A stretch of DNA of 64,000 nt from Phyllobacterium sophorae. GTDB lineage: Bacteria > Pseudomonadota > Alphaproteobacteria > Rhizobiales > Rhizobiaceae. A program made the position numbers and the translations under genes. How positions within the stretch are numbered: the first letter of the stretch is position 1; every line of letters starts with the position of its first letter. Of this stretch, positions 1 to 64,000 are shown one piece after another. The DNA lies in assembly GCF_003010965.1 (NCBI RefSeq), contig NZ_PGGM01000008.1, positions 186,001 through 250,000 of the forward strand. Reading direction: 5' to 3'. Under the pieces are notes generated by a model that searched no databases, was not told the DNA's origin, and saw nothing but the letters and a program-made list of their open reading frames with translations.

Positions 1-311
1 ACGCCGTATGGTGTCAGGACGACGATATGGCTGTCGGCGTGCTCGAAGCCATCGACCAGGCCAAGCGTACCGATATCAAGCTGGTTATCGGCGGCGCGGG
101 CATGAAGGACATGATCAAGCGCGTTGCCGATGGCGATGCAATGACACCGATCAACGTCCTCTACCCGCCTTCAATGGTCGCGACAGCCATGGAACTCACC
201 GTGGCGAATTTCTACGATCAGGTGCCGGTGCGGGGCAAGTACATCCTCGACGCAACGCTCGTCACCAAGGACAATGCCAAGGAGTTCTATTTCCCGGACT
301 CGCCATTTTGA
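1..311 (+). CDS. Sugar ABC transporter substrate-binding protein, C-terminal fragment
   Basis: The open frame runs in from the left edge (phase starting at base 3) and stops with TGA at 309-311, leaving about 102 residues. It holds the typical end of a ribose-type periplasmic sugar-binding protein: a [16 protein letters not shown] segment (the QDD and MA.G..EA pattern of the ligand hinge) followed by a GGAGMKDM segment and a C-terminal YFPDSPF. The N-terminal domain and signal peptide lie outside the window, so the substrate cannot be named. A strong hairpin follows the stop, so it is the last gene of its unit. Confidence 0.8.
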
Positions 312-340
312 GGTGAGGTAGGTTGCCATCCGAGAACAGG

Positions 341-361
341 AAAGGCCCGCACGGGCCTTTT
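341..361. terminator. Bidirectional intrinsic terminator
   Basis: AAAGGCCCG and CGGGCCTTT arms around a very short loop are flanked by A and T runs, so the hairpin can end the sugar-binding-protein transcript on the plus strand and the tonB transcript on the minus strand. Confidence 0.75.
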
Positions 362-364
362 CAT

Positions 365-1570
365 TTAACCCCCGAATGCCAGCGGCAGGCTGAAGGCCCA
401 GACCGATCGTCCCGCGTCGGCGGGGATGGGCGGGAAGGGCGCCGCACGGCGAACCGTATCCACCCCTGCCTTGTCTACGGCGGGATTGCCAGAGCTGCGG
501 CCAACGCCGAGGCCGGTGACGCTGCCATTGCTGGCAACAACAAACGAGACAACCACCTCACCGCGCAGCCGTCCCTGCCGCCGCAAGGCCCGGCGCAGTT
601 TCGACGTTACCGCACCGGGATAATTGGATACCGCAGCATTGCCCTGCGCTGACGATTTACCCTTGGCATTTCCATCGGCATTGTTTTCGCCATCGTTCTT
701 TCCATCGGCGATGCCGCTGCGTGCGCTCCGCTCATTGCTGCCGTCGCGGCCCGATGCTGTTTTGGCCGGCCCTTTCCTTGCCCTTGCCGCGGGCGCTGCT
801 TTGTTCACCGTCGCTTGCGGTTTTTCAGCCACGCGCTTTTCGGCAACGTGTTTTTCCATCGCGGGCTTCTGCAGCAAGGGCTTTTCTACGCTCGTTACCG
901 TGGGTTCGTCCTCGACCGGATGTATCACTTCCTTTGTAGGTTGCTGAACCACGTTTTCATCTTGCGTTGGCTGCAGCGGCGTAACGGCAAGAATTTCAGG
1001 CGCCTTGCTTCGTGAAACGTCCGACATTTCCGCCACAACCGGATCAGCGGCCGCTGGCGGCGTGCCCTCGACAGGAGTGATGCTTTCTACCGGCTCAGCC
1101 GCCTCGACGGGCTTTGCTGTTTCGACCTCCCTGGCCGGCACCGGCTTGGGCATCGCCATCGTCACCAATGAAACGTTCATCGCCTCGGGATTGGCCGGAT
1201 CGGGCGCTCCGGAGGCAATCGCGTCCACCGCTCCATCGCCGAGCAGAGCTGCCATCGTATCCTCGCTGCCGGCAATCAGCACTTCATCGGCGACGAAGCC
1301 GATAAGAAGCACGGCTAGAGCCGCATGAAATCCACAGGAGATGACAAGTTGCCGGTACCATTTCGTTGTGGGTCTCTGCGGTTTTCCCGCGATGCTTCCA
1401 TGTTCAACGGCGTCGGAGGAAAGTTCGGGCCGGGCCGTATCGAGGAACTCGACAGCCTCCGGTTCATCCCCGACGTCAAAAGCATCATTCTCAATGACAT
1501 GGAGCGCAGGCGGGTCCGTCCGTTTTGCAACGGCGGAACTTTCGGGTCGGAACGCCAGCGCATAGGCCAT
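365..1570 (-). CDS. tonB: TonB family energy transducer
   Basis: This 401-residue protein has a cytoplasmic N-terminal stretch of about 70 residues, one membrane segment near residues 73-95 (LVISCGFHAALAVLLIGFV), a long Pro/Val/Glu-rich periplasmic spacer, a basic and Gly/Asn-rich linker, and a C-terminal TonB domain starting YPGAVTSKLRRALRRQG and ending AFSLPLAFGG. TonB couples the proton motive force of ExbBD to outer-membrane receptors. It starts 2 nt after the stop of the small secreted protein and is the last gene of the receptor operon, so it probably serves the heme receptor. No exbB or exbD is present in the window. The N-terminal extension is longer than in enterobacterial TonB. Confidence 0.85.
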   Translation of the reverse strand: MAYALAFRPESSAVAKRTDPPALHVIENDAFDVGDEPEAVEFLDTARPELSSDAVEHGSIAGKPQRPTTKWYRQLVISCGFHAALAVLLIGFVADEVLIAGSEDTMAALLGDGAVDAIASGAPDPANPEAMNVSLVTMAMPKPVPAREVETAKPVEAAEPVESITPVEGTPPAAADPVVAEMSDVSRSKAPEILAVTPLQPTQDENVVQQPTKEVIHPVEDEPTVTSVEKPLLQKPAMEKHVAEKRVAEKPQATVNKAAPAARARKGPAKTASGRDGSNERSARSGIADGKNDGENNADGNAKGKSSAQGNAAVSNYPGAVTSKLRRALRRQGRLRGEVVVSFVVASNGSVTGLGVGRSSGNPAVDKAGVDTVRRAAPFPPIPADAGRSVWAFSLPLAFGG

Positions 1571-1572
1571 CT

Positions 1573-2022
1573 CTAGTTCCCGAATCGCACGCCGGATTTC
1601 GTCGTTGGATCAAGCTGGCGGATGCAGGCTTTTGGATCGACCCGCGCGCCGGAACATTCGGTCGCATCGTTCACCAGGACACGGGCGATCTTCGAGCAAT
1701 CCGTATCCCCAAGATCGAAACGCCGGACCTTGGTCTTGCCCTGCGGCAGGTCCTTGAAGTCCAGCACCGTAATGCGGTCGACCACCTGGGCGTGATTGAA
1801 CAGGGCAATCTCGAACGCGGCCTTGTCGAGCGGCGCGTTGAGATTGTTGGTGGCGATGAAGGTCAGTCTGCAGCCCTTGTCCGAGGGCTGCAGGGCATTC
1901 AGTTCAAGTGTCAGGGCTGGCGCCGGGGAGGACTCTTGCCCCGACGCCGACCCTGTTGCGGCAAGCAGGAATATGGCTGTAACAGCGGTCATGCCATGGC
2001 CAAGGCTTGCTGCAAATTTCAT
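1573..2022 (-). CDS. Small secreted protein of the heme uptake operon, function unknown
   Basis: About 149 residues with a clear signal peptide (MKFAASLGHGMTAVTAIFLL, then an A-rich cleavage region ending SASGQ). The mature part contains LELNALQPSDKGCRLTFIATN and four cysteines, which could form periplasmic disulfides. I chose the ATG at 2022 because a GGA lies 8 nt upstream; a second ATG at 2031 overlaps the receptor stop. Its position between the heme receptor and tonB suggests a role in heme or iron uptake, but no known domain is recognised. Confidence 0.6.
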   Translation of the reverse strand: MKFAASLGHGMTAVTAIFLLAATGSASGQESSPAPALTLELNALQPSDKGCRLTFIATNNLNAPLDKAAFEIALFNHAQVVDRITVLDFKDLPQGKTKVRRFDLGDTDCSKIARVLVNDATECSGARVDPKACIRQLDPTTKSGVRFGN

Positions 2023-2024
2023 GA

Positions 2025-4169
2025 TTACCATCCGAACTGTTTCGCCAGCGTGAGTTTGAAGGTGCGTCCCTTCGCGTCCGTACCGGCCAGGTTGTTGCGA
2101 TAGAATTTGTCAAAGACGTTCTCGACCGCGAAACGGGCCTCCAAGCCGGCATATTTCTCATCGGTTGGCTTCCACGAGGCGAAGATGTCGTGCACGCCAT
2201 AACCGGGCGTCGGCTCGCCGGTGAAGCCGGTGTCCGCAGACGCGGCAAACCTGCCGCGCCAGCCATATTCGACGCCGTAGTCGACCATTCGTCCGCCGAG
2301 CGTCAGAGCAATGTTCTGCGCTGGAATGCTCGTCAGTGGTTCGCCGGTCTCCTCGTCTTCACCCTTGATGTAGCTATAGGCGGCGCGGGCGAAGAACACC
2401 TCGGCATCGTAGGACCCTTCGACTTCCACACCGTAAATCTTGGCTTCGTTGATGTTGACATAATAGCTAACCGGCAACCGGTTGCGGTTGTCCGGATTGG
2501 TGGTGATCAGATTGCGCAGCTGATTATAGAAACCGGTCGTCTTCAGTTGCAGCGTGTCGCCGGCGCGGACAAGGTCGTAACCCGATACGGCGAAGCCGAC
2601 TTCGTAGTTGTTCGATGTTTCCTTTTCGAGCCCGATGCTGGCAATTCGTCCACCCGGATAGGTCCGGCCGGGTATGGAGCTGGAATACAGTTCGTCGATT
2701 GTCGGGAACCGCTCCGTATGCGCGAGCGATCCAAACACCGAGAACGTATCGTTGAACTTGTAGAGTGCAGCGAGCTTGGGTGAGACCGCGTCATCGGATT
2801 CGTCCTGCGCCCCACTGATGCCATCGGCTGGCGAGGTCTCCCGATAGTCGATGCGAATTCCGGGGATCAATGTCAGCTTCTCGCGCCAGACGAATTCGTT
2901 CTGGGCGTAAAGGCCATATTTCGTTTCCGTGCCTTCCGGATGGAAAAGGATCGCTCCTGGGGAAAGGCCAGCAATTGATTCCGCCTGACGATCCTGATGA
3001 CTGATCTGCGTACCCAGCGTCAAAAAATTCTCGAAGGCTTCGCTTTTGTATTCGAAGGTGTTTTCCACCCGGGCCTGAAAGGTCTTGTACGAATAATCTG
3101 AATCGTCGAAGAGCTGGCTTGGAACGCCCGCCAGACCGGATGCATCCGATTGTTCGTTCGACGTATCGGAATACGATAGGTTTACCTTCAGATCGAGCCA
3201 CGGGTTGTCGCTGGCCGGATTCTCATAGGCGAACACCACTGTCTGGTCTGTGACCTTGCGGTCCACGGTACCAAAGCCGCTATCGGTCTGCGAATATTCC
3301 TGATCGTCCGTGTCGCCCTGCCAGCGCTGATAGGAGAGGCGGATTGTCTGCTCGTTGCCGTCACCGAAACGATACGTGCCCTTGGCCAGGCCGGACCAGG
3401 ATTCAAATTCCGAGCCAGGAATATCGTCGCCATTGCCGTCCTTGAAATCGTTGGACTGGCGGTAATTGCCCATGCCGAGGAATTCGAAATTCTCGTTGAT
3501 TCGCGTCGCATAGATGGTTGAGCCGAGAAGGCCGGTGCCATTGGAATCATAGGCGCTCTTCACACGAACCGCATTGTTCTGGCCATCGGCCAGAAAGTCC
3601 GCCGCATCCTTCGTCGTCAAATTTATGACGCCGCCGAGCGCGCCGGAACCGTAAAGAGTCGACGAAGCCGGTCCGCGCAGCACCTCGACCTGCTTGTAGA
3701 GTTCGGGATCGCTGAAGAAAGATCCCATGCGATACTGTTCGTAGAATTTCGGTGTGCCATCGACGTTGATGATGATCTTGGATTCGTCCGCCGCTGCGGC
3801 CGCGCCGATGCCGCGAATGTTGAATGCCTCCCCGAAAACGCGGTCACTGCCGATGGCTGTCACGCCGGGTACATCGCGCAGCGTGTCACCGATCGTTTGT
3901 GGCTGATCCTGGTCGATCTGTTCCTGGTCGATCACCGTCACCGCCTGCGGTGTATCGATGGCGACCTTGTCGACGCCGGCGCCGATCACGAGGCGCTGCA
4001 ACAGCGTCACGCGCCCCTTCTTGGCCGCCTCACCTTGAACCGGCTCATTTGTTTCCGTTCTCTGTTGCGCCTGCTGCGCCCCGGCAACATGCACTGCGGA
4101 CATTATCGCCATTGCCGCTCCGCCAAGCAAAGCAGTGATATTTCGTGCCACCAGCCCCATAATTCTCAT
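2025..4169 (-). CDS. hmuR: TonB-dependent heme/hemoglobin receptor
   Basis: An outer-membrane receptor of about 714 residues that imports heme. A signal peptide precedes a TonB-box-like region, then the plug domain (IDTPQAVTVIDQEQIDQDQP, GDTLRDVPGVTAIGSDR, FNIRGIG, LRGPASSTLYGSGALGGVINL) and a beta-barrel ending in FKLTLAKQFGW with the terminal aromatic residue usual for outer-membrane barrels. The barrel contains the NPDNRNRLPVSYYVNI region usual in hemoglobin/transferrin/lactoferrin-type receptors. The longest frame opens at 4229, but the ATGs at 4169 or 4160 sit beside a GGAGAG and directly precede the signal peptide. It is divergent from hmuPSTUV across a shared promoter region. Confidence 0.88.
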   Translation of the reverse strand: MRIMGLVARNITALLGGAAMAIMSAVHVAGAQQAQQRTETNEPVQGEAAKKGRVTLLQRLVIGAGVDKVAIDTPQAVTVIDQEQIDQDQPQTIGDTLRDVPGVTAIGSDRVFGEAFNIRGIGAAAAADESKIIINVDGTPKFYEQYRMGSFFSDPELYKQVEVLRGPASSTLYGSGALGGVINLTTKDAADFLADGQNNAVRVKSAYDSNGTGLLGSTIYATRINENFEFLGMGNYRQSNDFKDGNGDDIPGSEFESWSGLAKGTYRFGDGNEQTIRLSYQRWQGDTDDQEYSQTDSGFGTVDRKVTDQTVVFAYENPASDNPWLDLKVNLSYSDTSNEQSDASGLAGVPSQLFDDSDYSYKTFQARVENTFEYKSEAFENFLTLGTQISHQDRQAESIAGLSPGAILFHPEGTETKYGLYAQNEFVWREKLTLIPGIRIDYRETSPADGISGAQDESDDAVSPKLAALYKFNDTFSVFGSLAHTERFPTIDELYSSSIPGRTYPGGRIASIGLEKETSNNYEVGFAVSGYDLVRAGDTLQLKTTGFYNQLRNLITTNPDNRNRLPVSYYVNINEAKIYGVEVEGSYDAEVFFARAAYSYIKGEDEETGEPLTSIPAQNIALTLGGRMVDYGVEYGWRGRFAASADTGFTGEPTPGYGVHDIFASWKPTDEKYAGLEARFAVENVFDKFYRNNLAGTDAKGRTFKLTLAKQFGW

Positions 4170-4252
4170 TCTCTCCAGGAGTTCAGTTCGTCGCTGGCTG
4201 GCCGGGAGAGCTTCGTGCCGATGCTCCAATGCTTGCTTGCAGTTTTTGTCTT

Positions 4253-4330
4253 TTTAGAAGGTCGCGGTAAACTTGACTCATTGACTCTTCTTTTGATTGA
4301 GTAATAAATATGACAATAAGAGTCAAGTTT
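4253..4330. promoter_or_regulatory. Divergent hmuR/hmuP promoter region with an 11-bp inverted repeat
   Basis: AAACTTGACTC at 4269-4279 is repeated as its exact reverse complement at 4320-4330. Between them lies a good plus-strand promoter: TTGACT at 4281-4286, 17 nt, ATAAAT at 4304-4309. The right arm supplies a TTGACT -35-like hexamer for the minus strand. A TTTAGAA at 4253-4259 resembles one half of an Irr iron-control element. In rhizobia, heme uptake genes are controlled by Irr, RirA and HmuP; which protein binds here cannot be read from the sequence. Confidence 0.55.
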
Positions 4331-4393
4331 AATTCACCGGAATGATGCGGGCGGCATTGTTCCAGACAAAACCAACCGAAAAGGCCAATTGCC

Positions 4394-4603
4394 ATGTCCC
4401 GGCGTCAAGTCATCGATCTGCAGGTTCGTCTTCCGAATTTGACACCAATTCGCACCGATTTTGCCAAACCGATGCAGCAAGACATTCGGATATTCGGCAG
4501 CGATATTCTGTTCGATGGCTCCAATGAAGTCGGCATCGAACATGCCGGATCGCTTTACCGGCTGAAAATCACCCGTCAGGGCAAACTGATCCTGAACAAA
4601 TAA
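4394..4603 (+). CDS. hmuP: Hemin uptake protein HmuP
   Basis: A 69-residue protein with the HmuP signature in its second half: LFDGSNEVGIEHAGSLYRL followed by KITRQGKLILNK. HmuP family members are small regulators needed for expression of the heme receptor in rhizobia (established for Bradyrhizobium and Sinorhizobium), acting with Irr. It is the first gene of the plus-strand heme operon, divergent from the receptor, which fits control of the shared intergenic region. The next gene, hmuS, begins 21 nt downstream. Confidence 0.88.
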   Translation: MSRRQVIDLQVRLPNLTPIRTDFAKPMQQDIRIFGSDILFDGSNEVGIEHAGSLYRLKITRQGKLILNK

Positions 4604-4624
4604 CGAAGTAAGTGGGCTTGAAAC

Positions 4625-5683
4625 ATGACCGAGACTGTAAGACCGACACCCGAAGCGATCCGGCAGGCGAGGGCGGACAATCCGAAGATGCGCGAGCGCG
4701 ACCTTGCGCAGCAACTCGGGATTTCCGAGGCCGGTCTGATAGCCGCCCATTGCGGGATCAACGTCGTTCACATCAGCCCGCGCATCGAAACTTTCCTGAC
4801 GAAGATCGAATCGCTTGGCGAAGTTCTGGCGTTGACGCGCAATGAAAGCGCCGTCCACGAGAAAATCGGCGTCTACGACAAGCCTGTCGTCGGCAAGCAT
4901 GCCTCGATGCTGCTTGGCGCGCAGATCGACATGCGCCTCTTCCCGACTTCCTGGGCGCATGGTTTCGCTGTGGAAAAAGAGGATGGCGATACGGTCCGCC
5001 GCAGCCTGCAGTTCTTCGACGCCGCCGGCGAGGCGGTTCATAAGATCCACCTTCGGCCAGCTTCCAATCTGCAGGCCTATAACGCACTGGTGGCCAAGCT
5101 CCGGCTCGACGATCAGTCGCAAATGTTGGAACTGGCATTGCTCCCGAAGCCCGAGGAAAAGACCCTTGAGATCGGGGAACTCGATGCTTCGGGCCTGCGC
5201 GACCGCTGGACCCAGATGAAGGACGTGCACGAATTCTTCGCCATCCTGCGTTCGCTCAAGATGACCCGCCATCAGGCGGTGCAGGTGATCGGCCAGGATT
5301 ATGCCTGGCAGCTCGACTCCGGAGCACTGGCAGCGATGATGCACCATTGCGCCCAGGAGCATATTCCGATCATGTGCTTCGTTGGCAATCGCGGCTGCAT
5401 CCAGATTCATTCAGGACCGGTCCAGTCGGTCAAAGCCATGGGCCCGTGGATCAATATCCTCGACGAAACTTTCCACCTGCATCTGCGCACCGATCACATT
5501 GCCGAGGTCTGGGCCGTGCGCAAGCCGACCAAGGATGGCCACGTCACCTCGCTCGAGGCCTATGGTTCCGAAGGCGAGATGATCATCCAGTTCTTCGGCA
5601 AGCGGCATGAGGGAGCCGGTGAGCGCAGCGACTGGCGCCAGCTGATCGAAGGCCTCCCGCGTCTGATGCGCGCCGCAGCATAG
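4625..5683 (+). CDS. hmuS: Hemin-degrading/heme-handling protein HmuS
   Basis: A 352-residue cytoplasmic protein of the usual HmuS/ChuS length, made of two related halves (the LGEVLALTRNESAVHEKIGVY region and a later LRTDHIAEVWAVRKPTKDGHVTS region). The family binds imported heme and either passes it on or opens the ring to release iron. It starts 21 nt after hmuP and ends 4 nt before hmuT, so it is translated from the heme operon. The N-terminal LAQQLGISEAGLIAAHCG is typical. No broken motif is seen. Confidence 0.88.
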   Translation: MTETVRPTPEAIRQARADNPKMRERDLAQQLGISEAGLIAAHCGINVVHISPRIETFLTKIESLGEVLALTRNESAVHEKIGVYDKPVVGKHASMLLGAQIDMRLFPTSWAHGFAVEKEDGDTVRRSLQFFDAAGEAVHKIHLRPASNLQAYNALVAKLRLDDQSQMLELALLPKPEEKTLEIGELDASGLRDRWTQMKDVHEFFAILRSLKMTRHQAVQVIGQDYAWQLDSGALAAMMHHCAQEHIPIMCFVGNRGCIQIHSGPVQSVKAMGPWINILDETFHLHLRTDHIAEVWAVRKPTKDGHVTSLEAYGSEGEMIIQFFGKRHEGAGERSDWRQLIEGLPRLMRAAA

Positions 5684-5687
5684 GGAA

Positions 5688-6575
5688 ATGACCATGACAT
5701 TCAGACTTCCGATCATCGCCGGCGTTCTTGGTCTTCTATCCTGGTCCGGCGCCACCTTTGCCGAAGAAATCACCGGCCGTGTTGCCGATGCGAGCCGCGT
5801 GGTGTCGATCGGCGATTCCATCACCGAGATTGTCTATGCGCTCGGCGAAGAGGGGCGGCTGGTCGGGCGTGATTCGACCAGCACCTATCCCGATGCGGCC
5901 AGCAAGCTGCCGGATGTGGGCTATATGCGCGCGCTGTCACCGGAGGGTGTGCTGTCGATCAACCCGACCGCGATCATCGCCGTCGAGGGCAGCGGTCCGA
6001 AAGAAACCATCGAGGTTCTCAAGAAGGCGAGCGTCCCCTTCGTCTTTGTGCCTGAAAAATATACCGCCGCCAGCGTAGCCGAGAAAATTCGCACCGTCGG
6101 CAAGGCGCTTGGTGCCGATGCCAAGGCGGAGAAGCTTGCAAAGCAGGTCGAAGCCGATCTTGCCGTCGCTCAGGCCGAGACGAAGGAGATCACGGCCCGC
6201 AAGCGCGTGCTCTTCATCCTCAGCGCCAAGGACGGCAAGATCATGGGCTCCGGGACGAAGACGGCTGCCAATGGCATTATTGAACTTGCTGGCGCGGAAA
6301 ATGCCATCACCGAGTTTGAGGGTTATAAGCCGCTGACTGATGAGGGCATCATAACGGCAAAACCGGACGTCATTCTCGTCATGGATCGCGGCGGCGATCA
6401 CGCCGCTGCCAATGCCGCGCTTCTCGCCAACAGGGCCATAGCGGCAACACCAGCAGGCGAGGCCAAGAACATCGTGCGCATGAACGGCCAGCTCCTTCTC
6501 GGTTTTGGTCCGCGAGCGGCAAAGGCAGCACACGATCTCGCCAGGGCAGTTTACGGCAACGAAGTGAGCCCATGA
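5688..6575 (+). CDS. hmuT: Heme ABC transporter, periplasmic heme-binding protein
   Basis: A 295-residue protein with a signal peptide (cleavage probably after ATFA near residue 25) and a class III periplasmic-binding fold: RVVSIGDSITEIVYALGEE, then the VGYMRALSPEGVLSINP segment, whose tyrosine is the expected axial heme ligand in HmuT proteins, then PDVILVMDRGG. It delivers heme to HmuUV. Its stop overlaps the hmuU start by 4 nt (ATGA), so translation is coupled. Confidence 0.9.
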   Translation: MTMTFRLPIIAGVLGLLSWSGATFAEEITGRVADASRVVSIGDSITEIVYALGEEGRLVGRDSTSTYPDAASKLPDVGYMRALSPEGVLSINPTAIIAVEGSGPKETIEVLKKASVPFVFVPEKYTAASVAEKIRTVGKALGADAKAEKLAKQVEADLAVAQAETKEITARKRVLFILSAKDGKIMGSGTKTAANGIIELAGAENAITEFEGYKPLTDEGIITAKPDVILVMDRGGDHAAANAALLANRAIAATPAGEAKNIVRMNGQLLLGFGPRAAKAAHDLARAVYGNEVSP

Positions 6576-7693
6576 GCTATCCCGTCTTGATCAAGTCAGC
6601 CGCCCCGCGATCGGCACTGGGTGGCGGCAAAACACGCGCGCAAGGCGACCGTTCGTTTCTGGCGAAGAGCGTGATCCTGATGCTCTGTTTCGTTCTCGTG
6701 GCAACGATCATGTTCAGCCTTGCGGCTGGCGCATCTGATGCGTCGATTGTCTCGCTCGTCGGTGCATTGTTCACCGGCATTGACAGCCCCGCCGATGCGT
6801 TGTCATTGCGCGACCGGATCATCATCTATGACATCCGCCTGCCGCGCGTCATTCTGGGCGCGCTGATCGGCGCTTCGCTCGCCGTTTCCGGCGCGGTCAT
6901 GCAAGGCCTGTTCCGCAATCCATTGGCCGACCCCGGCATTGTCGGCGTGTCGGCAGGTGCCGGCCTCGGTGCAGTCAGCATGATCGTCCTTGGCGGCACG
7001 TTCCTTGCACCCTTGATCGCCCTGTTCGGTTTCTACGCCCTGCCGCTCGCCGCCTTTTTCGGGGCGCTCGCCTTCACCCTGATCCTTTATCGTGTTGCCA
7101 CGCGGCGCGGGCAGACATCCATCGCCACCATGCTGCTTGCCGGCATCGCCCTTGGCGCCATGGCCGGTGCCTATATGGGCGTCCTCGTCTACATCGCCGA
7201 TGACCGGCAATTGCGCGATCTCACCTTCTGGGGGCTGGGCTCGCTTGCTGGTGCCAACTGGGTGAAAATTGCCGCTGCCGGTCCGTTCATTGTCTCGGCA
7301 TTGCTGATCTCGCCCTTTCTCGCCCGCGGTCTCAACGGCCTTGCTTTGGGTGAAGCGGCAGCAAGCCATCTTGGCATTCCCGTCCAGCGCTTCAAGCGCA
7401 TTGCGATTGTTGTGGTCGCCGGAGCAACCGGTGCGTCCGTTGCGGTCAGCGGCGGCATCGGCTTCGTCGGCGTGGTCGTCCCGCATCTGCTGCGCCTGAT
7501 GATCGGACCCGATCACCGTTACCTGCTTCCGGCCGCCGCGCTGCTCGGCGCTAGCCTGCTGCTGCTTGCCGATGCGGTCAGCCGCACCATTGTCGCTCCA
7601 TCGGAATTGCCGATCGGCATCGTCACCGCCGCTGTCGGCGCGCCGTTCTTCCTTTGGATATTGCTGCGCCGCCGCGGCATTCTGGATCTATGA
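6572..7693 (+). CDS. hmuU: Heme ABC transporter permease
   Basis: A 373-residue FecCD-family inner-membrane permease with about ten membrane segments after a soluble N-terminal stretch of about 35 residues. Family hallmarks include YDIRLPRVILGALIGASLAVSG, RNPLADPGIVGVSAGAGLG, the GGIGFVGVVVPHLLRLMIGPDH block that contacts the ATPase, and a C-terminal GAPFFLWILLRRRG. It forms the channel with HmuV. Both ends overlap neighbours by a few bases, as expected for a compact operon. Confidence 0.92.
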   Translation: MSYPVLIKSAAPRSALGGGKTRAQGDRSFLAKSVILMLCFVLVATIMFSLAAGASDASIVSLVGALFTGIDSPADALSLRDRIIIYDIRLPRVILGALIGASLAVSGAVMQGLFRNPLADPGIVGVSAGAGLGAVSMIVLGGTFLAPLIALFGFYALPLAAFFGALAFTLILYRVATRRGQTSIATMLLAGIALGAMAGAYMGVLVYIADDRQLRDLTFWGLGSLAGANWVKIAAAGPFIVSALLISPFLARGLNGLALGEAAASHLGIPVQRFKRIAIVVVAGATGASVAVSGGIGFVGVVVPHLLRLMIGPDHRYLLPAAALLGASLLLLADAVSRTIVAPSELPIGIVTAAVGAPFFLWILLRRRGILDL

Positions 7694-8487
7694 CAATGAT
7701 TGAAGTTTCCGACATTTCCGTTTCCCTCGGCAAGAAAAAGATTGTTGAGAATGCCAGCTTCAATGCCGAGGCGGCTCAGTTCACGGTGATTGTCGGGCCA
7801 AATGGTTCGGGAAAAACAACACTGATGCGCGCGCTGTCAGGCGATCTGCCCTTCACGGGGCGCATCGCCATCAACGGATTTGCAATCAACCGGCTGAAGC
7901 TCTGGCAAATGGCAGCGATGCGGGCGATCCTTCCGCAATCGACACAACTCTCCTTTCCTTTCACCGTTCGCGAAATCGTCAAGCTCGGACTGATCAGCGG
8001 CCGGTCGGGTGCCGCGCGGCGTGAGGCGGAAGACCTGCCGGATGAAGCGCTGGCGCTCGTCGATCTCGCGGGATTTGGCGGCCGTTTCTATCAGGAGCTG
8101 TCCGGCGGAGAGCAGCAGCGGGTACAACTTGCTCGCGTCCTTTGTCAGGTCTGGCACCCGCTGCTCGACGGCCAGCCGCGTTTTCTCTTTCTCGATGAAC
8201 CGGTCTCCAGCCTCGACATCAAGCATCAGCTGATCATCATGCAGATCGCCCGCGCCTTTGCCAAGCGAGGCGGCGGGGTGATCGCCATTTTGCATGACCT
8301 GAACCTCACCGCGATGTATGCCGATCGTGTCGTCGTCATGCATGGTGGCCGGATCGATTCTGTCGGAACGCCTGCCGAAGTCCTGACCGACGAGCGTATC
8401 CAGCGCGTCTATGAATGCGCGCTCAAGGTGGGTGCCTTACCCGCCACGCAGGTGCCATTCATATTGCCGCAATCAGCTGCACTATGA
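7690..8487 (+). CDS. hmuV: Heme ABC transporter ATP-binding protein
   Basis: About 265 residues with Walker A GPNGSGKTTL, signature LSGGEQQRVQLARVL, Walker B RFLFLDEP and the switch histidine in ILHDLN. The frame opens at 7654 inside hmuU, but the ATG at 7690 overlaps the hmuU stop (ATGA) and precedes the usual MIEVSDISVSLGKKK start. HmuV powers heme import through HmuU. It is the last gene of the heme operon; no terminator hairpin is obvious before the riboswitch that follows. Confidence 0.92.
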   Translation: MTMIEVSDISVSLGKKKIVENASFNAEAAQFTVIVGPNGSGKTTLMRALSGDLPFTGRIAINGFAINRLKLWQMAAMRAILPQSTQLSFPFTVREIVKLGLISGRSGAARREAEDLPDEALALVDLAGFGGRFYQELSGGEQQRVQLARVLCQVWHPLLDGQPRFLFLDEPVSSLDIKHQLIIMQIARAFAKRGGGVIAILHDLNLTAMYADRVVVMHGGRIDSVGTPAEVLTDERIQRVYECALKVGALPATQVPFILPQSAAL

Positions 8488-8549
8488 ATTGTCAGGAGAG
8501 ACTATCTACCTATTGACACTTTGCGATGATTTGGTACTAAATATAGACG

Positions 8550-8732
8550 TTCCGGTTCTTTCGATCGCAAGATTGGGAGCTAAGAGGGAAGCCGGTGAGG
8601 TGGTCATTTCCACCAATGCCGGCGCTGCCCCCGCAACTGTAAACAGCGAGTTGTTGTCGCCTAAGGGTCACTGGAGTGTTGCTTCGGGAAGGCCAGACAG
8701 CAGCGCCGACCTGTGAGCCAGGAGACCTGCCG
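8550..8732 (+). promoter_or_regulatory. Cobalamin (adenosylcobalamin) riboswitch
   Basis: The conserved core is readable: CCGGTTC near the 5' end, AGAGGGAAGCCGGTGAGG at 8584-8600, the B12 box GCCGGCGCTGCCCCCGCAACTGTAA around 8618-8641, and the 3' closing GAGCCAGGAGACCTGCC ending at 8731. It lies on the coding strand of nrdA with no gene between. Riboswitches of this class reduce expression when cobalamin binds. The leader up to the nrdA start is another 126 nt and contains two hairpins, so control probably acts at translation initiation. The gap from 8488 holds the promoter and this element only. Confidence 0.93.
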
Positions 8733-8836
8733 AAACATGATGAACGTCCACGGGCGGGGTGTCCCGGTGTGTCGCTTGCAATGGTTGGCGCGCCAAGCTG
8801 ACCCGCTACATTGCAATGCGTGCGCTCGACCTTTGC

Positions 8837-8851
8837 CCCCAACATTTGGGG
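8837..8851 (+). promoter_or_regulatory. Hairpin covering the nrdA ribosome-binding site
   Basis: CCCCAA-CAT-TTGGGG forms a perfect 6-bp hairpin whose 3' arm ends 7 nt before the nrdA ATG at 8859. The GGGG of that arm is the only Shine-Dalgarno-like sequence available, so the stem would hide it. This is a plausible expression platform for the upstream cobalamin riboswitch. Confidence 0.5.
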
Positions 8852-8858
8852 TAAACAC

Positions 8859-11738
8859 ATGTCTTTGTCTGTCGAAATCACACGCTCCAGCGGCACAGCA
8901 CCAATTGGTGCCAGCGAAACACCGCAACCAACCGGACCGGCTTACCGCGTCATCCGCCGCAATGGCTCGGTTACACCCTTCGATCCGCTCAAGATCACCG
9001 TTGCGCTGACCAAGGCGTTTCTCGCCGTCGAAGGCGGTGTCGCTGCCGGCTCGCGGCGCGTGCATGATGTGGTCGAAGCGCTCACCGCCGATATCGTCGC
9101 TACGCTGAAGCGGCGCAGCGCGGAGGGCCGCCTGTTCCACATCGAGCGTATTCAGGATCAGGTCGAGCTCGCCTTGATGCGCAGCGAAAATCACAAGGTG
9201 GCGCGTGCCTATGTGCTCTACCGCGAAGAGCGGGCGCAGGAACGTGCGAGGACCGCCACTGAAAACGCCAGCGATGCTGGTCCAAGGTTCACGGTCACAC
9301 AGCCCGATGGCAGCAGGGAGCCACTCGATGACGACCGTCTCGCGCGTGTCATCGACGAAGCCTGCGAGGCGCTGGAGGGCGTACAGGCCGCGCCTGTCCT
9401 CACCGAGACCCGGCGCAATCTCTATGATGGGATAACGCTGGACGATCTGTCCCTCGCGCCGATCCTTGCGGCGCGCACCCTGGTCGAGACCGACCCCAAT
9501 TATGCCTTCGTCGCCGCGCGCCTGCTTCTCGACAAGCTGCGCCGCGAGGCACTGGGCTTTGTCTTCGGCAGACCGGAACAGGCGACCCAACATGAGATGA
9601 CCAAGCGTTATGCCAACTACTTCGCAGCCTATGTGAGGGCCGGTATTGATGCCGAACTGCTGGATGGCGAACTCGCACGCTTCGACCTGAACCGCATTTC
9701 CGCCGCTCTCAAACCGGATCGCGACCTGCAGTTCCAGTATCTCGGCCTGCAGACCCTTTATGACCGCTATCTGCTGCAGACGGGCGGCATACGTTTCGAA
9801 TTGCCGCAAGCCTTCCTCATGCGCGTCGCCATGGGGCTCAGCCTTCGTGAAATCGATCGCGAGGGGCGCGCCATCGAGTTCTACGATCTTTTGTCCTCGT
9901 TCAATTTCATGGCCTCGACGCCGACGCTGTTTAATGCCGGCACCCGGCGCGCGCAATTGTCCTCCTGCTTCCTGACCACCGTCTCCGACGATCTCGACGG
10001 GATATTCAAGGCGGTGAAGGACAATGCCTTGCTTGCAAAATATTCCGGCGGCCTTGGCAATGACTGGACGCCGGTGCGCGGGCTCGGCGCCCATATCAAA
10101 GGGACGAACGGGACAAGCCAGGGCGTGGTGCCATTCCTGAAAGTCGCCAACGACACGGCAATTGCGGTCAACCAGGGCGGCAAGCGCAAGGGCGCGGTTT
10201 GCGCCTATCTGGAAATCTGGCACATCGACATCGAAGAGTTTCTCGACCTGCGCAAGAATACCGGCGACGATCGCCGCCGCACCCATGACATGAACACCGC
10301 CAATTGGGTCCCGGACCTGTTCATGGCCCGCGTCGAAGCGGACGAAGACTGGACCCTGTTTTCCCCCGACGAAACGCCTGAGCTGCACGACCTTTATGGT
10401 GCAGCGTTCAAGACCAGATACGAATTCTATGAAGCCAAGGCGGCACGCGGCGAGATCAGGATCTTCCGCACCGTGCGCGCACTGGATTTGTGGCGGCGCA
10501 TCCTCACCATGCTGTTCGAGACCGGTCACCCGTGGGTGACATTCAAGGACGCCTGCAACATTCGTTCGCCCCAGGGCCATGCGGGCGTTGTGCATTCATC
10601 CAATCTTTGCACGGAAATCACCCTCAACACCTCGAAGGACGAGGTCGCCGTGTGCAATCTCGGTTCGGTCAACCTTGCCAATCACGTGACACCGCATGGC
10701 CTCGATCTGGAGCAGCTTTCCCGCACCGTTTCGATTGCCATGCGCATGCTGGACAATGTCATCGACATCAATTTTTACACCATTCCCGAGGCGCGCCATT
10801 CGAACCTGCGCCATCGTCCGGTTGGGCTTGGCCTGATGGGCTTTCAGGATGCCTTGCAGGCATTGCGCATTCCCTATGCCTCCGACAAGGCGGTGGCCTT
10901 TGCCGATCACAGCATGGAGGCAATTTCCTGGCATGCAATTTCCGCGTCCGTTGACCTTGCTGCCGAGCGTGGCCGCTATCCAAGCTTTAACGGCTCGCTC
11001 TGGTCAATGGGCATCCTGCCGATCGACTCGATCGAATTGCTGGACGACGCCCGCAAGGCAAGCGGCGGCCGGCTCGACATGGATCGTTCCTCGACACTCG
11101 ATTGGGAAGCTCTGCGCCAGCGCGTAAAAATTACGGGCATGCGCAATTCCAACTGCATGGCCATCGCCCCCACAGCCACCATCTCCAATATTTGCGGCGT
11201 TGCCCAGTCCATCGAGCCTGCCTACCAGAACCTCTTTGTCAAATCGAACATGTCAGGCGATTTCACCGTGGTGAATGCAGCGCTGGTGCACGACCTGAAA
11301 CAACGCGGATTGTGGGACGAAGTGATGGTCTCGGATCTCAAATATTTCGATGGCTCGATTGGCGAAATCGACCGTATTCCTGCCGACGTGAAGGCGCTTT
11401 ATGCCACCGCTTTCGAAATCGACAGTTCATGGCTGATCGCCGCAGCCTCGCGCCGGCAGAAATGGATCGACCAGGCCCAATCGCTCAATCTCTATATTGC
11501 CAACCCGAGCGGCAAGAAACTGGACGCGCTTTACCGGCTTGCCTGGAACAGCGGTCTGAAAACCACCTATTACCTGCGTTCGCGTTCAGCATCCCACGTG
11601 GAGAAATCCACGCTGAAGGGCACTGATGGTAAGCTCAACGCCGTAACGGCAATGCCCGCCCCACAACCGATCCTGCTTTGCGAACCGGGGGGCAATGTCT
11701 GCTCAATCAATGATCCTGATTGTGAAGCCTGCCAGTAG
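8859..11738 (+). CDS. nrdA: Class I ribonucleoside-diphosphate reductase, large subunit
   Basis: A 959-residue NrdA that reduces ribonucleoside diphosphates. An N-terminal ATP-cone ([20 protein letters not shown]) precedes a second, weaker cone-like region ([20 protein letters not shown]). The catalytic barrel shows the [16 protein letters not shown] cysteine, [10 protein letters not shown] with its Asn-Cys-Glu, [15 protein letters not shown], and [10 protein letters not shown]. The C-terminal [12 protein letters not shown] is the thioredoxin/glutaredoxin-accessible cysteine tail. I chose 8859 (MSLSVEI) over 8811 because the upstream codons fall in the riboswitch leader. nrdB follows after 50 nt. 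Confidence 0.93.
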
Positions 11739-11788
11739 CGCCTCAAGCGCCCGCCTGTCTCAACCTGATGCAAACCTGGGAACCGACA

Positions 11789-12910
11789 ATGCTTGACTGG
11801 ACCGAAACCACCAACAGCCCAAAACGCGCCATTCATCCGGCGCCTACCGCAACCACCGGTGCCACCGGACTTGGCAATATCGATCGCGACGGCGGCCGCG
11901 TGCGTGTCGATGACAAGGCGATGATCAATGCGCGCGCTGACGTGAACCAGCTTCTGCCGCTCAAATATCACTGGGCATGGGACAAATATCTTGCCGGCTG
12001 CAACAATCACTGGATGCCGACTGAAGTATCGATGCAGGCCGATATCGCGCTGTGGAAATCCAGGGACGGGCTGACCGAGGATGAGCGGCGCATGATCAAA
12101 CGCAATCTCGGCTTCTTCGCCACCTCCGAGTCCCTCGTCGCCAACAACATCGTTCTGGCGATCTACCGCCATCTCACCAATCCCGAATGCCGTCAGTATC
12201 TGTTGCGCCAGGCCTTCGAAGAGGCGGTCCATACCCATACGTTCCAGTATATCGTCGAGAGCCTTGGCCTGGATGAAGGCGAGCTCTTCAACATGTACCG
12301 GGAGGTGCCTTCGATTACCGGCAAGGCGGCCTGGGCGCTCAAGCACACGCAAAATCTCGACAATCCCGACTTCAGGACAGGCACGCCGGAATCCGATCAG
12401 TCCTTCCTGCGCGATCTCATCGCCTTCTATGTGATCTTCGAGGGCATGTGGTTCTACACCGGCTTCGCCCAGATCCTGTCGCTCGGGCGGCGCAACAAGA
12501 TGGTCGGTATCGCCGAGCAGTATCAGTACATCCTGCGCGACGAGAGCATCCACATGAATTTCGGCATCGATGTGATCAACCAGATCCGGAACGAGAACCC
12601 GCATCTGTGGACCAGGGAATTTCAGGACGCGATCCGCGACATGATCAGGGCCGCAGCCGAACTCGAAGCCTCCTACGGCCGGGATACGATGCCGCGCGGG
12701 TTCCTCGGGCTCAACGCTGCGCTCTGCGAAAGCTACATGCATTTCATCGCCAACCGCCGCTGCGCGCAGTTGGGCCTCGCGCCGGTCTTTCCCGAGACGG
12801 ACAATCCATTTCCGTGGATGTCGGAAGCCATGGATCTGAAGAAGGAGAAGAACTTCTTCGAAACCCGTGTCATCGAATACCAGAACGGCGGAGCACTGGC
12901 ATGGGACTGA
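11789..12910 (+). CDS. nrdB: Ribonucleotide reductase small subunit, class Ic type (radical tyrosine replaced by Phe)
   Basis: A 373-residue R2 protein. Aligned by eye with E. coli NrdB, the metal ligands are E114 (replacing Asp84), E145 and H148 (EAVH), E218, and E252 and H255 (RDESIH). The radical tyrosine Tyr122 is Phe152 (codon TTC at 12242-12244). The pair Asp-to-Glu and Tyr-to-Phe is the known hallmark of class Ic, as in Chlamydia, which uses a Mn/Fe centre instead of a tyrosyl radical. The ATG at 11789 has GGGAA 7 nt upstream. The 3' end overlaps the next small ORF by 10 nt. Confidence 0.92.
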
Positions 12911-13143
12911 AACTTCCGCATCGGGTGGCCGCCACTCAGTCACCCGGTTCGGCCGCTGCGCAGCCAGAAGAGATCTTCCTCGCCTGGTTGTTCTGGTTGC
13001 CGAGGAATGCCGACCCGATAGAGGCTGCGCGCCGCGAGATCCAGCGCATCGATTCTCGGGCCATCGATGCGGACGGCCCGCAGCAATTGAAAGCACTGTT
13101 TACAGCGCTGGTCGACAATCGGCGAAAGGGCAGGGCCCATTGA
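12901..13143 (+). CDS. Small protein overlapping the end of nrdB, function unknown
   Basis: An 80-residue frame whose ATG lies 10 nt inside the nrdB 3' end, so it could be translated by coupling. It contains [26 protein letters not shown] and a C-terminal [15 protein letters not shown]; this looks like an amphipathic helical protein and I recognise no domain. It overlaps, on the opposite strand, the extended 3' part of the RES toxin frame (12936-13143). I favour this ORF as real there, because the RES extension looks like a frameshift artefact. It may be an accessory of the reductase, but only position supports that. Confidence 0.55.
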
Positions 13144-13619
13144 GCCCTGCCCTCGTTTAAAAGAGCCCGGGGGCCCAGTACGAACGGCGCCATTGCCGCT
13201 ATCGTGATTTTTGAGGCTGCCGCATGCACGTGGTTAATCAACACGTTGACATCGGGCGAGCCAGCAATGGGAACGATGGCCGATGGTACTTTCAGTAACG
13301 GACTTGTCTTTGCCTTGTGCCAGCCATCACCCATGCGCTGCGTCAGCCCCTCCTGCCGTCGCCAGTCTCGCGGCAAATCCTCCAGGGTAACTGTTTCGGT
13401 CTCCAGATCGTCCGGAACGTCGTACGTCACCATGACAAGCGCCGGCAGAAGCGCCGGATCTTCGACATGCACCAATTTCTCCAGCACGCAAAGTGCGGGC
13501 GACATGGCGCAATAGGTAACAGCGCGACCGGTCGTGTTCCAGCGCCCATCGAACAGCAGGCCGTAACCACCGTCGAAAGCGTCTGCATGCTGCCGGCCAG
13601 ACAGGCGCCAAAGCCGCAT
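12936..13619 (-). CDS. RES-domain toxin (NAD+ phosphorylase family), C-terminus frameshifted
   Basis: The N-terminal 150 residues are a RES domain: LWRLSGRQHADAF, FDGRWNTTGRAVTYCAMSP, LEKLVHVE, then the VNVLINHVHAAASKITI segment. Such toxins degrade NAD+. RES proteins normally stop just after a DPRLF-like motif. Here GPR is followed by ALLN and about 70 unrelated residues antisense to the nrdB-linked ORF. Removing one G from the GGG at 13166-13168 would give GPRLF then TAA at 13157, the expected end. So the natural gene was probably 13157-13619, and a 1-nt insertion or a sequencing error extends it. The start overlaps the antitoxin stop. Confidence 0.7.
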   Translation of the reverse strand: MRLWRLSGRQHADAFDGGYGLLFDGRWNTTGRAVTYCAMSPALCVLEKLVHVEDPALLPALVMVTYDVPDDLETETVTLEDLPRDWRRQEGLTQRMGDGWHKAKTSPLLKVPSAIVPIAGSPDVNVLINHVHAAASKITIAAMAPFVLGPRALLNEGRAQWALPFRRLSTSAVNSAFNCCGPSASMARESMRWISRRAASIGSAFLGNQNNQARKISSGCAAAEPGD

Positions 13620-13837
13620 CAGGCGGCTGCACCCCAGGCGATCTTACCAAGGATGGTCTCGATGACACGCGCTCCGGCCTCCGTCTGCGCAACGACGAGC
13701 GGCGTTTCGCCGCCAAGTTCGGTCAGTGTTCGCCGCAGCCAGCGATTGGCTTTGTCTTTCTCACCAAAGGTTTCCTCCGCCAGTGTCTGAACACGCATGA
13801 GCCGGACTGCCGATTTGCAAGAAAAGATCAGATCCAC
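13619..13837 (-). CDS. MbcA/ParS-type antitoxin, short form lacking the N-terminal HTH
   Basis: A 72-residue protein holding only the toxin-binding domain of Xre/MbcA/ParS antitoxins: LAEETFGEKDKANRWLRR, LGGETPLVVAQTEAGARVIETILGKI. Full-length relatives have about 130-150 residues with a DNA-binding N-terminus, which is absent; an in-frame TGA lies immediately before the GTG at 13837. It pairs with the RES toxin downstream (stop and start overlap by 1 nt). Either this is a natural short form or the 5' end has been lost. Confidence 0.68.
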   Translation of the reverse strand: MDLIFSCKSAVRLMRVQTLAEETFGEKDKANRWLRRTLTELGGETPLVVAQTEAGARVIETILGKIAWGAAA

Positions 13838-13884
13838 TCATATATGAGATTGCGACATTTCCTGCCGCCAATAGAATTGATTTG

Positions 13885-13907
13885 TTGACATAAACATATC
13901 TTTATGT
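13885..13907 (+). promoter_or_regulatory. Inverted repeat and -35-like element upstream of metH
   Basis: ACATAAA-CATATC-TTTATGT at 13888-13907 is a perfect 7-bp inverted repeat. Its left arm overlaps a TTGACA at 13885-13890. The AT-rich ATAAA..TTTAT form resembles operators proposed for ArsR-type methionine-cycle regulators (SahR) in Proteobacteria; the assignment is inference. It lies 48 nt before the metH ATG, and a convincing -10 box was not found. Confidence 0.45.
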
Positions 13908-13954
13908 GACCCTGCCGCCTCTTCCAAATCACGGATCATGAGGCCTGTCGAGTT

Positions 13955-16900
13955 ATGAGTATTGCAGTCGATAATCTGTTCGGTCCCATGGGCGCTCCTC
14001 GGGACGGACGGGAAGTTTTTGCAGCGCTCACCAAGGCGGCGCAGGAACGTATCCTCATTCTCGACGGCGCCATGGGCACGCAGATCCAGGGTCTCAACCT
14101 CAACGAGGAAAGCTTCCGCGGGACGCGTTTCGCCGACTGCTCCTGTCATCTCCAGGGCAACAACGACCTTCTGATCCTGACGCAGCCGCAGGCGATCGAG
14201 GATATCCACTACGCCTACGCCATGGCCGGTGCCGATATTCTCGAGACCAACACATTTTCCTCCACGACCATCGCCCAAGCCGACTACAGCATGGAAGAGG
14301 TCGTCTATGAACTGAACCGCGATGGCGCACGGCTTGCCCGCCGAGCCGCATTGAAGGCTGAGCAGAAGGATGGCCGTCGCCGCTTTGTCGCCGGCGCACT
14401 CGGCCCGACCAACCGCACGGCCTCGATTTCACCGGACGTCAACAACCCCGGCTACCGCGCTGTTACGTTCGATGACCTGCGTGTCGCCTACGCCGACCAG
14501 GTACGCGGCCTCATTGATGGCGGTGCGGATATCATCCTGATCGAGACGATCTTCGATACGCTCAATGCCAAGGCGGCGATCTTCGCGACCCAGCAAGTGT
14601 TCGAGGAGAAGGGCGTCACCCTTCCCGTGATGATTTCCGGCACGATCACCGACCTCTCCGGCCGCACCCTTTCCGGCCAGACCCCGACAGCGTTCTGGTA
14701 TTCGGTGCGCCATTCCCGGCCTTTCACCATCGGCCTCAACTGCGCGCTTGGCGCCAATGCCATGCGCGACCATCTGGCGGAAATCGCCAGCGTTGCCGAT
14801 ACGTTTGTCTGCGCCTATCCCAATGCTGGCCTGCCCAACGAATTCGGCCAGTATGACGAGAGCCCGGAGGCGATGGCTGCGCAGCTGGAAGAATTCGCCA
14901 AGGAGGGCCTGCTCAACATCGTCGGCGGTTGCTGCGGCTCGACACCCGAACACATCCGGACGATCGCCGCGGCGGTCAGCAAATACAAGCCGCGCGAAAT
15001 TCCCGAAACCGCGACCCATATGCGCCTTTCGGGCCTTGAGCCTTTTACGCTGACCAAGGACATTGCCTTCGTCAATGTCGGCGAGCGCACCAATATCACC
15101 GGCTCGGCCAAGTTCCGCAAGCTCATCACCGCCGGCGATTTCGCCACGGCGCTCGATGTCGCACGCGACCAGGTGGCCAACGGCGCGCAGATCATCGACA
15201 TCAACATGGACGAGGGCCTGATCGACAGCGAAAAGGCCATGGTCGAGTTCCTCAACCTCATCGCCGCCGAACCGGACATTGCCCGCGTGCCGGTGATGAT
15301 CGATTCATCCAAATGGGATGTTATCGAGGCCGGGTTGAAATGCGTGCAGGGCAAACCGCTGGTCAATTCCATCTCCATGAAGGAGGGCGAGCAAGCCTTT
15401 ATCGATCACGCCAAAAAGGTGCGCGCCTATGGTGCGGCCGTGGTGGTCATGGCCTTCGATACGGACGGTCAGGCCGACACGCTGGAACGCAAGGTCGCGA
15501 TCTGCACACGCGCCTATGACCTCTTGACCAGGGAGGCGGGATTCCCGCCGGAAGATATCGTCTTCGATCCCAACGTCTTTGCTGTCGCCACCGGCATCGA
15601 AGAGCATAATGGCTATGGCGTCGCTTTTATCGAAGCGACCAGGCAGATCACCGAAACCCTGCCGCATGTGCACATTTCCGGCGGCATCTCCAATCTGTCG
15701 TTCTCGTTCCGTGGCAATGAGCCCGTGCGCGAGGCGATGCATGCGGTGTTCCTCTACCATGCGATCCAGGTCGGTATGGATATGGGTATCGTCAATGCCG
15801 GTCAGCTCGCGGTGTATGAATCGATCGACCCGGAATTGCGCGAAGCCTGCGAGGATGTGGTTCTCAACCGCCGCGACGATGCGACCGAGCGGCTGCTTGA
15901 CCTTGCCGAACGCTACAAGGGTTCGGCGGGCAAGGAAGCGCGCGAACGCGATCTCGCCTGGCGCGAATGGGGCGTCGGCAAGCGCATCGAGCACGCACTT
16001 GTCAATGGCATCACGGAATTCATCGATGTCGATACCGAAGAGGCGCGGCTTGGGGCAGAGCGGCCATTGCACGTGATCGAAGGTCCGTTGATGGCCGGCA
16101 TGAATGTCGTCGGCGATCTCTTCGGTGCCGGCAAGATGTTCCTGCCGCAGGTGGTTAAATCTGCCCGCGTGATGAAGCAGGCGGTGGCTCTGCTGCTGCC
16201 CTATATGGAGGCGGAAAAGCTTGCCAATGGCGGCACCGGCGAGCGCGAAAGCGCTGGCAAGGTATTGATGGCGACCGTCAAGGGCGACGTGCACGATATC
16301 GGCAAGAACATCGTCGGCGTCGTGCTTGCCTGCAACAATTACGAGATCATCGATCTCGGCGTGATGGTGCCCTCGGCCAAGATACTGCAAACAGCCAAGG
16401 AACAGAACGTCGACATCATTGGCCTGTCCGGTCTGATTACGCCGTCGCTTGACGAGATGGTGCACGTTGCCTCGGAAATGGAGCGCGAGGGCTTTGATAT
16501 TCCCCTGCTTATCGGGGGCGCAACGACCAGCCGCGTGCACACCGCGGTCAAGATCAATCCGCGCTACAACAAAGGCCAGACCATCTACGTCACGGATGCG
16601 AGCCGCGCCGTTGGCGTTGTCTCCAATCTCCTGTCGCTGGAGACCAAGCCCGGATATGTCGAAACAATCCAGGCCGAATATTTGAAAGTCGCGGAAGCCC
16701 ACGCGCGCAACGAAGCGGACAAGCAGCGGCTGAGCCTCGAAAAGGCACGGGGCAATGCGCACAAGATCAACTGGTCATCCTATACGCCGCCCAAACCGAG
16801 CTTCCTCGGCACGCGGATATTCGAAAATTACGATCTTGCTGAAATCGCCCGCTACATCGACTGGACGCCATTCTTCCAGACCTGGGAATTGAAGGGCCGC

Positions 16901-17731
16901 TATCCCGCCATTCTCGACGATGAGAAGCAGGGCGCAGCGGCGCGGCAGCTCTTCGACGATGCACAGGCCATGCTGAAGAAGATCATCACCGAGAAGTGGT
17001 TCAACCCGAAGGCCATCATTGGCCTGTGGCCGGCGGGCGCGGTCGGCGATGATATTCGCCTCTTCACCGATGAGGCACGCAAGGAGGAACTTGCGACCTT
17101 CTTCACCCTGCGCCAGCAGCTGTCGAAGCGCGACGGACGCCCGAATGTGGCGCTTGCCGATTTCGTCGCGCCGGTGGACAGCGGCAGCAACGATTACGTC
17201 GGCGGGTTTGTCGTCACTGCCGGGATCGAGGAAATCGCCATTGCCGAACGCTTCGAGCGGGCCAATGATGATTATTCCTCCATCCTTGTCAAAGCTCTGG
17301 CTGACCGTTTCGCCGAAGCCTTTGCCGAACTGATGCACGAACGTGTCCGCAAGGAGTTCTGGGGCTACGCGCCCGACGAAGCCCTTGCGCCGGACGAGCT
17401 GATTGGCGAACCCTATCGCGGCATCCGCCCGGCCCCCGGCTATCCGGCACAACCCGATCATACGGAGAAGAAAACGCTGTTCCGCCTGCTCGACGCCGAG
17501 GCCAGGATCAACGTTCGCCTCACGGAGAGCTACGCGATGTGGCCTGGCTCATCGGTTTCGGGTGTCTATCTCGCCCATCCGGAAAGCTATTATTTTGGTG
17601 TTGCAAAGGTCGAACGCGATCAGGTGGAAGACTATTCGAAGCGCAAATCCATGCCGGTCGCCGAAGTCGAGCGCTGGCTGGGACCGATCCTCAATTACGT
17701 TCCCGCGCCGAGGGTTCAGGCCGCCGAGTGA
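13955..17731 (+). CDS. metH: Cobalamin-dependent methionine synthase
   Basis: A 1258-residue enzyme (E. coli MetH has 1227) that methylates homocysteine from methyltetrahydrofolate via methylcobalamin. Order of domains: homocysteine-binding ([10 protein letters not shown], zinc cysteines in GLNCALGA and [11 protein letters not shown]), pterin-binding ([20 protein letters not shown]), cobalamin-binding with the ligand histidine in [12 protein letters not shown], and the S-adenosylmethionine reactivation domain (ending near [20 protein letters not shown] and [17 protein letters not shown]). All key motifs are intact. The last 16 nt overlap the convergent AraC gene. It has no B12 riboswitch of its own. 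Confidence 0.95.
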
Positions 17732-18543
17732 AGATAGTGCCGTGGCGGTGCCCCGAGCATGCGCTTGAACATGGTGGTGAAGGCCGGGACGCTGTTGTAG
17801 CCAAGATCGAGTGCGACGCTGGTTACCGGCTCGCCTTCCGTCAGCCGCGGCAAGGCTGAGAGCAGACAGGCCTGCTGACGCCAGGTGGAAAGGCTGAGAC
17901 CTGTTTCCCGGCGGAACACACGCGTGAAAGTGCGCCGGCTCATGCCCAGTCCATCGGCCCAGTCATTGATATTGGTGTGGGGTGAGGGGTCTTTGAGAAA
18001 ACCCCGGCAGAGTGCCGCCAGACGCCGGTCTTCCGGGAAGGGCAGACCGAGCGGGCGTTCCTGCAGGTTTGGAATCTCGTGCAGCAGCAGTCCCATGATG
18101 AAAGTCGTCCGCGGATCAGCCGGTACATCGGCGGGAGCCGCCACCGCCTCCCTGATCAAATTGTCCATGAGCGGTGTCAGACCCACCACGTGCAGGTGGC
18201 TCTTCAAGCCGTCGACCGCATCGGGCCGCACGTAGATCGAGTGCATGGCAACATCGCCGAGCATGTCGACAGCATGTTCGATCCCGGCCGGCAGCCACAG
18301 CGCATGATGCGGCGGCACCATCCAGCGGCCGAACTGCGTCGTGACCATGGCAACGCCGGTGATCGCGTGCAGCAATTGCGACTGACTGTGATGATGATCG
18401 GGAATATGAAATCCGGATGGATAGTAGGCGGCGAGGGCAAAGACGTCTCCCTCCGCCTGCTCGAGCCAGTCGAGACGCAGCTTGTGCAGCTCTTCCAGTT
18501 CGACGCCGGCGGCATTGCGCGCGGCAAATGTTTTATAGCGCAT
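17716..18543 (-). CDS. AraC family transcriptional regulator
   Basis: A 275-residue regulator with an N-terminal cupin ([36 protein letters not shown]) and a C-terminal AraC HTH pair ([42 protein letters not shown]). The N-terminal type resembles NimR-like exporter regulators. It is divergent from the fsr-like exporter at 18674, with an inverted repeat between them, so it most likely controls that gene. Its 3' end overlaps metH by 16 nt on the other strand. Confidence 0.82.
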
Positions 18544-18545
18544 GT

Positions 18546-18585
18546 TTTGGCCCAGTCACGAAAGAACTGGACCAAACCACGAAAG
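18546..18585. promoter_or_regulatory. Candidate AraC-regulator operator before the fsr-like exporter
   Basis: TTTGGCCCAGT (18546-18556) and ACTGGACCAAA (18566-18576) form an inverted repeat matching at 10 of 11 positions. CACGAAAG occurs twice as a direct repeat (18557-18564 and 18578-18585). The site begins 3 nt upstream of the AraC start codon and about 90 nt before the exporter. Confidence 0.5.
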
Positions 18586-18673
18586 CAGGTTGGGCGCAAC
18601 AGGTATATCAGTGGCTCAGAAGGGCGGCGCAGTCGTTTGCGATAATGCCCTCATTCTTCGATGGAAACGCTAA

Positions 18674-19894
18674 ATGACTGATACCGCCATGCCTGCGCAG
18701 CGCAGTTCCGCTGAAACCACCGTATTTGCCATCATATTTGCCGTGAGTTTCTGCCATTTTCTCAATGACATGATGCAATCGCTGCTTTCGGCCATCTATC
18801 CGATGCTCAAGCAGAATTATGGCCTCGATTTCAAGCAGATCGGCTTTCTCACGCTGACCTTCCAGGTCACCGCATCGCTGTTGCAGCCCATTGTCGGCAC
18901 CTATACTGACAAGCGCCCGATGCCCTATTCATTGACTGTCGGCATGGCGTTCTCACTTGTCGGGCTTGTTCTCCTGTCCATCGCTACCCATTATGTGATG
19001 CTGCTTGCAGGCGCCGCTTTCATCGGCATTGGCTCTTCGATATTCCATCCGGAATCTTCGCGCGTGGCCCGGCTGGCCTCCGGTGGCCGCCATGGTCTCG
19101 CCCAGTCGTTCTTTCAGGTCGGCGGTAATTTCGGCAGCGCCAGCGGCCCGCTGCTTGCGGCTTTCATCGTTCTGCCACGTGGCCAGCAGAGTATCGCCTG
19201 GTTTTCGCTGGCAGCTTTGATCGGCATGATCATTCTCTACCAGGTCGGCAGCTGGTACCAGCGCTACCGCGCCGCCAATGCCAACAGGCCGGCCGCAAGC
19301 AGGCAGCTGAAACTGCCGCGCGGCAAGGTCGTGATGTCCTTGATCATCCTGACGCTGCTGGTCTTCACCAAAAACATCTATCTCGCCAGCATCTCCAGCT
19401 ATTACACCTTCTACGTCATCCACAAGTTTGGCATATCGGTGCCACAGTCGCAGATGATGCTCTTCCTGTTCCTCGGCGCGGCCGGTGTAGGGACCATTCT
19501 CGGCGGACCGATCGGCGACAAGATCGGTACCAAGGCGGTGATCTGGTTCTCGATCCTCGGTGTCCTGCCGTTCACGCTGATGATGCCCTACGCCAGCCTG
19601 TTCTGGACCGGCGTCCTGACCGTCTTCATCGGCCTTATCCTCTCCTCGGCCTTTCCTGCCATTGTCGTCTTCGCGCAGGAACTGGTGCCGGGCCGCGTCG
19701 GCATGATCGCCGGGATCTTCTTCGGCTTCGCCTTCGGCATGGCCGGCATTGCGGCGGCTGTGCTCGGCTTCGTTGCCGATATCAAGGGCATCGACTATGT
19801 CTATTTGATCTGTTCGTACCTGCCATTCCTGGGTCTGCTGACAATTTTCCTCCCAAGCATGCGGGAAGTTCGCGGAGAAAGCGTCGCAGCATAA
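18674..19894 (+). CDS. fsr: MFS exporter of the fosmidomycin-resistance (Fsr) type
   Basis: A 406-residue 12-segment transporter. The N-terminal CHFLNDMMQSLLSAIYPMLK, the LTFQVTASLLQPIVGTYTDKRP loop, IGSSIFHPESSRVARLASGG and AQSFFQVGGNFGSASGPLLAA are characteristic of Fsr proteins, which export fosmidomycin and related small molecules. The true substrate here is unknown. It is divergent from an AraC regulator, and a good terminator follows it. Confidence 0.87.
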   Translation: MTDTAMPAQRSSAETTVFAIIFAVSFCHFLNDMMQSLLSAIYPMLKQNYGLDFKQIGFLTLTFQVTASLLQPIVGTYTDKRPMPYSLTVGMAFSLVGLVLLSIATHYVMLLAGAAFIGIGSSIFHPESSRVARLASGGRHGLAQSFFQVGGNFGSASGPLLAAFIVLPRGQQSIAWFSLAALIGMIILYQVGSWYQRYRAANANRPAASRQLKLPRGKVVMSLIILTLLVFTKNIYLASISSYYTFYVIHKFGISVPQSQMMLFLFLGAAGVGTILGGPIGDKIGTKAVIWFSILGVLPFTLMMPYASLFWTGVLTVFIGLILSSAFPAIVVFAQELVPGRVGMIAGIFFGFAFGMAGIAAAVLGFVADIKGIDYVYLICSYLPFLGLLTIFLPSMREVRGESVAA

Positions 19895-19900
19895 TCACCA

Positions 19901-19932
19901 GAAAAGCCCGGGACCTTCTTCCGGGCTTTTCT
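19901..19932 (+). terminator. Intrinsic terminator after fsr
   Basis: AAAAGCCCGG and CCGGGCTTTT arms (19902-19911 and 19921-19930) around a 9-nt loop are followed by TTCTT. A second inverted repeat, CTGCTGAC/GTCAGCAG at 19945-19967, follows without a T run. Confidence 0.8.
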
Positions 19933-20088
19933 TGTTCAGGCAGTCTGCTGACGTCAATTGTCAGCAGGGGTGGTTTGAAAACCCGCCAAGCACCTCCATA
20001 TAAGCAACATCATTCCCAATGATGCTTCGCATCTAGCGATGCGTTCTGCTAAACACGTCCAGACCGAAATTCCTTTCCGGGTACCTTC

Positions 20089-21015
20089 ATGTCCTCAGCC
20101 ATCTCTGTCTCCAGTCTTTACAAGACCTATTCGACCGGTTTTGAAGCGCTGAAGAACATCAATCTCGAGATCCGCCACGGCGAGATTTTCGCTTTGCTCG
20201 GCCCCAACGGCGCGGGCAAGACCACCCTGATTTCCACGATTTGCGGCATCGTCAACCCGACGTCGGGAACAATCCTCGCCGACGGCCACGATATCATCAA
20301 GGAATATCGTGCAGCGCGCACCAAGATCGGCCTCGTTCCCCAGGAACTGACGACCGATGCCTTCGAGACGGTGTGGAATACGGTCAGCTTCAGCCGGGGT
20401 CTGTTCGGCAAACCCGCAAAACCTGCGCACATCGAGAAGATCCTGAAAGAGTTGTCACTTTGGGATAAGAAAGACTCCAAGCTCATGACCCTCTCTGGCG
20501 GCATGAAGCGCCGCGTGATGATCGCCAAGGCGCTGTCGCATGAGCCGGAGATCCTGTTCCTGGACGAGCCCACCGCCGGGGTCGACGTCGAATTGCGGCG
20601 TGACATGTGGAATGTCGTGCGCGCGCTGCGCGCCTCGGGCGTGACCATCATCCTGACGACGCATTACATCGAGGAAGCCCAGCAGATGGCTGACCGGATC
20701 GGTGTCATCAGCCACGGCGAGATCATTCTGGTTGAGGAAAAAGACGAACTGATGCGCTCGCTCGGCAAGAAGCAGCTGCGGCTGCATTTGCAGGGAAAGC
20801 GCGAAACTGTACCCGAAGCGCTGAGCAAATATGGCCTCGAACTGTCGCCGGACGGCGCCGAGCTGATCTATACGTACGACACCCAAAAAGAGCGCACCGG
20901 CATCACCGCACTGTTGAAAGATCTCGACAAGGCCGAAGTCCGCTTCAACGATATCCAGACGAAGGAAAGCTCGCTGGAGGAAATCTTCGTCAGCCTCGTG
21001 AGGGAACGCAAATGA
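20089..21015 (+). CDS. ABC-2 type exporter, ATP-binding protein (YadG-like)
   Basis: A 308-residue ATPase, the length of E. coli YadG, with Walker [11 protein letters not shown], signature [15 protein letters not shown], Walker [12 protein letters not shown] and the switch histidine in [17 protein letters not shown]-terminal domain of about 90 residues follows. It pairs with the permease that starts 4 nt before its stop (ATGA). YadGH-type exporters are widespread, but their substrate is not established. The 194 nt upstream of its start hold the fsr terminator and no other gene. Confidence 0.85.
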
Positions 21016-21773
21016 ACCTCTACGCCATCAAGGCAATCTACCTGTTCGAAATGCACCGCACGTGGCGCACGATCATGCAAAGCGTGATCTCGCCGGTGAT
21101 TTCCACCAGCCTTTATTTCGTCGTCTTCGGCTCGGCCATCGGCGGCCGTATTCCGGAGATCAACGGGGTCAGCTACGGCGCTTTCATCGTACCGGGCCTC
21201 ATCATGCTGTCGCTGCTGACGCAAAGCATCTCGAACGCTTCCTTTGGCATCTATTTTCCGAAATTCGTCGGTACGATCTACGAGCTCCTGTCGGCACCCG
21301 TTTCCTATGTCGAGATCGTCATCGCCTATGTCGGGGCAGCTGCGTCAAAGTCGATCATCCTCGGCCTGATTATCCTGGCGACGGCTGCGCTGTTCGTGCC
21401 ATTGCGGATCGAGCATCCTTTCATGATGCTGCTTTTCCTGGTCCTTACTGCCGTCACCTTCAGCCTTTTCGGTTTCATCATCGGCATTTGGGCCGATGGT
21501 TTTGAAAAACTCCAGCTTGTGCCGTTGATGATCATCACGCCGCTCACCTTCCTCGGCGGCAGTTTCTATGCGGTCGACATGCTGCCGCCATTCTGGCAGA
21601 CGGTGACGCTGTTCAACCCGGTCGTCTATCTCATCAGCGGTTTCCGCTGGAGCTTCTATGGCCTGTCGGACGTGCATATCGGAACGAGCCTCGCCATGAC
21701 GGCAGTGTTCCTCATCGCCTGCATGCTGGTGCTGCGCTGGATCTTCAGGACGGGCTATAGATTGAAGAGTTAA
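21012..21773 (+). CDS. ABC-2 type exporter permease (YadH-like)
   Basis: A 253-residue membrane protein with six predicted segments and the ABC-2 family pattern: an N-terminal [39 protein letters not shown], and the conserved [19 protein letters not shown] loop before the last segments. It overlaps the ATPase stop by 4 nt, so the two are co-translated and form one exporter. Confidence 0.85.
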
Positions 21774-21782
21774 GGTGCAGAG

Positions 21783-22217
21783 TCACAATTCGATCAGGTG
21801 AAGGTTATCTTTTCCACCGGGCACAGCGTCAGTCACCAAGCGCCGGTCAAAAGTTGCCAACTGGCCTTCATTGGATCTTGCAAGTGCAAGAAGGTAGGTG
21901 TCTGTAATCTGACTCGAAATTAGCAGTCTCGACTGGTCTATCAGCTTTGACCTCATAAGGCTGATACTGTCCGTCCAGAACTCATGGCCGGGCCTGGACG
22001 TAAAAACTGCCAACAACGACGCAATCGCAGCTGGAGAACCGGGGGAATTCCGGTAGCGCGCGTCGCCGATAATGCGAATGACACCATTCTCCGTAAGGGG
22101 GCAAGTGGCCCAAGCGGACTGACCAATCTCTGCGAACCAATTGTGCGCGGAAACGTGATGAATATGTGCTGGATCAAACAGCGCAATGAGCACATTGACG
22201 TCGAGCAAAAATGTCAT
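21783..22217 (-). CDS. vapC: VapC-type PIN-domain toxin
   Basis: A 144-residue PIN domain ribonuclease. The acidic residues are all present: FLLDVNVLIALFD at the N-terminus, the LTENGVIRI glutamate, ITDTYLLALARSN, and ATFDRRL near the end. It overlaps the upstream antitoxin by 1 nt, as in co-translated toxin-antitoxin pairs. It is the first of five toxin-antitoxin loci counted downstream of metH or overlapping nrdB, and it looks intact. Confidence 0.83.
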   Translation of the reverse strand: MTFLLDVNVLIALFDPAHIHHVSAHNWFAEIGQSAWATCPLTENGVIRIIGDARYRNSPGSPAAIASLLAVFTSRPGHEFWTDSISLMRSKLIDQSRLLISSQITDTYLLALARSNEGQLATFDRRLVTDAVPGGKDNLHLIEL

Positions 22218-22444
22218 CAGGGCAATTCATCGCGCAACTGATTGACGAACTCCATCGTAACGGGAGTTCCATCCTTTACAGTAAGCAGCGGTACACCGTT
22301 ACGTTCGGTTATGCTGACAATTGGCGCCTGTAGAGATTTCCGGGCAAGCATTGATATGACCTCGCCGATTGTCTTGTTTTGATGTTCGGCTAAGCCCTTT
22401 GCTGCCGCAAGCACGTCGTCATCAATAGCCAAAGTCGTTCGCAT
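22217..22444 (-). CDS. vapB: VapB-type antitoxin
   Basis: A 75-residue ribbon-helix-helix antitoxin starting MRTTLAIDDDVLAAAKGLAE, followed by NKTIGEVISMLARKSL and a toxin-binding C-terminus. The frame opens earlier (22477), but the ATG at 22444 has GGAG 6 nt upstream and gives the canonical family start. It neutralises the downstream VapC and should repress its own promoter. The two genes form an apparently intact pair placed between the YadGH exporter and the MarR gene. Confidence 0.78.
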   Translation of the reverse strand: MRTTLAIDDDVLAAAKGLAEHQNKTIGEVISMLARKSLQAPIVSITERNGVPLLTVKDGTPVTMEFVNQLRDELP

Positions 22445-22507
22445 TTCCATCTCCAAACATCGAGCATCAAACATCACACATCAATATGGAGTGTTCCAAA
22501 GACAATA

Positions 22508-22966
22508 TCAAGGATATCTCTTTCCAAAATAGGCTTCCAACGCAGCCAGTCCGGCCTTAAGCTCCTTCTCGCCTTTTGAACCGAGGTTTGACAAAAGCTC
22601 CGCCTCGAATTGATGCGCAACCTTGGCAAGCTCGTTATATGCTTTGCGCCCTGCAGCCGTGAGCTCCAGATTCTCGATGCGCCGGTCAGTTTCATCACGT
22701 TTGCGTTGCAGCCAGCGCCGCTGCTCAAGCGCGAAGACTGCTCGCGAAACCTTGGTCTTGTGCATGGATGAATGCACGCCAATGGCCGTTGCTGTCAGCG
22801 TACCGAACTGGCCGAGCGTTGCCAGAGTTCGCCATTCCGGCCGTGTCAGACCATACTGATCCCGGTAGAGACGGGCGAAGCGCTGGCTGACGGCCTCCGC
22901 CGCCTTGTTCAGCCGGTAGGGGATGAAGTCCTCCAGTATCAGCGGCGGCCTTGTCTCGTCTGTCAT
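22508..22966 (-). CDS. MarR family regulator, probably of homogentisate catabolism
   Basis: A 152-residue winged-helix regulator: FIPYRLNKAAEAVSQRFARL, GLTRPEWRTLATLGQFG, HKTKVSRAVFALEQRRWLQRK and DETDRRIENLELTAAGR (the wing). It is divergent from hmgA with an inverted repeat in between, so it is probably its local repressor, responding to a pathway intermediate. Homogentisate genes in Pseudomonas use an IclR-type HmgR, so this is a different regulator for the same job. Confidence 0.8.
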   Translation of the reverse strand: MTDETRPPLILEDFIPYRLNKAAEAVSQRFARLYRDQYGLTRPEWRTLATLGQFGTLTATAIGVHSSMHKTKVSRAVFALEQRRWLQRKRDETDRRIENLELTAAGRKAYNELAKVAHQFEAELLSNLGSKGEKELKAGLAALEAYFGKRYP

Positions 22967-22993
22967 TGCTTCAAAATCCCTGTTTAGCGTTGA

Positions 22994-23026
22994 TAGTTAC
23001 AAAATAGATCGTCACAATTGCAACTA
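22994..23026. promoter_or_regulatory. Candidate MarR operator between the regulator and hmgA
   Basis: TAGTTACAA (22994-23002) and TTGCAACTA (23018-23026) are inverted repeats matching at 8 of 9 positions, separated by 15 nt. A strong AGGAGG site precedes the hmgA ATG at 23049. Confidence 0.5.
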
Positions 23027-23048
23027 AATTGGTCCAGGAGGAAGAACC

Positions 23049-24383
23049 ATGGCCGCTCTTCATTATATGCCGGGCTTCGGCAATGACTTCGAAACGGAAT
23101 CCCTGCCCGGCGCGCTGCCGCAGGGACAGAACTCGCCACAGCGTTGCGCCTACGGGCTCTATGCCGAACAGCTTTCCGGTTCCCCCTTCACCGCCCCGCG
23201 CGGCATCAACGAGCGCTCCTGGCTCTATCGTATCCGCCCCTCCGTCAAGCATGGCGGGCGGTTCGCACCTGCAAGGCGCGACCATTGGAAGACTGCACCC
23301 AATCTCGATGATCATGAACTGCCGATCGGGCAACTGCGCTGGAACCCGACGCCCATGCCGAAAGAGCCCGTCAATTTTATCGACGGTATCCGCACCATGA
23401 CCACTGCCGGCGATGTGCATGGGCAGGCGGGCATGGCGGCGCATGTCTATGCCTTCAACAGTGACATGGTCGACGACTATTTCTTCAATGCCGATGGCGA
23501 GTTGCTGCTGGTGCCCGAGCGAGGCAGGCTCCGCATTTTCACCGAGATGGGCATCATCGAGGTCGAACCTTCGGAAATCTGCGTCATCCCGCGCGGCATG
23601 ATGGTCAAGGTCGCAGCACTCGATGGCGAGGCTCGCGGTTACATTTGCGAGAACTACGGCGCAAAATTCTCGCTGCCCGACCGCGGCCCGATCGGTGCAA
23701 ACTGCCTGGCCAATCCGCGCGATTTCAAGACGCCGGTCGCAGCCTACGAGGACAAGGAAGTACCATGCCGCCTGCATGTGAAATGGTGCGGCAAGTTCTA
23801 TGAAACCACGCTCGACCATTCGCCGCTCGACGTCGTGGCCTGGCACGGCAATTATGCGCCGTACAAATATGACCTGCGCACCTTCTCGCCCGTCGGCGCG
23901 ATCCTGTTCGATCACCCCGACCCATCCATTTTCACCGTGCTCACCGCGCCCTCGGGTGAAGAGGGAACGGCCAATGTTGATTTCGTGATTTTTCCGCCAC
24001 GCTGGCTGGTGGCGGAGCACAGTTTTCGCCCGCCCTGGTACCATCGCAATATCATGTCGGAATTCATGGGACTGGTATATGGTCAGTACGATGCCAAGGA
24101 GGAGGGATTCGTGCCCGGTGGTATGAGCCTGCACAACATGATGCTGCCGCATGGTCCCGACGCGATGGGTTTCAACAAGGCTTCGACGGTGGACCTGAAG
24201 CCGCAGCGTTTGGAGAACACCTTGGCATTCATGTTCGAAACGCGTTTCCCGCAGCATCTGACCCGTTTTGCAGCGGAGCTGGACTCGCTTCAGGACAATT
24301 ATGCCGATTGCTGGAAGGACCTGAAAAAGCGGTTTAACGGAACCGTTGCGGGAGACTGGCCAGAGGAGGCCAAAAACACATGA
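23049..24383 (+). CDS. hmgA: Homogentisate 1,2-dioxygenase
   Basis: A 444-residue ring-cleaving iron enzyme converting homogentisate to maleylacetoacetate. Family blocks include [25 protein letters not shown] at the start, [34 protein letters not shown] and [18 protein letters not shown] (holding iron ligands His and Glu). Length matches bacterial and human enzymes. It is the first gene of hmgA-fahA-maiA, overlapping fahA by 4 nt, behind a strong ribosome-binding site. Confidence 0.95.
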
Positions 24384-25393
24384 AGCTCGCCTCGTTGACC
24401 AATGGAACGCGCGACGGCAGGCTCGTCCTCGTATCGAAGGACCTGACGCGCTACACCGATGCTTCGTTCCTGATACCGACCCTCCAGTCTGCCCTCGATA
24501 ATTGGGGGCGCATCGCGCCGCATCTTGAAGCGTTAAGCTCCGGCCTTGAACTCGGCGCGGTCCCTTTCGAGCGCTTTCACGAGCATGACGCCCTGTCGCC
24601 GCTGCCGCGTGCCTATCAGTGGGCGGATGGATCGGCCTATGTCAATCACGTCGAGCTGGTGCGCAAGGCGCGCGGCGCGCAGATGCCTGAAAGCTTCTGG
24701 ACCGATCCCTTGCTCTATCAGGGTGGCTCGGACAGTTTCCTTAGACCCCGCGAGCCGATCTGGGTGGCGGAAGAGGCCTATGGCATCGACATGGAAGGCG
24801 AGGTCGCGGTGATCGTCGACGAGGTGCCCATGGGTGCGAGCACGGATGAAGCGCGCGACGCTATCCGCCTTATCATGCTGGTCAACGATGTCAGCCTGCG
24901 TGCGCTCATTCCGGCAGAACTCGCCAAGGGGTTCGGTTTCTTTCAGTCCAAACCTTCATCGGCATTTTCACCGGTGGCAGTAACACCTGACGAGCTGGGC
25001 GATGCCTGGGATGGCGGCAAGGTGCATCTGCCGCTGCATGTCGATCTCAATGGCAAATCCTTTGGCCGGGCTAATGCCGGCATCGACATGACCTTCGATT
25101 TTCCAACGCTGATTGCCCATGCCGCCAAGACGAGGCCGCTTGCCGCCGGAACCATCATCGGCTCCGGCACGGTGTCCAACAAGCTCGACGGTGGACCGGG
25201 CAAGTCAGTGGAGGACGGCGGCGCCGGGTATTCGTGCATTGCCGAAATCCGCATGATCGAGACAATCGATCTTGGCGCACCACAGACGCCGTTTATGCGC
25301 TTCGGCGACATTGTTCGTATCGAGATGAAGGACGAACATGGCCGTTCGATCTTTGGCGCCATCGAGCAGCAGGTAACGCATTATGGGCGCTAG
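24380..25393 (+). CDS. fahA: Fumarylacetoacetate hydrolase
   Basis: A 337-residue FAH-family protein that hydrolyses fumarylacetoacetate to fumarate and acetoacetate. The metal-binding core is seen in [46 protein letters not shown] and ARPLAAG-like [18 protein letters not shown]. Its start overlaps the hmgA stop (ATGA), and its end overlaps maiA by 11 nt. The position in the homogentisate operon supports the specific function. Confidence 0.9.
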
Positions 25394-26030
25394 GGCGATC
25401 CTTTACGACTATTGGCGATCATCCGCCAGTTACCGGGTGCGCATTGCGCTCAACCTTCTTGGACTTGAGTATGAATCCGTCTCCGTCAATCTGCTGGCGA
25501 ACGAGCATAAGGGTCTCGACCATCTGTGCCGCAATCCCCAGGGTCTGGTACCGGCGCTCGCCATAGACGGTCACATGATGACGCAATCCCTGGCGATCAT
25601 CGAATATCTTGACGAGACCCATCCCGGTGCCGGCTTTCTGCCGGCCGACCCGGTGGGGCGCCAGCGCGTGCGATCGCTGTCCCACGCCATCGCCATGGAG
25701 ATCCATCCTGTCTGCAACCTGGGCACGATATCGCATGTCATGCAATTGACGGGGGGAACCGAAGAGACCCGAAGCGCCTGGATGCGCAAATTCATTTCTG
25801 AGGGGCTCGTGGCGTTTGAGAACATGCTGGATCATCCCGATACGGGTAAATTCTGCCACGGCGACACACCCGGAATGGCGGATTTTTGCCTGGTTCCGCA
25901 GGTCTACAACGCCAAGCGCTGGGGCGCAGGGATCGGCCACCTTGCCCGCATCAACGCAATTGCGGGACATTGCGAGGCAATAGAAGCCTTTGGTGCCGCG
26001 CATCCGGATCGGGTGAAGCCTTCCGGATAG
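25383..26030 (+). CDS. maiA: Maleylacetoacetate isomerase
   Basis: A 215-residue zeta-class glutathione transferase. The N-terminal YDYWRSSASYRVRIALNLLG carries the SSxS(C)-type zeta motif, followed by NPQGLVPALAIDG and the QSLAIIEYLDE glutathione-binding region. It isomerises maleylacetoacetate to fumarylacetoacetate between HmgA and FahA. It starts within the fahA 3' end, so the three genes are translated together. Confidence 0.92.
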   Translation: MGARAILYDYWRSSASYRVRIALNLLGLEYESVSVNLLANEHKGLDHLCRNPQGLVPALAIDGHMMTQSLAIIEYLDETHPGAGFLPADPVGRQRVRSLSHAIAMEIHPVCNLGTISHVMQLTGGTEETRSAWMRKFISEGLVAFENMLDHPDTGKFCHGDTPGMADFCLVPQVYNAKRWGAGIGHLARINAIAGHCEAIEAFGAAHPDRVKPSG

Positions 26031-26074
26031 ACACCGTTGGCCCAGCCCGCTGCTCATCCGGGGAACAACAGATG

Positions 26075-26452
26075 TCAGATAACGGTCACATCGTACTGGC
26101 TGAATATCTTATCGCATGTCAGGATTGTCAGATTTTCCATCTGCGCCTGGGCTATGAGCATGCGGTCAAAGGGGTCCCGGTGGTGATCGCCCAATTGCTC
26201 CGTCCGCGCCGCATGCAACGCGTTCACCGCAAGGAAGGGGATGTTGTGCGCCCTGACTGTCTCGACAATATTGCCATCGAGGACAAGCTTGCCCAAGGCG
26301 CGTTTTATTGCGATCTCCCAAATCGAGGCGACGCTGACGATGAGGCCATCACCCTGCTCAAGGATGGCCCTTTGCGACCGTGAAAGACTCCGATCATCAC
26401 TGACAGCCCAGAGCAGCACATGCGTGTCGATGAGGTAGAGCGGACGGCTCAC
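26075..26452 (-). CDS. PIN-domain toxin (VapC-like) of a Phd/PIN pair
   Basis: A 125-residue PIN ribonuclease with all expected acidic residues: YLIDTHVLLWAVSD, SVASIWEIAIKRALGKL, HRDPFDRMLIAQAQ and ILTCDKIFSQY. This DTHxLLW subfamily usually pairs with Phd/YefM antitoxins, as it does here (4-nt overlap, antitoxin first). It looks intact. The pair sits between maiA and hppD, and so interrupts the tyrosine catabolic genes. Confidence 0.87.
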   Translation of the reverse strand: MSRPLYLIDTHVLLWAVSDDRSLSRSQRAILEQGDGLIVSVASIWEIAIKRALGKLVLDGNIVETVRAHNIPFLAVNALHAARTEQLGDHHRDPFDRMLIAQAQMENLTILTCDKIFSQYDVTVI

Positions 26453-26679
26453 TTGACGTAGTCATCCCATTCGGGGCCAAGATCATTGAAGTCGTCCGAA
26501 ATCTTCACGCGTCCCTTCAGGGCGCCGATCAACCGACCGGGCTCGATGTTCTGATTGGGCAGGGGGGATATGGTTGCGACCGCCTTGCCGTGACGCGTGA
26601 GGACGATCTCCTCGCCTGCCTGTGCACGAGCGACAAGTTCTGAGAATTTGGCTTTCGCTTGCGCAATTGAAATGTTCAC
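26449..26679 (-). CDS. Phd/YefM family antitoxin
   Basis: A 76-residue antitoxin beginning MNISIAQAKAKFSELVARAQ, then GEEIVLTRHGKAVATISPL, the Phd/YefM DNA-binding fold, and an acidic C-terminus that binds toxin. The frame opens at an ATG at 26700, but AAGGAG sits 7 nt before the GTG at 26679, and the upstream ATG lies inside the operator palindrome. So the GTG is preferred. Confidence 0.82.
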   Translation of the reverse strand: MNISIAQAKAKFSELVARAQAGEEIVLTRHGKAVATISPLPNQNIEPGRLIGALKGRVKISDDFNDLGPEWDDYVK

Positions 26680-26692
26680 AGCATCACTCCTT

Positions 26693-26712
26693 ATGACCAT
26701 AATTTAGGTCAT
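26693..26712. promoter_or_regulatory. Probable autoregulatory operator of the Phd/PIN pair
   Basis: ATGACC-ATAATTTA-GGTCAT is a perfect 6-bp inverted repeat with an AT-rich 8-nt spacer, 14 nt upstream of the antitoxin GTG. Phd-type antitoxins bind such palindromes. Confidence 0.6.
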
Positions 26713-26745
26713 ATTTTTACCCGGTGCAATGCTTGCTGTTGTCGC

Positions 26746-27858
26746 CTACTCCGCAGCCTCGATCTTGATCACGCCGCGGCGGATCTGATCTTCCTCGATC
26801 GACTCGAACAGCGCGCGGAAGTTGCCCTCGCCAAAACCCTCGTCACCCTTGCGCTGGATGAATTCGAAGAAGATCGGTCCGATGACTGTCTTGGAGAAGA
26901 TCTGCAACAGGATTTTGGTCATACCGCCATCGACCACGCCGTCGCCATCGATGAGAATGCCATGCTTCTTCATCCGCTCGATCGGCTCGTCGTGCCCGTG
27001 GACGCGCTCATGTGATTTTTCATAATAGGTCTCCGGCGGACCGGGCATGAATTTCAGTCCGTTGTCAGCAAGCCTGTCGGTCGCGTCATAGATCGCTTCT
27101 GTGCCAACGGCGATGTGCTGGATGCCTTCGCCCTTGTACTTGCGCAGGTATTCCTCGATCTGGCTCTTGTCGTCGGTCGATTCGTTCAACGGAATGCGAA
27201 TCTTGCCGCACGGTGAGGTGATGGCACGCGAAACGAGGCCCGTCAGCTTGCCGGCAATATCGAAGAAATGGATCTGCTTGAAGCCGAACAGTTCACGATA
27301 GAACGCCCACCACTTATCCATGTTGCCGCGATAGACATTGTGCGTCAGGTGATCGAGATAATAGAAACCGACACCTTCCGGCGCCGGATTACGCTCGCCG
27401 AGCCATTCAAACTCAGCGTCATAGGCTGAACCCTTGTCCCCATAGGTTTCGATGAAATACAGCATCGAGCCGCCAATACCGACAATCGCCGGAACATCGA
27501 GCGTCTTGTCGTCGCCTTCATAGGCTGTCGCACCCTTGGCCACCGCATGATTGAAAGCGTGATTTGCATCCACCACGCGCCAGGCCATGGAAGGGGCACA
27601 TGGACCATGTTTTTCTACGAATCGCGTGGCATGGGACCCAGGCTCTGCATTGAGGATGTAATTGATATCGCCCTGCCGCCAGACAGTTATTTTCTTGGTC
27701 TTGTGGCGGGCAACCGGCATGTAGCCCATGCGGGTAAACAGCTCTTCCAGCTTTTCCGGCTCGGGATGGGAGAATTCGACAAATTCAAATCCGTCCGTTC
27801 CGGCCGGGTTGTCTTTGCTGATGACAGCCTTCGGTGCGTCATGCGGAAACGGGCCCAT
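26746..27858 (-). CDS. hppD: 4-hydroxyphenylpyruvate dioxygenase
   Basis: A 370-residue iron enzyme that turns 4-hydroxyphenylpyruvate into homogentisate, the substrate of HmgA. The iron ligands are visible: His in YLDHLTHNVYRG, His in GEGIQHIAVGTEAI, and Glu in GPIFFEFIQRKGDEGFG. It is transcribed opposite to hmgA-fahA-maiA and is divergent from an Lrp-type regulator. AGGGAGG precedes the ATG. Confidence 0.94.
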   Translation of the reverse strand: MGPFPHDAPKAVISKDNPAGTDGFEFVEFSHPEPEKLEELFTRMGYMPVARHKTKKITVWRQGDINYILNAEPGSHATRFVEKHGPCAPSMAWRVVDANHAFNHAVAKGATAYEGDDKTLDVPAIVGIGGSMLYFIETYGDKGSAYDAEFEWLGERNPAPEGVGFYYLDHLTHNVYRGNMDKWWAFYRELFGFKQIHFFDIAGKLTGLVSRAITSPCGKIRIPLNESTDDKSQIEEYLRKYKGEGIQHIAVGTEAIYDATDRLADNGLKFMPGPPETYYEKSHERVHGHDEPIERMKKHGILIDGDGVVDGGMTKILLQIFSKTVIGPIFFEFIQRKGDEGFGEGNFRALFESIEEDQIRRGVIKIEAAE

Positions 27859-27981
27859 ATCATCCTCCCTTTGGTTGGCGCGCCATTATCGCGCAAAACG
27901 CCCGCAATGTGCTTGCATTTCAAAGCTCTTATGGCGTAGGTTTTGCATGTTTCGTGCGTATTTGAAGCAAAGGATGCATGA

Positions 27982-28443
27982 ATGGAACAGCTTGACCCGT
28001 CTGACCGCAAAATACTCATCTGCCTGCAGGAAGACGGACGGCTGACGAACAACGAGCTTTCCGAGCGGATCAACCTCTCACCCTCGCAATGTTCACGCCG
28101 CCGTACCCGGCTGGAAGAGGAAGGGTACATTCGCGGCTACCGGGCAGAAATTGACCGGGAAAAGCTCGGCCTCGGCATCGTCAACATCATCTCGGTGACC
28201 CTTGCAACGCACAACCGGGACAATGCTCAGCGGTTTTCCGAGCTGATTTCAAACCTGCCGCAAGTGATGGAAGCCCATGCGCTGACTGGAGAGATGGATT
28301 ATTTCATCAAGGTCGTGACGCCGGACCTGCGCGGGCTTTCCACGTTCGTCAATGAAATCCTGCTACCGCATGAATCCGTACAGCATGTCAAAACCGCCAT
28401 CGTGCTCGACACCCTGAAGGAAGACGGGCGCTTGCCGATATGA
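27982..28443 (+). CDS. Lrp/AsnC family regulator, probably of hppD
   Basis: A 153-residue Lrp-type protein: N-terminal HTH (LDPSDRKILICLQEDGRLTNNELSERI, SPSQCSRRRTRLEEEGYI) and C-terminal RAM domain (AHALTGEMDYFIKVVTPDL). It is divergent from hppD with 123 nt between. Lrp-type regulators commonly sense amino acids, so tyrosine or phenylalanine is a natural guess for the effector. The intergenic region has several TTTGCAT/GCAAA-like half sites, but I cannot define an operator. Confidence 0.85.
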   Translation: MEQLDPSDRKILICLQEDGRLTNNELSERINLSPSQCSRRRTRLEEEGYIRGYRAEIDREKLGLGIVNIISVTLATHNRDNAQRFSELISNLPQVMEAHALTGEMDYFIKVVTPDLRGLSTFVNEILLPHESVQHVKTAIVLDTLKEDGRLPI

Positions 28444-28451
28444 CCTCTGAC

Positions 28452-28744
28452 CTATCCGCTCAGGATTGCATTAACCGCTTGCATGACCTGCTTGAACGTT
28501 GCTTTCGTGAGATTTCCGAGTTTGTCGGCATGTGAAGCTTCCATTGTTGCGATCTTGGCGGGCCGAATGACTGAAGGCGCAGGAAGGCCTGCATCATGAT
28601 GGGCACGTATAGGAACATCACCTGTCCGGGGCCGGTTTGCTGCACTGGTGATCATCAGCACCCACCAGGCCGGTGCTGGCGGGTGTTCCGATCGGTGTAT
28701 GGAAATGGAACACGCACAACGTCGCCGGCCTTAAAGGTTGGCAT
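28452..28744 (-). pseudogene. MazF/PemK-family toxin, disabled by internal deletion and frameshift
   Basis: The ATG at 28744 starts a typical toxin N-terminus (PTFKAGDVVRVPFPYTDRNT, then RQHRP), but the frame stops at once after GGC. In the next frame the C-terminal half continues: WVLMITSAANRPRTGDVP, AGLPAPSVIRPAKIATMEAS, ending AVNAILSG at 28452. Roughly 15-20 residues of the central strand expected between RP and WVLMITS are missing at about 28660-28672. The start overlaps the antitoxin stop by 14 nt, as in working pairs. The toxin should be inactive. Confidence 0.75.
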
Positions 28745-28949
28745 AGGCATTTCTGTCCGCTTCGCTGTCCCACTCCGAGAACGTTGCAAACGGGTCGTCG
28801 GCTTGCGCGCGACCTTCCGTCCGCATGAGAATCACGCGACCGTCCTCAATTTGATAGGCGATTTCGTCACCAGGCTTCAGATTAAGAGCCATACGGACCG
28901 CTTGCGGTATCGTCGTCTGCGCTTTGCTGGTCATTTTGCTGGTAATCAT
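28731..28949 (-). CDS. AbrB/MazE-family antitoxin
   Basis: A 72-residue swapped-hairpin AbrB protein: MITSKMTSKAQTTIPQAVRM, then ALNLKPGDEIAYQIEDGRVILMR and an acidic C-terminus (DDPFATFSEWDSEADRNAY) that would clamp a MazF toxin. The ATG at 28949 has AAGGAG 6 nt upstream and is preferred over earlier ones in the frame. The antitoxin is intact although its toxin partner is not. Confidence 0.82.
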   Translation of the reverse strand: MITSKMTSKAQTTIPQAVRMALNLKPGDEIAYQIEDGRVILMRTEGRAQADDPFATFSEWDSEADRNAYANL

Positions 28950-28963
28950 GTGCATCTCCTTGC

Positions 28964-28985
28964 AAGGAAAGTTAGGAATTTCCTT
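28964..28985. promoter_or_regulatory. Probable AbrB antitoxin operator
   Basis: AAGGAAA-GTTAGGAA-TTTCCTT is a perfect 7-bp inverted repeat 15 nt upstream of the antitoxin ATG, just before its Shine-Dalgarno site. AbrB/MazE antitoxins repress from such positions. Confidence 0.5.
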
Positions 28986-29014
28986 ACCAATTGCAAGCAC
29001 GCGTCGCATAGGAT

Positions 29015-29731
29015 TCAAAGATAAAGCGCCTTCCTTACCATCGGATAGACCCGGGCATGGCCGAGCATATAGGCGGTAATCGCGTGGGCATCGAACAGCC
29101 CGTGAAATGCCCGGCCAAGAATGTTGAGCCCGCCCGTATAGGCGCCGAAGGCTGGCATGATCACGCGCGACTGGTCGCTGACAAAACAGCGCCGTTGCAC
29201 CGCCTGTCCGCGCCGCACCACCTTGGCGGCCGGATGCAGGTGTCCTGCGATCTCGCCGGGGCAGGGCGTCTTCGACGGCTCGTGCCGGAAGACGAGATTG
29301 CCAAATGCAAGTTCGGCAAACGTCTCGCCCGGCAGATCCGCGGGGTGCTCCGGATCATGATTGCCGGTGATCCAGATCCACTCCCGTCCTGCCATCAGCA
29401 CGGCAAGTTGCGCCGCATAAAGTGCGGGCAGGCGGGCCGCTGCATCGCCATCGTGGAAACTGTCGCCGAGGCTGATCACGCAGACCGGATTGTAGCGCGC
29501 AATGACCTTGGCAAGCGCAGCCAGCGTCGTTGCCGTATCATAGGGCGGCAGCAGCATCCCACGCCGGGCAAAGGACGAACCTTTTTCGAAATGCAGATCC
29601 GAGACAACGAGAATCCGGTCACAGTCGAGGTAAAGCGCCCCCGACGGATCGCACACGGCCCGCTGCCCGGCAACGGCCATCTCGGCCGTGCCGTGCAAGG
29701 CTGTCTTCGTCGCCTGAAATGCCAAATTCAT
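29015..29731 (-). CDS. pdeM: Ligase-associated metallophosphoesterase PdeM
   Basis: A 238-residue calcineurin-like phosphoesterase with the full metal-binding set: VVSDLHFEKG, SLGDSFHDGD, ITGNHDPEHP and GEIAGHLHP. In many bacteria this protein is encoded with an Lhr-like helicase, a beta-lactamase-fold exonuclease and an ATP-dependent DNA ligase as a DNA-damage-response set. Here it overlaps the helicase stop by 4 nt and all four genes are present. Confidence 0.88.
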   Translation of the reverse strand: MNLAFQATKTALHGTAEMAVAGQRAVCDPSGALYLDCDRILVVSDLHFEKGSSFARRGMLLPPYDTATTLAALAKVIARYNPVCVISLGDSFHDGDAAARLPALYAAQLAVLMAGREWIWITGNHDPEHPADLPGETFAELAFGNLVFRHEPSKTPCPGEIAGHLHPAAKVVRRGQAVQRRCFVSDQSRVIMPAFGAYTGGLNILGRAFHGLFDAHAITAYMLGHARVYPMVRKALYL

Positions 29732-32262
29732 CTGTGGTCCATCATTTCGCGGGTCAACTCGTCGGCGATCTCTTCCAGCAGCCTCTCATGCGCCTCGCCG
29801 GGAACGCGTTCCTTGCCGATTTCCATCATCACGGGAACGGCGAGCGGCGAAATCCGGTCGAGATCCTTGTGCACGATATGCCCCTTGATTCGGCTTAGCA
29901 TATCGGCCAGACGGCGAATGTCGAGAAGGCCCGTTGCGGCATCGGCACGCGTCGCCTGGATCAGGATGTGGTCCGGCTCATGCTCCCGCAACACGTCATA
30001 AATCAAGTCCGTCGAGACTGTCACCTGCCGGCCGGACTTCTCTTGACCAGGGTGGCGTTTTTCCACGAGGCCGGAGATGAGCGCGCAGTTGCGAAAGGTG
30101 CGTTTCAGCATCCAGCTTTCCGCCAGCCAGGCCTCAAGGTCGTCGCCCAGCATGTCCTCGTTGAAGAGCTCTGCCAGCGGCAGCTCATTTTTTTTGAACA
30201 TGCGGCCCATGTCGCTCAGTCCCCAGATAGTGAGCGCATAATCCGTGGCAATGAAGCCGAGCGGTCTCGCCTTGGCCCGCTCCAGCCGCCGCGTCAGCAG
30301 CATGCCGAGCGTCTGGTGCGCCAGCCTGCCTTCGAATGGATAGGTCACCATGTAGGAACGCTCGCCGCGCGGGAATGTCTCGACAAGCAGGCTGCCCGGC
30401 TGCGGCAGGACGGACCTGTCACGCTGGATGCGCAGCCAGTCGCTGACCTGATCGGGCAGGGCACCCCAGCGTTTTGGATCTCCGAGCATGGAGCGCACCT
30501 GATCGGCGAGATAGGTGGTCAGCGGGAACTTGCCGCCGGCATAGGCCGGAATCTTGGCGTCGAAGCCCTCGGCGTTCGATACGATGCACTCGTTCTCGCG
30601 GATGCCCTCGAAGCGCAACACACGTCCGGAGAAGAAAAACGTGTCGCCGGGACTGAGCCCTTCGACGAAATATTCCTCCACCTTGCCTAGCACCGGTCCT
30701 CCCCCCTTGATGATGGCACGTGCATTGGCGCCCTTGCCACGCTGGCGCGTCAAGCGAACATTCAGGCTCGGCGCCTCGATGATGGTGCCGACATTCAGCC
30801 GGTATTGCTGGGCAAAGCGTGGATGCGTCACACGCCACGATCCATCGGCGGTCTGGCGGATCTTGGCGAAACGCTCATAGCTTTTCAGCGCATAGCCGCC
30901 GGTCGCGACGAAATCGACGATGCGGTCGAAGGTGTCGCGCGGCAGTGCAGCGTAAGGCAGGGCGGTGGAGACTTCTGCATAGAGATCGTCTGCATGGAAC
31001 GGCTCGGCGCAGGCCATGCCGAGCACATGCTGGGCCAGCACGTCGAGCGAACCATCGCCGAGCGGCGGCGTATCCTGCGCGCCGACATAATTGGCATCGA
31101 GCGCCGCCTGGCACTCCATCACCTCGAAGCGGTTGGCGGGAACGAGGATGGCGCGCGATGGTTCGTCCATGCGGTGATTGGAACGGCCAATGCGTTGCGC
31201 GAGGCGGCTTGCACCCTTGGGTGCACCGACATGGATGACGAGATCGACGTCGCCCCAGTCAATACCAAGATCCAGCGTCGAGGTGGCGACCACGGCGCGC
31301 AGGGCATTCGCCGCCATTGCCTGCTCGACCTTGCGACGCTTGCTGACATCGAGCGAGCCGTGATGCAACGCAATTGGAAGGTTATCGTCATTCGCCATCC
31401 ACAGATCATGAAACAGGCGCTCGGCCTGGCTGCGCGTATTGACGAAGATCAGCGTGGTCCCATGCCGCTTGATCGCATCGTAAATACCCGGCAGCGCATA
31501 GACCGCCGAATGCCCGGCCCATGGCACATGGTCATCGGTTTCGAGGATGGTGATGTGCGGCTTCGCGCCGCCCTCCACCGTAACGAGGCTGGCCATCGCC
31601 AAATTTCCGCTCTGGGGTAGCAGCCAGCGCCGCAGCGCCTCTGGTTCCGCGACCGTGGCGGACAGACCGATCGTCTGCACGCCCGGCTGCAGACGGCGCA
31701 GCCGCGCCAGCCCGAGAGACAGAAGGTGACCACGCTTGGAAGTGACAAGCGAATGCAGCTCGTCGAAGATTACATAGCGCAGGTCTTCGAAGAAACGCCC
31801 GGCATCCTTGGCCGAGATCAGCAGCGCCAGTTGTTCCGGCGTCGTCAGTAATATGTCCGGCGGCGCCAGTTTCTGCCGCTGGCGCTTGTAGGCGGGCGTA
31901 TCGCCGGTACGCGTCTCCAGCGAAATATCCAGTCCCATCTCCTCGATAGGCCTTTCGAGGTTGCGGCGAATGTCGACAGCCAGCGCCTTCAGCGGTGAAA
32001 TATAAAGCGTATGGACGCCGCGGCTCGTTGTGTTGCTTTTGCCGCGGCCTGCAAGGTCGACCAGGGCCGGAAGAAATCCAGCCAGCGTCTTGCCGGCGCC
32101 GGTGGGCGCGATCAGGAGGGTTGAGTTCCCCTGTTGTGCCTCCTCCAGTAAATCGAGCTGATGCACGCGCGGCGACCAGCCCTTGGCCTGAAACCAGTTC
32201 AGGAAAGGCGGCGGCAGAAGAGGGGTGCCGATATCGGCGAGGGGTACTTTGCTGGTGCTCAC
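29728..32262 (-). CDS. lhr: Ligase-associated Lhr-type DEXH helicase
   Basis: About 844 residues of a superfamily 2 helicase: LLIAPTGAGKTLAGFLPAL (Walker A), YISPLKALAVDIRRNL, YVIFDELHSLVTSKRG (Walker B), TIGLSATVAEPEAL, LIFVNTRSQAERLFHDL and QRIGRSNHRMD (motif VI), then the Lhr winged-helix and core C-terminus. The frame is open up to 33483, but those 400 extra residues are antisense to the exonuclease gene. I take the GTG at 32262; a TTG at 32298 is an alternative. It is divergent from the exonuclease gene. Confidence 0.88.
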   Translation of the reverse strand: MSTSKVPLADIGTPLLPPPFLNWFQAKGWSPRVHQLDLLEEAQQGNSTLLIAPTGAGKTLAGFLPALVDLAGRGKSNTTSRGVHTLYISPLKALAVDIRRNLERPIEEMGLDISLETRTGDTPAYKRQRQKLAPPDILLTTPEQLALLISAKDAGRFFEDLRYVIFDELHSLVTSKRGHLLSLGLARLRRLQPGVQTIGLSATVAEPEALRRWLLPQSGNLAMASLVTVEGGAKPHITILETDDHVPWAGHSAVYALPGIYDAIKRHGTTLIFVNTRSQAERLFHDLWMANDDNLPIALHHGSLDVSKRRKVEQAMAANALRAVVATSTLDLGIDWGDVDLVIHVGAPKGASRLAQRIGRSNHRMDEPSRAILVPANRFEVMECQAALDANYVGAQDTPPLGDGSLDVLAQHVLGMACAEPFHADDLYAEVSTALPYAALPRDTFDRIVDFVATGGYALKSYERFAKIRQTADGSWRVTHPRFAQQYRLNVGTIIEAPSLNVRLTRQRGKGANARAIIKGGGPVLGKVEEYFVEGLSPGDTFFFSGRVLRFEGIRENECIVSNAEGFDAKIPAYAGGKFPLTTYLADQVRSMLGDPKRWGALPDQVSDWLRIQRDRSVLPQPGSLLVETFPRGERSYMVTYPFEGRLAHQTLGMLLTRRLERAKARPLGFIATDYALTIWGLSDMGRMFKKNELPLAELFNEDMLGDDLEAWLAESWMLKRTFRNCALISGLVEKRHPGQEKSGRQVTVSTDLIYDVLREHEPDHILIQATRADAATGLLDIRRLADMLSRIKGHIVHKDLDRISPLAVPVMMEIGKERVPGEAHERLLEEIADELTREMMDHR

Positions 32263-32370
32263 TGCGGCGAATGTAGTGGTGTTGATTGAATGCGCCAAGG
32301 CCTTGTTTGTCAGGATTGCATGGAGCGAAATGCGGCCTATCTTCGTTAGGGGGTAAACCAGAGGATCATC

Positions 32371-33387
32371 TTGCTGAAACGTCCTGAAGCTCTTTTGTGC
32401 TCGACACCTGCCGGCCTCTATTCGCCCGCCGGCGATTTCTATATCGATCCGGTGCGCCCCGTAGATCGCGCACTCATCACTCACGGTCATTCGGACCATG
32501 CACGCTCCGGCCATCAAAAGGTGATGGCGACGCAGCAGACGCTCGACATTATGGGCTTGCGCTATGGCGCGCATTTCGCCGGCGAAACGCAAGCTGCCAC
32601 ACTTGGCAATTCTGTCGAAGTCAATGGCGTCATCGTCAGCTTTCATCCGGCCGGCCACGTGCTGGGTTCGGCACAGATCGCCGTCGAGAAGGATGGCATG
32701 CGCATTGTCGCCTCCGGCGACTACAAGCGCCGCCCCGATCCGACCTGTCTTGGTTTTGAGCCCGTTGCCTGCGATGTCTTCATCACCGAAGCGACCTTCG
32801 CGCTGCCGGTATTCCGCCATCCCGATGGCCGCGAGGAGATTGCCAAGCTGTTGAAATCGGTCGAACAGTTTCCCGAACGCTCCCACCTCGTCGGCGCCTA
32901 TGCGCTTGGCAAAGCGCAGCGCGTCATTCGAATGCTCCGCGATGCAGGGTATGACCGGACCATTTATATTCACGGCGCTTTGGCCAAACTTTGTGACTAC
33001 TACCAGTCGCAAGGCGTCGATCTTGGACCTCTGGCAGCCGCTACCGTCGAAACGGGCAGCGTACAGGATTTTGCCGGCGCCATTGTCGTCGGCCCACCCT
33101 CCGCTTTTGTCGACCGCTGGGCGCGGCGGTTCCCTGATCCTGTCTCCTGCTTCGCGTCCGGCTGGATGCGAATCCGCCAGCGCGCGCGTCAGGGCGGCGT
33201 CGAACTCCCCATTATCCTGTCGGACCATTGCGATTGGGACGAGCTCACCGATACGATCACTGAGCTTGGTCCTTCGCAGGTCTGGGTGACGCACGGGCGC
33301 GAGGAAGCGCTGGTGCGCTGGTGCGCGCTGAACGGCTTTGCCGCGCGTCCGTTGCATCTCGTCGGCTACGAGGACGAGGGAGACTAG
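32371..33387 (+). CDS. Ligase-associated DNA exonuclease (metallo-beta-lactamase fold)
   Basis: A 338-residue protein with the HxHxDH metal site in ITHGHSDHARSGH, an FHPAGHVLGSAQI motif and a later LSDHCDWDEL, as in the exonuclease that accompanies bacterial ATP-dependent ligases. It resembles SNM1/CPSF-type nucleases. TTG at 32371 is the start, with GAGG 7 nt upstream. The ligase gene follows 6 nt after the stop. Confidence 0.88.
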   Translation: MLKRPEALLCSTPAGLYSPAGDFYIDPVRPVDRALITHGHSDHARSGHQKVMATQQTLDIMGLRYGAHFAGETQAATLGNSVEVNGVIVSFHPAGHVLGSAQIAVEKDGMRIVASGDYKRRPDPTCLGFEPVACDVFITEATFALPVFRHPDGREEIAKLLKSVEQFPERSHLVGAYALGKAQRVIRMLRDAGYDRTIYIHGALAKLCDYYQSQGVDLGPLAAATVETGSVQDFAGAIVVGPPSAFVDRWARRFPDPVSCFASGWMRIRQRARQGGVELPIILSDHCDWDELTDTITELGPSQVWVTHGREEALVRWCALNGFAARPLHLVGYEDEGD

Positions 33388-33393
33388 GTCACA

Positions 33394-35019
33394 ATGGAAG
33401 AATTCGCACAGCTCCTCGACCGGCTGGTCCTGACGCCCGCGCGCAACGGCAAGCTCACTTTGCTTGTCGATTATTTCCGCCACACCCCCGACCCGGATCG
33501 CGGACTTGCCCTGGCCGCCATTACCCGTGATCTCGACGTTGCCAATGTCAAACCGGCGATGATCCGCACGCTTGTCGCCGAGCGCATGGACGAGCAGCTG
33601 TTCGCCTATTCCTATGATTATGTCGGCGACCTTGCCGAGACCATTTCGCTCGTCTGGTCGACGGACGAACCTGTCCGCGCCAATGCGGTGCCCACCCTTG
33701 GCGAGGTGATCAGTTCGCTTGCCCGTGCGTCACGCAGCGATGCTTTACGGCTGGTTGAGCGATGGCTCGATCAGCTCGATGCCTCGGCCCGTTACGCTCT
33801 GCTCAAGCTTGTCACCGGCGGCCTGCGCATCGGCGTCTCGGCGCGGCTCGCCAAGCAGGCGCTGGCGCAATTCGGTAAGGTAGACGTCACCGAGATCGAG
33901 GAATTGTGGCATGGGTTGAAACCGCCCTATGAGCCGCTCTTCGCCTGGCTGGAAAACAAGGCGGACAAGCCGCAGAGCCTCGCCGCCGCTCCCTTCCACC
34001 CGGTTATGCTGTCGACTCCGCTCGAAGAGCCGGATTATGCCAGGATCAACGCAACCGAATATGCCGCCGAGTGGAAGTGGGACGGCATCCGTGTGCAATT
34101 GACCGCGGAAGGCGGACAGCGGCGCATCTATTCGCGCACCGGCGATGATATCTCCCATGCTTTTCCCGATATCGCCGATTTCATGACCTTCGAGGGCACA
34201 CTCGACGGCGAATTGCTGGTCGCACGCGGCGCAGAGTCCGGTATCGAGATCGGTGCCTTCGGCGATCTGCAGCAGCGTCTCAACCGCAAGAATGTTTCAG
34301 CCAAGCAGCTCGAAAGCCATCCGGCCTTCGTGCGGCTCTATGACCTGCTCTTCGACGGCGAGGTGGATATCCGTGCCTTGCCCTTTGCCGAGCGCCGCAC
34401 CCGGCTCGAAACCTTCGTCATAAAGCTGGAACCCACCCGCTTCGACCTTTCGCCATTGGTGCCCTACGCGTCCTTCGAGGACCTGGTCGAACTGCGCAAG
34501 GCCCCGCCGCATCCGATCATCGAAGGACTGATGCTGAAGCAACGCTCCTCCGCCTATGTGCCGGGCCGCCCCAAGGGCCCCTGGTTCAAGTGGAAGCGCG
34601 ATCCGTTCATCATCGATGCCGTGCTTGTCTATGCCCAGCGCGGCCATGGCAAGCGGTCGAGCTATTATTCGGACTACACATTCGCCCTATGGACCGGGCC
34701 GGAAACCGAGCCGTACCTCGTTCCCGTCGGCAAAGCCTATTTCGGCTTCACCGACGATGAGCTGAAACAGCTCGACGCTTTCGTGCGCAACAATACGACC
34801 GAGCGTTTTGGCCCGGTGCGCTCGGTGCGGGCCGAGCCCGAACATGGCCTTGTACTCGAAGTGGCATTCGAAGGGCTCAACCGCTCCAAGCGGCACAAGT
34901 CGGGCGTTGCCATGCGCTTCCCGCGCATCTCGCGCCTGCGCTGGGACAAGCCACCCATGGAAGCGGACCGGCTGGAAACACTGGAAGCCCTGTTGCGCGA
35001 TTGCGAAACCGAAGATTGA
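33394..35019 (+). CDS. ATP-dependent DNA ligase (LigB/LigC-like, bacterial cluster type)
   Basis: A 541-residue ligase: an N-terminal helical domain of about 200 residues, the nucleotidyltransferase motif EWKWDGIRVQL with the AMP-binding lysine, IYSRTGDDISHAFPDI, DGELLV, a later GLMLKQRSSAYVPGR and WFKWKRDPFIIDAVLVY, and an OB-fold C-terminus. It seals nicks as part of the helicase/nuclease/phosphoesterase set. It lacks the polymerase and nuclease domains of LigD. Confidence 0.92.
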   Translation: MEEFAQLLDRLVLTPARNGKLTLLVDYFRHTPDPDRGLALAAITRDLDVANVKPAMIRTLVAERMDEQLFAYSYDYVGDLAETISLVWSTDEPVRANAVPTLGEVISSLARASRSDALRLVERWLDQLDASARYALLKLVTGGLRIGVSARLAKQALAQFGKVDVTEIEELWHGLKPPYEPLFAWLENKADKPQSLAAAPFHPVMLSTPLEEPDYARINATEYAAEWKWDGIRVQLTAEGGQRRIYSRTGDDISHAFPDIADFMTFEGTLDGELLVARGAESGIEIGAFGDLQQRLNRKNVSAKQLESHPAFVRLYDLLFDGEVDIRALPFAERRTRLETFVIKLEPTRFDLSPLVPYASFEDLVELRKAPPHPIIEGLMLKQRSSAYVPGRPKGPWFKWKRDPFIIDAVLVYAQRGHGKRSSYYSDYTFALWTGPETEPYLVPVGKAYFGFTDDELKQLDAFVRNNTTERFGPVRSVRAEPEHGLVLEVAFEGLNRSKRHKSGVAMRFPRISRLRWDKPPMEADRLETLEALLRDCETED

Positions 35020-35200
35020 TGTCCCGGCCTGGCACAAAACACGTTACCCGCCCTCTGCTGGCGGCCGCAGAAAATTTGCTGCACAGGATAACCGTACACT
35101 GCTATGTTTCCGTGATCGCACGTTCCTCATGGTCAACCCGGCAAGGACACGATAAGGGTTGAGGCGTGATCGTCATTGCGCAGGGTGTGCAGCTATCCAG

Positions 35201-36649
35201 ATGAGCGATACCGGTAACGAAAAGCCCGTCATTGTTCTGTTCCGTCATGATCTGCGGCTCGGTGACAATGGCGCGCTCCATCGCGCATCGCAGACCGGAA
35301 AGCCGGTCATTCCAATATATCTACGCGACGAAAGAGTGAGCGGCGACAACCGTCCCATGGGCGGCGCCCGGCGATGGTGGCTGCATCATTCCCTGATCGC
35401 GCTTGCTGCTTCACTGCGGGAGCTCGGGGCTCGCCTGGTCCTAAAGCGCGGCAGGACCGACAACGTCATCGACACCCTGATCAACGATACCGGCGCGGAT
35501 ATGGTCGTGTGGAACCGCCGCTATGATCCTCCCGGAGCCGAGATTGACGAGGCGCTGCGGGTGCAACTGTCGCATCGGGCTATCGCAACGCAGACTTTCG
35601 AAGGGCAAATATTGCACGAACCTTCTCTACTCAAGACGGGGGCCGGCGGGCATTACCGCGTCTATAGGCCGTTTTGGCGCGTGCTCAACGCTATGCCCGG
35701 GCTTCGCGATCCGTTGCCGGCACCGCTTGAACTGAAGGGCTGGCAACATGAACTTGCTTCGGACACACTTGATGATTGGGGACTGCTGCCGCACCAGGCG
35801 AACTGGGCCAAGGGATTTTCCGAAGCGTGGAGCCCGGGCGAGAAGGGCGCTCGCGATCGACTCCAGGTTTTCCTCCACGATAGGATCGGCAGTTACGCCG
35901 AATATCGCGACCGGCCGGATATTGAGGCGACATCGCGCCTGTCGCCGCACCTTGCCCATGGCGAAATCACGCCCTTTCAGATCTGGCACGCCACGAGGAA
36001 TCCGATGCTCGATGGACAGCGGGCAGGAGCGGAGAAATTCCGTCAGGAACTTGGCTGGCGCGAGTTTTCCTACCATCTGCTGTACAACAATCCGAAGTTG
36101 CCCTCGGAAAATTACGACACTGCTTTTGATGCTTTCCCATGGGAAAATCGACCCGACCTTCTCAGTGCCTGGAAGCATGGCCGAACCGGCTATCCAATCG
36201 TCGATGCCGGTATGCGCCAGCTATGGCGGACCGGCTGGATGCATAACCGCGTGCGCATGATCGTTGCTTCTTTCCTGATCAAGCATCTGCTTGTCGATTG
36301 GCGCATCGGCGAGGGATGGTTCTGGGAGACGCTGGTCGATGCGGACCCGGCAAACAACGCCGCGAGCTGGCAGTGGGTGGCTGGCTCAGGCGCGGATTCG
36401 GCACCCTATTTCCGCATCTTCAATCCTGTCCTGCAGGGCGAAAAACACGATCCGAAGGGAGACTACGTGCGCAAATTCCTGCCCGAGCTGGCGGCGCTGC
36501 CCGACAAATATCTGCACCGGCCATGGTCTGCGCCCCACGTCACCCTAAAAATGGCGCAGATTGATCTCGGCAAGACCTATCCTTTGCCCATTGTCGACCT
36601 TCAATGTGCCCGTGAAAGGGCGCTGGAAGCCTTTAACAAAACCCGATAA
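35201..36649 (+). CDS. phrB: Deoxyribodipyrimidine photolyase
   Basis: A 482-residue photolyase that repairs pyrimidine dimers with blue light. The N-terminal antenna domain has VIVLFRHDLRLGDNGALHRA; the FAD domain has TSRLSPHLAHGEITPFQ, the WREFSYHLLYNNP segment, GYPIVDAGMRQLWRTGWMHN and NNAASWQWVAGSGADSAPYF. The ATG at 35201 gives a normal N-terminus, although the frame opens at 35159. It lies downstream of the ligase on the same strand, adding to a repair-gene neighbourhood, but 181 nt separate them. Confidence 0.93.
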   Translation: MSDTGNEKPVIVLFRHDLRLGDNGALHRASQTGKPVIPIYLRDERVSGDNRPMGGARRWWLHHSLIALAASLRELGARLVLKRGRTDNVIDTLINDTGADMVVWNRRYDPPGAEIDEALRVQLSHRAIATQTFEGQILHEPSLLKTGAGGHYRVYRPFWRVLNAMPGLRDPLPAPLELKGWQHELASDTLDDWGLLPHQANWAKGFSEAWSPGEKGARDRLQVFLHDRIGSYAEYRDRPDIEATSRLSPHLAHGEITPFQIWHATRNPMLDGQRAGAEKFRQELGWREFSYHLLYNNPKLPSENYDTAFDAFPWENRPDLLSAWKHGRTGYPIVDAGMRQLWRTGWMHNRVRMIVASFLIKHLLVDWRIGEGWFWETLVDADPANNAASWQWVAGSGADSAPYFRIFNPVLQGEKHDPKGDYVRKFLPELAALPDKYLHRPWSAPHVTLKMAQIDLGKTYPLPIVDLQCARERALEAFNKTR

Positions 36650-36886
36650 CCGCGGTTTTCCACACAATCCGACAAAATTTGTCCTCTGTCGCAAGTTGCC
36701 GCATTTCCATCGAAAAGTGCCGTCAAATGGCGCTTTGGTCCATATGGTGCAACATTTTTTTGACGTGCTCGTAAGCCCCGTGTTCAAAAAATATTACAAC
36801 GAAAGCATTACACCCTCCTTGCCTTTGGGAAAATTTTGGCATTTGTTCATGCCTTCGCAATTCTCTTGGAGGGGAAGGATAAGAAA

Positions 36887-38482
36887 ATGACCCTTATGAA
36901 ACTCAACATCCGCGCGGCCCTGCTGCTTGGATCACTCATGCTCGGCGCAAGCCCGGCACTGGCTGAGATGGTACTTCATCGCGGCAACAGCGGCGAACCG
37001 CAAACCCTCGATCAGTCGCAGACCTCGATCGACATCGAAGCCTTCATCGTCAAGGACCTTTATGAGGGCCTGACCATCTATGACGCCAACGGCAAGATCG
37101 TGCCAGGCGCCGCCGAAAGCTGGACCGTGTCGGATGATGGCACAGTCTATACCTTCAAGATCCGGGCTGACGCGAAATGGTCCGACGGCTCGCCAGTAAC
37201 CGCTGAAGACTTCATCTTCTCCATGCGCCGGGTCGAAGATCCGAAGACCGCGGCTGGATATGCCAACATTCTCTATCCGATCAAGAACGCCGAAAAGATC
37301 AACAAGGGCGGAATGGCTGTCGATCAGCTTGGCATGAAGGCCATCGACGACAAGACGCTTGAGATTACGCTGGAACGGCCGACCCCCTTCTTCATCGAAC
37401 TGCTGTCGCACCAGACCGCACTGCCGATCAACAAGGCAAGCTTCGAGAAGAATGGCGCTGAATTCGTCAAGCCCGGCAAGCTGGTCGGCAATGGCGCGTT
37501 CAAGCTCGCCGAGCACGTGCCGAACGACCATCTGACCGTCGTCAAGAACGAAAATTACTGGGACGCTGCCAACGTCAAGTTGGATAAGGTGATCTTCTAT
37601 CCGATCGATGACCAGGCTGCGAATGTTCGCCGCTACGAGGCTGGTGAACTCGACCTCGTCTACAACTTCTCGTCCGACCAGATCGACCGCCTGCGCGCCG
37701 CCAATCCCAAACAGGTGCACGTCACACCCGCAGCGGCAACCTATTACTACCCGTTCGATACGCGCACGGAACCATTCAACGACGTTCGCGTGCGCCGGGC
37801 GCTTTCGATGGCCGTCGATCGTGACTTCCTTGCCAAGGATATCTACAACGGGACGAAACTGCCGGTCTATTCCATGGTGCCCCCAGGGCTTGAAACCTAT
37901 GGCGAGCCAGCCAAGCCTGACTTTGCCGGCATGTCGCAGCTCGATCGCGAAGACAAGGCCGTGGAACTCATGAAAGAGGCTGGTTACGGTGAAGGCGGCA
38001 AGCCGCTGAACATCGAAATCCGCTACAACACCAACCCGAACCACGAACGCGTCGCCACAGCCGTCGCCGACATGTGGAAGAAGACCTTCGGCGCCAATGT
38101 GACGCTGATGAATCTCGATATCTCGTCGCACTATGCCTATCTGCAGGAAGGCGGCAAGTTCAACGTCGCCCGCGCCGGCTGGACTGCCGACTATGCCGAT
38201 GCGGAAAACTTCCTCAACCTCAGCGTCAGCAGCAACAAGACGTTCAATTACGGGCACTATGAAAACCCGGAATTCGACGCGCTGATGAAGAAGTCCTATG
38301 AGGAGCGCGATCCGGCAGCCCGCTCCAAGATCCTGCATGAGGCGGAAGCCTTGATCATGCGTGATCAGCCGATCGCTCCCTTGATGAACGACGCCAATCT
38401 CTGGCTCGTGAACGATAAGGTCAAGGGTTGGGGCGACAACGCCAACAACGAGCATCTGAGCAAGTACCTGAGCGTCGAATAA
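36887..38482 (+). CDS. Oligopeptide ABC transporter substrate-binding protein, copy 1
   Basis: A 531-residue OppA-family lipid-free binding protein: signal peptide MTLMKLNIRAALLLGSLMLG cleaved after PALA, then the HRGNSGEPQTLDQSQTS start and the domain signature AAESWTVSDDGTVYTFKI. The chosen ATG at 36887 has AAGGA 8 nt upstream; the earlier open codons at 36836 lack one. It is followed by a near-identical paralogue and then permeases, so it is one of two binding proteins for the same transporter. The 237 nt upstream hold only AT-rich promoter-like sequence. Confidence 0.88.
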   Translation: MTLMKLNIRAALLLGSLMLGASPALAEMVLHRGNSGEPQTLDQSQTSIDIEAFIVKDLYEGLTIYDANGKIVPGAAESWTVSDDGTVYTFKIRADAKWSDGSPVTAEDFIFSMRRVEDPKTAAGYANILYPIKNAEKINKGGMAVDQLGMKAIDDKTLEITLERPTPFFIELLSHQTALPINKASFEKNGAEFVKPGKLVGNGAFKLAEHVPNDHLTVVKNENYWDAANVKLDKVIFYPIDDQAANVRRYEAGELDLVYNFSSDQIDRLRAANPKQVHVTPAAATYYYPFDTRTEPFNDVRVRRALSMAVDRDFLAKDIYNGTKLPVYSMVPPGLETYGEPAKPDFAGMSQLDREDKAVELMKEAGYGEGGKPLNIEIRYNTNPNHERVATAVADMWKKTFGANVTLMNLDISSHYAYLQEGGKFNVARAGWTADYADAENFLNLSVSSNKTFNYGHYENPEFDALMKKSYEERDPAARSKILHEAEALIMRDQPIAPLMNDANLWLVNDKVKGWGDNANNEHLSKYLSVE

Positions 38483-38489
38483 CGCTTAA

Positions 38490-38519
38490 GCGCGCAACCC
38501 GTGATGACGGGTTGCGCGC
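38490..38519 (+). terminator. Strong hairpin after the first binding-protein gene
   Basis: GCGCGCAACCCGT and ACGGGTTGCGCGC form a 13-bp stem with a 4-nt loop, followed by a weak CCTTGTTG. It may partly terminate or protect the mRNA 3' end. The rest of the 257-nt gap to the next gene shows nothing else recognisable. Confidence 0.65.
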
Positions 38520-38739
38520 CTTGTTGCCCGGCTCGCAATGCGACACTTTCCCGACAGCACAATTTGCAACGGCTAGCCCGCCGCCCTGCTTCAAGAGGGC
38601 AGCGCAATGCTTTGCCGTTAGCAGTTTCAATCAGCTGCACGTCGTTAACTGGTGTAAGATGCCGTGCAGCCTGCCGATGTAATTAAGCGATAATCCGGGT
38701 TATGCCGGATGGTTCATACGGATGAGAGGATTGAAGGGA

Positions 38740-40338
38740 ATGACCTTCATGCAGCATAATTTGAGCGCCGCAATTCTATTGGGATCACTGCTCATCGGTG
38801 CGTGTCCCGCACTTGCGGAAGCTGTCTTGCATCGTGGCAATAGCGGCGAACCACAGACCCTCGATCCATCCCAGACATCGCTCGAAATCGAAGCGTTCAT
38901 CCTGAAGGATCTGTACGAGGGTCTCACTGCCTATGACGCCGCCGGCAAGATCGTGCCAGGTGCGGCTGAGAGCTGGACAGTGTCGGACGACGGCACGGTC
39001 TACACATTCAAGCTTCACGACAAGGCAAACTGGTCGGACGGATCACCGGTAACGGCCGAAGATTTTGTATTTTCGATGCGGCGCGTCGAAGATCCGAAGA
39101 CAGCGGCCGGCTACGCCAATATTCTCTACCCGATCAAGAATGCGGAGAAGGTCAACAAGGGCGAACTGCCAGTCGATCAGCTCGCGGTCAAGGCAATCGA
39201 TGCCAAGACCCTCGAAATTGCGCTTGAACGCCCGACCCCTTTCTTTGTCGAATTGTTGGCCCACCAGACGGCTCTCCCGGTCAACGAGGCCAGCTTTGAA
39301 AAAAACGGTGCGGACTTTATCAAGCCCGGCAAACTCGTCTCCAACGGGGCGTTCGAACTTTCCGAGCATGTCCAGAACGATCACCTGACTGCGGTCAAGA
39401 ATCCTGACTACTGGGACGCCGCCAACGTCAAGCTCGACAAGGTGATTTTCTACCCGTCCGAAGACCAGGCCGCGGCCGTGCGGCGCTTCGAGGCGGGCGA
39501 ACTGCAACTTGTCTATAATTTCTCCGCCGATCAGATCGAGCGGCTGCGCGCGTCGCATGGCGATGAAGTTCGTGTGAATGCAGCGCTTTCCACCTACTTC
39601 TATTCGTTCGATACGCGCGTTGAGCCATTCAGCGACGTCCGCGTGCGGCGGGCGCTTTCCATGGCTATCGACCGTGATTTCCTGTCGAAGGAAATCTATA
39701 GCGGCGCGCAGTTGCCCGCCTATTCGCTGATACCGCTTGGTATCGCCACCTATGGCGAACCTGCCAAGCCCGATTTCGCCGACTGGTCCCAGCTCGACCG
39801 CGAGGACAAGGCCATCGAGCTCATGAAGGAAGCGGGCTACGGCGAAGGTGGCAAACCGCTGAACATTGAAATCCGCTATAACACCAATCCCAATCATGAG
39901 CGCGTCGCCATCGCCGTCGCGGACATGTGGAAGAAGACATTCGGCGCCAATGTCACGCTGCTGCAGAACGATATCAGCGCTCACTACGCCTACCTGAAGG
40001 AGGGCGGCAAATTCAATGCTGCCCGTGCCGGCTGGACGGCCGACTACGCCGATGCGGAAAATTTCCTCGCCATCAATCTGAAGAAGAACCCTGTCTTCAA
40101 CTACGGCCGCTATGACAATCCGGAATACGACGCGCTTGTGGAGAAATCCTACAACGAGAAGGATCCGGCCGCCCGCGCGAAGATCATGCACGAAGCAGAA
40201 GCCATCGTTCTGCGCGACCAGCCGATCGCGCCCATGATGAACTTCGGGCAGCTCTGGCTTGTGTCGAGCAAGGTCAAGGGCTGGCAGGACAATGGATCCA
40301 ACGACCATCTCAGCAAGTATCTGAGCGTGGCCGAATAA
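38740..40338 (+). CDS. Oligopeptide ABC transporter substrate-binding protein, copy 2
   Basis: A 532-residue paralogue of the preceding gene, clearly a tandem duplicate: long identical stretches include HRGNSGEPQTLD, AGAAESWTVSDDGTVYTFK and GGKPLNIEIRYNTNPNHERV. The signal peptide is MTFMQHNLSAAILLGSLLIG. I chose the ATG at 38740, which aligns with the start of copy 1. Differences concentrate in the last third (LLQNDISAHYAY versus LMNLDISSHYAY; NLKKNPVFNYGRY versus SVSSNKTFNYGHY), so the two may differ in peptide preference. Confidence 0.88.
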   Translation: MTFMQHNLSAAILLGSLLIGACPALAEAVLHRGNSGEPQTLDPSQTSLEIEAFILKDLYEGLTAYDAAGKIVPGAAESWTVSDDGTVYTFKLHDKANWSDGSPVTAEDFVFSMRRVEDPKTAAGYANILYPIKNAEKVNKGELPVDQLAVKAIDAKTLEIALERPTPFFVELLAHQTALPVNEASFEKNGADFIKPGKLVSNGAFELSEHVQNDHLTAVKNPDYWDAANVKLDKVIFYPSEDQAAAVRRFEAGELQLVYNFSADQIERLRASHGDEVRVNAALSTYFYSFDTRVEPFSDVRVRRALSMAIDRDFLSKEIYSGAQLPAYSLIPLGIATYGEPAKPDFADWSQLDREDKAIELMKEAGYGEGGKPLNIEIRYNTNPNHERVAIAVADMWKKTFGANVTLLQNDISAHYAYLKEGGKFNAARAGWTADYADAENFLAINLKKNPVFNYGRYDNPEYDALVEKSYNEKDPAARAKIMHEAEAIVLRDQPIAPMMNFGQLWLVSSKVKGWQDNGSNDHLSKYLSVAE

Positions 40339-40344
40339 GTACGC

Positions 40345-40374
40345 AGCGCGCAAGCCGATTGCCGGTTGCGCGCT
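40345..40374 (+). terminator. Hairpin after the second binding-protein gene
   Basis: AGCGCGCAA and TTGCGCGCT arms frame a 12-nt loop that contains a smaller GCC/GGC pairing. It has the same outer sequence as the hairpin after copy 1, so the duplication probably carried the 3' hairpin along. No T run follows, so attenuation or mRNA stabilisation is more likely than full termination. Confidence 0.5.
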
Positions 40375-40394
40375 AGATTTGAGAGAGTGATGCC

Positions 40395-41318
40395 ATGTTT
40401 CAATTTGTTCTTCGCAGACTGGCGAGTGCAGTGCCGACCTTGTTTATCGTCGTCACCATCTCCTTCTTCCTGATGCGGTTTGCACCGGGCGGGCCCTTCA
40501 ATCTGGAAAGACCGCTGCCCCCGGCGACGATGGAAAACCTGATGAAGGCCTACCATCTCGATCAGCCCCTGTGGAACCAGTACATCCAGTACCTGAAGAA
40601 TGCCGTGACCGGCGATTTCGGTCCAAGCTATATTTACAAGGACAACACGATTGCTGAGCTGATCGGCAAGGGTCTGCCCTACTCGGTCCAGCTCGGCACC
40701 TATGCGTTACTGCTCGCTCTGATTGGCGGCGTCCTTGTCGGCACACTCGCGGCCCTGCGGCAAAACTCCTTTCTCGATTTTCTTGTCATGTCCGTGGCCA
40801 CGACCGGCGTGACCGTGCCGAATTTCGTGGTCGGGCCGATTTTGACGTTGATCTTCGCCCTGTTGCTGTCGTGGGTACCCGCGGGCGGGTGGGGCGACGG
40901 ATCGTTGAAATTCCTGATCCTGCCGGTCATCACGCTGGCACTGCCGCAGCTGGCGGTGTTCGCCCGCCTGACGCGCGGTTCGATGATCGAAGCCCTGCAT
41001 GCCGACCATATCCGAACCGCGAAAGCCTATGGCCTGCCACAACGCGCCGTGGTCATTACCCACGCCATGCGCGGGGCGCTGCTGCCGGTTGTATCCTATC
41101 TTGCACCTTGCGCTGCGGCCCTGCTGACCGGTTCGGCCGTGGTCGAATCCATCTTCACCATCCCCGGCGTCGGCAGATATTTCGTGCTCGGCGCAATCAA
41201 CCGTGACTATACGCTCGTCATGGGAACGGTGGTTCTCGTGGCGATCTTCGTCATCGTTTTCAATCTTGTGGTCGATATTCTCTACGGCCTTCTTGATCCG
41301 AGGGTTCGTCATGACTGA
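40395..41318 (+). CDS. oppB: Oligopeptide ABC transporter permease (OppB-like)
   Basis: A 307-residue permease with six segments. The N-terminal MFQFVLRRLASAVPTLFIVV, the APGGPF motif, the LDQPLWNQYIQYL periplasmic loop and the EAA loop (DHIRTAKAYGLPQRAVVITHAMRGA, read in parts) are typical of OppB/DppB. It follows the binding proteins and overlaps the OppC-like gene by 8 nt. Confidence 0.92.
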   Translation: MFQFVLRRLASAVPTLFIVVTISFFLMRFAPGGPFNLERPLPPATMENLMKAYHLDQPLWNQYIQYLKNAVTGDFGPSYIYKDNTIAELIGKGLPYSVQLGTYALLLALIGGVLVGTLAALRQNSFLDFLVMSVATTGVTVPNFVVGPILTLIFALLLSWVPAGGWGDGSLKFLILPVITLALPQLAVFARLTRGSMIEALHADHIRTAKAYGLPQRAVVITHAMRGALLPVVSYLAPCAAALLTGSAVVESIFTIPGVGRYFVLGAINRDYTLVMGTVVLVAIFVIVFNLVVDILYGLLDPRVRHD

Positions 41319-42450
41319 CCTGACCGATATCCCCACGACCCTCATTCCACCGGAAGAATCCAAAGGGCGCAGCCTGTTCCAGCTCGCCGTGATCCGCTTC
41401 CGCCGCAATCGTGCCGCGATGAGCGGCATCGTGATGCTCACGCTCATCACTATTTTTTCGTTCTTCGGTCCGTACGTCATCAGTCATAGCTATGATCAGG
41501 TGTTCCCATCCTATGTGACAGTCCCGCCAAGCCTCGAACCGCTTCCCAAGGCGGAAACCTTGGGTGACGTGATGAAGGGAGTTGCAGATCGCGCCCGCGT
41601 CGAGCTGCGTGACTTTGCGGTTGAGGACGACAGCTTCACCGCAACCATCCACTCGGACCAGCCAATCGACCCGCGCTCGACCCGTTATTTCGACCGCGCC
41701 AACGAGTTTGATAACACACAGGTTACCGCCACTGAAGAGGATGGCAGGACGCTGAAACTCACCGGTGAAGTTCACCGCGAATATTTCCCCTTCGGCACCG
41801 ATGCCAACGGCCGTGATATGCTCGCCCGCATCATGCTGGGCGGGCAGATTTCGCTCGCCGTCGGCTTTCTCGCCAGTCTCGTTTCGTTGGCGGTCGGCGT
41901 GACCTATGGTGCGATCTCCGGCTATATTGGCGGTCGCATCGACAATGTCATGATGCGCCTCGTCGAAATCCTCTATTCGCTGCCCTTCGTCTTCCTCGTT
42001 GTGGTGCTGGTCGTATTCTTCGGCCGCAGCTTCATCCTGATTTTTCTGGTCATCGGCGCGGTGGAATGGCTCGACATGGCCCGTATCGTGCGTGGCCAGA
42101 CCTTGGCTTTGAAACGCCGTGAATTCATCGGCGCCGCGCAGGCCCTTGGCCTGACCGACTGGCAGATTATCCGCCGCCATATCATCCCCAATACCATCGG
42201 GCCGGTTATCGTGTTCGTCACCGTGGTCGTGCCAAAGGTCATTCTTCTGGAAAGTTTTCTCTCCTTCCTTGGTCTTGGTGTTCAGGCACCGCTGACCAGC
42301 TGGGGGGCGCTGATTTCCGAAGGCGCCAACAAGATGCAATCCGCTCCCTGGCTGCTGATCTTCCCGGCCATCTTTTTCGTCGTCACGCTGTTCTCGCTCA
42401 ATTTCATCGGCGATGGACTGCGCGACGCACTCGACCCCAAGGACCGCTGA
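41311..42450 (+). CDS. oppC: Oligopeptide ABC transporter permease (OppC-like)
   Basis: A 379-residue permease: N-terminal SLFQLAVIRFRRNRAAMSG, a first membrane segment, a large periplasmic insert of about 110 residues (between YVISHSYDQ and EYFPFGTDANGRDMLAR) and the EAA loop REFIGAAQALGLTDWQIIRR. The insert is longer than in E. coli OppC. The ATG at 41311 lies inside the oppB end; the frame's earlier codons belong to oppB in another frame. Confidence 0.9.
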   Translation: MTDLTDIPTTLIPPEESKGRSLFQLAVIRFRRNRAAMSGIVMLTLITIFSFFGPYVISHSYDQVFPSYVTVPPSLEPLPKAETLGDVMKGVADRARVELRDFAVEDDSFTATIHSDQPIDPRSTRYFDRANEFDNTQVTATEEDGRTLKLTGEVHREYFPFGTDANGRDMLARIMLGGQISLAVGFLASLVSLAVGVTYGAISGYIGGRIDNVMMRLVEILYSLPFVFLVVVLVVFFGRSFILIFLVIGAVEWLDMARIVRGQTLALKRREFIGAAQALGLTDWQIIRRHIIPNTIGPVIVFVTVVVPKVILLESFLSFLGLGVQAPLTSWGALISEGANKMQSAPWLLIFPAIFFVVTLFSLNFIGDGLRDALDPKDR

Positions 42451-42451
42451 C

Positions 42452-44068
42452 ATGACTGCCGATTCAATGGGCACCAACGAAAACGTTTTGTCCGTGCGCG
42501 GACTGAAAGTCGACTTCACCACCCCGGACGGCGATGTGAACGCCGTCAAGGGTATCGACCTCGATGTGAAGCCAGGCGAAACGCTCGCCGTCGTCGGCGA
42601 ATCCGGCTCCGGCAAGAGCCAGACCATGATGGGTATCATGGGGCTGCTCGCCAACAATGGCAGGGTTGCGGGTTCGGCGCGGTATCGCGGCAAGGAGCTG
42701 GTCGGGCTGCCGGTCAAGGGCCTCAACGAAGTGCGCGGCTCGAAGATCACCATGATCTTCCAGGAGCCGATGACCTCGCTTGATCCGCTCTATACGATCG
42801 GCCGGCAAATCGCCGAACCGCTCGTTCATCACAAGGGCATGACCTTCAAGCAGGCCAAGGTGCGCGTTCTCGAACTGCTCAAGCTCGTCGGCATTCCCGA
42901 ACCCGAGCGCCGCATGAACTCCTATCCGCATGAAATGTCAGGCGGCCAACGCCAGCGTGTCATGATCGCCATGGCACTGGCCAACGAACCGGATCTGCTG
43001 ATCGCGGATGAGCCGACGACCGCGCTCGACGTGACGATCCAGGCGCAGATTCTCGATCTCTTGCGCTCGCTCCAACAACGTTTCGGTATGGCTGTCGTGC
43101 TCATCACCCACGATCTTGGGATCGTCAAGCATTTTGCCGATCGCGTGGTCGTCATGCGCCGCGGCGAGGTGGTGGAAAAAGGGAGCATCAAGGAGATTTT
43201 CGAACAGCCGAAGGAAGACTATACAAAAATGCTTCTGGCCGCCGAACCGAGCGGCATCAAGGAGCCACCGGCAGACACTGCGCCCATCATCCTCGAAGGC
43301 CGCAACGTCTCGGTGGATTTCGCCATAGGTGGCGGTTTCTTCTTCGGTTCCAACACATCCTTCCGCGCTGTCGACGGCGTCAGCGTCCGGCTGAAAAAGG
43401 GTCAGACCATCGGCATCGTCGGCGAATCCGGCTCCGGCAAATCGACGCTTGGCCGGGCACTGCTGCGGCTCCTGCCCAGCAGCGGCCACTATCATTTTGC
43501 CGACAAGAACATATCGAACTTCGATCGCTCCGCCATGCGGCCGCTGCGCAAGGAGTTGCAGCTCGTCTTCCAGGACCCGTACGGCTCGCTGTCGCCGCGC
43601 CAGACCGTGGGCGAGATCATCACCGAGGGCCTGCTCATTCACGAACCGCAACTATCACGCGCTGATCGCGACAAGCGAGCCATAGCAGCGCTGAAGGAAG
43701 TCGGACTTGATCCGGCCGCGCGCAATCGCTACCCGCATGAGTTCTCCGGCGGTCAGCGCCAGCGTATCGCCATCGCCCGCGCAGTGATCCTGAAGCCGAA
43801 GGTGGTCATTCTCGATGAACCCACATCGGCACTGGACCGTTCCGTGCAGGGGCAGGTGATCGAGCTTCTGCGCGACCTGCAGGCGAAGCACGGTCTTTCC
43901 TATATCTTCATCAGCCACGATCTCGCGGTGATCAAGGCGATGTCGGACTATGTGATCGTGATGAAGAACGGCAAGATCGTCGAGGAAGGCCCCACCGAGG
44001 AAATCTTCGATTCCCCGCACCAGGCCTATACCAAGACGCTGATGGCTGCGGCTTTCGATCTGGAGTGA
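42452..44068 (+). CDS. Oligopeptide ABC transporter ATPase, OppD-OppF fusion
   Basis: A 538-residue protein with two complete ATPase halves: [26 protein letters not shown] and [12 protein letters not shown] in the first; [26 protein letters not shown] and [12 protein letters not shown] in the second. Such fusions (YejF-like) replace separate OppD and OppF. The ATG at 42452 is 2 nt after the OppC stop with AAGGA upstream. It completes a five-gene peptide uptake operon. Confidence 0.93.
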
Positions 44069-44145
44069 GCTGCCTTAGCATTCTGTAAGGAAAGCGTTCA
44101 TTTCATAGACAATCCCGTATCGACGTATAGACGCGGAGCTATAGA

Positions 44146-44386
44146 ATGGCCTTTTCTGTGAAAGACAAGGCGACTGATGAGGCAGTGCGACGGCTGGCAA
44201 AACTGAAAAATACCAGTCTCACCGAAGCTATTCGCGAAGCAGTTGTGCATGAATATGAGCGTGCCAGGAGAGAAACTCCAATGCACGAAAAGCTCGCGAA
44301 AATTTTTTGAAGAATACGGGAGCTACCCAAAGACTGGCCTGGAAGCAGACAAAGCCTTCTTCGACAACCTTTCGGGTAACGAATGA
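44146..44386 (+). pseudogene. vapB: VapB-type antitoxin split by a +1 frameshift at TTT TGA
   Basis: ATG at 44146 (GGAG 7 nt upstream) opens MAFSVKDKATDEAVRRLAKL, then KNTSLTEAIREAVVHEYERA, a Rv0623-type antitoxin N-terminus, but stops after 54 residues at TGA 44308-44310 within a run of six T (44303-44308). Dropping one T continues in frame to EEYGSYPKTGLEADKAFFDN and LSGNE, ending at 44384-44386 exactly overlapping the toxin ATG. So the original antitoxin had about 79 residues. The TTT TGA site resembles the prfB +1 recoding site; it may also be a mutation or a base-calling error. Confidence 0.75.
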
Positions 44387-44781
44387 TATTCGTGAATGCA
44401 TCAGCGGTCATTTCTATCATCGATGGCGAAGAGGACGCTGTTGTCCTTTCCGCACGGATGACTCAAGCTTCGCCCATCTACATATCGCCGGTGGTTATTT
44501 TTGAAACTGTGGCTGGTCTTGCCCGCAAGCGCGCTTCACCGATGGAGGTAGCCGAACGATCGGTCGATATATTCATCGAACAGACGGATGCCCAGATCAT
44601 TGATATAACTGCCGAGATTGGCCGGCATGCCGTCAACGCATTCAACACGTTTGGCCGGGGCCGCCACAAGGCCAGTCTCAATATGGGCGATTGTTTTGCC
44701 TATGCGTGCGCGAAGGCACACAATATGCCGCTGTTGCTCAAAGGCAATGACTTCCCCTACACCGACATCGAAGTGGCTTGA
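44383..44781 (+). CDS. vapC: VapC-type PIN toxin with first catalytic Asp replaced by Asn
   Basis: A 132-residue PIN domain. The usual N-terminal V-D-A-S-A is V-N-A-S-A here (Asn5, codon AAT at 44395-44397), so the first metal-binding aspartate is lost. The other acidic positions remain: VVIFETVAGLARK, NMGDCFAYACAK and LLKGNDFPYTDIE. The toxin is therefore expected to be weak or inactive, which fits the damaged antitoxin upstream. It overlaps the antitoxin's restored stop by ATGA. Confidence 0.8.
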   Translation: MIFVNASAVISIIDGEEDAVVLSARMTQASPIYISPVVIFETVAGLARKRASPMEVAERSVDIFIEQTDAQIIDITAEIGRHAVNAFNTFGRGRHKASLNMGDCFAYACAKAHNMPLLLKGNDFPYTDIEVA

Positions 44782-44796
44782 GTCGGCCGACGGCGT

Positions 44797-45732
44797 CTAC
44801 CCCAGCTCGGAACGCCAGGGTGGATTTGCACCAGCCCGCGAAACAGTCACTGCGGCGGCCTTCACGCCGAGCAGGAGCGCATCGCTGATCTGCGCCCCGG
44901 TCAGCGCGGTGAGCGCGGCCTTCGTCAATAGCCCGCCCTCCTCAAGGCATGCCAGCACACCGGCGGTAAACGTATCGCCGGCGCCGACCGTATCGACAAC
45001 CGGCACTTTCTGGGCCGCGACATGGACGGTGAGATCTGCGGTATAGCCCGTCACACCATCGGCGCCGTGGGTAACGAGAATGAACTTCGGTCCCTGCTTC
45101 CCAGCGGGGACAATCCAGCGCCGTGCAATCTCGTCCATGGTCCCGCTTTCGCCGAACCAGCGCATGTCCTCATCGGAAATCTTGACGATATCGGTCATGG
45201 CGATCATACGGCGCATGCGGGCGAGATGCTTTTCCTTGTCGGGAATGAATCCCGGCCGGATATTCGGGTCGAGGATGATCACGCGCTTTTCGTGCTCGCG
45301 CGCCATCAGCGCCTCATAGGTCGAGCCGCAGGGTTCCGGTATCAGGCTGATGGCGCCGAACTGCAGCGCCGTGACATTGTCGCCGAGTTCGGGCAGGTGT
45401 TCGATCGCGAGCGAACGCCCGGCGCTGTTCTCGTCGTAGAACATATAGCTGGCCTGCCCATCGGTCAGGCGCACGAAGGCCAGCGTCGTCGGCTGCGGAG
45501 AAATATGCGCATAGCGGGTGCCGACATGATTGGCGGTAAGGCTGTCGAGCAGCATCTGGCCGAAGAAATCGGAAGAAATTCCCGAAAAAAACTCGGTCGG
45601 AACGCCGAGCCGTCCAAGAGCAATCGCCGTATTGAACACGGCACCGCCGACATAGGGCGCAAATGCGGGTTCCCCGGCCTCGCTCTTGCGCTGCAGCATA
45701 TCGATGAGGGCTTCACCACAACATAAAATCAT
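44797..45732 (-). CDS. frk: Fructokinase, PfkB family
   Basis: A 311-residue sugar kinase: N-terminal MILCCGEALIDML, VGGAVFNTAIALGRLGVPTEFFSGI, LDPNIRPGF and the PfkB signature with catalytic Asp in VVDTVGAGDTFTAGVLACL. It phosphorylates fructose after uptake by FrcBCA. It lies 3 nt downstream of the mutarotase gene and in the same unit as frcR. Confidence 0.87.
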   Translation of the reverse strand: MILCCGEALIDMLQRKSEAGEPAFAPYVGGAVFNTAIALGRLGVPTEFFSGISSDFFGQMLLDSLTANHVGTRYAHISPQPTTLAFVRLTDGQASYMFYDENSAGRSLAIEHLPELGDNVTALQFGAISLIPEPCGSTYEALMAREHEKRVIILDPNIRPGFIPDKEKHLARMRRMIAMTDIVKISDEDMRWFGESGTMDEIARRWIVPAGKQGPKFILVTHGADGVTGYTADLTVHVAAQKVPVVDTVGAGDTFTAGVLACLEEGGLLTKAALTALTGAQISDALLLGVKAAAVTVSRAGANPPWRSELG

Positions 45733-45735
45733 TGA

Positions 45736-46173
45736 TCAATCTTTCTCAGGATATACGACACCCTTGCGGATGATAATATTGGCATAGAGCCGCGGCTCGC
45801 TTGTCGCAACAATGGTATGGGCATTTTTCACACGCGCATAGAACGCATTCCCGTCAAGCGCAACCAGCGCGTAATCCGGCGCCCGCCGGGAGCAGACCGC
45901 TTCCATCTCCTCATGCACGGGATCGGTAAGCGATGGATTACCTTTAACCGACGCGCGGAATAGGGCTTCCGGCACGAAATCATCGACTGGCAGTACTTGC
46001 AATATGGCATCGAGCAGCGGGATGAGCGGCAGCCCATCGGCACGGATCAGCCGCCTTGCATGTTCCAGCGCCGGGTAATTGCCATCGACCAGGGCGATCT
46101 CGTCGCCGTGGCCCATGGCGCGCAGCGTCGCCAGCAGCTCCGGCCCCAGCATCGCGGGAATTCCAATCAACAT
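45736..46173 (-). CDS. RbsD/FucU family sugar mutarotase
   Basis: A 145-residue protein of the RbsD/FucU fold: MLIGIPAMLGPELLATLRAM, GHGDEIALVDGNYPA (conserved His and Asp), and YANIIIRKGVVYPEKD with the tyrosine near the end. The family interconverts anomers of monosaccharides, so here it would speed use of imported fructose, ribose or fucose. It sits 2 nt downstream of the ROK regulator and directly upstream of the fructokinase. Confidence 0.88.
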   Translation of the reverse strand: MLIGIPAMLGPELLATLRAMGHGDEIALVDGNYPALEHARRLIRADGLPLIPLLDAILQVLPVDDFVPEALFRASVKGNPSLTDPVHEEMEAVCSRRAPDYALVALDGNAFYARVKNAHTIVATSEPRLYANIIIRKGVVYPEKD

Positions 46174-46175
46174 GA

Positions 46176-47402
46176 CTAGTCAACCTTCCTGAAAATCTTC
46201 TGTCCAAGCAGAAAGCGGTCGGATAGCGGCAGGCTGGCTGCCCCCAGCGCCCGGGCGTGAATGCCCACCGTTCCTTCGAGGATGGCGGGCAGTTCGATGC
46301 CTTCAAGATCGAATGTCTCGACATGCTTGCGGACTGCTTCGACGATACACGCGCGCACGCTGACCGGCATCCAGCCATCGATGATGGCGGCCTCGAAGTC
46401 CACGACGGAAGACGAAGCGACAACCGCTTGCGCGATCGCCTTGCCGGCGGTGTCGATCCAATCCTCCAGCTCGGCGCCCATGACGCCCCAGTCCTCAGGC
46501 GAGGCCCAAAGCGGCGAAGGATCCCGCCCCAATTCGGTCACGACCCTCTCGAGCGCGGTGATCGAGGCGATGTCGATCAGCTGCCGCGCGGCGCCACCTG
46601 GTCCCGGCACCGGCATCGAACCCAGCGCTCCGGCATTGCCGCTGCGTCCCGCATAGAGGCTGCCATTGATGACGATGCCACCGCCGATGAACGAGCCTAT
46701 GTAGAAATAGACAAAATCATTGACGTCCTTGGTCTGGCCGAACACCAGTTCGGCGCCGCAGGCGGCCGTCATGTCATTTTGAAGATAGACCGGAAACGGG
46801 CACAGCGCAGTGACCCGCGCGCGGATATCGCAACCGCGCCACTGGTCCATGATCTCCTGGGGCGCTCCGACCGTATCGGCCCATTTCCACAGTTCAAACG
46901 GCGCGGCAATGCCAATTCCGGAAATCCTGTCGCGCTGCTTCTTGGTCAGTCCGCGCATCATCTGCGCAATACCCTCCTTCGCAAAGCGGAAGATCGGTTC
47001 CGGCGCCGGATAGTCATACGGCACGTGCAGCATGGAACGGATCTGACCGAGAAAATCAATCAGCACCAGATCGGCGCTGCGGCGCCCGATCTTCAGGCCA
47101 AGGAAGAAGGCACCCTCAGGATTGAGCGACATCGGAATGAGCGGCTGGCCGATACGGCCGCGCAATGGTTCCTCGCGTGACAGCAGCTCATCGGCTTCCA
47201 GCATGCGCATGATGATCGAGCTTGTCTGCGCCGAAAGTCCCGTCATGCGGGCGATCGCCGTCTTGGCGAGACTGCCATGCTGGCGCAACAGTGACAGGAC
47301 CACACGCTCGTTGTGGTCGCGCATGCCGCTCTGGTTTGTACCGTGATGGAGCGTCGGCCTGGTTCCTCCCGTGCCGCTGCGCTCCGAAACTCGAATGCCC
47401 AA
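46176..47402 (-). CDS. frcR: ROK family transcriptional regulator (FrcR-like)
   Basis: About 408 residues: an N-terminal winged helix (RDHNERVVLSLLRQHGSLAK, TGLSAQTSSIIMRMLEAD) and a sugar-kinase-like ROK domain with the zinc-type region altered (FVYFYIGSFIGGGIVING, LQNDMTAACGAE). The frame opens at 47456; I choose the TTG at 47402 because GGAGGAG lies 6 nt before it. It is divergent from frcB, matching the Sinorhizobium frcR-frcBCAK arrangement, and should repress the fructose genes. Confidence 0.83.
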   Translation of the reverse strand: MGIRVSERSGTGGTRPTLHHGTNQSGMRDHNERVVLSLLRQHGSLAKTAIARMTGLSAQTSSIIMRMLEADELLSREEPLRGRIGQPLIPMSLNPEGAFFLGLKIGRRSADLVLIDFLGQIRSMLHVPYDYPAPEPIFRFAKEGIAQMMRGLTKKQRDRISGIGIAAPFELWKWADTVGAPQEIMDQWRGCDIRARVTALCPFPVYLQNDMTAACGAELVFGQTKDVNDFVYFYIGSFIGGGIVINGSLYAGRSGNAGALGSMPVPGPGGAARQLIDIASITALERVVTELGRDPSPLWASPEDWGVMGAELEDWIDTAGKAIAQAVVASSSVVDFEAAIIDGWMPVSVRACIVEAVRKHVETFDLEGIELPAILEGTVGIHARALGAASLPLSDRFLLGQKIFRKVD

Positions 47403-47451
47403 ATGGGACTCCTCCAACAATCCGCTGACAATGGAGATATCCGGCAAAGCT

Positions 47452-47487
47452 GTCAATATTAAATCAGAGTGATTTATTAATGTTGAC
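47452..47487. promoter_or_regulatory. Candidate FrcR operator
   Basis: GTCAATATTAAATCA and TGATTTATTAATGTTGAC form an imperfect inverted repeat around GAG. It lies in the frcR-frcB divergent gap, 50 nt upstream of the chosen frcR start, and includes a TTGAC that can serve as a -35 box toward frcB. frcB itself has a strong GGGAGG site before its ATG. Confidence 0.5.
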
Positions 47488-47623
47488 AGGTTGCAAACAG
47501 TGGTATTTGCTAGGGTCCAACACTTGGCCGGGAGGATAACTGTCCGAGATGTTCAACGCTGAACCAGGGTACGACCGTCGTCGGCCCGTCGCGCATTGGC
47601 GCGATTTATAGGGAGGAAGTGAC

Positions 47624-48658
47624 ATGCGTAGAAGTTTCTATCTGAAATCGACTGTTTTGGGTGCTGCCGCTGTGGCAGTTGCCGCATTTGCCGCTCCGGC
47701 GCAGGCTGCCGGTGTGGGCGCCTGCCTGATCACCAAGACCGACACCAACCCCTTCTTCGTCAAGATGAAAGAGGGTGCCCTTGCCAAGTCCAAGGAGCTC
47801 GGTGTTGAGCTGAAGACCTATGCCGGCAAGATCGACGGCGACAGCGAAAGCCAGGTTGCCGCCATCGAAACCTGCATCGCCGATGGCGCCAAGGGTATCC
47901 TGATCACCGCATCCGACACGGCCGGCATTGTCTCCTCGGTCAAGCAGGCACGCGATGCGGGTCTCCTGGTCATCGCTCTCGACACGCCGCTCGATCCAGC
48001 CGATGCGGCCGATGCGACATTCGCCACCGACAATCTGCTTGCCGGCGAGTTGATTGGCAAATGGGCTGCCGGAACCCTTGGCGACAAGGCAAAGGACGCC
48101 AAGATTGCATTCCTCGACCTCCTACCGTCACAGCCAACCGTTGATGTTCTGCGCGACCAGGGCTTCATGAAGGGCTTTGGCATTGACGTCGTCGACATCA
48201 ACAAGATCGGCGACGAAAAGGACCCGCGCATTGTTGGCCATGACGTGACCAACGGCAATGAAGAAGGCGGACGCAAGGCGATGGAAAACCTTCTGCAGAA
48301 GGATCCGGGCATCAACGTCGTTCACACGATCAACGAGCCTGCCGCTGCCGGTGCCTATGAGGCATTGAAGGCTTTTGGCAAGGAAAAGGACGTCCTCATC
48401 GTTTCCGTTGATGGCGGCTGCCCGGGCGTGAAGAACGTCGAAGCCGGCGTCATTGGCGCAACCTCGCAGCAGTATCCGCTGATGATGGCATCGCTGGGTA
48501 TCGAAGCGATCAAGAAGTTCGCCGACACGGGTGAAAAGCCCAAGCCGACCGAAGGCAAGAGCTTCTTCGACACGGGCGTCTCGCTGATCACGGACAAACC
48601 GGTGCCGGGCCTTGAATCCATCGACGTGAAGACCGGCACGGCCAAGTGCTGGGGCTGA
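47624..48658 (+). CDS. frcB: Fructose-type ABC transporter substrate-binding protein
   Basis: A 344-residue ribose-class periplasmic sugar-binding protein: signal peptide [20 protein letters not shown] cleaved after AQA, then [39 protein letters not shown] and [20 protein letters not shown]. In Sinorhizobium meliloti FrcB binds fructose, mannose and ribose. It is the first gene of frcBCA-isomerase-frcK and is followed by a hairpin. Confidence 0.9.
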
Positions 48659-48691
48659 TCTGGCCCGATTGACAGAAATATTAGCAGGCGA

Positions 48692-48719
48692 GGAGAGGAC
48701 GGTGTAACGTCCTCTCTCC
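48692..48719 (+). terminator. Intercistronic hairpin between frcB and frcC
   Basis: GAGAGGAC (48693-48700) and GTCCTCTC (48709-48716) form an 8-bp stem with an 8-nt loop. No T run follows directly, so it probably gives partial termination or protects frcB mRNA, raising binding protein over permease. Confidence 0.5.
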
Positions 48720-48787
48720 ATACTTTATCGGATTGTAGAGCCTCGCATCATTTCAACTCATGCGTTAATGACCCAGGGAGCTGACCC

Positions 48788-49870
48788 ATGACAGAGACCA
48801 AAACAACATCAGAGCCGGCGCAGGAGTTCGAGCGCGTGCTTTCACAAAGCGCGACGGCTGTTGCCAGTTTCGACACCCATGAGAGAAGCCCGCTTGAAAA
48901 GGTCCGGCATTTCCTCCATTCCAGTCCGGCTTCCGTGCCGCTCATCGTTCTGGTGCTGTCACTGATCATCTTTGCCGTCATTGTCGGCTCGCGCTTCTTC
49001 ACGCCGTTCGCACTGTCGCTCATCCTGCAACAGGTGGCCATCGTCGGCATTGTCGGCGCTGCGCAGACGCTCGTCGTCCTGACTGCGGGCATCGACCTTT
49101 CCGTTGGCGCCATCATGGTGCTGACGTCCGTCATCATGGGTCAATTCACGTTCCGCTATGGCATGCCCGTAGAACTCGCGATCCTGTGCGGCGTGGCGCT
49201 CGGCGCGCTGTGCGGCTTTATCAATGGCGTGCTGATTGCCTATTTGAAGTTGCCGCCCTTCATCGTGACCCTCGGCACCTGGCAGATCTATCTGGCAACG
49301 ACCTACATCTATTCCGCCAACGAGACGATCCGTGCCCAGGATATCGAGACGAATGCAAGGCTGCTGCAGTTCTTCGGCGAGAAGATCAATATCGGGGGGG
49401 CCACCTTCACCTATGGTGTCTTCGCCATGCTCGTCCTCATCGCCATCCTTTGGTATGTGCTCAATCACACCGCCTGGGGCCGTCATGTCTATGCCATCGG
49501 CGATGATCCCGAAGCGGCGAAGCTTTCCGGCGTCAGGACCAAGAAGGTTCTCATTACGGTTTACGTACTGGCCGGTCTCATCTGCGCCCTGGCCGGCTGG
49601 GCTTCGATCGGACGCAATGGTTCGGTTTCTCCGCAAATCGGTCAGTTCGCCAACATTGAATCCATTACAGCAGTGGTGATCGGCGGCATGTCGCTCTTTG
49701 GCGGACGTGGCTCCATTCTCGGCATGCTCTTTGGTGCATTGATCGTGGGCGTCTTCTCCTTCGGCATGCGCATGTACGGTACAGACGTTCAATGGACGTA
49801 CCTTATCATCGGAGTATTGATCATTCTGGCTGTTGCCATCGACCAGTGGATCAGAAAGGTAGCAGGCTGA
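48788..49870 (+). CDS. frcC: Fructose-type ABC transporter permease
   Basis: A 360-residue permease of the ribose family. A hydrophilic N-terminal stretch of about 50 residues precedes about ten membrane segments. Family motifs are AAQTLVVLTAGIDLSVGAIM, LKLPPFIVTLGTWQIYLATT, GRHVYAIGDDPEAAKLSGV and SITAVVIGGMSLFGGRGSI. Its stop overlaps the frcA ATG at 49870. Confidence 0.92.
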   Translation: MTETKTTSEPAQEFERVLSQSATAVASFDTHERSPLEKVRHFLHSSPASVPLIVLVLSLIIFAVIVGSRFFTPFALSLILQQVAIVGIVGAAQTLVVLTAGIDLSVGAIMVLTSVIMGQFTFRYGMPVELAILCGVALGALCGFINGVLIAYLKLPPFIVTLGTWQIYLATTYIYSANETIRAQDIETNARLLQFFGEKINIGGATFTYGVFAMLVLIAILWYVLNHTAWGRHVYAIGDDPEAAKLSGVRTKKVLITVYVLAGLICALAGWASIGRNGSVSPQIGQFANIESITAVVIGGMSLFGGRGSILGMLFGALIVGVFSFGMRMYGTDVQWTYLIIGVLIILAVAIDQWIRKVAG

Positions 49871-50649
49871 TGTCAAGAGAACCCATCCTCACCGCTCGCG
49901 GCCTGGTGAAACGCTATGGACGTGTCACGGCTCTCGATCACGCGGATTTCGACCTCTACCCCGGCGAAGTGCTGGCGGTGATCGGCGACAACGGCGCCGG
50001 GAAATCCTCCCTGATCAAAGCGATTTCCGGCGCCATTCATCCCGATGAAGGCGAGATGACGCTCGAAGGCAAGCCGATGCATTTCCGCTCGCCCATGGAA
50101 GCGCGCGATGCCGGCATCGAGACCGTCTATCAGACGCTCGCCCTCTCGCCTGCGCTGTCCATCGCCGACAATATGTTCCTGGGCCGCGAGATCAGAAAGC
50201 CCGGTATCATGGGCACCTGGTTCCGCATGCTTGATCGCAAGGCCATGGAAAAGCGGGCGCGCGACAAGCTCACTGAACTTGGCCTGATGACCATCCAGAA
50301 CATCGGCCAGGCGGTGGAAACGCTCTCCGGCGGTCAGCGTCAGGGCGTTGCCGTGGCGCGTGCTGCCGCCTTCGGTTCCAAGGTCGTCATCATGGACGAG
50401 CCGACGGCAGCGCTCGGTGTCAAGGAATCCCGCCGTGTCCTCGAACTCATCCAGGATGTGAAAAAACGCGGATTGCCGATTGTGCTGATCTCGCACAATA
50501 TGCCACACGTGTTCGAAGTGGCGGACCGTATCCACATTCACCGGCTGGGCAAGCGCCTTACCGTGATCGATCCGAAGGAATACACGATGTCGGATGCCGT
50601 TGCCTTCATGACCGGCGCCAAGACCCCCCCGGCACAATCCATCGCATAG
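49870..50649 (+). CDS. frcA: Fructose-type ABC transporter ATP-binding protein
   Basis: A 259-residue single ATPase domain (not the usual two-domain ribose type): GDNGAGKSSLIKAISGAIHP, LSGGQRQGVAVARAAAFGSK, VIMDEPTAALGV and the LISHNMPHVFEVADR histidine. The single domain is as in FrcA of rhizobia. The ATG at 49870 is preferred; the frame's earlier codons overlap frcC. It energises FrcC. Confidence 0.92.
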   Translation: MSREPILTARGLVKRYGRVTALDHADFDLYPGEVLAVIGDNGAGKSSLIKAISGAIHPDEGEMTLEGKPMHFRSPMEARDAGIETVYQTLALSPALSIADNMFLGREIRKPGIMGTWFRMLDRKAMEKRARDKLTELGLMTIQNIGQAVETLSGGQRQGVAVARAAAFGSKVVIMDEPTAALGVKESRRVLELIQDVKKRGLPIVLISHNMPHVFEVADRIHIHRLGKRLTVIDPKEYTMSDAVAFMTGAKTPPAQSIA

Positions 50650-50664
50650 AGGAAATGAGTGAGA

Positions 50665-51354
50665 ATGAAGCGTTCCGAAGTCAATGAGATCATCCGCGAG
50701 AGCGACAAGTTCATCCGCTCGTTCGGCTATGTCATGCCGCCTTTCGCCTATTGGTCACCGCAGGAACTGAAGGCCCGTACCTCCAGCGATTCCAAGGCCA
50801 TCCTTCAGGCGCGTCTTGGCTGGGACATCACCGATTACGGACAGGGCAAGTTCGATGAACTTGGCTTGTTCCTCTTCACCACCCGCAACGGTAATCAGCA
50901 AGACCTGAAAAAGGGCGGCGGCATGCTCTATGCCGAGAAGATCATGATCTCGAGGGAGAGGCAGCTGTCCCCGATGCACCGCCATATCGTCAAGGCGGAA
51001 GACATCATCAATCGCGGCGGCGGCACACTCGTCCTCGAGCTGTTCAATTCCAATCCCGACGGCAGCGTCGATGAGAAGACCGATGTTGAGGTGGCGACCG
51101 ATGGGCGTATCGTGCGCCAGAAGGCTGGCGGCCTGTTGAAGCTCAAGCCGGGTGAGAGCGTCACCCTGCTGCCGGGCAACTGGCATGCATTCTGGGGCGA
51201 GGGCGGTGACGTCCTGATCGGCGAAGTCTCGACGGTCAATGATGACCTGACCGACAATATCTTCCGCGAACCGATCGGGCGTTTCTCCTCGATCGACGAG
51301 GACGAGGCCCCCTTGCACCTGCTCGTCTCCGATTATGACAAATGGCTTGCTTGA
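50665..51354 (+). CDS. D-lyxose/D-mannose ketol-isomerase family protein
   Basis: A 229-residue cupin isomerase. Metal ligands are in SPMHRHIVKAEDIINRGGG (two His and Glu) and GNWHAFWGEGGD. The family converts D-lyxose to D-xylulose and D-mannose to D-fructose. Its place inside the fructose/mannose transport operon suggests it feeds mannose into the fructokinase route. A GTG at 50659 is another possible start; AGAGGA lies upstream of both. Confidence 0.82.
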   Translation: MKRSEVNEIIRESDKFIRSFGYVMPPFAYWSPQELKARTSSDSKAILQARLGWDITDYGQGKFDELGLFLFTTRNGNQQDLKKGGGMLYAEKIMISRERQLSPMHRHIVKAEDIINRGGGTLVLELFNSNPDGSVDEKTDVEVATDGRIVRQKAGGLLKLKPGESVTLLPGNWHAFWGEGGDVLIGEVSTVNDDLTDNIFREPIGRFSSIDEDEAPLHLLVSDYDKWLA

Positions 51355-51372
51355 TTGGCGCGGCAAAACAGT

Positions 51373-51999
51373 ATGTTGATCACGCTCGACGATCTGGTGC
51401 CTGAGCTGCTGGCCCGCGCGGCGAAGACCAAGCGGCTGATCGTGGCCATAGCCGGCCCCCCGGGAGCCGGCAAATCCACCGTGGCCGCGACGCTCTGCGC
51501 GGCCATCAACGCCCGCGATCCGGTTGCCGCAGCCGTCGTGCCGATGGATGGGTTCCACCTCGACAATGCCATACTCGACGCGCGGAACCTGCGCAAGCGC
51601 AAGGGTTCGCCACCGACATTCGACTGCGCCGGCTTCGAGGTGCTCCTGACGCGCCTGCGCGACACCAGCGAAGATGTCGTCATCCCGTTGTTCGACCGCA
51701 AGCTTGATCTGGCACGGGCCGGCGCGGGTATCGTCATGGCAAGCCAGCGCATTCTTTTGGTCGAAGGCAATTACCTTTTGCTCAACCTGCCGCCCTGGGA
51801 CCGGCTGGCACCGCTCTTCGACGTGACAATTTTTCTTGATGTGGACCGGATCGAACTGGAAAACCGGCTGGTGCAGCGTTGGCTCGGCTTTGGCCATAAT
51901 GTCGGCTCGGCACAACAGCGCGCCTTGTCAAATGACATGCCCAATGCGGAACTCGTTGTCGAAGAGTCGCGGGATGCGGATTATACCATCAGCAATTGA
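51373..51999 (+). CDS. frcK: FrcK-like kinase (P-loop nucleoside/sugar kinase family)
   Basis: A 208-residue P-loop kinase related to uridine and pantothenate kinases: AIAGPPGAGKSTVAATL, VPMDGFHLDNAIL, a PLFDRKLDLA segment, ILLVEGNYLLLN and FLDVDRIELENRLVQRW. FrcK in Sinorhizobium is encoded with frcBCA, but its exact substrate is not settled. The frame opens with TTG at 51355; ATG at 51373 gives the normal start. It ends the operon; no terminator is evident in the 21 nt before the convergent IclR gene. Confidence 0.83.
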   Translation: MLITLDDLVPELLARAAKTKRLIVAIAGPPGAGKSTVAATLCAAINARDPVAAAVVPMDGFHLDNAILDARNLRKRKGSPPTFDCAGFEVLLTRLRDTSEDVVIPLFDRKLDLARAGAGIVMASQRILLVEGNYLLLNLPPWDRLAPLFDVTIFLDVDRIELENRLVQRWLGFGHNVGSAQQRALSNDMPNAELVVEESRDADYTISN

Positions 52000-52020
52000 T
52001 CGTTTTATCCACAACGATTG

Positions 52021-52830
52021 TCAGCTCCGGGGCGAAAGCTGCGTTGCCATATCGTCCATGATCGCGGCGGCAGCGACGCGGGTAATCCCAGCCCAGGACC
52101 TGAGGACGTCAGGCGTGATCCGATAGGCGGGGCCGGTTACCGAGATACCCGCGATCAGCTGCCTGTCAGCGGAATGAATTGGCGCCGCAACGCAACAGAT
52201 ACCGGTCTCATGTTCTTCCCGGTCATAGGCATTGCCCTCGGCGCGGATAAATTCGATTTCACTAAGCAGAGCCTGGCGGTCAGCGAGCGTGTTTGGCGTA
52301 AACTTCCGGAAACTGATCCGACCCAGTCGCGCGCGCAATTCATCATCGGGCAGAGCGGAAAGCGCCGCCTTGCCGACGCCGGTACACCAGGCTGGCGCAG
52401 TATTGCCGATCTGCGAAACCATGCGTATGTTTTGCCGGCTTTCAATCTTGTCGACGTAGACCACATCTGTGTTGCGCAGAACACCGAGATGGACCGTCTC
52501 GCCGGTCGCCTCGTGCAATCTGTGCAGATGCGGTTCGGCTATCGTGCGGAAGCGGTTGCTGGCCCAGGCCTTCGCAGCGAACTGCAGCAGCCGCAAACCG
52601 AGCTCATAGGAGTGGTCGCGGTTGACAGTCAGCAGCCCTTCCTCGATCAGGTTGGAGATCTGCCGGTGCAGGGTGCCACGCGGCTGGTTGGTGAGTTGAA
52701 GCACGTCGGTAAAGCGCAGCGGTCCGGACGAAGCGGCGATGATATCAAGGACGGCGATAGCCTTGCCGAGCGTGCCCGTTCCTGCCGGTTCCCTGACGTT
52801 TTGCGCACGGATGGGCAGGCTTTTTTTCAC
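52021..52830 (-). CDS. IclR family regulator of the galactose-type operon
   Basis: A 269-residue IclR protein: winged helix (LGKAIAVLDIIAASSGPLRF, TDVLQLTNQPRGTLHRQISNLIEEGLL) and effector domain (GETVHLGVLRNTDVVYVDKI, CTGVGKAALSALPDDEL, GICCVAAPIHSADRQLIAGISVTGP). The GTG at 52830 is the start because GGGAGG lies 7 nt upstream; the frame opens at 53010. It is divergent from the sugar dehydrogenase operon, with palindromes in between. Confidence 0.85.
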   Translation of the reverse strand: MKKSLPIRAQNVREPAGTGTLGKAIAVLDIIAASSGPLRFTDVLQLTNQPRGTLHRQISNLIEEGLLTVNRDHSYELGLRLLQFAAKAWASNRFRTIAEPHLHRLHEATGETVHLGVLRNTDVVYVDKIESRQNIRMVSQIGNTAPAWCTGVGKAALSALPDDELRARLGRISFRKFTPNTLADRQALLSEIEFIRAEGNAYDREEHETGICCVAAPIHSADRQLIAGISVTGPAYRITPDVLRSWAGITRVAAAAIMDDMATQLSPRS

Positions 52831-53013
52831 GACCCGGCCTCCCGGATCTTCCCGCACCGGTTCACCCCCATTACATTGGAACGGATCGCAGGTCCGGCGC
52901 AGCGCTCGTGCAACCGTCCGCCATGCCTGCTGAAGGACTGCCGATTCTGGCCCAACTCTAACAACCTCCGCAAGAATTTTCAGTTGTGTGAAGCTGTAAA
53001 AAGGCGTCACATC

Positions 53014-53076
53014 TTGACTTGTTCCATTCTAGTATGACAATTCAGCATAGTCAAACTATGTTCCATATAATGGAAC
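53014..53076. promoter_or_regulatory. IclR-type operator and promoter region before the galactose-type operon
   Basis: GTTCCAT-ATA-ATGGAAC at 53060-53076 is a perfect 17-bp palindrome. A second half site, GTTCCAT, lies at 53021-53027 next to a TTGACT at 53014-53019. The spacing from the palindrome to the ATG at 53104 is 27 nt, so occupancy would block transcription or early elongation. Confidence 0.6.
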
Positions 53077-53103
53077 TCCTATTAATCCTGGGAGACCACC
53101 ACC

Positions 53104-53871
53104 ATGATGCCTTCTGCAATCTTCCCGGACCTGAAAGACCGCTCCGTCCTCATCACCGGGGGCGGCTCCGGCATCGGCGCCGCACTGACCGAGGGCTTCA
53201 TCGCCCAAGGCGCGCGCGTCGCCTTCATCGACATCGCCGAAAAACCCTCGCAGGCCTTGGCAGGGCGGCTGGAAAAGCAATACGGCAACGGGCCATTCTA
53301 TTTGAATGCAGACATTACCGACGTTGAGCTACTGCGCAATGCCATCGCCCAAGCCATTGATAAGAACGGACCAATTACCGTCCTCGTCAATAATGCGGCC
53401 TGGGACGACAGGCATGATATCGACGATGTGACGGTCGAATACTGGGACCGGAACCAGGCCATCAACCTGCGGCCGCAATTCTTCGCAGCGCAGGCTGTCG
53501 TGCCGGGAATGCGTGAGGCAGGCGGCGGTTCCATTATCAATTTCACTTCGACATCATTCATGATCAACCAGGGCGATATGCCTTCCTATACGGCGGCGAA
53601 ATCTGGAATCATTGGACTTACCAAGGGGTTGGCCGGACGGCTGGGACCAGAGAAGATCCGCGTCAATGCCATTGCGCCGGGTTGGGTGATGACGCCACGC
53701 CAGCGCGAACATTGGGTGACCGAAGAAGGTCTCAAGACCCATATCAACAAGCAGGTGCTGCGTGAGGAAATTCAGCCCGGCGACATGGTTGGCCCCTGCC
53801 TGTTCCTTGCCTCGGACGCCGCCCGCATGCTTAGCGCCCAGACGCTTATTGTCGATGGTGGCTATCTGTGA
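53104..53871 (+). CDS. SDR sugar dehydrogenase (probable galactose/fucose 1-dehydrogenase)
   Basis: A 255-residue classical short-chain dehydrogenase: cofactor motif TGGGSGIGA, VNNAAWDDRH, catalytic Ser in STSFM and YxxxK in YTAAKSG, then VNAIAPGWVMTPRQ. Asp in AFIDIAEKP at the end of strand 2 favours NAD+. Neighbouring dgoK, dgoA and lactonase genes suggest it oxidises D-galactose (or a related aldose) to the lactone. Its stop overlaps the dgoK GTG start. Confidence 0.8.
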   Translation: MMPSAIFPDLKDRSVLITGGGSGIGAALTEGFIAQGARVAFIDIAEKPSQALAGRLEKQYGNGPFYLNADITDVELLRNAIAQAIDKNGPITVLVNNAAWDDRHDIDDVTVEYWDRNQAINLRPQFFAAQAVVPGMREAGGGSIINFTSTSFMINQGDMPSYTAAKSGIIGLTKGLAGRLGPEKIRVNAIAPGWVMTPRQREHWVTEEGLKTHINKQVLREEIQPGDMVGPCLFLASDAARMLSAQTLIVDGGYL

Positions 53872-54794
53872 GCACCGTGCCTGCCTACGCATTAAGTGAT
53901 TGGGGAACTAGCCGTTTTCGCCTTTGGCTCGTTGACGGGAACGGTCAGGTTCTGGTGGAGAAGCGCTCCGAGGACGGGCTGGATGCCTCCCGCGCCCGCG
54001 GCTTTGCCGCGACGTTGGAAAGTCATCTTGCCGGACTCGGAGCCCCTGCCGACCTGCCGGTTGTCATCTGCGGTATGGCGGGTTCGCGGCAGGGCTGGGT
54101 CGAAGCGAATTACGTGCCGGTTCCGGCCGATCTGCAAGCGATCCTTTCGGGCACGGTAAAGATCGAAACCATCTTGCGTGACGTGCGGATCATCCCCGGC
54201 CTGTCGCAGTCGGGCACCGCCCCGAACGTCATGCGCGGCGAGGAAACGCAATTGCTCGGTGCCATCCTCACCAAGAATTTAAGCAATGGAATCATTGCGA
54301 TGCCAGGTACCCACTCCAAATGGGTCGAGCTCGTCGACGGTCGAGCCAAGTCGTTTTCCACCTACCTGACGGGCGAGCTTTATGCGCTACTCGCCTCGCA
54401 ATCGATCCTGCGCCATTCGATTGGCGAGGCCGCTGCTTTTGCCTCGCCGGACCATCCTCAGTTCACCGCAGCGCTCCGACTGATGTTTTCTGGCGAAAGA
54501 ATGCTGGGCGAACTCTTCGGCATCCGCGCGGCCATGCTGCTTGACAATTTGCCACCGGTGGGCGCTGCTTCGCGGTTGTCGGGTCTGCTCATTGGCGCGG
54601 AGATTGCTGCTGCGAAGGCAAGGCAGAACGGCAAGGTCACCCTCGTCGCGTCCGGCGCCATGGCCGGGCTCTATGGCAGGGCGCTCGAGGTTGCCGGCCT
54701 CGATCATGATTTTGTCGATGCCGACGAAGCCGTACGCAAAGGCCTGTTCGTCGCCGCATCCGGCATCTGGCCCAGCGAAGGACGATCCAAATGA
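53868..54794 (+). CDS. dgoK: 2-dehydro-3-deoxygalactonokinase
   Basis: A 308-residue kinase: DWGTSRFRLWLVDGNGQVL, VVICGMAGSRQGWVEANYV, VMRGEETQLLGA, the GTHSKWVELVDGRA motif and LLIGAEIAAAKA. It phosphorylates 2-keto-3-deoxygalactonate in the De Ley-Doudoroff pathway. GTG is the start (GTGAGC overlapping the SDR stop), and its stop overlaps dgoA (ATGA). Confidence 0.9.
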   Translation: MSTVPAYALSDWGTSRFRLWLVDGNGQVLVEKRSEDGLDASRARGFAATLESHLAGLGAPADLPVVICGMAGSRQGWVEANYVPVPADLQAILSGTVKIETILRDVRIIPGLSQSGTAPNVMRGEETQLLGAILTKNLSNGIIAMPGTHSKWVELVDGRAKSFSTYLTGELYALLASQSILRHSIGEAAAFASPDHPQFTAALRLMFSGERMLGELFGIRAAMLLDNLPPVGAASRLSGLLIGAEIAAAKARQNGKVTLVASGAMAGLYGRALEVAGLDHDFVDADEAVRKGLFVAASGIWPSEGRSK

Positions 54795-55438
54795 CACAGA
54801 TCTCGGCTCCCTGGCCGGCGCTGAAGCGCAACCTCATCGCCATTCTGCGCGGTGTCAAACCAGACGAGGTGCTGGCCATTGGCAAGGAACTGGTAAATGC
54901 AGGAATCGAGGTGATCGAGGTTCCGCTGAATTCGCCGGATCCGTTCCAATCCATTGAATTGCTTGCCAAAACACTTCCAGCTTATGTGCTGATTGGTGCC
55001 GGCACAGTGCTCGATCCGGCCGACATTGGGCGGCTGGATTCGGCCGGCGGGCGTCTGATGATCAGCCCCAATGTCGATGTCAATGTCCTGGCTGCCGCTG
55101 CTGAAGCGGGCATGGTGACGATGCCGGGCGTCTTTACCCCGACCGAAGCGCTCACTGCCCTGAAAGCCGGTGCGTCCGGCCTGAAGTTCTTCCCGGCGAG
55201 CGTTCTTGGCCCCGACGGCATCAAGGCCATTAGCGCAGTATTGCCGAAAGGCGCGGTGATTGGCGCCGTCGGCGGCGTCGACGAGAGTGGCTTTGCTGCC
55301 TATGCCAAGGTGGGCGTGCGCACATTCGGCCTCGGCTCGAGCCTATACAAGGTGGGCGCTTCTTCATCCTTTGTCCGCGACCGGGCAAAGGCAACGGTGG
55401 ATGCCTATGATCGCGTTTTCGCAAGCGGAACCCTATGA
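54791..55438 (+). CDS. dgoA: 2-dehydro-3-deoxy-6-phosphogalactonate aldolase
   Basis: A 215-residue class I KDPG-type aldolase: LIAILRGVKPDEVLAIGKEL, IEVPLNSPDPFQSI, LIGAGTVLDPADI, MISPNVDVNVL and the Schiff-base lysine in LKFFPASVLGPDG. It splits 2-keto-3-deoxy-6-phosphogalactonate to pyruvate and glyceraldehyde 3-phosphate. The adjacent DgoK makes its substrate. It overlaps both neighbours by a few bases. Confidence 0.92.
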   Translation: MTQISAPWPALKRNLIAILRGVKPDEVLAIGKELVNAGIEVIEVPLNSPDPFQSIELLAKTLPAYVLIGAGTVLDPADIGRLDSAGGRLMISPNVDVNVLAAAAEAGMVTMPGVFTPTEALTALKAGASGLKFFPASVLGPDGIKAISAVLPKGAVIGAVGGVDESGFAAYAKVGVRTFGLGSSLYKVGASSSFVRDRAKATVDAYDRVFASGTL

Positions 55439-56313
55439 TGGACGAGCCGAAGATCAGCATTTTTCATGATGTGGCGTGCGAATTGGGCGAAGGGCCGGGC
55501 TATGATCCTCTGACCAAGAACGTCTGGTGGTTCGATATCGTCAGCGGACGGCTGTTCGAAAAGCCGCTTGCCGGCGGCAAAGCTGAAATTCATACCCTTG
55601 GACAGATGGCCAGCGCTCTGGCCATTATTGACGAAAAGCGACAGCTCATCGCTACCGAGACCGGGCTCTTCATTCGTGATCGCCAGACCGGTCACACCAC
55701 GATGCACCAGCCGATCGAGGCGGAAAATCCTGCCACACGCTCCAATGACGGGCGGGTGCATCCCGCGGGAGCGTTTTGGATCGGCACGATGGGAAAAAAA
55801 TGCGAGATGGGCGCTGGCTCGATCTATTGGTATCGGCAAGGCGAATTGCGCAGGCTTTTCAGCGACATATCGATTACCAACTCAATCAGCTTTTCCCCCG
55901 ATGGACGCATCGCTTATTTCGCCGACACCGGCAAGAACATCATTTGGCGTGTCGATACAGACCCTGAGACCGGGCTTCCCATCACCGAGCCTGCACTATT
56001 TTATCAACACAAGGAAAAGGGCGGTGTCGATGGCTCGGTTGTCGATGGCGAGGGCAATTTGTGGAACGCCTGTTGGGGCCGATCGAGCGTTGACGTCTAT
56101 TCGCCGGCGGGAAAACGCATACGCTCCATAGCAATGCCGGTCCGGCAACCCTCCTGTCCCGCCTTTGTCGGCGTGGAAACGGCCAATCTTATCGTGACAA
56201 CGGCCTATCATGAGATGAGCGAACGGGTCCACAGGTCCGATCCTGACGCCGGAAAAACCTTTCTTGTCGAGCTTGCCGGCAAAGGCCGCCTTGATCCTCC
56301 TGTCAGGATATAG
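55435..56313 (+). CDS. SMP-30/gluconolactonase family lactonase
   Basis: A 292-residue six-bladed propeller lactonase: the metal-binding Glu in CELGEGPGYDP, RSNDGRVHPAGAFWIGTMG, ITNSISFSPDGRIAYFADT and VDGSVVDGEGNLWNACWG (with Asp ligand), all intact. It hydrolyses the sugar lactone made by the dehydrogenase. It is the last gene of the unit; a 7-bp inverted repeat (GCGCAAT/ATTGCGC, 56317-56341) follows it without a T run. The dehydratase needed for the complete pathway is not in the window. Confidence 0.85.
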   Translation: MMDEPKISIFHDVACELGEGPGYDPLTKNVWWFDIVSGRLFEKPLAGGKAEIHTLGQMASALAIIDEKRQLIATETGLFIRDRQTGHTTMHQPIEAENPATRSNDGRVHPAGAFWIGTMGKKCEMGAGSIYWYRQGELRRLFSDISITNSISFSPDGRIAYFADTGKNIIWRVDTDPETGLPITEPALFYQHKEKGGVDGSVVDGEGNLWNACWGRSSVDVYSPAGKRIRSIAMPVRQPSCPAFVGVETANLIVTTAYHEMSERVHRSDPDAGKTFLVELAGKGRLDPPVRI

Positions 56314-56444
56314 CGCGCGCAATCGGAAGGAACCATTGCGCCGCGACACCGTTATTTGCTGTGTAACCGACCCCAATAAGCGACTGCTTGCGGATGTCAT
56401 CAGACGGCCGAATGGTTGTGCGCGTCTAAAATCAGGAGGACAAA

Positions 56445-56948
56445 ATGGGTTTCTTTTCCAAGGATATCAAAACCATGGACGATCTTTTCGTCCACACGCT
56501 GCGTGACATTTATTACGCGGAAAATCAGATCGTGAAGGCATTGCCGGAAATGATCGACAAGGCGTCCGATCAAGAGTTGAAGGACGGTTTCGAGCGCCAT
56601 TTGCAGGAAACCGAACTTCAGATCGAAAGACTGGAGCAGGTTTTCAAACTGCATGGGGTAGAGGTCAGCGGCGTCAATTGCCCGGCGATCGATGGCATTC
56701 TTGAAGAAGCCGATGAAGTCGCCGGCGAGGTTGATGACGACAAGGTGCTGGATGCCGCGCTTATCGCCGCTGCACAAGCTGTCGAGCATTATGAAATCAC
56801 CCGCTACGGCACTTTGATAGCCTGGGCAAAGCAGCTTGGCCGCAATGATTGCGCCGCCTTGCTGCAGGAAAACCTCAAGGAAGAAATGCAGACCGACAAG
56901 GCATTGACGGCTATGGCTGAAAGCCGCGTCAACACGGCCGCCGCCTAA
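56445..56948 (+). CDS. YciE/YciF-type ferritin-like protein (DUF892)
   Basis: A 167-residue four-helix protein: DDLFVHTLRDIYYAENQIVK, FERHLQETELQIERLEQVF, AQAVEHYEITRYGTLIAWAK and LLQENLKEEMQTDKAL. The E..H/ExxH pattern matches a di-iron ferritin-like fold. The family is linked to stress responses, but its reaction is unknown. AGGAGG precedes the ATG, and a terminator follows. Confidence 0.87.
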   Translation: MGFFSKDIKTMDDLFVHTLRDIYYAENQIVKALPEMIDKASDQELKDGFERHLQETELQIERLEQVFKLHGVEVSGVNCPAIDGILEEADEVAGEVDDDKVLDAALIAAAQAVEHYEITRYGTLIAWAKQLGRNDCAALLQENLKEEMQTDKALTAMAESRVNTAAA

Positions 56949-56965
56949 TTTTCCTTCCGTTTTGC

Positions 56966-56998
56966 AAAAGGTCCGCATCGGTGATGCGGGCCTCTTTT
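56966..56998 (+). terminator. Intrinsic terminator after the YciF-like gene
   Basis: AAAAGGTCCGCATC and GATGCGGGCCTCTTTT pair over 12 or more bases with a 3-nt loop and end in a T run. Confidence 0.8.
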
Positions 56999-57074
56999 GC
57001 GTTGTGTAGAATGGGAACAATCGTCACCACAACCCGTTCAATCGTGCGAGACCTACGAACAATCGAGGTTCGAC

Positions 57075-57221
57075 ATGGCAAAGAGAATTAATGCTGAAGA
57101 TGCGAAACAGGTCAGACAGGACTATCCGCTCCTGGCCATCTTGACGGTCTCTTTGGGCTTGGCGGCGCTCGTCTGGCTTGTCGTTGAGGTTTATGGTCAG
57201 CTTATCGCCTACGGCATGTAG
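57075..57221 (+). CDS. Small single-pass membrane protein, function unknown
   Basis: A 48-residue ORF starting MAKRINAEDAKQV, then one hydrophobic helix (LLAILTVSLGLAALVWLVVE) and a short polar tail ending YGM. GAGG lies 6 nt before the ATG at 57075, which supports translation. It stands between two terminator or promoter regions, so it is probably its own transcript. No family is recognised. Confidence 0.55.
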   Translation: MAKRINAEDAKQVRQDYPLLAILTVSLGLAALVWLVVEVYGQLIAYGM

Positions 57222-57298
57222 TTCAGCTCAGCTCCCCGCTAAATGCCGCTTGACAAGTTGCAGTACCTGTCATTTTATTAGCAATCCATTATTAGGTA

Positions 57299-57317
57299 TT
57301 ATATTCCATTATAATGG
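57299..57317. promoter_or_regulatory. Palindrome upstream of the amino-acid-type ABC operon
   Basis: TCCATTATAATGGA, within 57304-57317, is a perfect 14-bp palindrome about 41 nt before the binding-protein ATG. It resembles the IclR-type GTTCCAT/ATGGAAC site at 53060-53076, but has one more base of spacing. It is a likely operator; the cognate regulator is not certain. Confidence 0.45.
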
Positions 57318-57358
57318 ACCAGAATATAACATTCGCTTCGACGAATAGGGGAACTAAA

Positions 57359-58204
57359 ATGTCCAAACGATTTTATCTTGCGGCCGCTGTTGCCGCACTT
57401 TCCATGATGCCTTCGCTCGGCGCGTTCGCCCAGGAAACCAAGAGCAAACTTGATGAGGTTCTGGCTCGCGGCCATCTGGTGCTTGGTACCGGCAGCACCA
57501 ATGCGCCATGGCATTTCAAGAGTGCTGACGACAAGCTGCAAGGCTTCGACGTTGACATGGGCCATATCATTGCCAAGGCTCTTTTCAACGATCCCGAGAA
57601 AATTGAATTCGTCAATCAATCTTCGGATGCCCGCATCCCGAACATCACCACTGACAAGGTCGATATCACCTGTCAGTTCATGACCGTCACCGGTGAACGG
57701 GCACAACAGATCGCCTTCACTATTCCCTATTACCGGGAAGGCGTCGGTCTCATGCTCAAGGCCGACAGCAAATATGCTGATTATGCTGCGCTGAAAGCGG
57801 CGGGCTCGTCCGTTACGATCTCCGTCCTGCAGAATGTCTATGCCGAGAGCATGGTGCATGCGGCCCTGCCGGAAGCCAAGGTCGATCAATATGAGTCCGT
57901 GGACCTGATCTATCAGGCGCTGGAATCCGGCCGCGCCGATGCGGCTGCGACCGATCAGTCGTCGCTCGCCTGGTACATGACCCAGAACCAGGGGCGCTAC
58001 AAGGATGCCGGTTATGGCTGGAACCCGCAGACCTATGCCTGCGGTGTCAAGCGCGGCGACCAGGATTGGCTGAATTTCGTCAACACGGCACTGCACGAAG
58101 CCATGACAGGCGTCGAGTTCGATTTCTATGCTAAATCGTTCAAGACCTGGTTCGGCAAGGATCTGACACCACCGCAAATCGGTTTCCCGGTCGAGTATAA
58201 GTAA
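57359..58204 (+). CDS. Amino-acid-type ABC transporter substrate-binding protein
   Basis: A 281-residue family 3 periplasmic-binding protein: signal peptide MSKRFYLAAAVAALSMMPSL cleaved after AFA, then HLVLGTGSTNAPWHFKSADD, LQGFDVDMGHIIAKALF and VDITCQFMTVTGERAQQIAF. The ligand-binding Asp in GFDVDMG and Arg in TGERA are typical of the class, but the exact substrate is unknown. The ATG at 57359 has AGGGGA about 7 nt upstream, which decides against 57314. Confidence 0.87.
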   Translation: MSKRFYLAAAVAALSMMPSLGAFAQETKSKLDEVLARGHLVLGTGSTNAPWHFKSADDKLQGFDVDMGHIIAKALFNDPEKIEFVNQSSDARIPNITTDKVDITCQFMTVTGERAQQIAFTIPYYREGVGLMLKADSKYADYAALKAAGSSVTISVLQNVYAESMVHAALPEAKVDQYESVDLIYQALESGRADAAATDQSSLAWYMTQNQGRYKDAGYGWNPQTYACGVKRGDQDWLNFVNTALHEAMTGVEFDFYAKSFKTWFGKDLTPPQIGFPVEYK

Positions 58205-58218
58205 CCCCGGTCATCCCG

Positions 58219-58241
58219 CGGCTCCGGCTTCGCCGGAGCCG
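58219..58241 (+). terminator. Hairpin between the binding-protein gene and its permease
   Basis: CGGCTCCGGC and GCCGGAGCCG pair over 10 bases with a very short TTC loop, 14 nt after the stop. There is no T run beyond TGCTCTTG. It is probably a partial terminator or mRNA-stabilising element, as after the other binding-protein genes here. Confidence 0.55.
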
Positions 58242-58272
58242 TGCTCTTGTGGTTTGGAACGGTGAGCGCTTC

Positions 58273-58935
58273 ATGGGCTATACACTGAATTTCGCTGCGG
58301 TGTGGCGCAGCTTCGACCTTTTGCTCGAAGGACTGGCGCTGAGCCTTGCTCTGGCCTTTGCTGCCATTGCCATAGGCGCCGTGATCGGCCTTTTCACCGC
58401 GTTTTGTCTGATCTCGAAGAATGGCTTCATCCAGCGTCCCGCCGGCACATACGTGACGATCATCCGCAACACGCCAATCCTGGTGCTGGTCCTGTTCACC
58501 TATTTCGCACTGCCGCAAATTGGGTTCCGCCTTGGCAAGATCGAAAGTTTTGTCTTCACGCTTGCTCTTTATTCCGGCGCCTACCTCGCGGAAGTTTTTC
58601 GCGCAGGACTATTGTCAATTCCAGGCGGCCTGCGCGAAGCAGGTCTCGCCATCGGCCTGACCGAAATGCAGATTCGCACCTCCATTATCGCACCATTGAT
58701 GCTCCGCAACGTCCTGCCATCGCTCAGCAGCACCATTATATCGCTGTTCAAGGACACCTCGCTGGCTGCTGCGATTGCCGTGCCGGAACTGACCTTCGAG
58801 GCGCGCAAGATCAATGTCGAAACATTTCGCGTAATCGAGACATGGATCGTTGCGAGCTGCCTCTACGTGTTTACCTGTTCGATCCTCGCGGCGCTGATGC
58901 GCGCTGTCGAGCGTCGCCTGTCATTGCCGAGGTGA
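58273..58935 (+). CDS. Amino-acid-type ABC transporter permease 1
   Basis: A 220-residue His/Glu/Gln-type permease: WRSFDLLLEGLALSLALAF, TIIRNTPILVLVLFTYFALP, YSGAYLAEVFRAGLLSIPGG and the EAA loop REAGLAIGLTEMQIRTSII. ATG at 58273 is taken; a GTG at 58249 in the same frame is less well supported. It forms a heterodimer with the next permease. Confidence 0.87.
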   Translation: MGYTLNFAAVWRSFDLLLEGLALSLALAFAAIAIGAVIGLFTAFCLISKNGFIQRPAGTYVTIIRNTPILVLVLFTYFALPQIGFRLGKIESFVFTLALYSGAYLAEVFRAGLLSIPGGLREAGLAIGLTEMQIRTSIIAPLMLRNVLPSLSSTIISLFKDTSLAAAIAVPELTFEARKINVETFRVIETWIVASCLYVFTCSILAALMRAVERRLSLPR

Positions 58936-58939
58936 TGTG

Positions 58940-59602
58940 ATGGATATTGCGCATTTCCTCGATGTTCTCTGGCTTGCACGCTTGCCGATCCTAAAGGGTC
59001 TTGGGGTTACGATTTCGATCTCGTTCCTGGCGATCTGTTTCGGCACAGTGCTCGGTCTTTTTGTCGGCTTGGCCCTGACCTACGGTGTTCGCCCGCTGCG
59101 CTGGATTGTTCGAGGATATACGGACTTCATCCGCGGTACCCCGGTGCTGGTCCTCGTCCTTGCAAGCTATTATGTCCTTGGCACGATTGGCCTGGACCTT
59201 GGACCATTCCAGGCTGGTGTTCTGGCGCTTGCAGTCTTCTGCAGTTCGCATGTTGGCGAAATCGTGCGCGGCGCGCTGCAGTCGATCCCTAAAGGACAGA
59301 CCGAAGCTGCCAAGGCAATCGGCCTGACCTTCCCGCAAACCTTTGCCTATGTGCTGGGACCGCAGGCGCTGCGTCAAGTCTTGCCGGCATGGGTCAACAC
59401 AGCTGCGGAAATGGTCAAGGCCTCGACCTTGCTCTCCATCATCGGCGTTGCCGAGCTGTTGTTGCGAACGCAAGAACTGATCTCACGCGCATTCATGAGC
59501 CTCGAATTCTATTTGTTCGCCGGCTTGCTCTATTTCACCATCAACTACGCCATCGAGCGTTTCGGCCGCTATGTCGAACGCAAGACTGCAGTTCCCTCGT
59601 AA
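58940..59602 (+). CDS. Amino-acid-type ABC transporter permease 2
   Basis: A 220-residue permease of the same family: LPILKGLGVTISISFLAICF, DFIRGTPVLVLVLASYYVLG, CSSHVGEIVRGALQSIPKGQ and TEAAKAIGLTFPQTFAYVLG. It begins 4 nt after the first permease stop. GTG at 58937 directly precedes the chosen ATG. Two permeases plus one ATPase is the usual composition of this class. Confidence 0.87.
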   Translation: MDIAHFLDVLWLARLPILKGLGVTISISFLAICFGTVLGLFVGLALTYGVRPLRWIVRGYTDFIRGTPVLVLVLASYYVLGTIGLDLGPFQAGVLALAVFCSSHVGEIVRGALQSIPKGQTEAAKAIGLTFPQTFAYVLGPQALRQVLPAWVNTAAEMVKASTLLSIIGVAELLLRTQELISRAFMSLEFYLFAGLLYFTINYAIERFGRYVERKTAVPS

Positions 59603-59614
59603 GGATGTCCGCCG

Positions 59615-60385
59615 ATGTCAAATAACCTGCTTGAAATCCGCGACCTGCACAAAAGCTACGGCGATGTCGAAGTTTTAAAAGGTGTCGACTGCACCATGTC
59701 GCAAGGCGACGTCATCAGCATTATCGGGTCAAGCGGCTCCGGCAAGACAACAATGCTGCGCTGTATCAACATGCTGGAAGAATTTCAGGGCGGCTCGATC
59801 AGCATTGACGGGCAGGAGATCGGCTACGAAACTGTTGGTGGAGAGCGCCGCCGCAAGAAGGAAAAGGAGATCGCGCGCCAGCGGGCACTGACCGGCATGG
59901 CCTTCCAGCAGTTCAATCTCTTCCCGCATATGACCGCCGCCCGCAATGTCATGCTTGGCCTGATGAAGGTGAAGAGACTGAGCAAGGAGGAAGCGCGGGC
60001 CCTTGCCGAGAAATGGCTGGACCGCGTTGGGCTTCGTGGGCGCGCCGACCACTTCCCCGGACAGCTTTCCGGCGGCCAGCAGCAGCGCGTGGCCATTGCT
60101 CGGGCCATCGCCATGAACCCCAGACTGATGCTGTTTGACGAAGTGACGTCGGCCCTTGATCCGGAGCTTGTCAACGAAGTGCTGCAGGTGATCAAGGCGC
60201 TGGCCCAGGACGGAATGAGTATGCTGCTCGTCACTCACGAAATGCGTTTCGCCTATGAGGTTTCCAACCGGGTCATCTTCATGAATGAGGGGCGAATCGG
60301 CGAGGAGGGCAATCCGCGCGAGATGTTCCACAAGCCGAAGAGCGAACGGCTTGCAGAGTTTTTGAAAACATCAAGCTTCGGTTGA
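59615..60385 (+). CDS. Amino-acid-type ABC transporter ATP-binding protein
   Basis: A 256-residue ATPase: [40 protein letters not shown] (Q-loop), [36 protein letters not shown] and the [15 protein letters not shown] histidine. It is the last gene of the operon. The adjacent kdgD remnant and GntR gene on the opposite strand hint that the system may have imported a sugar acid rather than an amino acid, but this is inference. Confidence 0.92.
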
Positions 60386-60400
60386 GCGGCAGGTTGCAAG

Positions 60401-60434
60401 CCAATCAGGTTTGCTGGCCAATCAGGTTTGCTGG
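60401..60434. repeat. 17-bp perfect tandem duplication
   Basis: CCAATCAGGTTTGCTGG occurs twice in a row (60401-60417 and 60418-60434). It covers the stop codon of the kdgD pseudogene (on the minus strand at 60422-60424) and copies it. This looks like a recent slippage event in decaying DNA. Confidence 0.85.
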
Positions 60435-61332
60435 CCCAGTCGTTCGATAAGTTCCCCCAGATCCTCTCGGTCCCGGGCTGTGCAGTCCACAAGTGGCGCG
60501 CACACCTCCGGCAGACCGGCCAACGATCGATGCACCCGCCTTGACGATGCTTACGGCATTGCCGGCAACGCGGTTGCGAATGGCAATGTAGGGTAAGAAG
60601 AACTCGCTCAACAATCTTGCCGTCGTCTCCCGGTCATCTTCGGCGACTGCCTTGTAGAAGGTGAGGGCGGTTCGCGGAATGAAATTGAAGACGGCCGACG
60701 AATAGACATCGACACCCATAGCCTTATAGGCCTGCGCATAGACCTCAGCGGTGGGCAAGCCGCCGAGGTAGGCGAACCGATCACCGAGCCGGTGGCGGTT
60801 CGAAACCATATTCTCAATGTCGCCCGCGCCATCCATAAAGCCGATGAGGTTCGGGCATTTTTCGGCAAGGCGTTCCAACGCATCTGCGTTCAACCTGCAC
60901 ACATTGCCGTTGTAGACGATGACGCCAAGGCTTGTCGCAGCACAGACCGCCTCGACATGTCGGCAAAGCCCTCGGTGCCGGTTTCAGTCAGATAGTGCGG
61001 CAGCAAGAGCAGTCCGGCAGCACCGTTCTTTTCTGCAGCTCGTGCCATCTCCGCGGCCATGCGCGTTCCGTATGCAGCTGCAGCGATAATGGGCACTTGC
61101 CCACCGCAAGCTGCAACTGCGGTATGAACCACTTGCTCATGTTCGGCCGGCGTCAGCGAAAACCCTTCGCCCGTCCCGCCACCGACAAACAGCGCCGAGG
61201 CACCATAAGGCGCAAGCCATTCCAGACGTTTGGCGTAGGAATCCGGCTGGAAGTCGCCAGCCTCATTGAATCAGTGATGGGGAAGGACAGGAGACCGGAG
61301 CTGACTGTTTGCTTGAGTGCCTGGATGGGAGC
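60422..61332 (-). pseudogene. kdgD: 5-dehydro-4-deoxyglucarate dehydratase (kdgD) remnant
   Basis: Read across frames, the minus strand gives a near-complete Kdg[114 protein letters not shown] and the C-terminal [15 protein letters not shown]. Three frameshifts break it (near 61270, 60957 and 60505), no usable start codon precedes it, and the Schiff-base lysine of the usual GFKDG motif is Met (ATG, complement of 60834-60836). Intact KdgD makes 2-oxoglutarate semialdehyde in glucarate catabolism. Confidence 0.82.
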
Positions 61333-61432
61333 CTCGTCTGGAATAGAACGTTCCGACGATTACCACCATGTATGTCATCCTACCACTACAAAGGCGACTG
61401 CGTACTGACTTGCTTTCAACTCATCGGGCGAG

Positions 61433-62161
61433 TTAGGCCTGCCGTTGATCCGCGTGCAGGGCACTGTTGCGCAGCCGGTCGCGGCTGCTGCCAAGGTGAA
61501 GGCGCATGGCGGCGCGGGCACCTTCCACGTCCTGCGCCCTGATGGCCTGGTAGATCTGGTCGTGCTCGCGATTGATCCGTTCCAGATATTCACGCTGTGG
61601 CAAACCATTGATCCGATGGGTTTGCAGCCGCGCGCGCGGAATCAAGACCTCGCCGAGATAGTTGAACATACTCAGAAAGTGCCGGTTTTTTGTTGCAATT
61701 GCGATTGCGCGATGAAATTCAAGGTCGGCGTGGATCGAACTTTCATCCCGCTCTATGGCTTCATTCATCAGGTCGAGCGCATTTTTGATTCTCGCAAGAT
61801 CTTCCTCGTCGCGACGCACCGCCGCCAAGGCAGCAGCCTCAAGCTCGATGCTGATTCTCAGCTCCATAACGCCGACAATTTCCTCGACGAGTTCGAGATT
61901 GTCTTCTTCAATCCGGAACGCCACCGCAGGAATGTCTTTAAGCACGAAAGCCCCGATGCCCTGTTGGGTGTGAACCAGTCCTTTGGCTTTCAAATTGGCG
62001 ATCGCTTCGCGCACCACGGTCCGACTCACATTGAATTCGGCGATCATGTCCTGCTCTGTCGGCAACCGTTCGCCGCGCTTGTAATGGCCGGACGTAATCC
62101 GGTCTGCAACCGCCTTAACCAATTGACCTGTAAGCGTTTCTCGTTTGCCAAGACCGGCCAT
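61433..62161 (-). CDS. GntR family (FadR subfamily) regulator
   Basis: A 242-residue regulator: winged helix (TGQLVKAVADRITSGHYKRG, RLPTEQDMIAEFNVSRTVVR, EAIANLKAKGLVHTQQGIGAF) and a FadR-type all-helical effector domain with metal-binding His/Asp positions (DLEFHRAIAIATKNRHFLSMF, EHDQIYQAIRAQDVEGARAAM). AAGG lies 5 nt before the ATG at 62161; the frame opens at 62284. It is intact while the catabolic genes beside it are broken. FadR-type proteins of this sort often control sugar-acid pathways. Confidence 0.83.
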   Translation of the reverse strand: MAGLGKRETLTGQLVKAVADRITSGHYKRGERLPTEQDMIAEFNVSRTVVREAIANLKAKGLVHTQQGIGAFVLKDIPAVAFRIEEDNLELVEEIVGVMELRISIELEAAALAAVRRDEEDLARIKNALDLMNEAIERDESSIHADLEFHRAIAIATKNRHFLSMFNYLGEVLIPRARLQTHRINGLPQREYLERINREHDQIYQAIRAQDVEGARAAMRLHLGSSRDRLRNSALHADQRQA

Positions 62162-62400
62162 TTGCACCTTCTTTGCTTCCACCAGGCAGCGCCGCTCGCC
62201 GTTCCTGGAGCAGCATGCCAGAGGCGTCGTGTTAACAAAGTAAGATATCATATATTCATGGAATGAAAACTGCGCCACCGACATTTCCTCATAAAATCAA
62301 ACACTTTGCGCAGATCTGGCTTTGGACCGTGCCGTGCACACGCGCCTTTGCCCAGCCACCGCAACGGCAAATTCGCCCCTTGCCGGCTCGCCAAATCAAT

Positions 62401-62415
62401 ACTACGACGTCATAC
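62401..62415. promoter_or_regulatory. Candidate GntR-type operator
   Basis: CTACGACGTCATAC is a near-perfect palindrome centred on GACGTC, 33 nt before the start of the truncated binding-protein gene. GntR regulators often bind short palindromes of this kind. The other 240 nt between 62162 and 62400 show no gene. Confidence 0.4.
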
Positions 62416-62447
62416 AACATAGAACGCTGCTCATAGGGAGGAAAACT

Positions 62448-62537
62448 GTGTCGCATTTTCGGGCCTTACTGGTTGGGACGACGGCCGTCGTCGCTGCCAT
62501 GACGATGAATGTTGCCGTGCGAGCCAAATTTCGTTAG
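62448..62537 (+). pseudogene. Signal-peptide remnant of a periplasmic binding protein
   Basis: GTG at 62448, preceded by a strong AGGGAGG Shine-Dalgarno site at 62435-62441, opens 29 codons: SHFRALLVGTTAVVAAMTMN, then VAVRAKFR and TAG. This is a complete Sec signal peptide (basic N-region, hydrophobic core, A-R-A cleavage box) with nothing after it; the stop abuts the end of the doxX gene. It looks like an ABC binding-protein gene whose mature part was deleted. Confidence 0.6.
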
Positions 62538-62923
62538 GTGCATTTTCGCCATGCCTCGATTGACCAGGCACCCGGACCGAAAGCAACGATCGCCAGAAAC
62601 CCGCCTGCCATGGCGATATTCTTGTTGAAGTTGATGACTTGTTCAAAATTGCTGAAATCGGTGTGGAACAGCATTGCAGTCAGCAGACAAAACCCGGCGA
62701 GCGCTGCCGCCGCATAGCGGGTTGCGGAGCCGGCAGCGACGAGGATTCCCCCGCCCAGCTCGGTGACTATGACGAGGGGGAGGAGCGCCGCTGACACGCC
62801 GTTGGCTTCCATATAGTTGCCGGTTGCCGCGTAATCGCCAATCTTGCCCCAGCCCTCGATGATGAAGATATAGGCCAGAAACAGCCTTGCAAGCAGCGCG
62901 GTGGGTGCCTGAAATCTTTCCAT
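62534..62923 (-). CDS. DoxX family membrane protein
   Basis: A 129-residue protein with four membrane segments: ALLARLFLAYIFIIEGWGKI, ALLPLVIVTELGGGILVAAG, AALAGFCLLTAMLFHTDF and NFNKNIAMAGGFLAIVAFGP, the DoxX/YphA pattern. GGAGG lies 5 nt before the ATG at 62923, which decides against 62935. DoxX proteins are inner-membrane proteins often linked to redox stress; the role here is unknown. Confidence 0.85.
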   Translation of the reverse strand: MERFQAPTALLARLFLAYIFIIEGWGKIGDYAATGNYMEANGVSAALLPLVIVTELGGGILVAAGSATRYAAAALAGFCLLTAMLFHTDFSNFEQVINFNKNIAMAGGFLAIVAFGPGAWSIEAWRKCT

Positions 62924-63014
62924 TTTGTCCTCCATAGAATGACGCCCTGCGCGCTGGCCTTGTCAGGCGTCAAAACACTGTAGGTGATCCATTTATTCAT
63001 CGCCAAAAATGAAA

Positions 63015-63034
63015 AGGCCACCCGTAGGTGGCCT
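63015..63034 (-). terminator. Intrinsic terminator of the pilin gene
   Basis: AGGCCACC and GGTGGCCT arms with a 4-nt loop; on the minus strand the stem is followed by TTTTCATTTTT. It ends the Flp pilin transcript about 45 nt after its stop. Confidence 0.8.
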
Positions 63035-63079
63035 AAACTTAACAGAGAGGGGCTGCTTGAAGAGCACCCAATGCGCTCA

Positions 63080-63259
63080 TTACTCCGGAGCAGCGCCAGA
63101 CATAGCTGTGCCGAGGCTTGTGAACGTCGTATTGATGCTCGAACCGAGGGCAGTTGCACCGGCAATGATGCCGACGGAGATGAGGGCTGCAATCAGGCCG
63201 TACTCGATAGCAGTTGCGCCGGACTCATCTTTAAGGAAGCGTGCGAAAAGTTTGCTCAT
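63080..63259 (-). CDS. Flp family type IVb pilin
   Basis: A 59-residue prepilin: short leader MSKLFARFLKDESG, prepilin peptidase cleavage before ATAIEYGLIAALISVGIIAG (the conserved hydrophobic Flp helix with Glu at position +5), then TALGSSINTTFTSLGTAMSG. It is the subunit of tight-adherence pili. No tad/cpa assembly genes are within the window, so they must lie elsewhere. ATG at 63265 is an alternative start; AGGGA is better spaced for 63259. Confidence 0.9.
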   Translation of the reverse strand: MSKLFARFLKDESGATAIEYGLIAALISVGIIAGATALGSSINTTFTSLGTAMSGAAPE

Positions 63260-63452
63260 GATCATGGATCCCTGTTTGGCTGGTCGTTTGTTGACTTTGG
63301 TTTCGTTGAACCGTCGTGAACATAAGTCGCCGGCATTTACAGGGATCTTAAAGAATATGGTTGACGAAAGCTGACTGTTCTTCTTGCTTAATGCCATGTT
63401 AGTCGGGTTGTTTGCATTTGTATTAAAATAGTCTGCAAGCACGCTCGGTGGA

Positions 63453-63728
63453 TCAGTGGCCGAGAAAAAAGCGGATGGCATCCAATACGGCGAGGGACAC
63501 CAATGATGCCGCAAGCGCGATTGCCAGCCCTCTTTCGAAATTGCCAAGGCGGTTGGTCGTCTGGACGAGCTTGCCATCCCAATAGAGGTTGCCGGTCTCT
63601 TCATGAACGCCGAACAGGTCGCTGCCCTTGGCCGAAAGCTGTCTGACGCCGCGGGGCCAGTGCGATGGCGCAGGTTCACGCGAAAACCGGCTGTTTCTGA
63701 AGTCCGACAAATCAGTTTCTAATCGCAT
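63453..63728 (-). CDS. Small tail-anchored membrane protein, function unknown
   Basis: 91 residues with GAGGAG 7 nt before the ATG at 63728. The polar part (SDFRNSRFSREPAPSHWPRG, LFGVHEETGNLYWDGKLVQT) is followed by a C-terminal hydrophobic helix GLAIALAASLVSLAVLDAIRF. The VHEETGNLYWDGKLV motif resembles small rhizobial hypothetical proteins, but no function is known to me. The 187 nt between it and the pilin gene hold an AT-rich promoter-like stretch. Confidence 0.6.
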   Translation of the reverse strand: MRLETDLSDFRNSRFSREPAPSHWPRGVRQLSAKGSDLFGVHEETGNLYWDGKLVQTTNRLGNFERGLAIALAASLVSLAVLDAIRFFLGH

Positions 63729-63810
63729 TTCCGTCTCCTCAACAGCCAGCAACACAACAGGGGGTGCGCCAGCAAATCAAGGGGCGACGGTAAGAGATCG
63801 CAAGTGTCGG

Positions 63811-64000
63811 TTAACGCTCGGCCAGCAATCGAAAGGTGTCGATGACAATGGCCAGGAAAACACCTGACCCAGTGGTGATCACTCCGTCTAGAAACAGCCG
63901 GCTTGCCCTGTCATAGACCGCTTTCTTCAATGAATCCGTCTTCAGCAGAAAAGCGAGGGATCGCAACTGGAGAACGATGCCGATTGAAATGAGGAGGAGG
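63811..64000 (-). CDS. Membrane protein, C-terminal fragment, function unknown
   Basis: The frame enters from the right edge and ends with TAA at 63811-63813, giving 63 residues: a hydrophobic start (LLLISIGIVLQL), then RSLAFLLKTDSLKKAVYDRA, a second hydrophobic stretch (GSGVFLAIVIDTFRLLAER) and the stop. It may belong with the preceding small membrane protein gene, which follows after 82 nt. The N-terminus is outside the window. Confidence 0.5.
   Translation of the reverse strand, partial: LLLISIGIVLQLRSLAFLLKTDSLKKAVYDRASRLFLDGVITTGSGVFLAIVIDTFRLLAER

Follow-up and report, generated by a model that had tools for sequence, protein, structure and literature searches.

A kdgD pseudogene of Phyllobacterium sophorae is one scar of a larger loss at a sugar-acid locus that retains its GntR regulator

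When a catabolic gene lies broken between an intact transporter and an intact regulator, has the organism lost a step of the pathway? The question is raised by a locus in the 6.35-Mb genome of Phyllobacterium sophorae, within the stretch of DNA analysed here (the window; 64,000 nucleotides, G000:C48:186001-250000), for which a preliminary description had reported a pseudogene of kdgD and proposed that a pathway, probably for glucarate or galactarate use, had lost a step. In DNA comparisons the locus finds its three best matches in Phyllobacterium plasmids.

The KdgD protein sequence can be read on the minus strand only by passing through three frames, and two separate pieces of the remnant match Pfam DHDPS and NCBIfam NF002958 (they account for two of the 13 matches to the PF00701 profile in this genome). 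The open kdgD ortholog of Phyllobacterium sp. A18/5-2, with which the window shares 94.8% DNA identity, served as a reference for the lesions. Relative to it one base is missing at about 61268-61271, one at about 60967 and two at about 60495-60502, the exact placement within repeats being arbitrary, and a further six bases are missing after 61324, at the start codon. There is consequently no single open frame with a start codon. In addition, the GFKDG motif, which is present in all nine orthologs of the window locus and in all eight other kdgD loci compared, reads GFMDGA in the window. The lysine of this motif is described as the Schiff-base former of the enzyme superfamily in the excerpts of two reports (PMC5114784, PMC13398020). 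Since the start codon, an intact frame and the Schiff-base lysine are all missing, no working KdgD can be obtained from this copy. The characterized KdgD family (TIGR03249, NF002958; PDB 4ur7 and four further entries of the same sequence) offers a direct comparison: the P. zundukense ortholog (411.4 bits against a TIGR03249 cut-off of 373.95) and a paralog within this genome both pass the equivalog cut-off and keep the lysine, whereas in the window copy the frame is broken, the start is lost and Met stands in place of the lysine. The preliminary description was therefore accurate as to the pseudogene and its position, the three frameshifts, the lost start and the replaced catalytic lysine, and the comparison with relatives that it had suggested yielded intact open orthologs in nine other Phyllobacterium genomes, all with GFKDG. 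In the kdgD locus of G014 the compared stretch contained one stop symbol. A tandem direct repeat of about 17 bases (60401-60436) spans the old kdgD stop; it is also found in A18/5-2 and is single in P. zundukense.

Table 1. Positions of the kdgD remnant and of the features around it, numbered from the first base of the window.
Feature	Position	Strand	Remarks
ATP-binding gene of amino-acid-type ABC transporter	59615..60385	+	Left-hand neighbour of the module; SBP and permeases at 57359-59602
kdgD pseudogene (5-dehydro-4-deoxyglucarate dehydratase)	60422..61326	-	Old stop 60422-60424; start codon lost, 6-base deletion at 61324/61325
Schiff-base lysine codon	60834..60836	-	Lys167 in the A18/5-2 ortholog; now ATG (Met)
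Candidate operator before kdgD	61369..61384	-	Two mismatches to TGTATGATGACATACA
FadR/GntR-family regulator, intact	61433..62164	-	100% protein identity to A18/5-2 over 242 aligned residues
Second candidate operator, between GntR and former dppA	62401..62421	+	CATACAA half-site at 62411
Deletion scar	62448..62537	+	23 dppA start codons joined in frame to the last codons of a KduI/IolB-like gene; 29-residue ORF
DoxX-family gene	62534..62935	-	Right-hand neighbour of the ancestral module

The kdgD remnant belongs to a wider loss, which took the conserved neighbouring transporter as well. On the far side of the GntR gene, homology of the window with A18/5-2 ends within the signal peptide of dppA and is followed by the tail of a KduI/IolB-like gene and then by DoxX; measured on G002, the missing piece amounts to about 6983 bases. 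A dppA search of this genome recovered the scar itself (an 88% match of 24 residues) and found no close dppA elsewhere, the best match having 41% identity. A dpp-type ABC transporter stands divergent from the window-type GntR gene in all ten relatives found (A18/5-2, P. zundukense, G002, G004, G007, G008, G009, G010, G012, and G015) and is deleted in the window. These relatives came from kdgD and DNA searches rather than from a GntR search, so that a relative with GntR alone could be missed, and the transporter of P. zundukense was taken from the annotation on both sides of the record start. A UxuA-like and a KduI/IolB-like gene follow the dpp transporter in six of six loci compared (A18, G002, G004, G007, G008, and P. 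zundukense; the UxuA-like match in G008 is in two pieces), and DoxX comes next in P. zundukense, G002 and G007. G017 has the empty site, with the same left and right neighbours and no module between them.

Based on these comparisons, the ancestral locus would have had GntR and kdgD on one side and, in divergent orientation, the genes for a dpp-type ABC transporter followed by those for a UxuA-like dehydratase and a KduI/IolB-like protein, the whole set between the amino-acid-type transporter and DoxX. Once this lineage had separated from that of A18/5-2, the transporter, dehydratase and KduI-like genes were removed by a deletion of about 7 kb, and kdgD, along with the candidate operator before it, decayed by near-neutral drift; the order of these events is our reconstruction. 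The placement of kdgD beside an intact transporter in the preliminary description holds for the amino-acid-type transporter but is misleading as to the locus. Four of the ten relatives, namely A18/5-2, P. zundukense, G002 and G007, have that transporter next to the locus, and the stretches compared from the other six do not show it; the conserved partner of GntR-kdgD is the dpp-type transporter, found in 10 of 10 and deleted here.

Substitution counts indicated that kdgD decayed by near-neutral drift on the window branch. When eight other orthologs served as outgroups, this branch received 13 nonsynonymous and 6 synonymous changes (omega about 0.74), which is compatible with neutrality (lower-tail P = 0.35), compared with 1 nonsynonymous and 5 synonymous changes on the A18 branch (omega about 0.07); three changes were not assignable to either branch, and the difference between the branches, on these small numbers, has a Fisher p of 0.056. 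Nine of the replacements on the window branch hit codons at which all nine intact copies encode one and the same amino acid. Between the window and A18, the omega values of nine neighbouring genes are 0 to 0.27, and the pairwise kdgD count of 16:12 (nonsynonymous to synonymous) differs from their pooled count of about 30:92 (Fisher p = 0.0013), as does an alternative kdgD count of 15:13 (Fisher p = 0.005). Because the 6-base deletion misaligns three codons near the start, these were left out of the branch counts; they are included in a pairwise count of 18:13. In the pooled set, the comparison covers only part of SMP30, of the first permease and of the ATP-binding gene, and a neighbour tentatively labelled SDR was excluded from all neighbour counts. 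In the A18/5-2 record (NZ_CP104967.1) the frames of dppF, dppD, the ATP-binding gene of the amino-acid-type transporter and SMP30 are broken. Because of these four genes not all indels in that record are reliable, and we therefore relied on agreement with eight further genomes. Some of the A18/5-2 indels lie at homopolymers and may be assembly errors.

These counts bear on two other readings of the remnant, both of which we regard as very improbable. One is that the lesions are sequencing or assembly errors in an intact gene, and it is true that two of the kdgD deletions fall in simple sequence, a run of T in one case and a GC dinucleotide repeat in the other. However, 13 amino-acid and 6 silent changes, nine of the former at invariant codons and including the Lys to Met replacement, lead us to reject a base-count artefact, as the preliminary description had done for the lysine codon; the 6-base deletion in kdgD and the 7-kb deletion nearby speak against it as well, as does the restriction of the near-neutral ratio to kdgD, since the nine compared neighbours keep open frames in the window. 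The other reading, to which we give equally little credence, is that the remnant still yields a protein in use, truncated or with a new role, for example from the 165-residue ORF at 60405-60902 that is open across the C-terminal part. The Lys to Met replacement lies within this ORF, however, and the end of the ORF is read in a shifted frame; neither the near-neutral substitution on the window branch nor the damage to the candidate operator before kdgD fits a protein in use. Decay of kdgD, relatively recent as had been proposed, is the reading that we carry forward.

Does the decay of this gene remove the KdgD step? A search for a second copy, suggested in the preliminary description, located one (copy B) at C33:200658-201566, which at 432.6 bits is the sole match of the 13 above the NF002958 cut-off in this genome, passes the KdgD equivalog cut-off (397.5 bits against 373.95 for TIGR03249) and contains GFKDG. 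Copy B is under constraint, with dS 0.63 and dN 0.030 relative to P. zundukense. It sits on a contig separate from that of the window, in an assembly rated 3.5% contaminated, within a locus (locus B) that also holds an enolase-superfamily gene, a GntR gene, a dpp-type transporter and a kduI-like gene. Because this intact and constrained copy is present, the KdgD step is duplicated rather than lost, and the claim that the pathway had lost a step is not supported; KdgD activity would presumably come from locus B, both the activity and the substrate being predicted. The enolase of locus B matches PDB 1rvk, 4hcd and 4mmw at about 668 bits, entries which we take to be the A. tumefaciens galactarate dehydratase III. 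The name GCI for this enolase was dropped, as the PDB match gives it no support.

The two copies may differ in substrate, since copy B is only 66% identical in protein to copy A (the window-type kdgD) of P. zundukense. Both copies are intact in P. zundukense and G002. In G007, whose assembly is 88% complete, copy B is present, and at the window-type locus GntR, the candidate operator and the dpp genes are retained with no kdgD between GntR and the amino-acid-type transporter; the absence maps to 11943-12021 of the stretch G007:C14:34000-53000 (L082). Among this genome, G002, G004, G007, G008, G009, G010, G012, G015, and G018, copy A has been lost in two of four genomes with copy B and in none of six without it; A18/5-2, for which there is a plasmid record only, was excluded from the count. 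As the Fisher p is 0.13, the link is suggestive only, and redundancy may be suggested as the cause of the loss of copy A. G004 also has a KdgD-like stretch that does not include the usual N-terminal part (7766-8392 of L050, G004:C89:64000-80000), with 50% identity to P. zundukense copy A over 210 aligned residues; it is at a different place from the other copies and is possibly another decaying copy.

We consider it very probable that the locus records the ordinary erosion of one of two redundant sugar-acid modules, an erosion larger than the preliminary description saw. The case for a real loss of a pathway step, such that the strain no longer uses aldarates or uronates, is weak and we think it unlikely. 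Both kdgD and the conserved transporter of the module are gone, and in this genome nothing exceeds the cut-off for glucarate dehydratase (GudD, TIGR03247; best 38.4 bits against 828.7) or for galactarate dehydratase (GarD, TIGR03248; best 379.8 bits against 730.85), all of which could be taken to favour such a loss. Against it stands the constrained, intact kdgD of locus B with its own transporter, regulator and enolase-superfamily gene. The lack of any match over the glucarate dehydratase cut-off makes glucarate a doubtful substrate of the lost module, so that the use of glucarate or galactarate first proposed is in doubt as to glucarate. For the last step, ketoglutarate semialdehyde dehydrogenase, candidates would be found among 40 aldehyde dehydrogenase matches in this genome; nine of these were scanned with NCBIfam, three being over the cut-off of a succinate-semialdehyde dehydrogenase subfamily, and one more was compared with PDB.

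Related systems are described in other bacteria. In the oxidative uronate and aldarate pathway of A. tumefaciens, as outlined in the portion of PMC6353982 available, KdgD is the step before the final dehydrogenase; the PDB matches of the locus B enolase suggest a likeness to that pathway, the activity of the Phyllobacterium enzymes being a prediction. In typhoidal Salmonella, according to excerpts of PMC11077982, sugar-acid catabolic genes have been lost as in the window, with pseudogenes in Paratyphi A, and in Typhi the CdaR regulator is reported to be functional and the transporter and dehydratases impaired. By the same excerpts, glucarate and galactarate use has been lost there as a trait, whereas an intact paralogous locus is present here and the KdgD route is a different pathway. 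Among the literature matches listed there was no report of a Phyllobacterium kdgD pseudogene.

The part of the module that has not eroded is the regulator. Its frame is intact, as first described, and between the window and A18/5-2 the gene has 13 synonymous and no nonsynonymous differences, of which 4 were placed on the branch to the window and 5 on that to A18, the remaining 4 being unassigned; the window-branch changes (4 silent, no replacement) have P = 0.004 under neutrality and differ from those of kdgD (p = 0.024). The protein matches NanR, LldR and other GntR models, all below their own cut-offs (25 listed of 29 families), and the P. zundukense ortholog is annotated FadR/GntR. It is 62% identical over 228 residues to the GntR protein of locus B.

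The sequences before the two kdgD copies suggest what this regulator might bind. Before kdgD, GTTGTATGATGACATA is invariant in nine of nine intact loci, and the window version is GTGGTAGGATGACATA. With up to two mismatches the 16-mer TGTATGATGACATACA has three matches in this genome (one for the reversed-pattern control): an exact match ahead of the enolase-kdgD B operon (C33:202874-202889), the decayed site of the window, and a third operator-like site at G000:C12:9261-9276. Intact A loci differ from one another in the final bases of the 16-mer, so that the 15-mer TTGTATGATGACATA allows a fairer comparison. Across 19 genomes, a set that did not include G002, it occurs exactly in nine, once each, with eight of the sites at locus A (that of G007 standing without kdgD) and one, that of this genome, at locus B; two other genomes have a one-mismatch site elsewhere, and the controls gave 0. 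The other three B loci examined have two mismatches to the candidate operator. FadR-type operators have TKGT/ACMA boxes, typically with three bases between GT and AC, according to the part of PMC4494728 available. The dppA-side candidate site reads TTGT-ATG-AC on the minus strand, and on the kdgD side the half-sites are of the TTGTATG type and differently spaced. We infer that the shared site may be the operator of the GntR proteins. Literature searches with the candidate-operator strings returned only cytomegalovirus papers, all through the shortest string, and a search on retained regulators gave nothing relevant by title.

The GntR gene may have outlived both neighbouring target operons because its product now controls the paralogous operon B, a possibility that we put forward tentatively and think rather less likely than not to be correct. 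It draws support from a GntR protein without an amino-acid change, a decayed local kdgD operator and the only exact TTGTATGATGACATA of this genome lying before operon B; against it, operon B has its own GntR and the dppA-side candidate site still stands in the window. The retained regulator would thus be one intriguing loose end of an otherwise ordinary erosion.

The locus offers a snapshot of one of two overlapping catabolic modules being shed, with enzyme, transporter and operator gone and the regulator kept, and it cautions that a pseudogene adjoining an intact transporter is no proof of pathway loss. If the GntR protein does now serve the paralogous operon, the locus would be a modest example, open to testing, of how regulation is rewired once genes have been lost.
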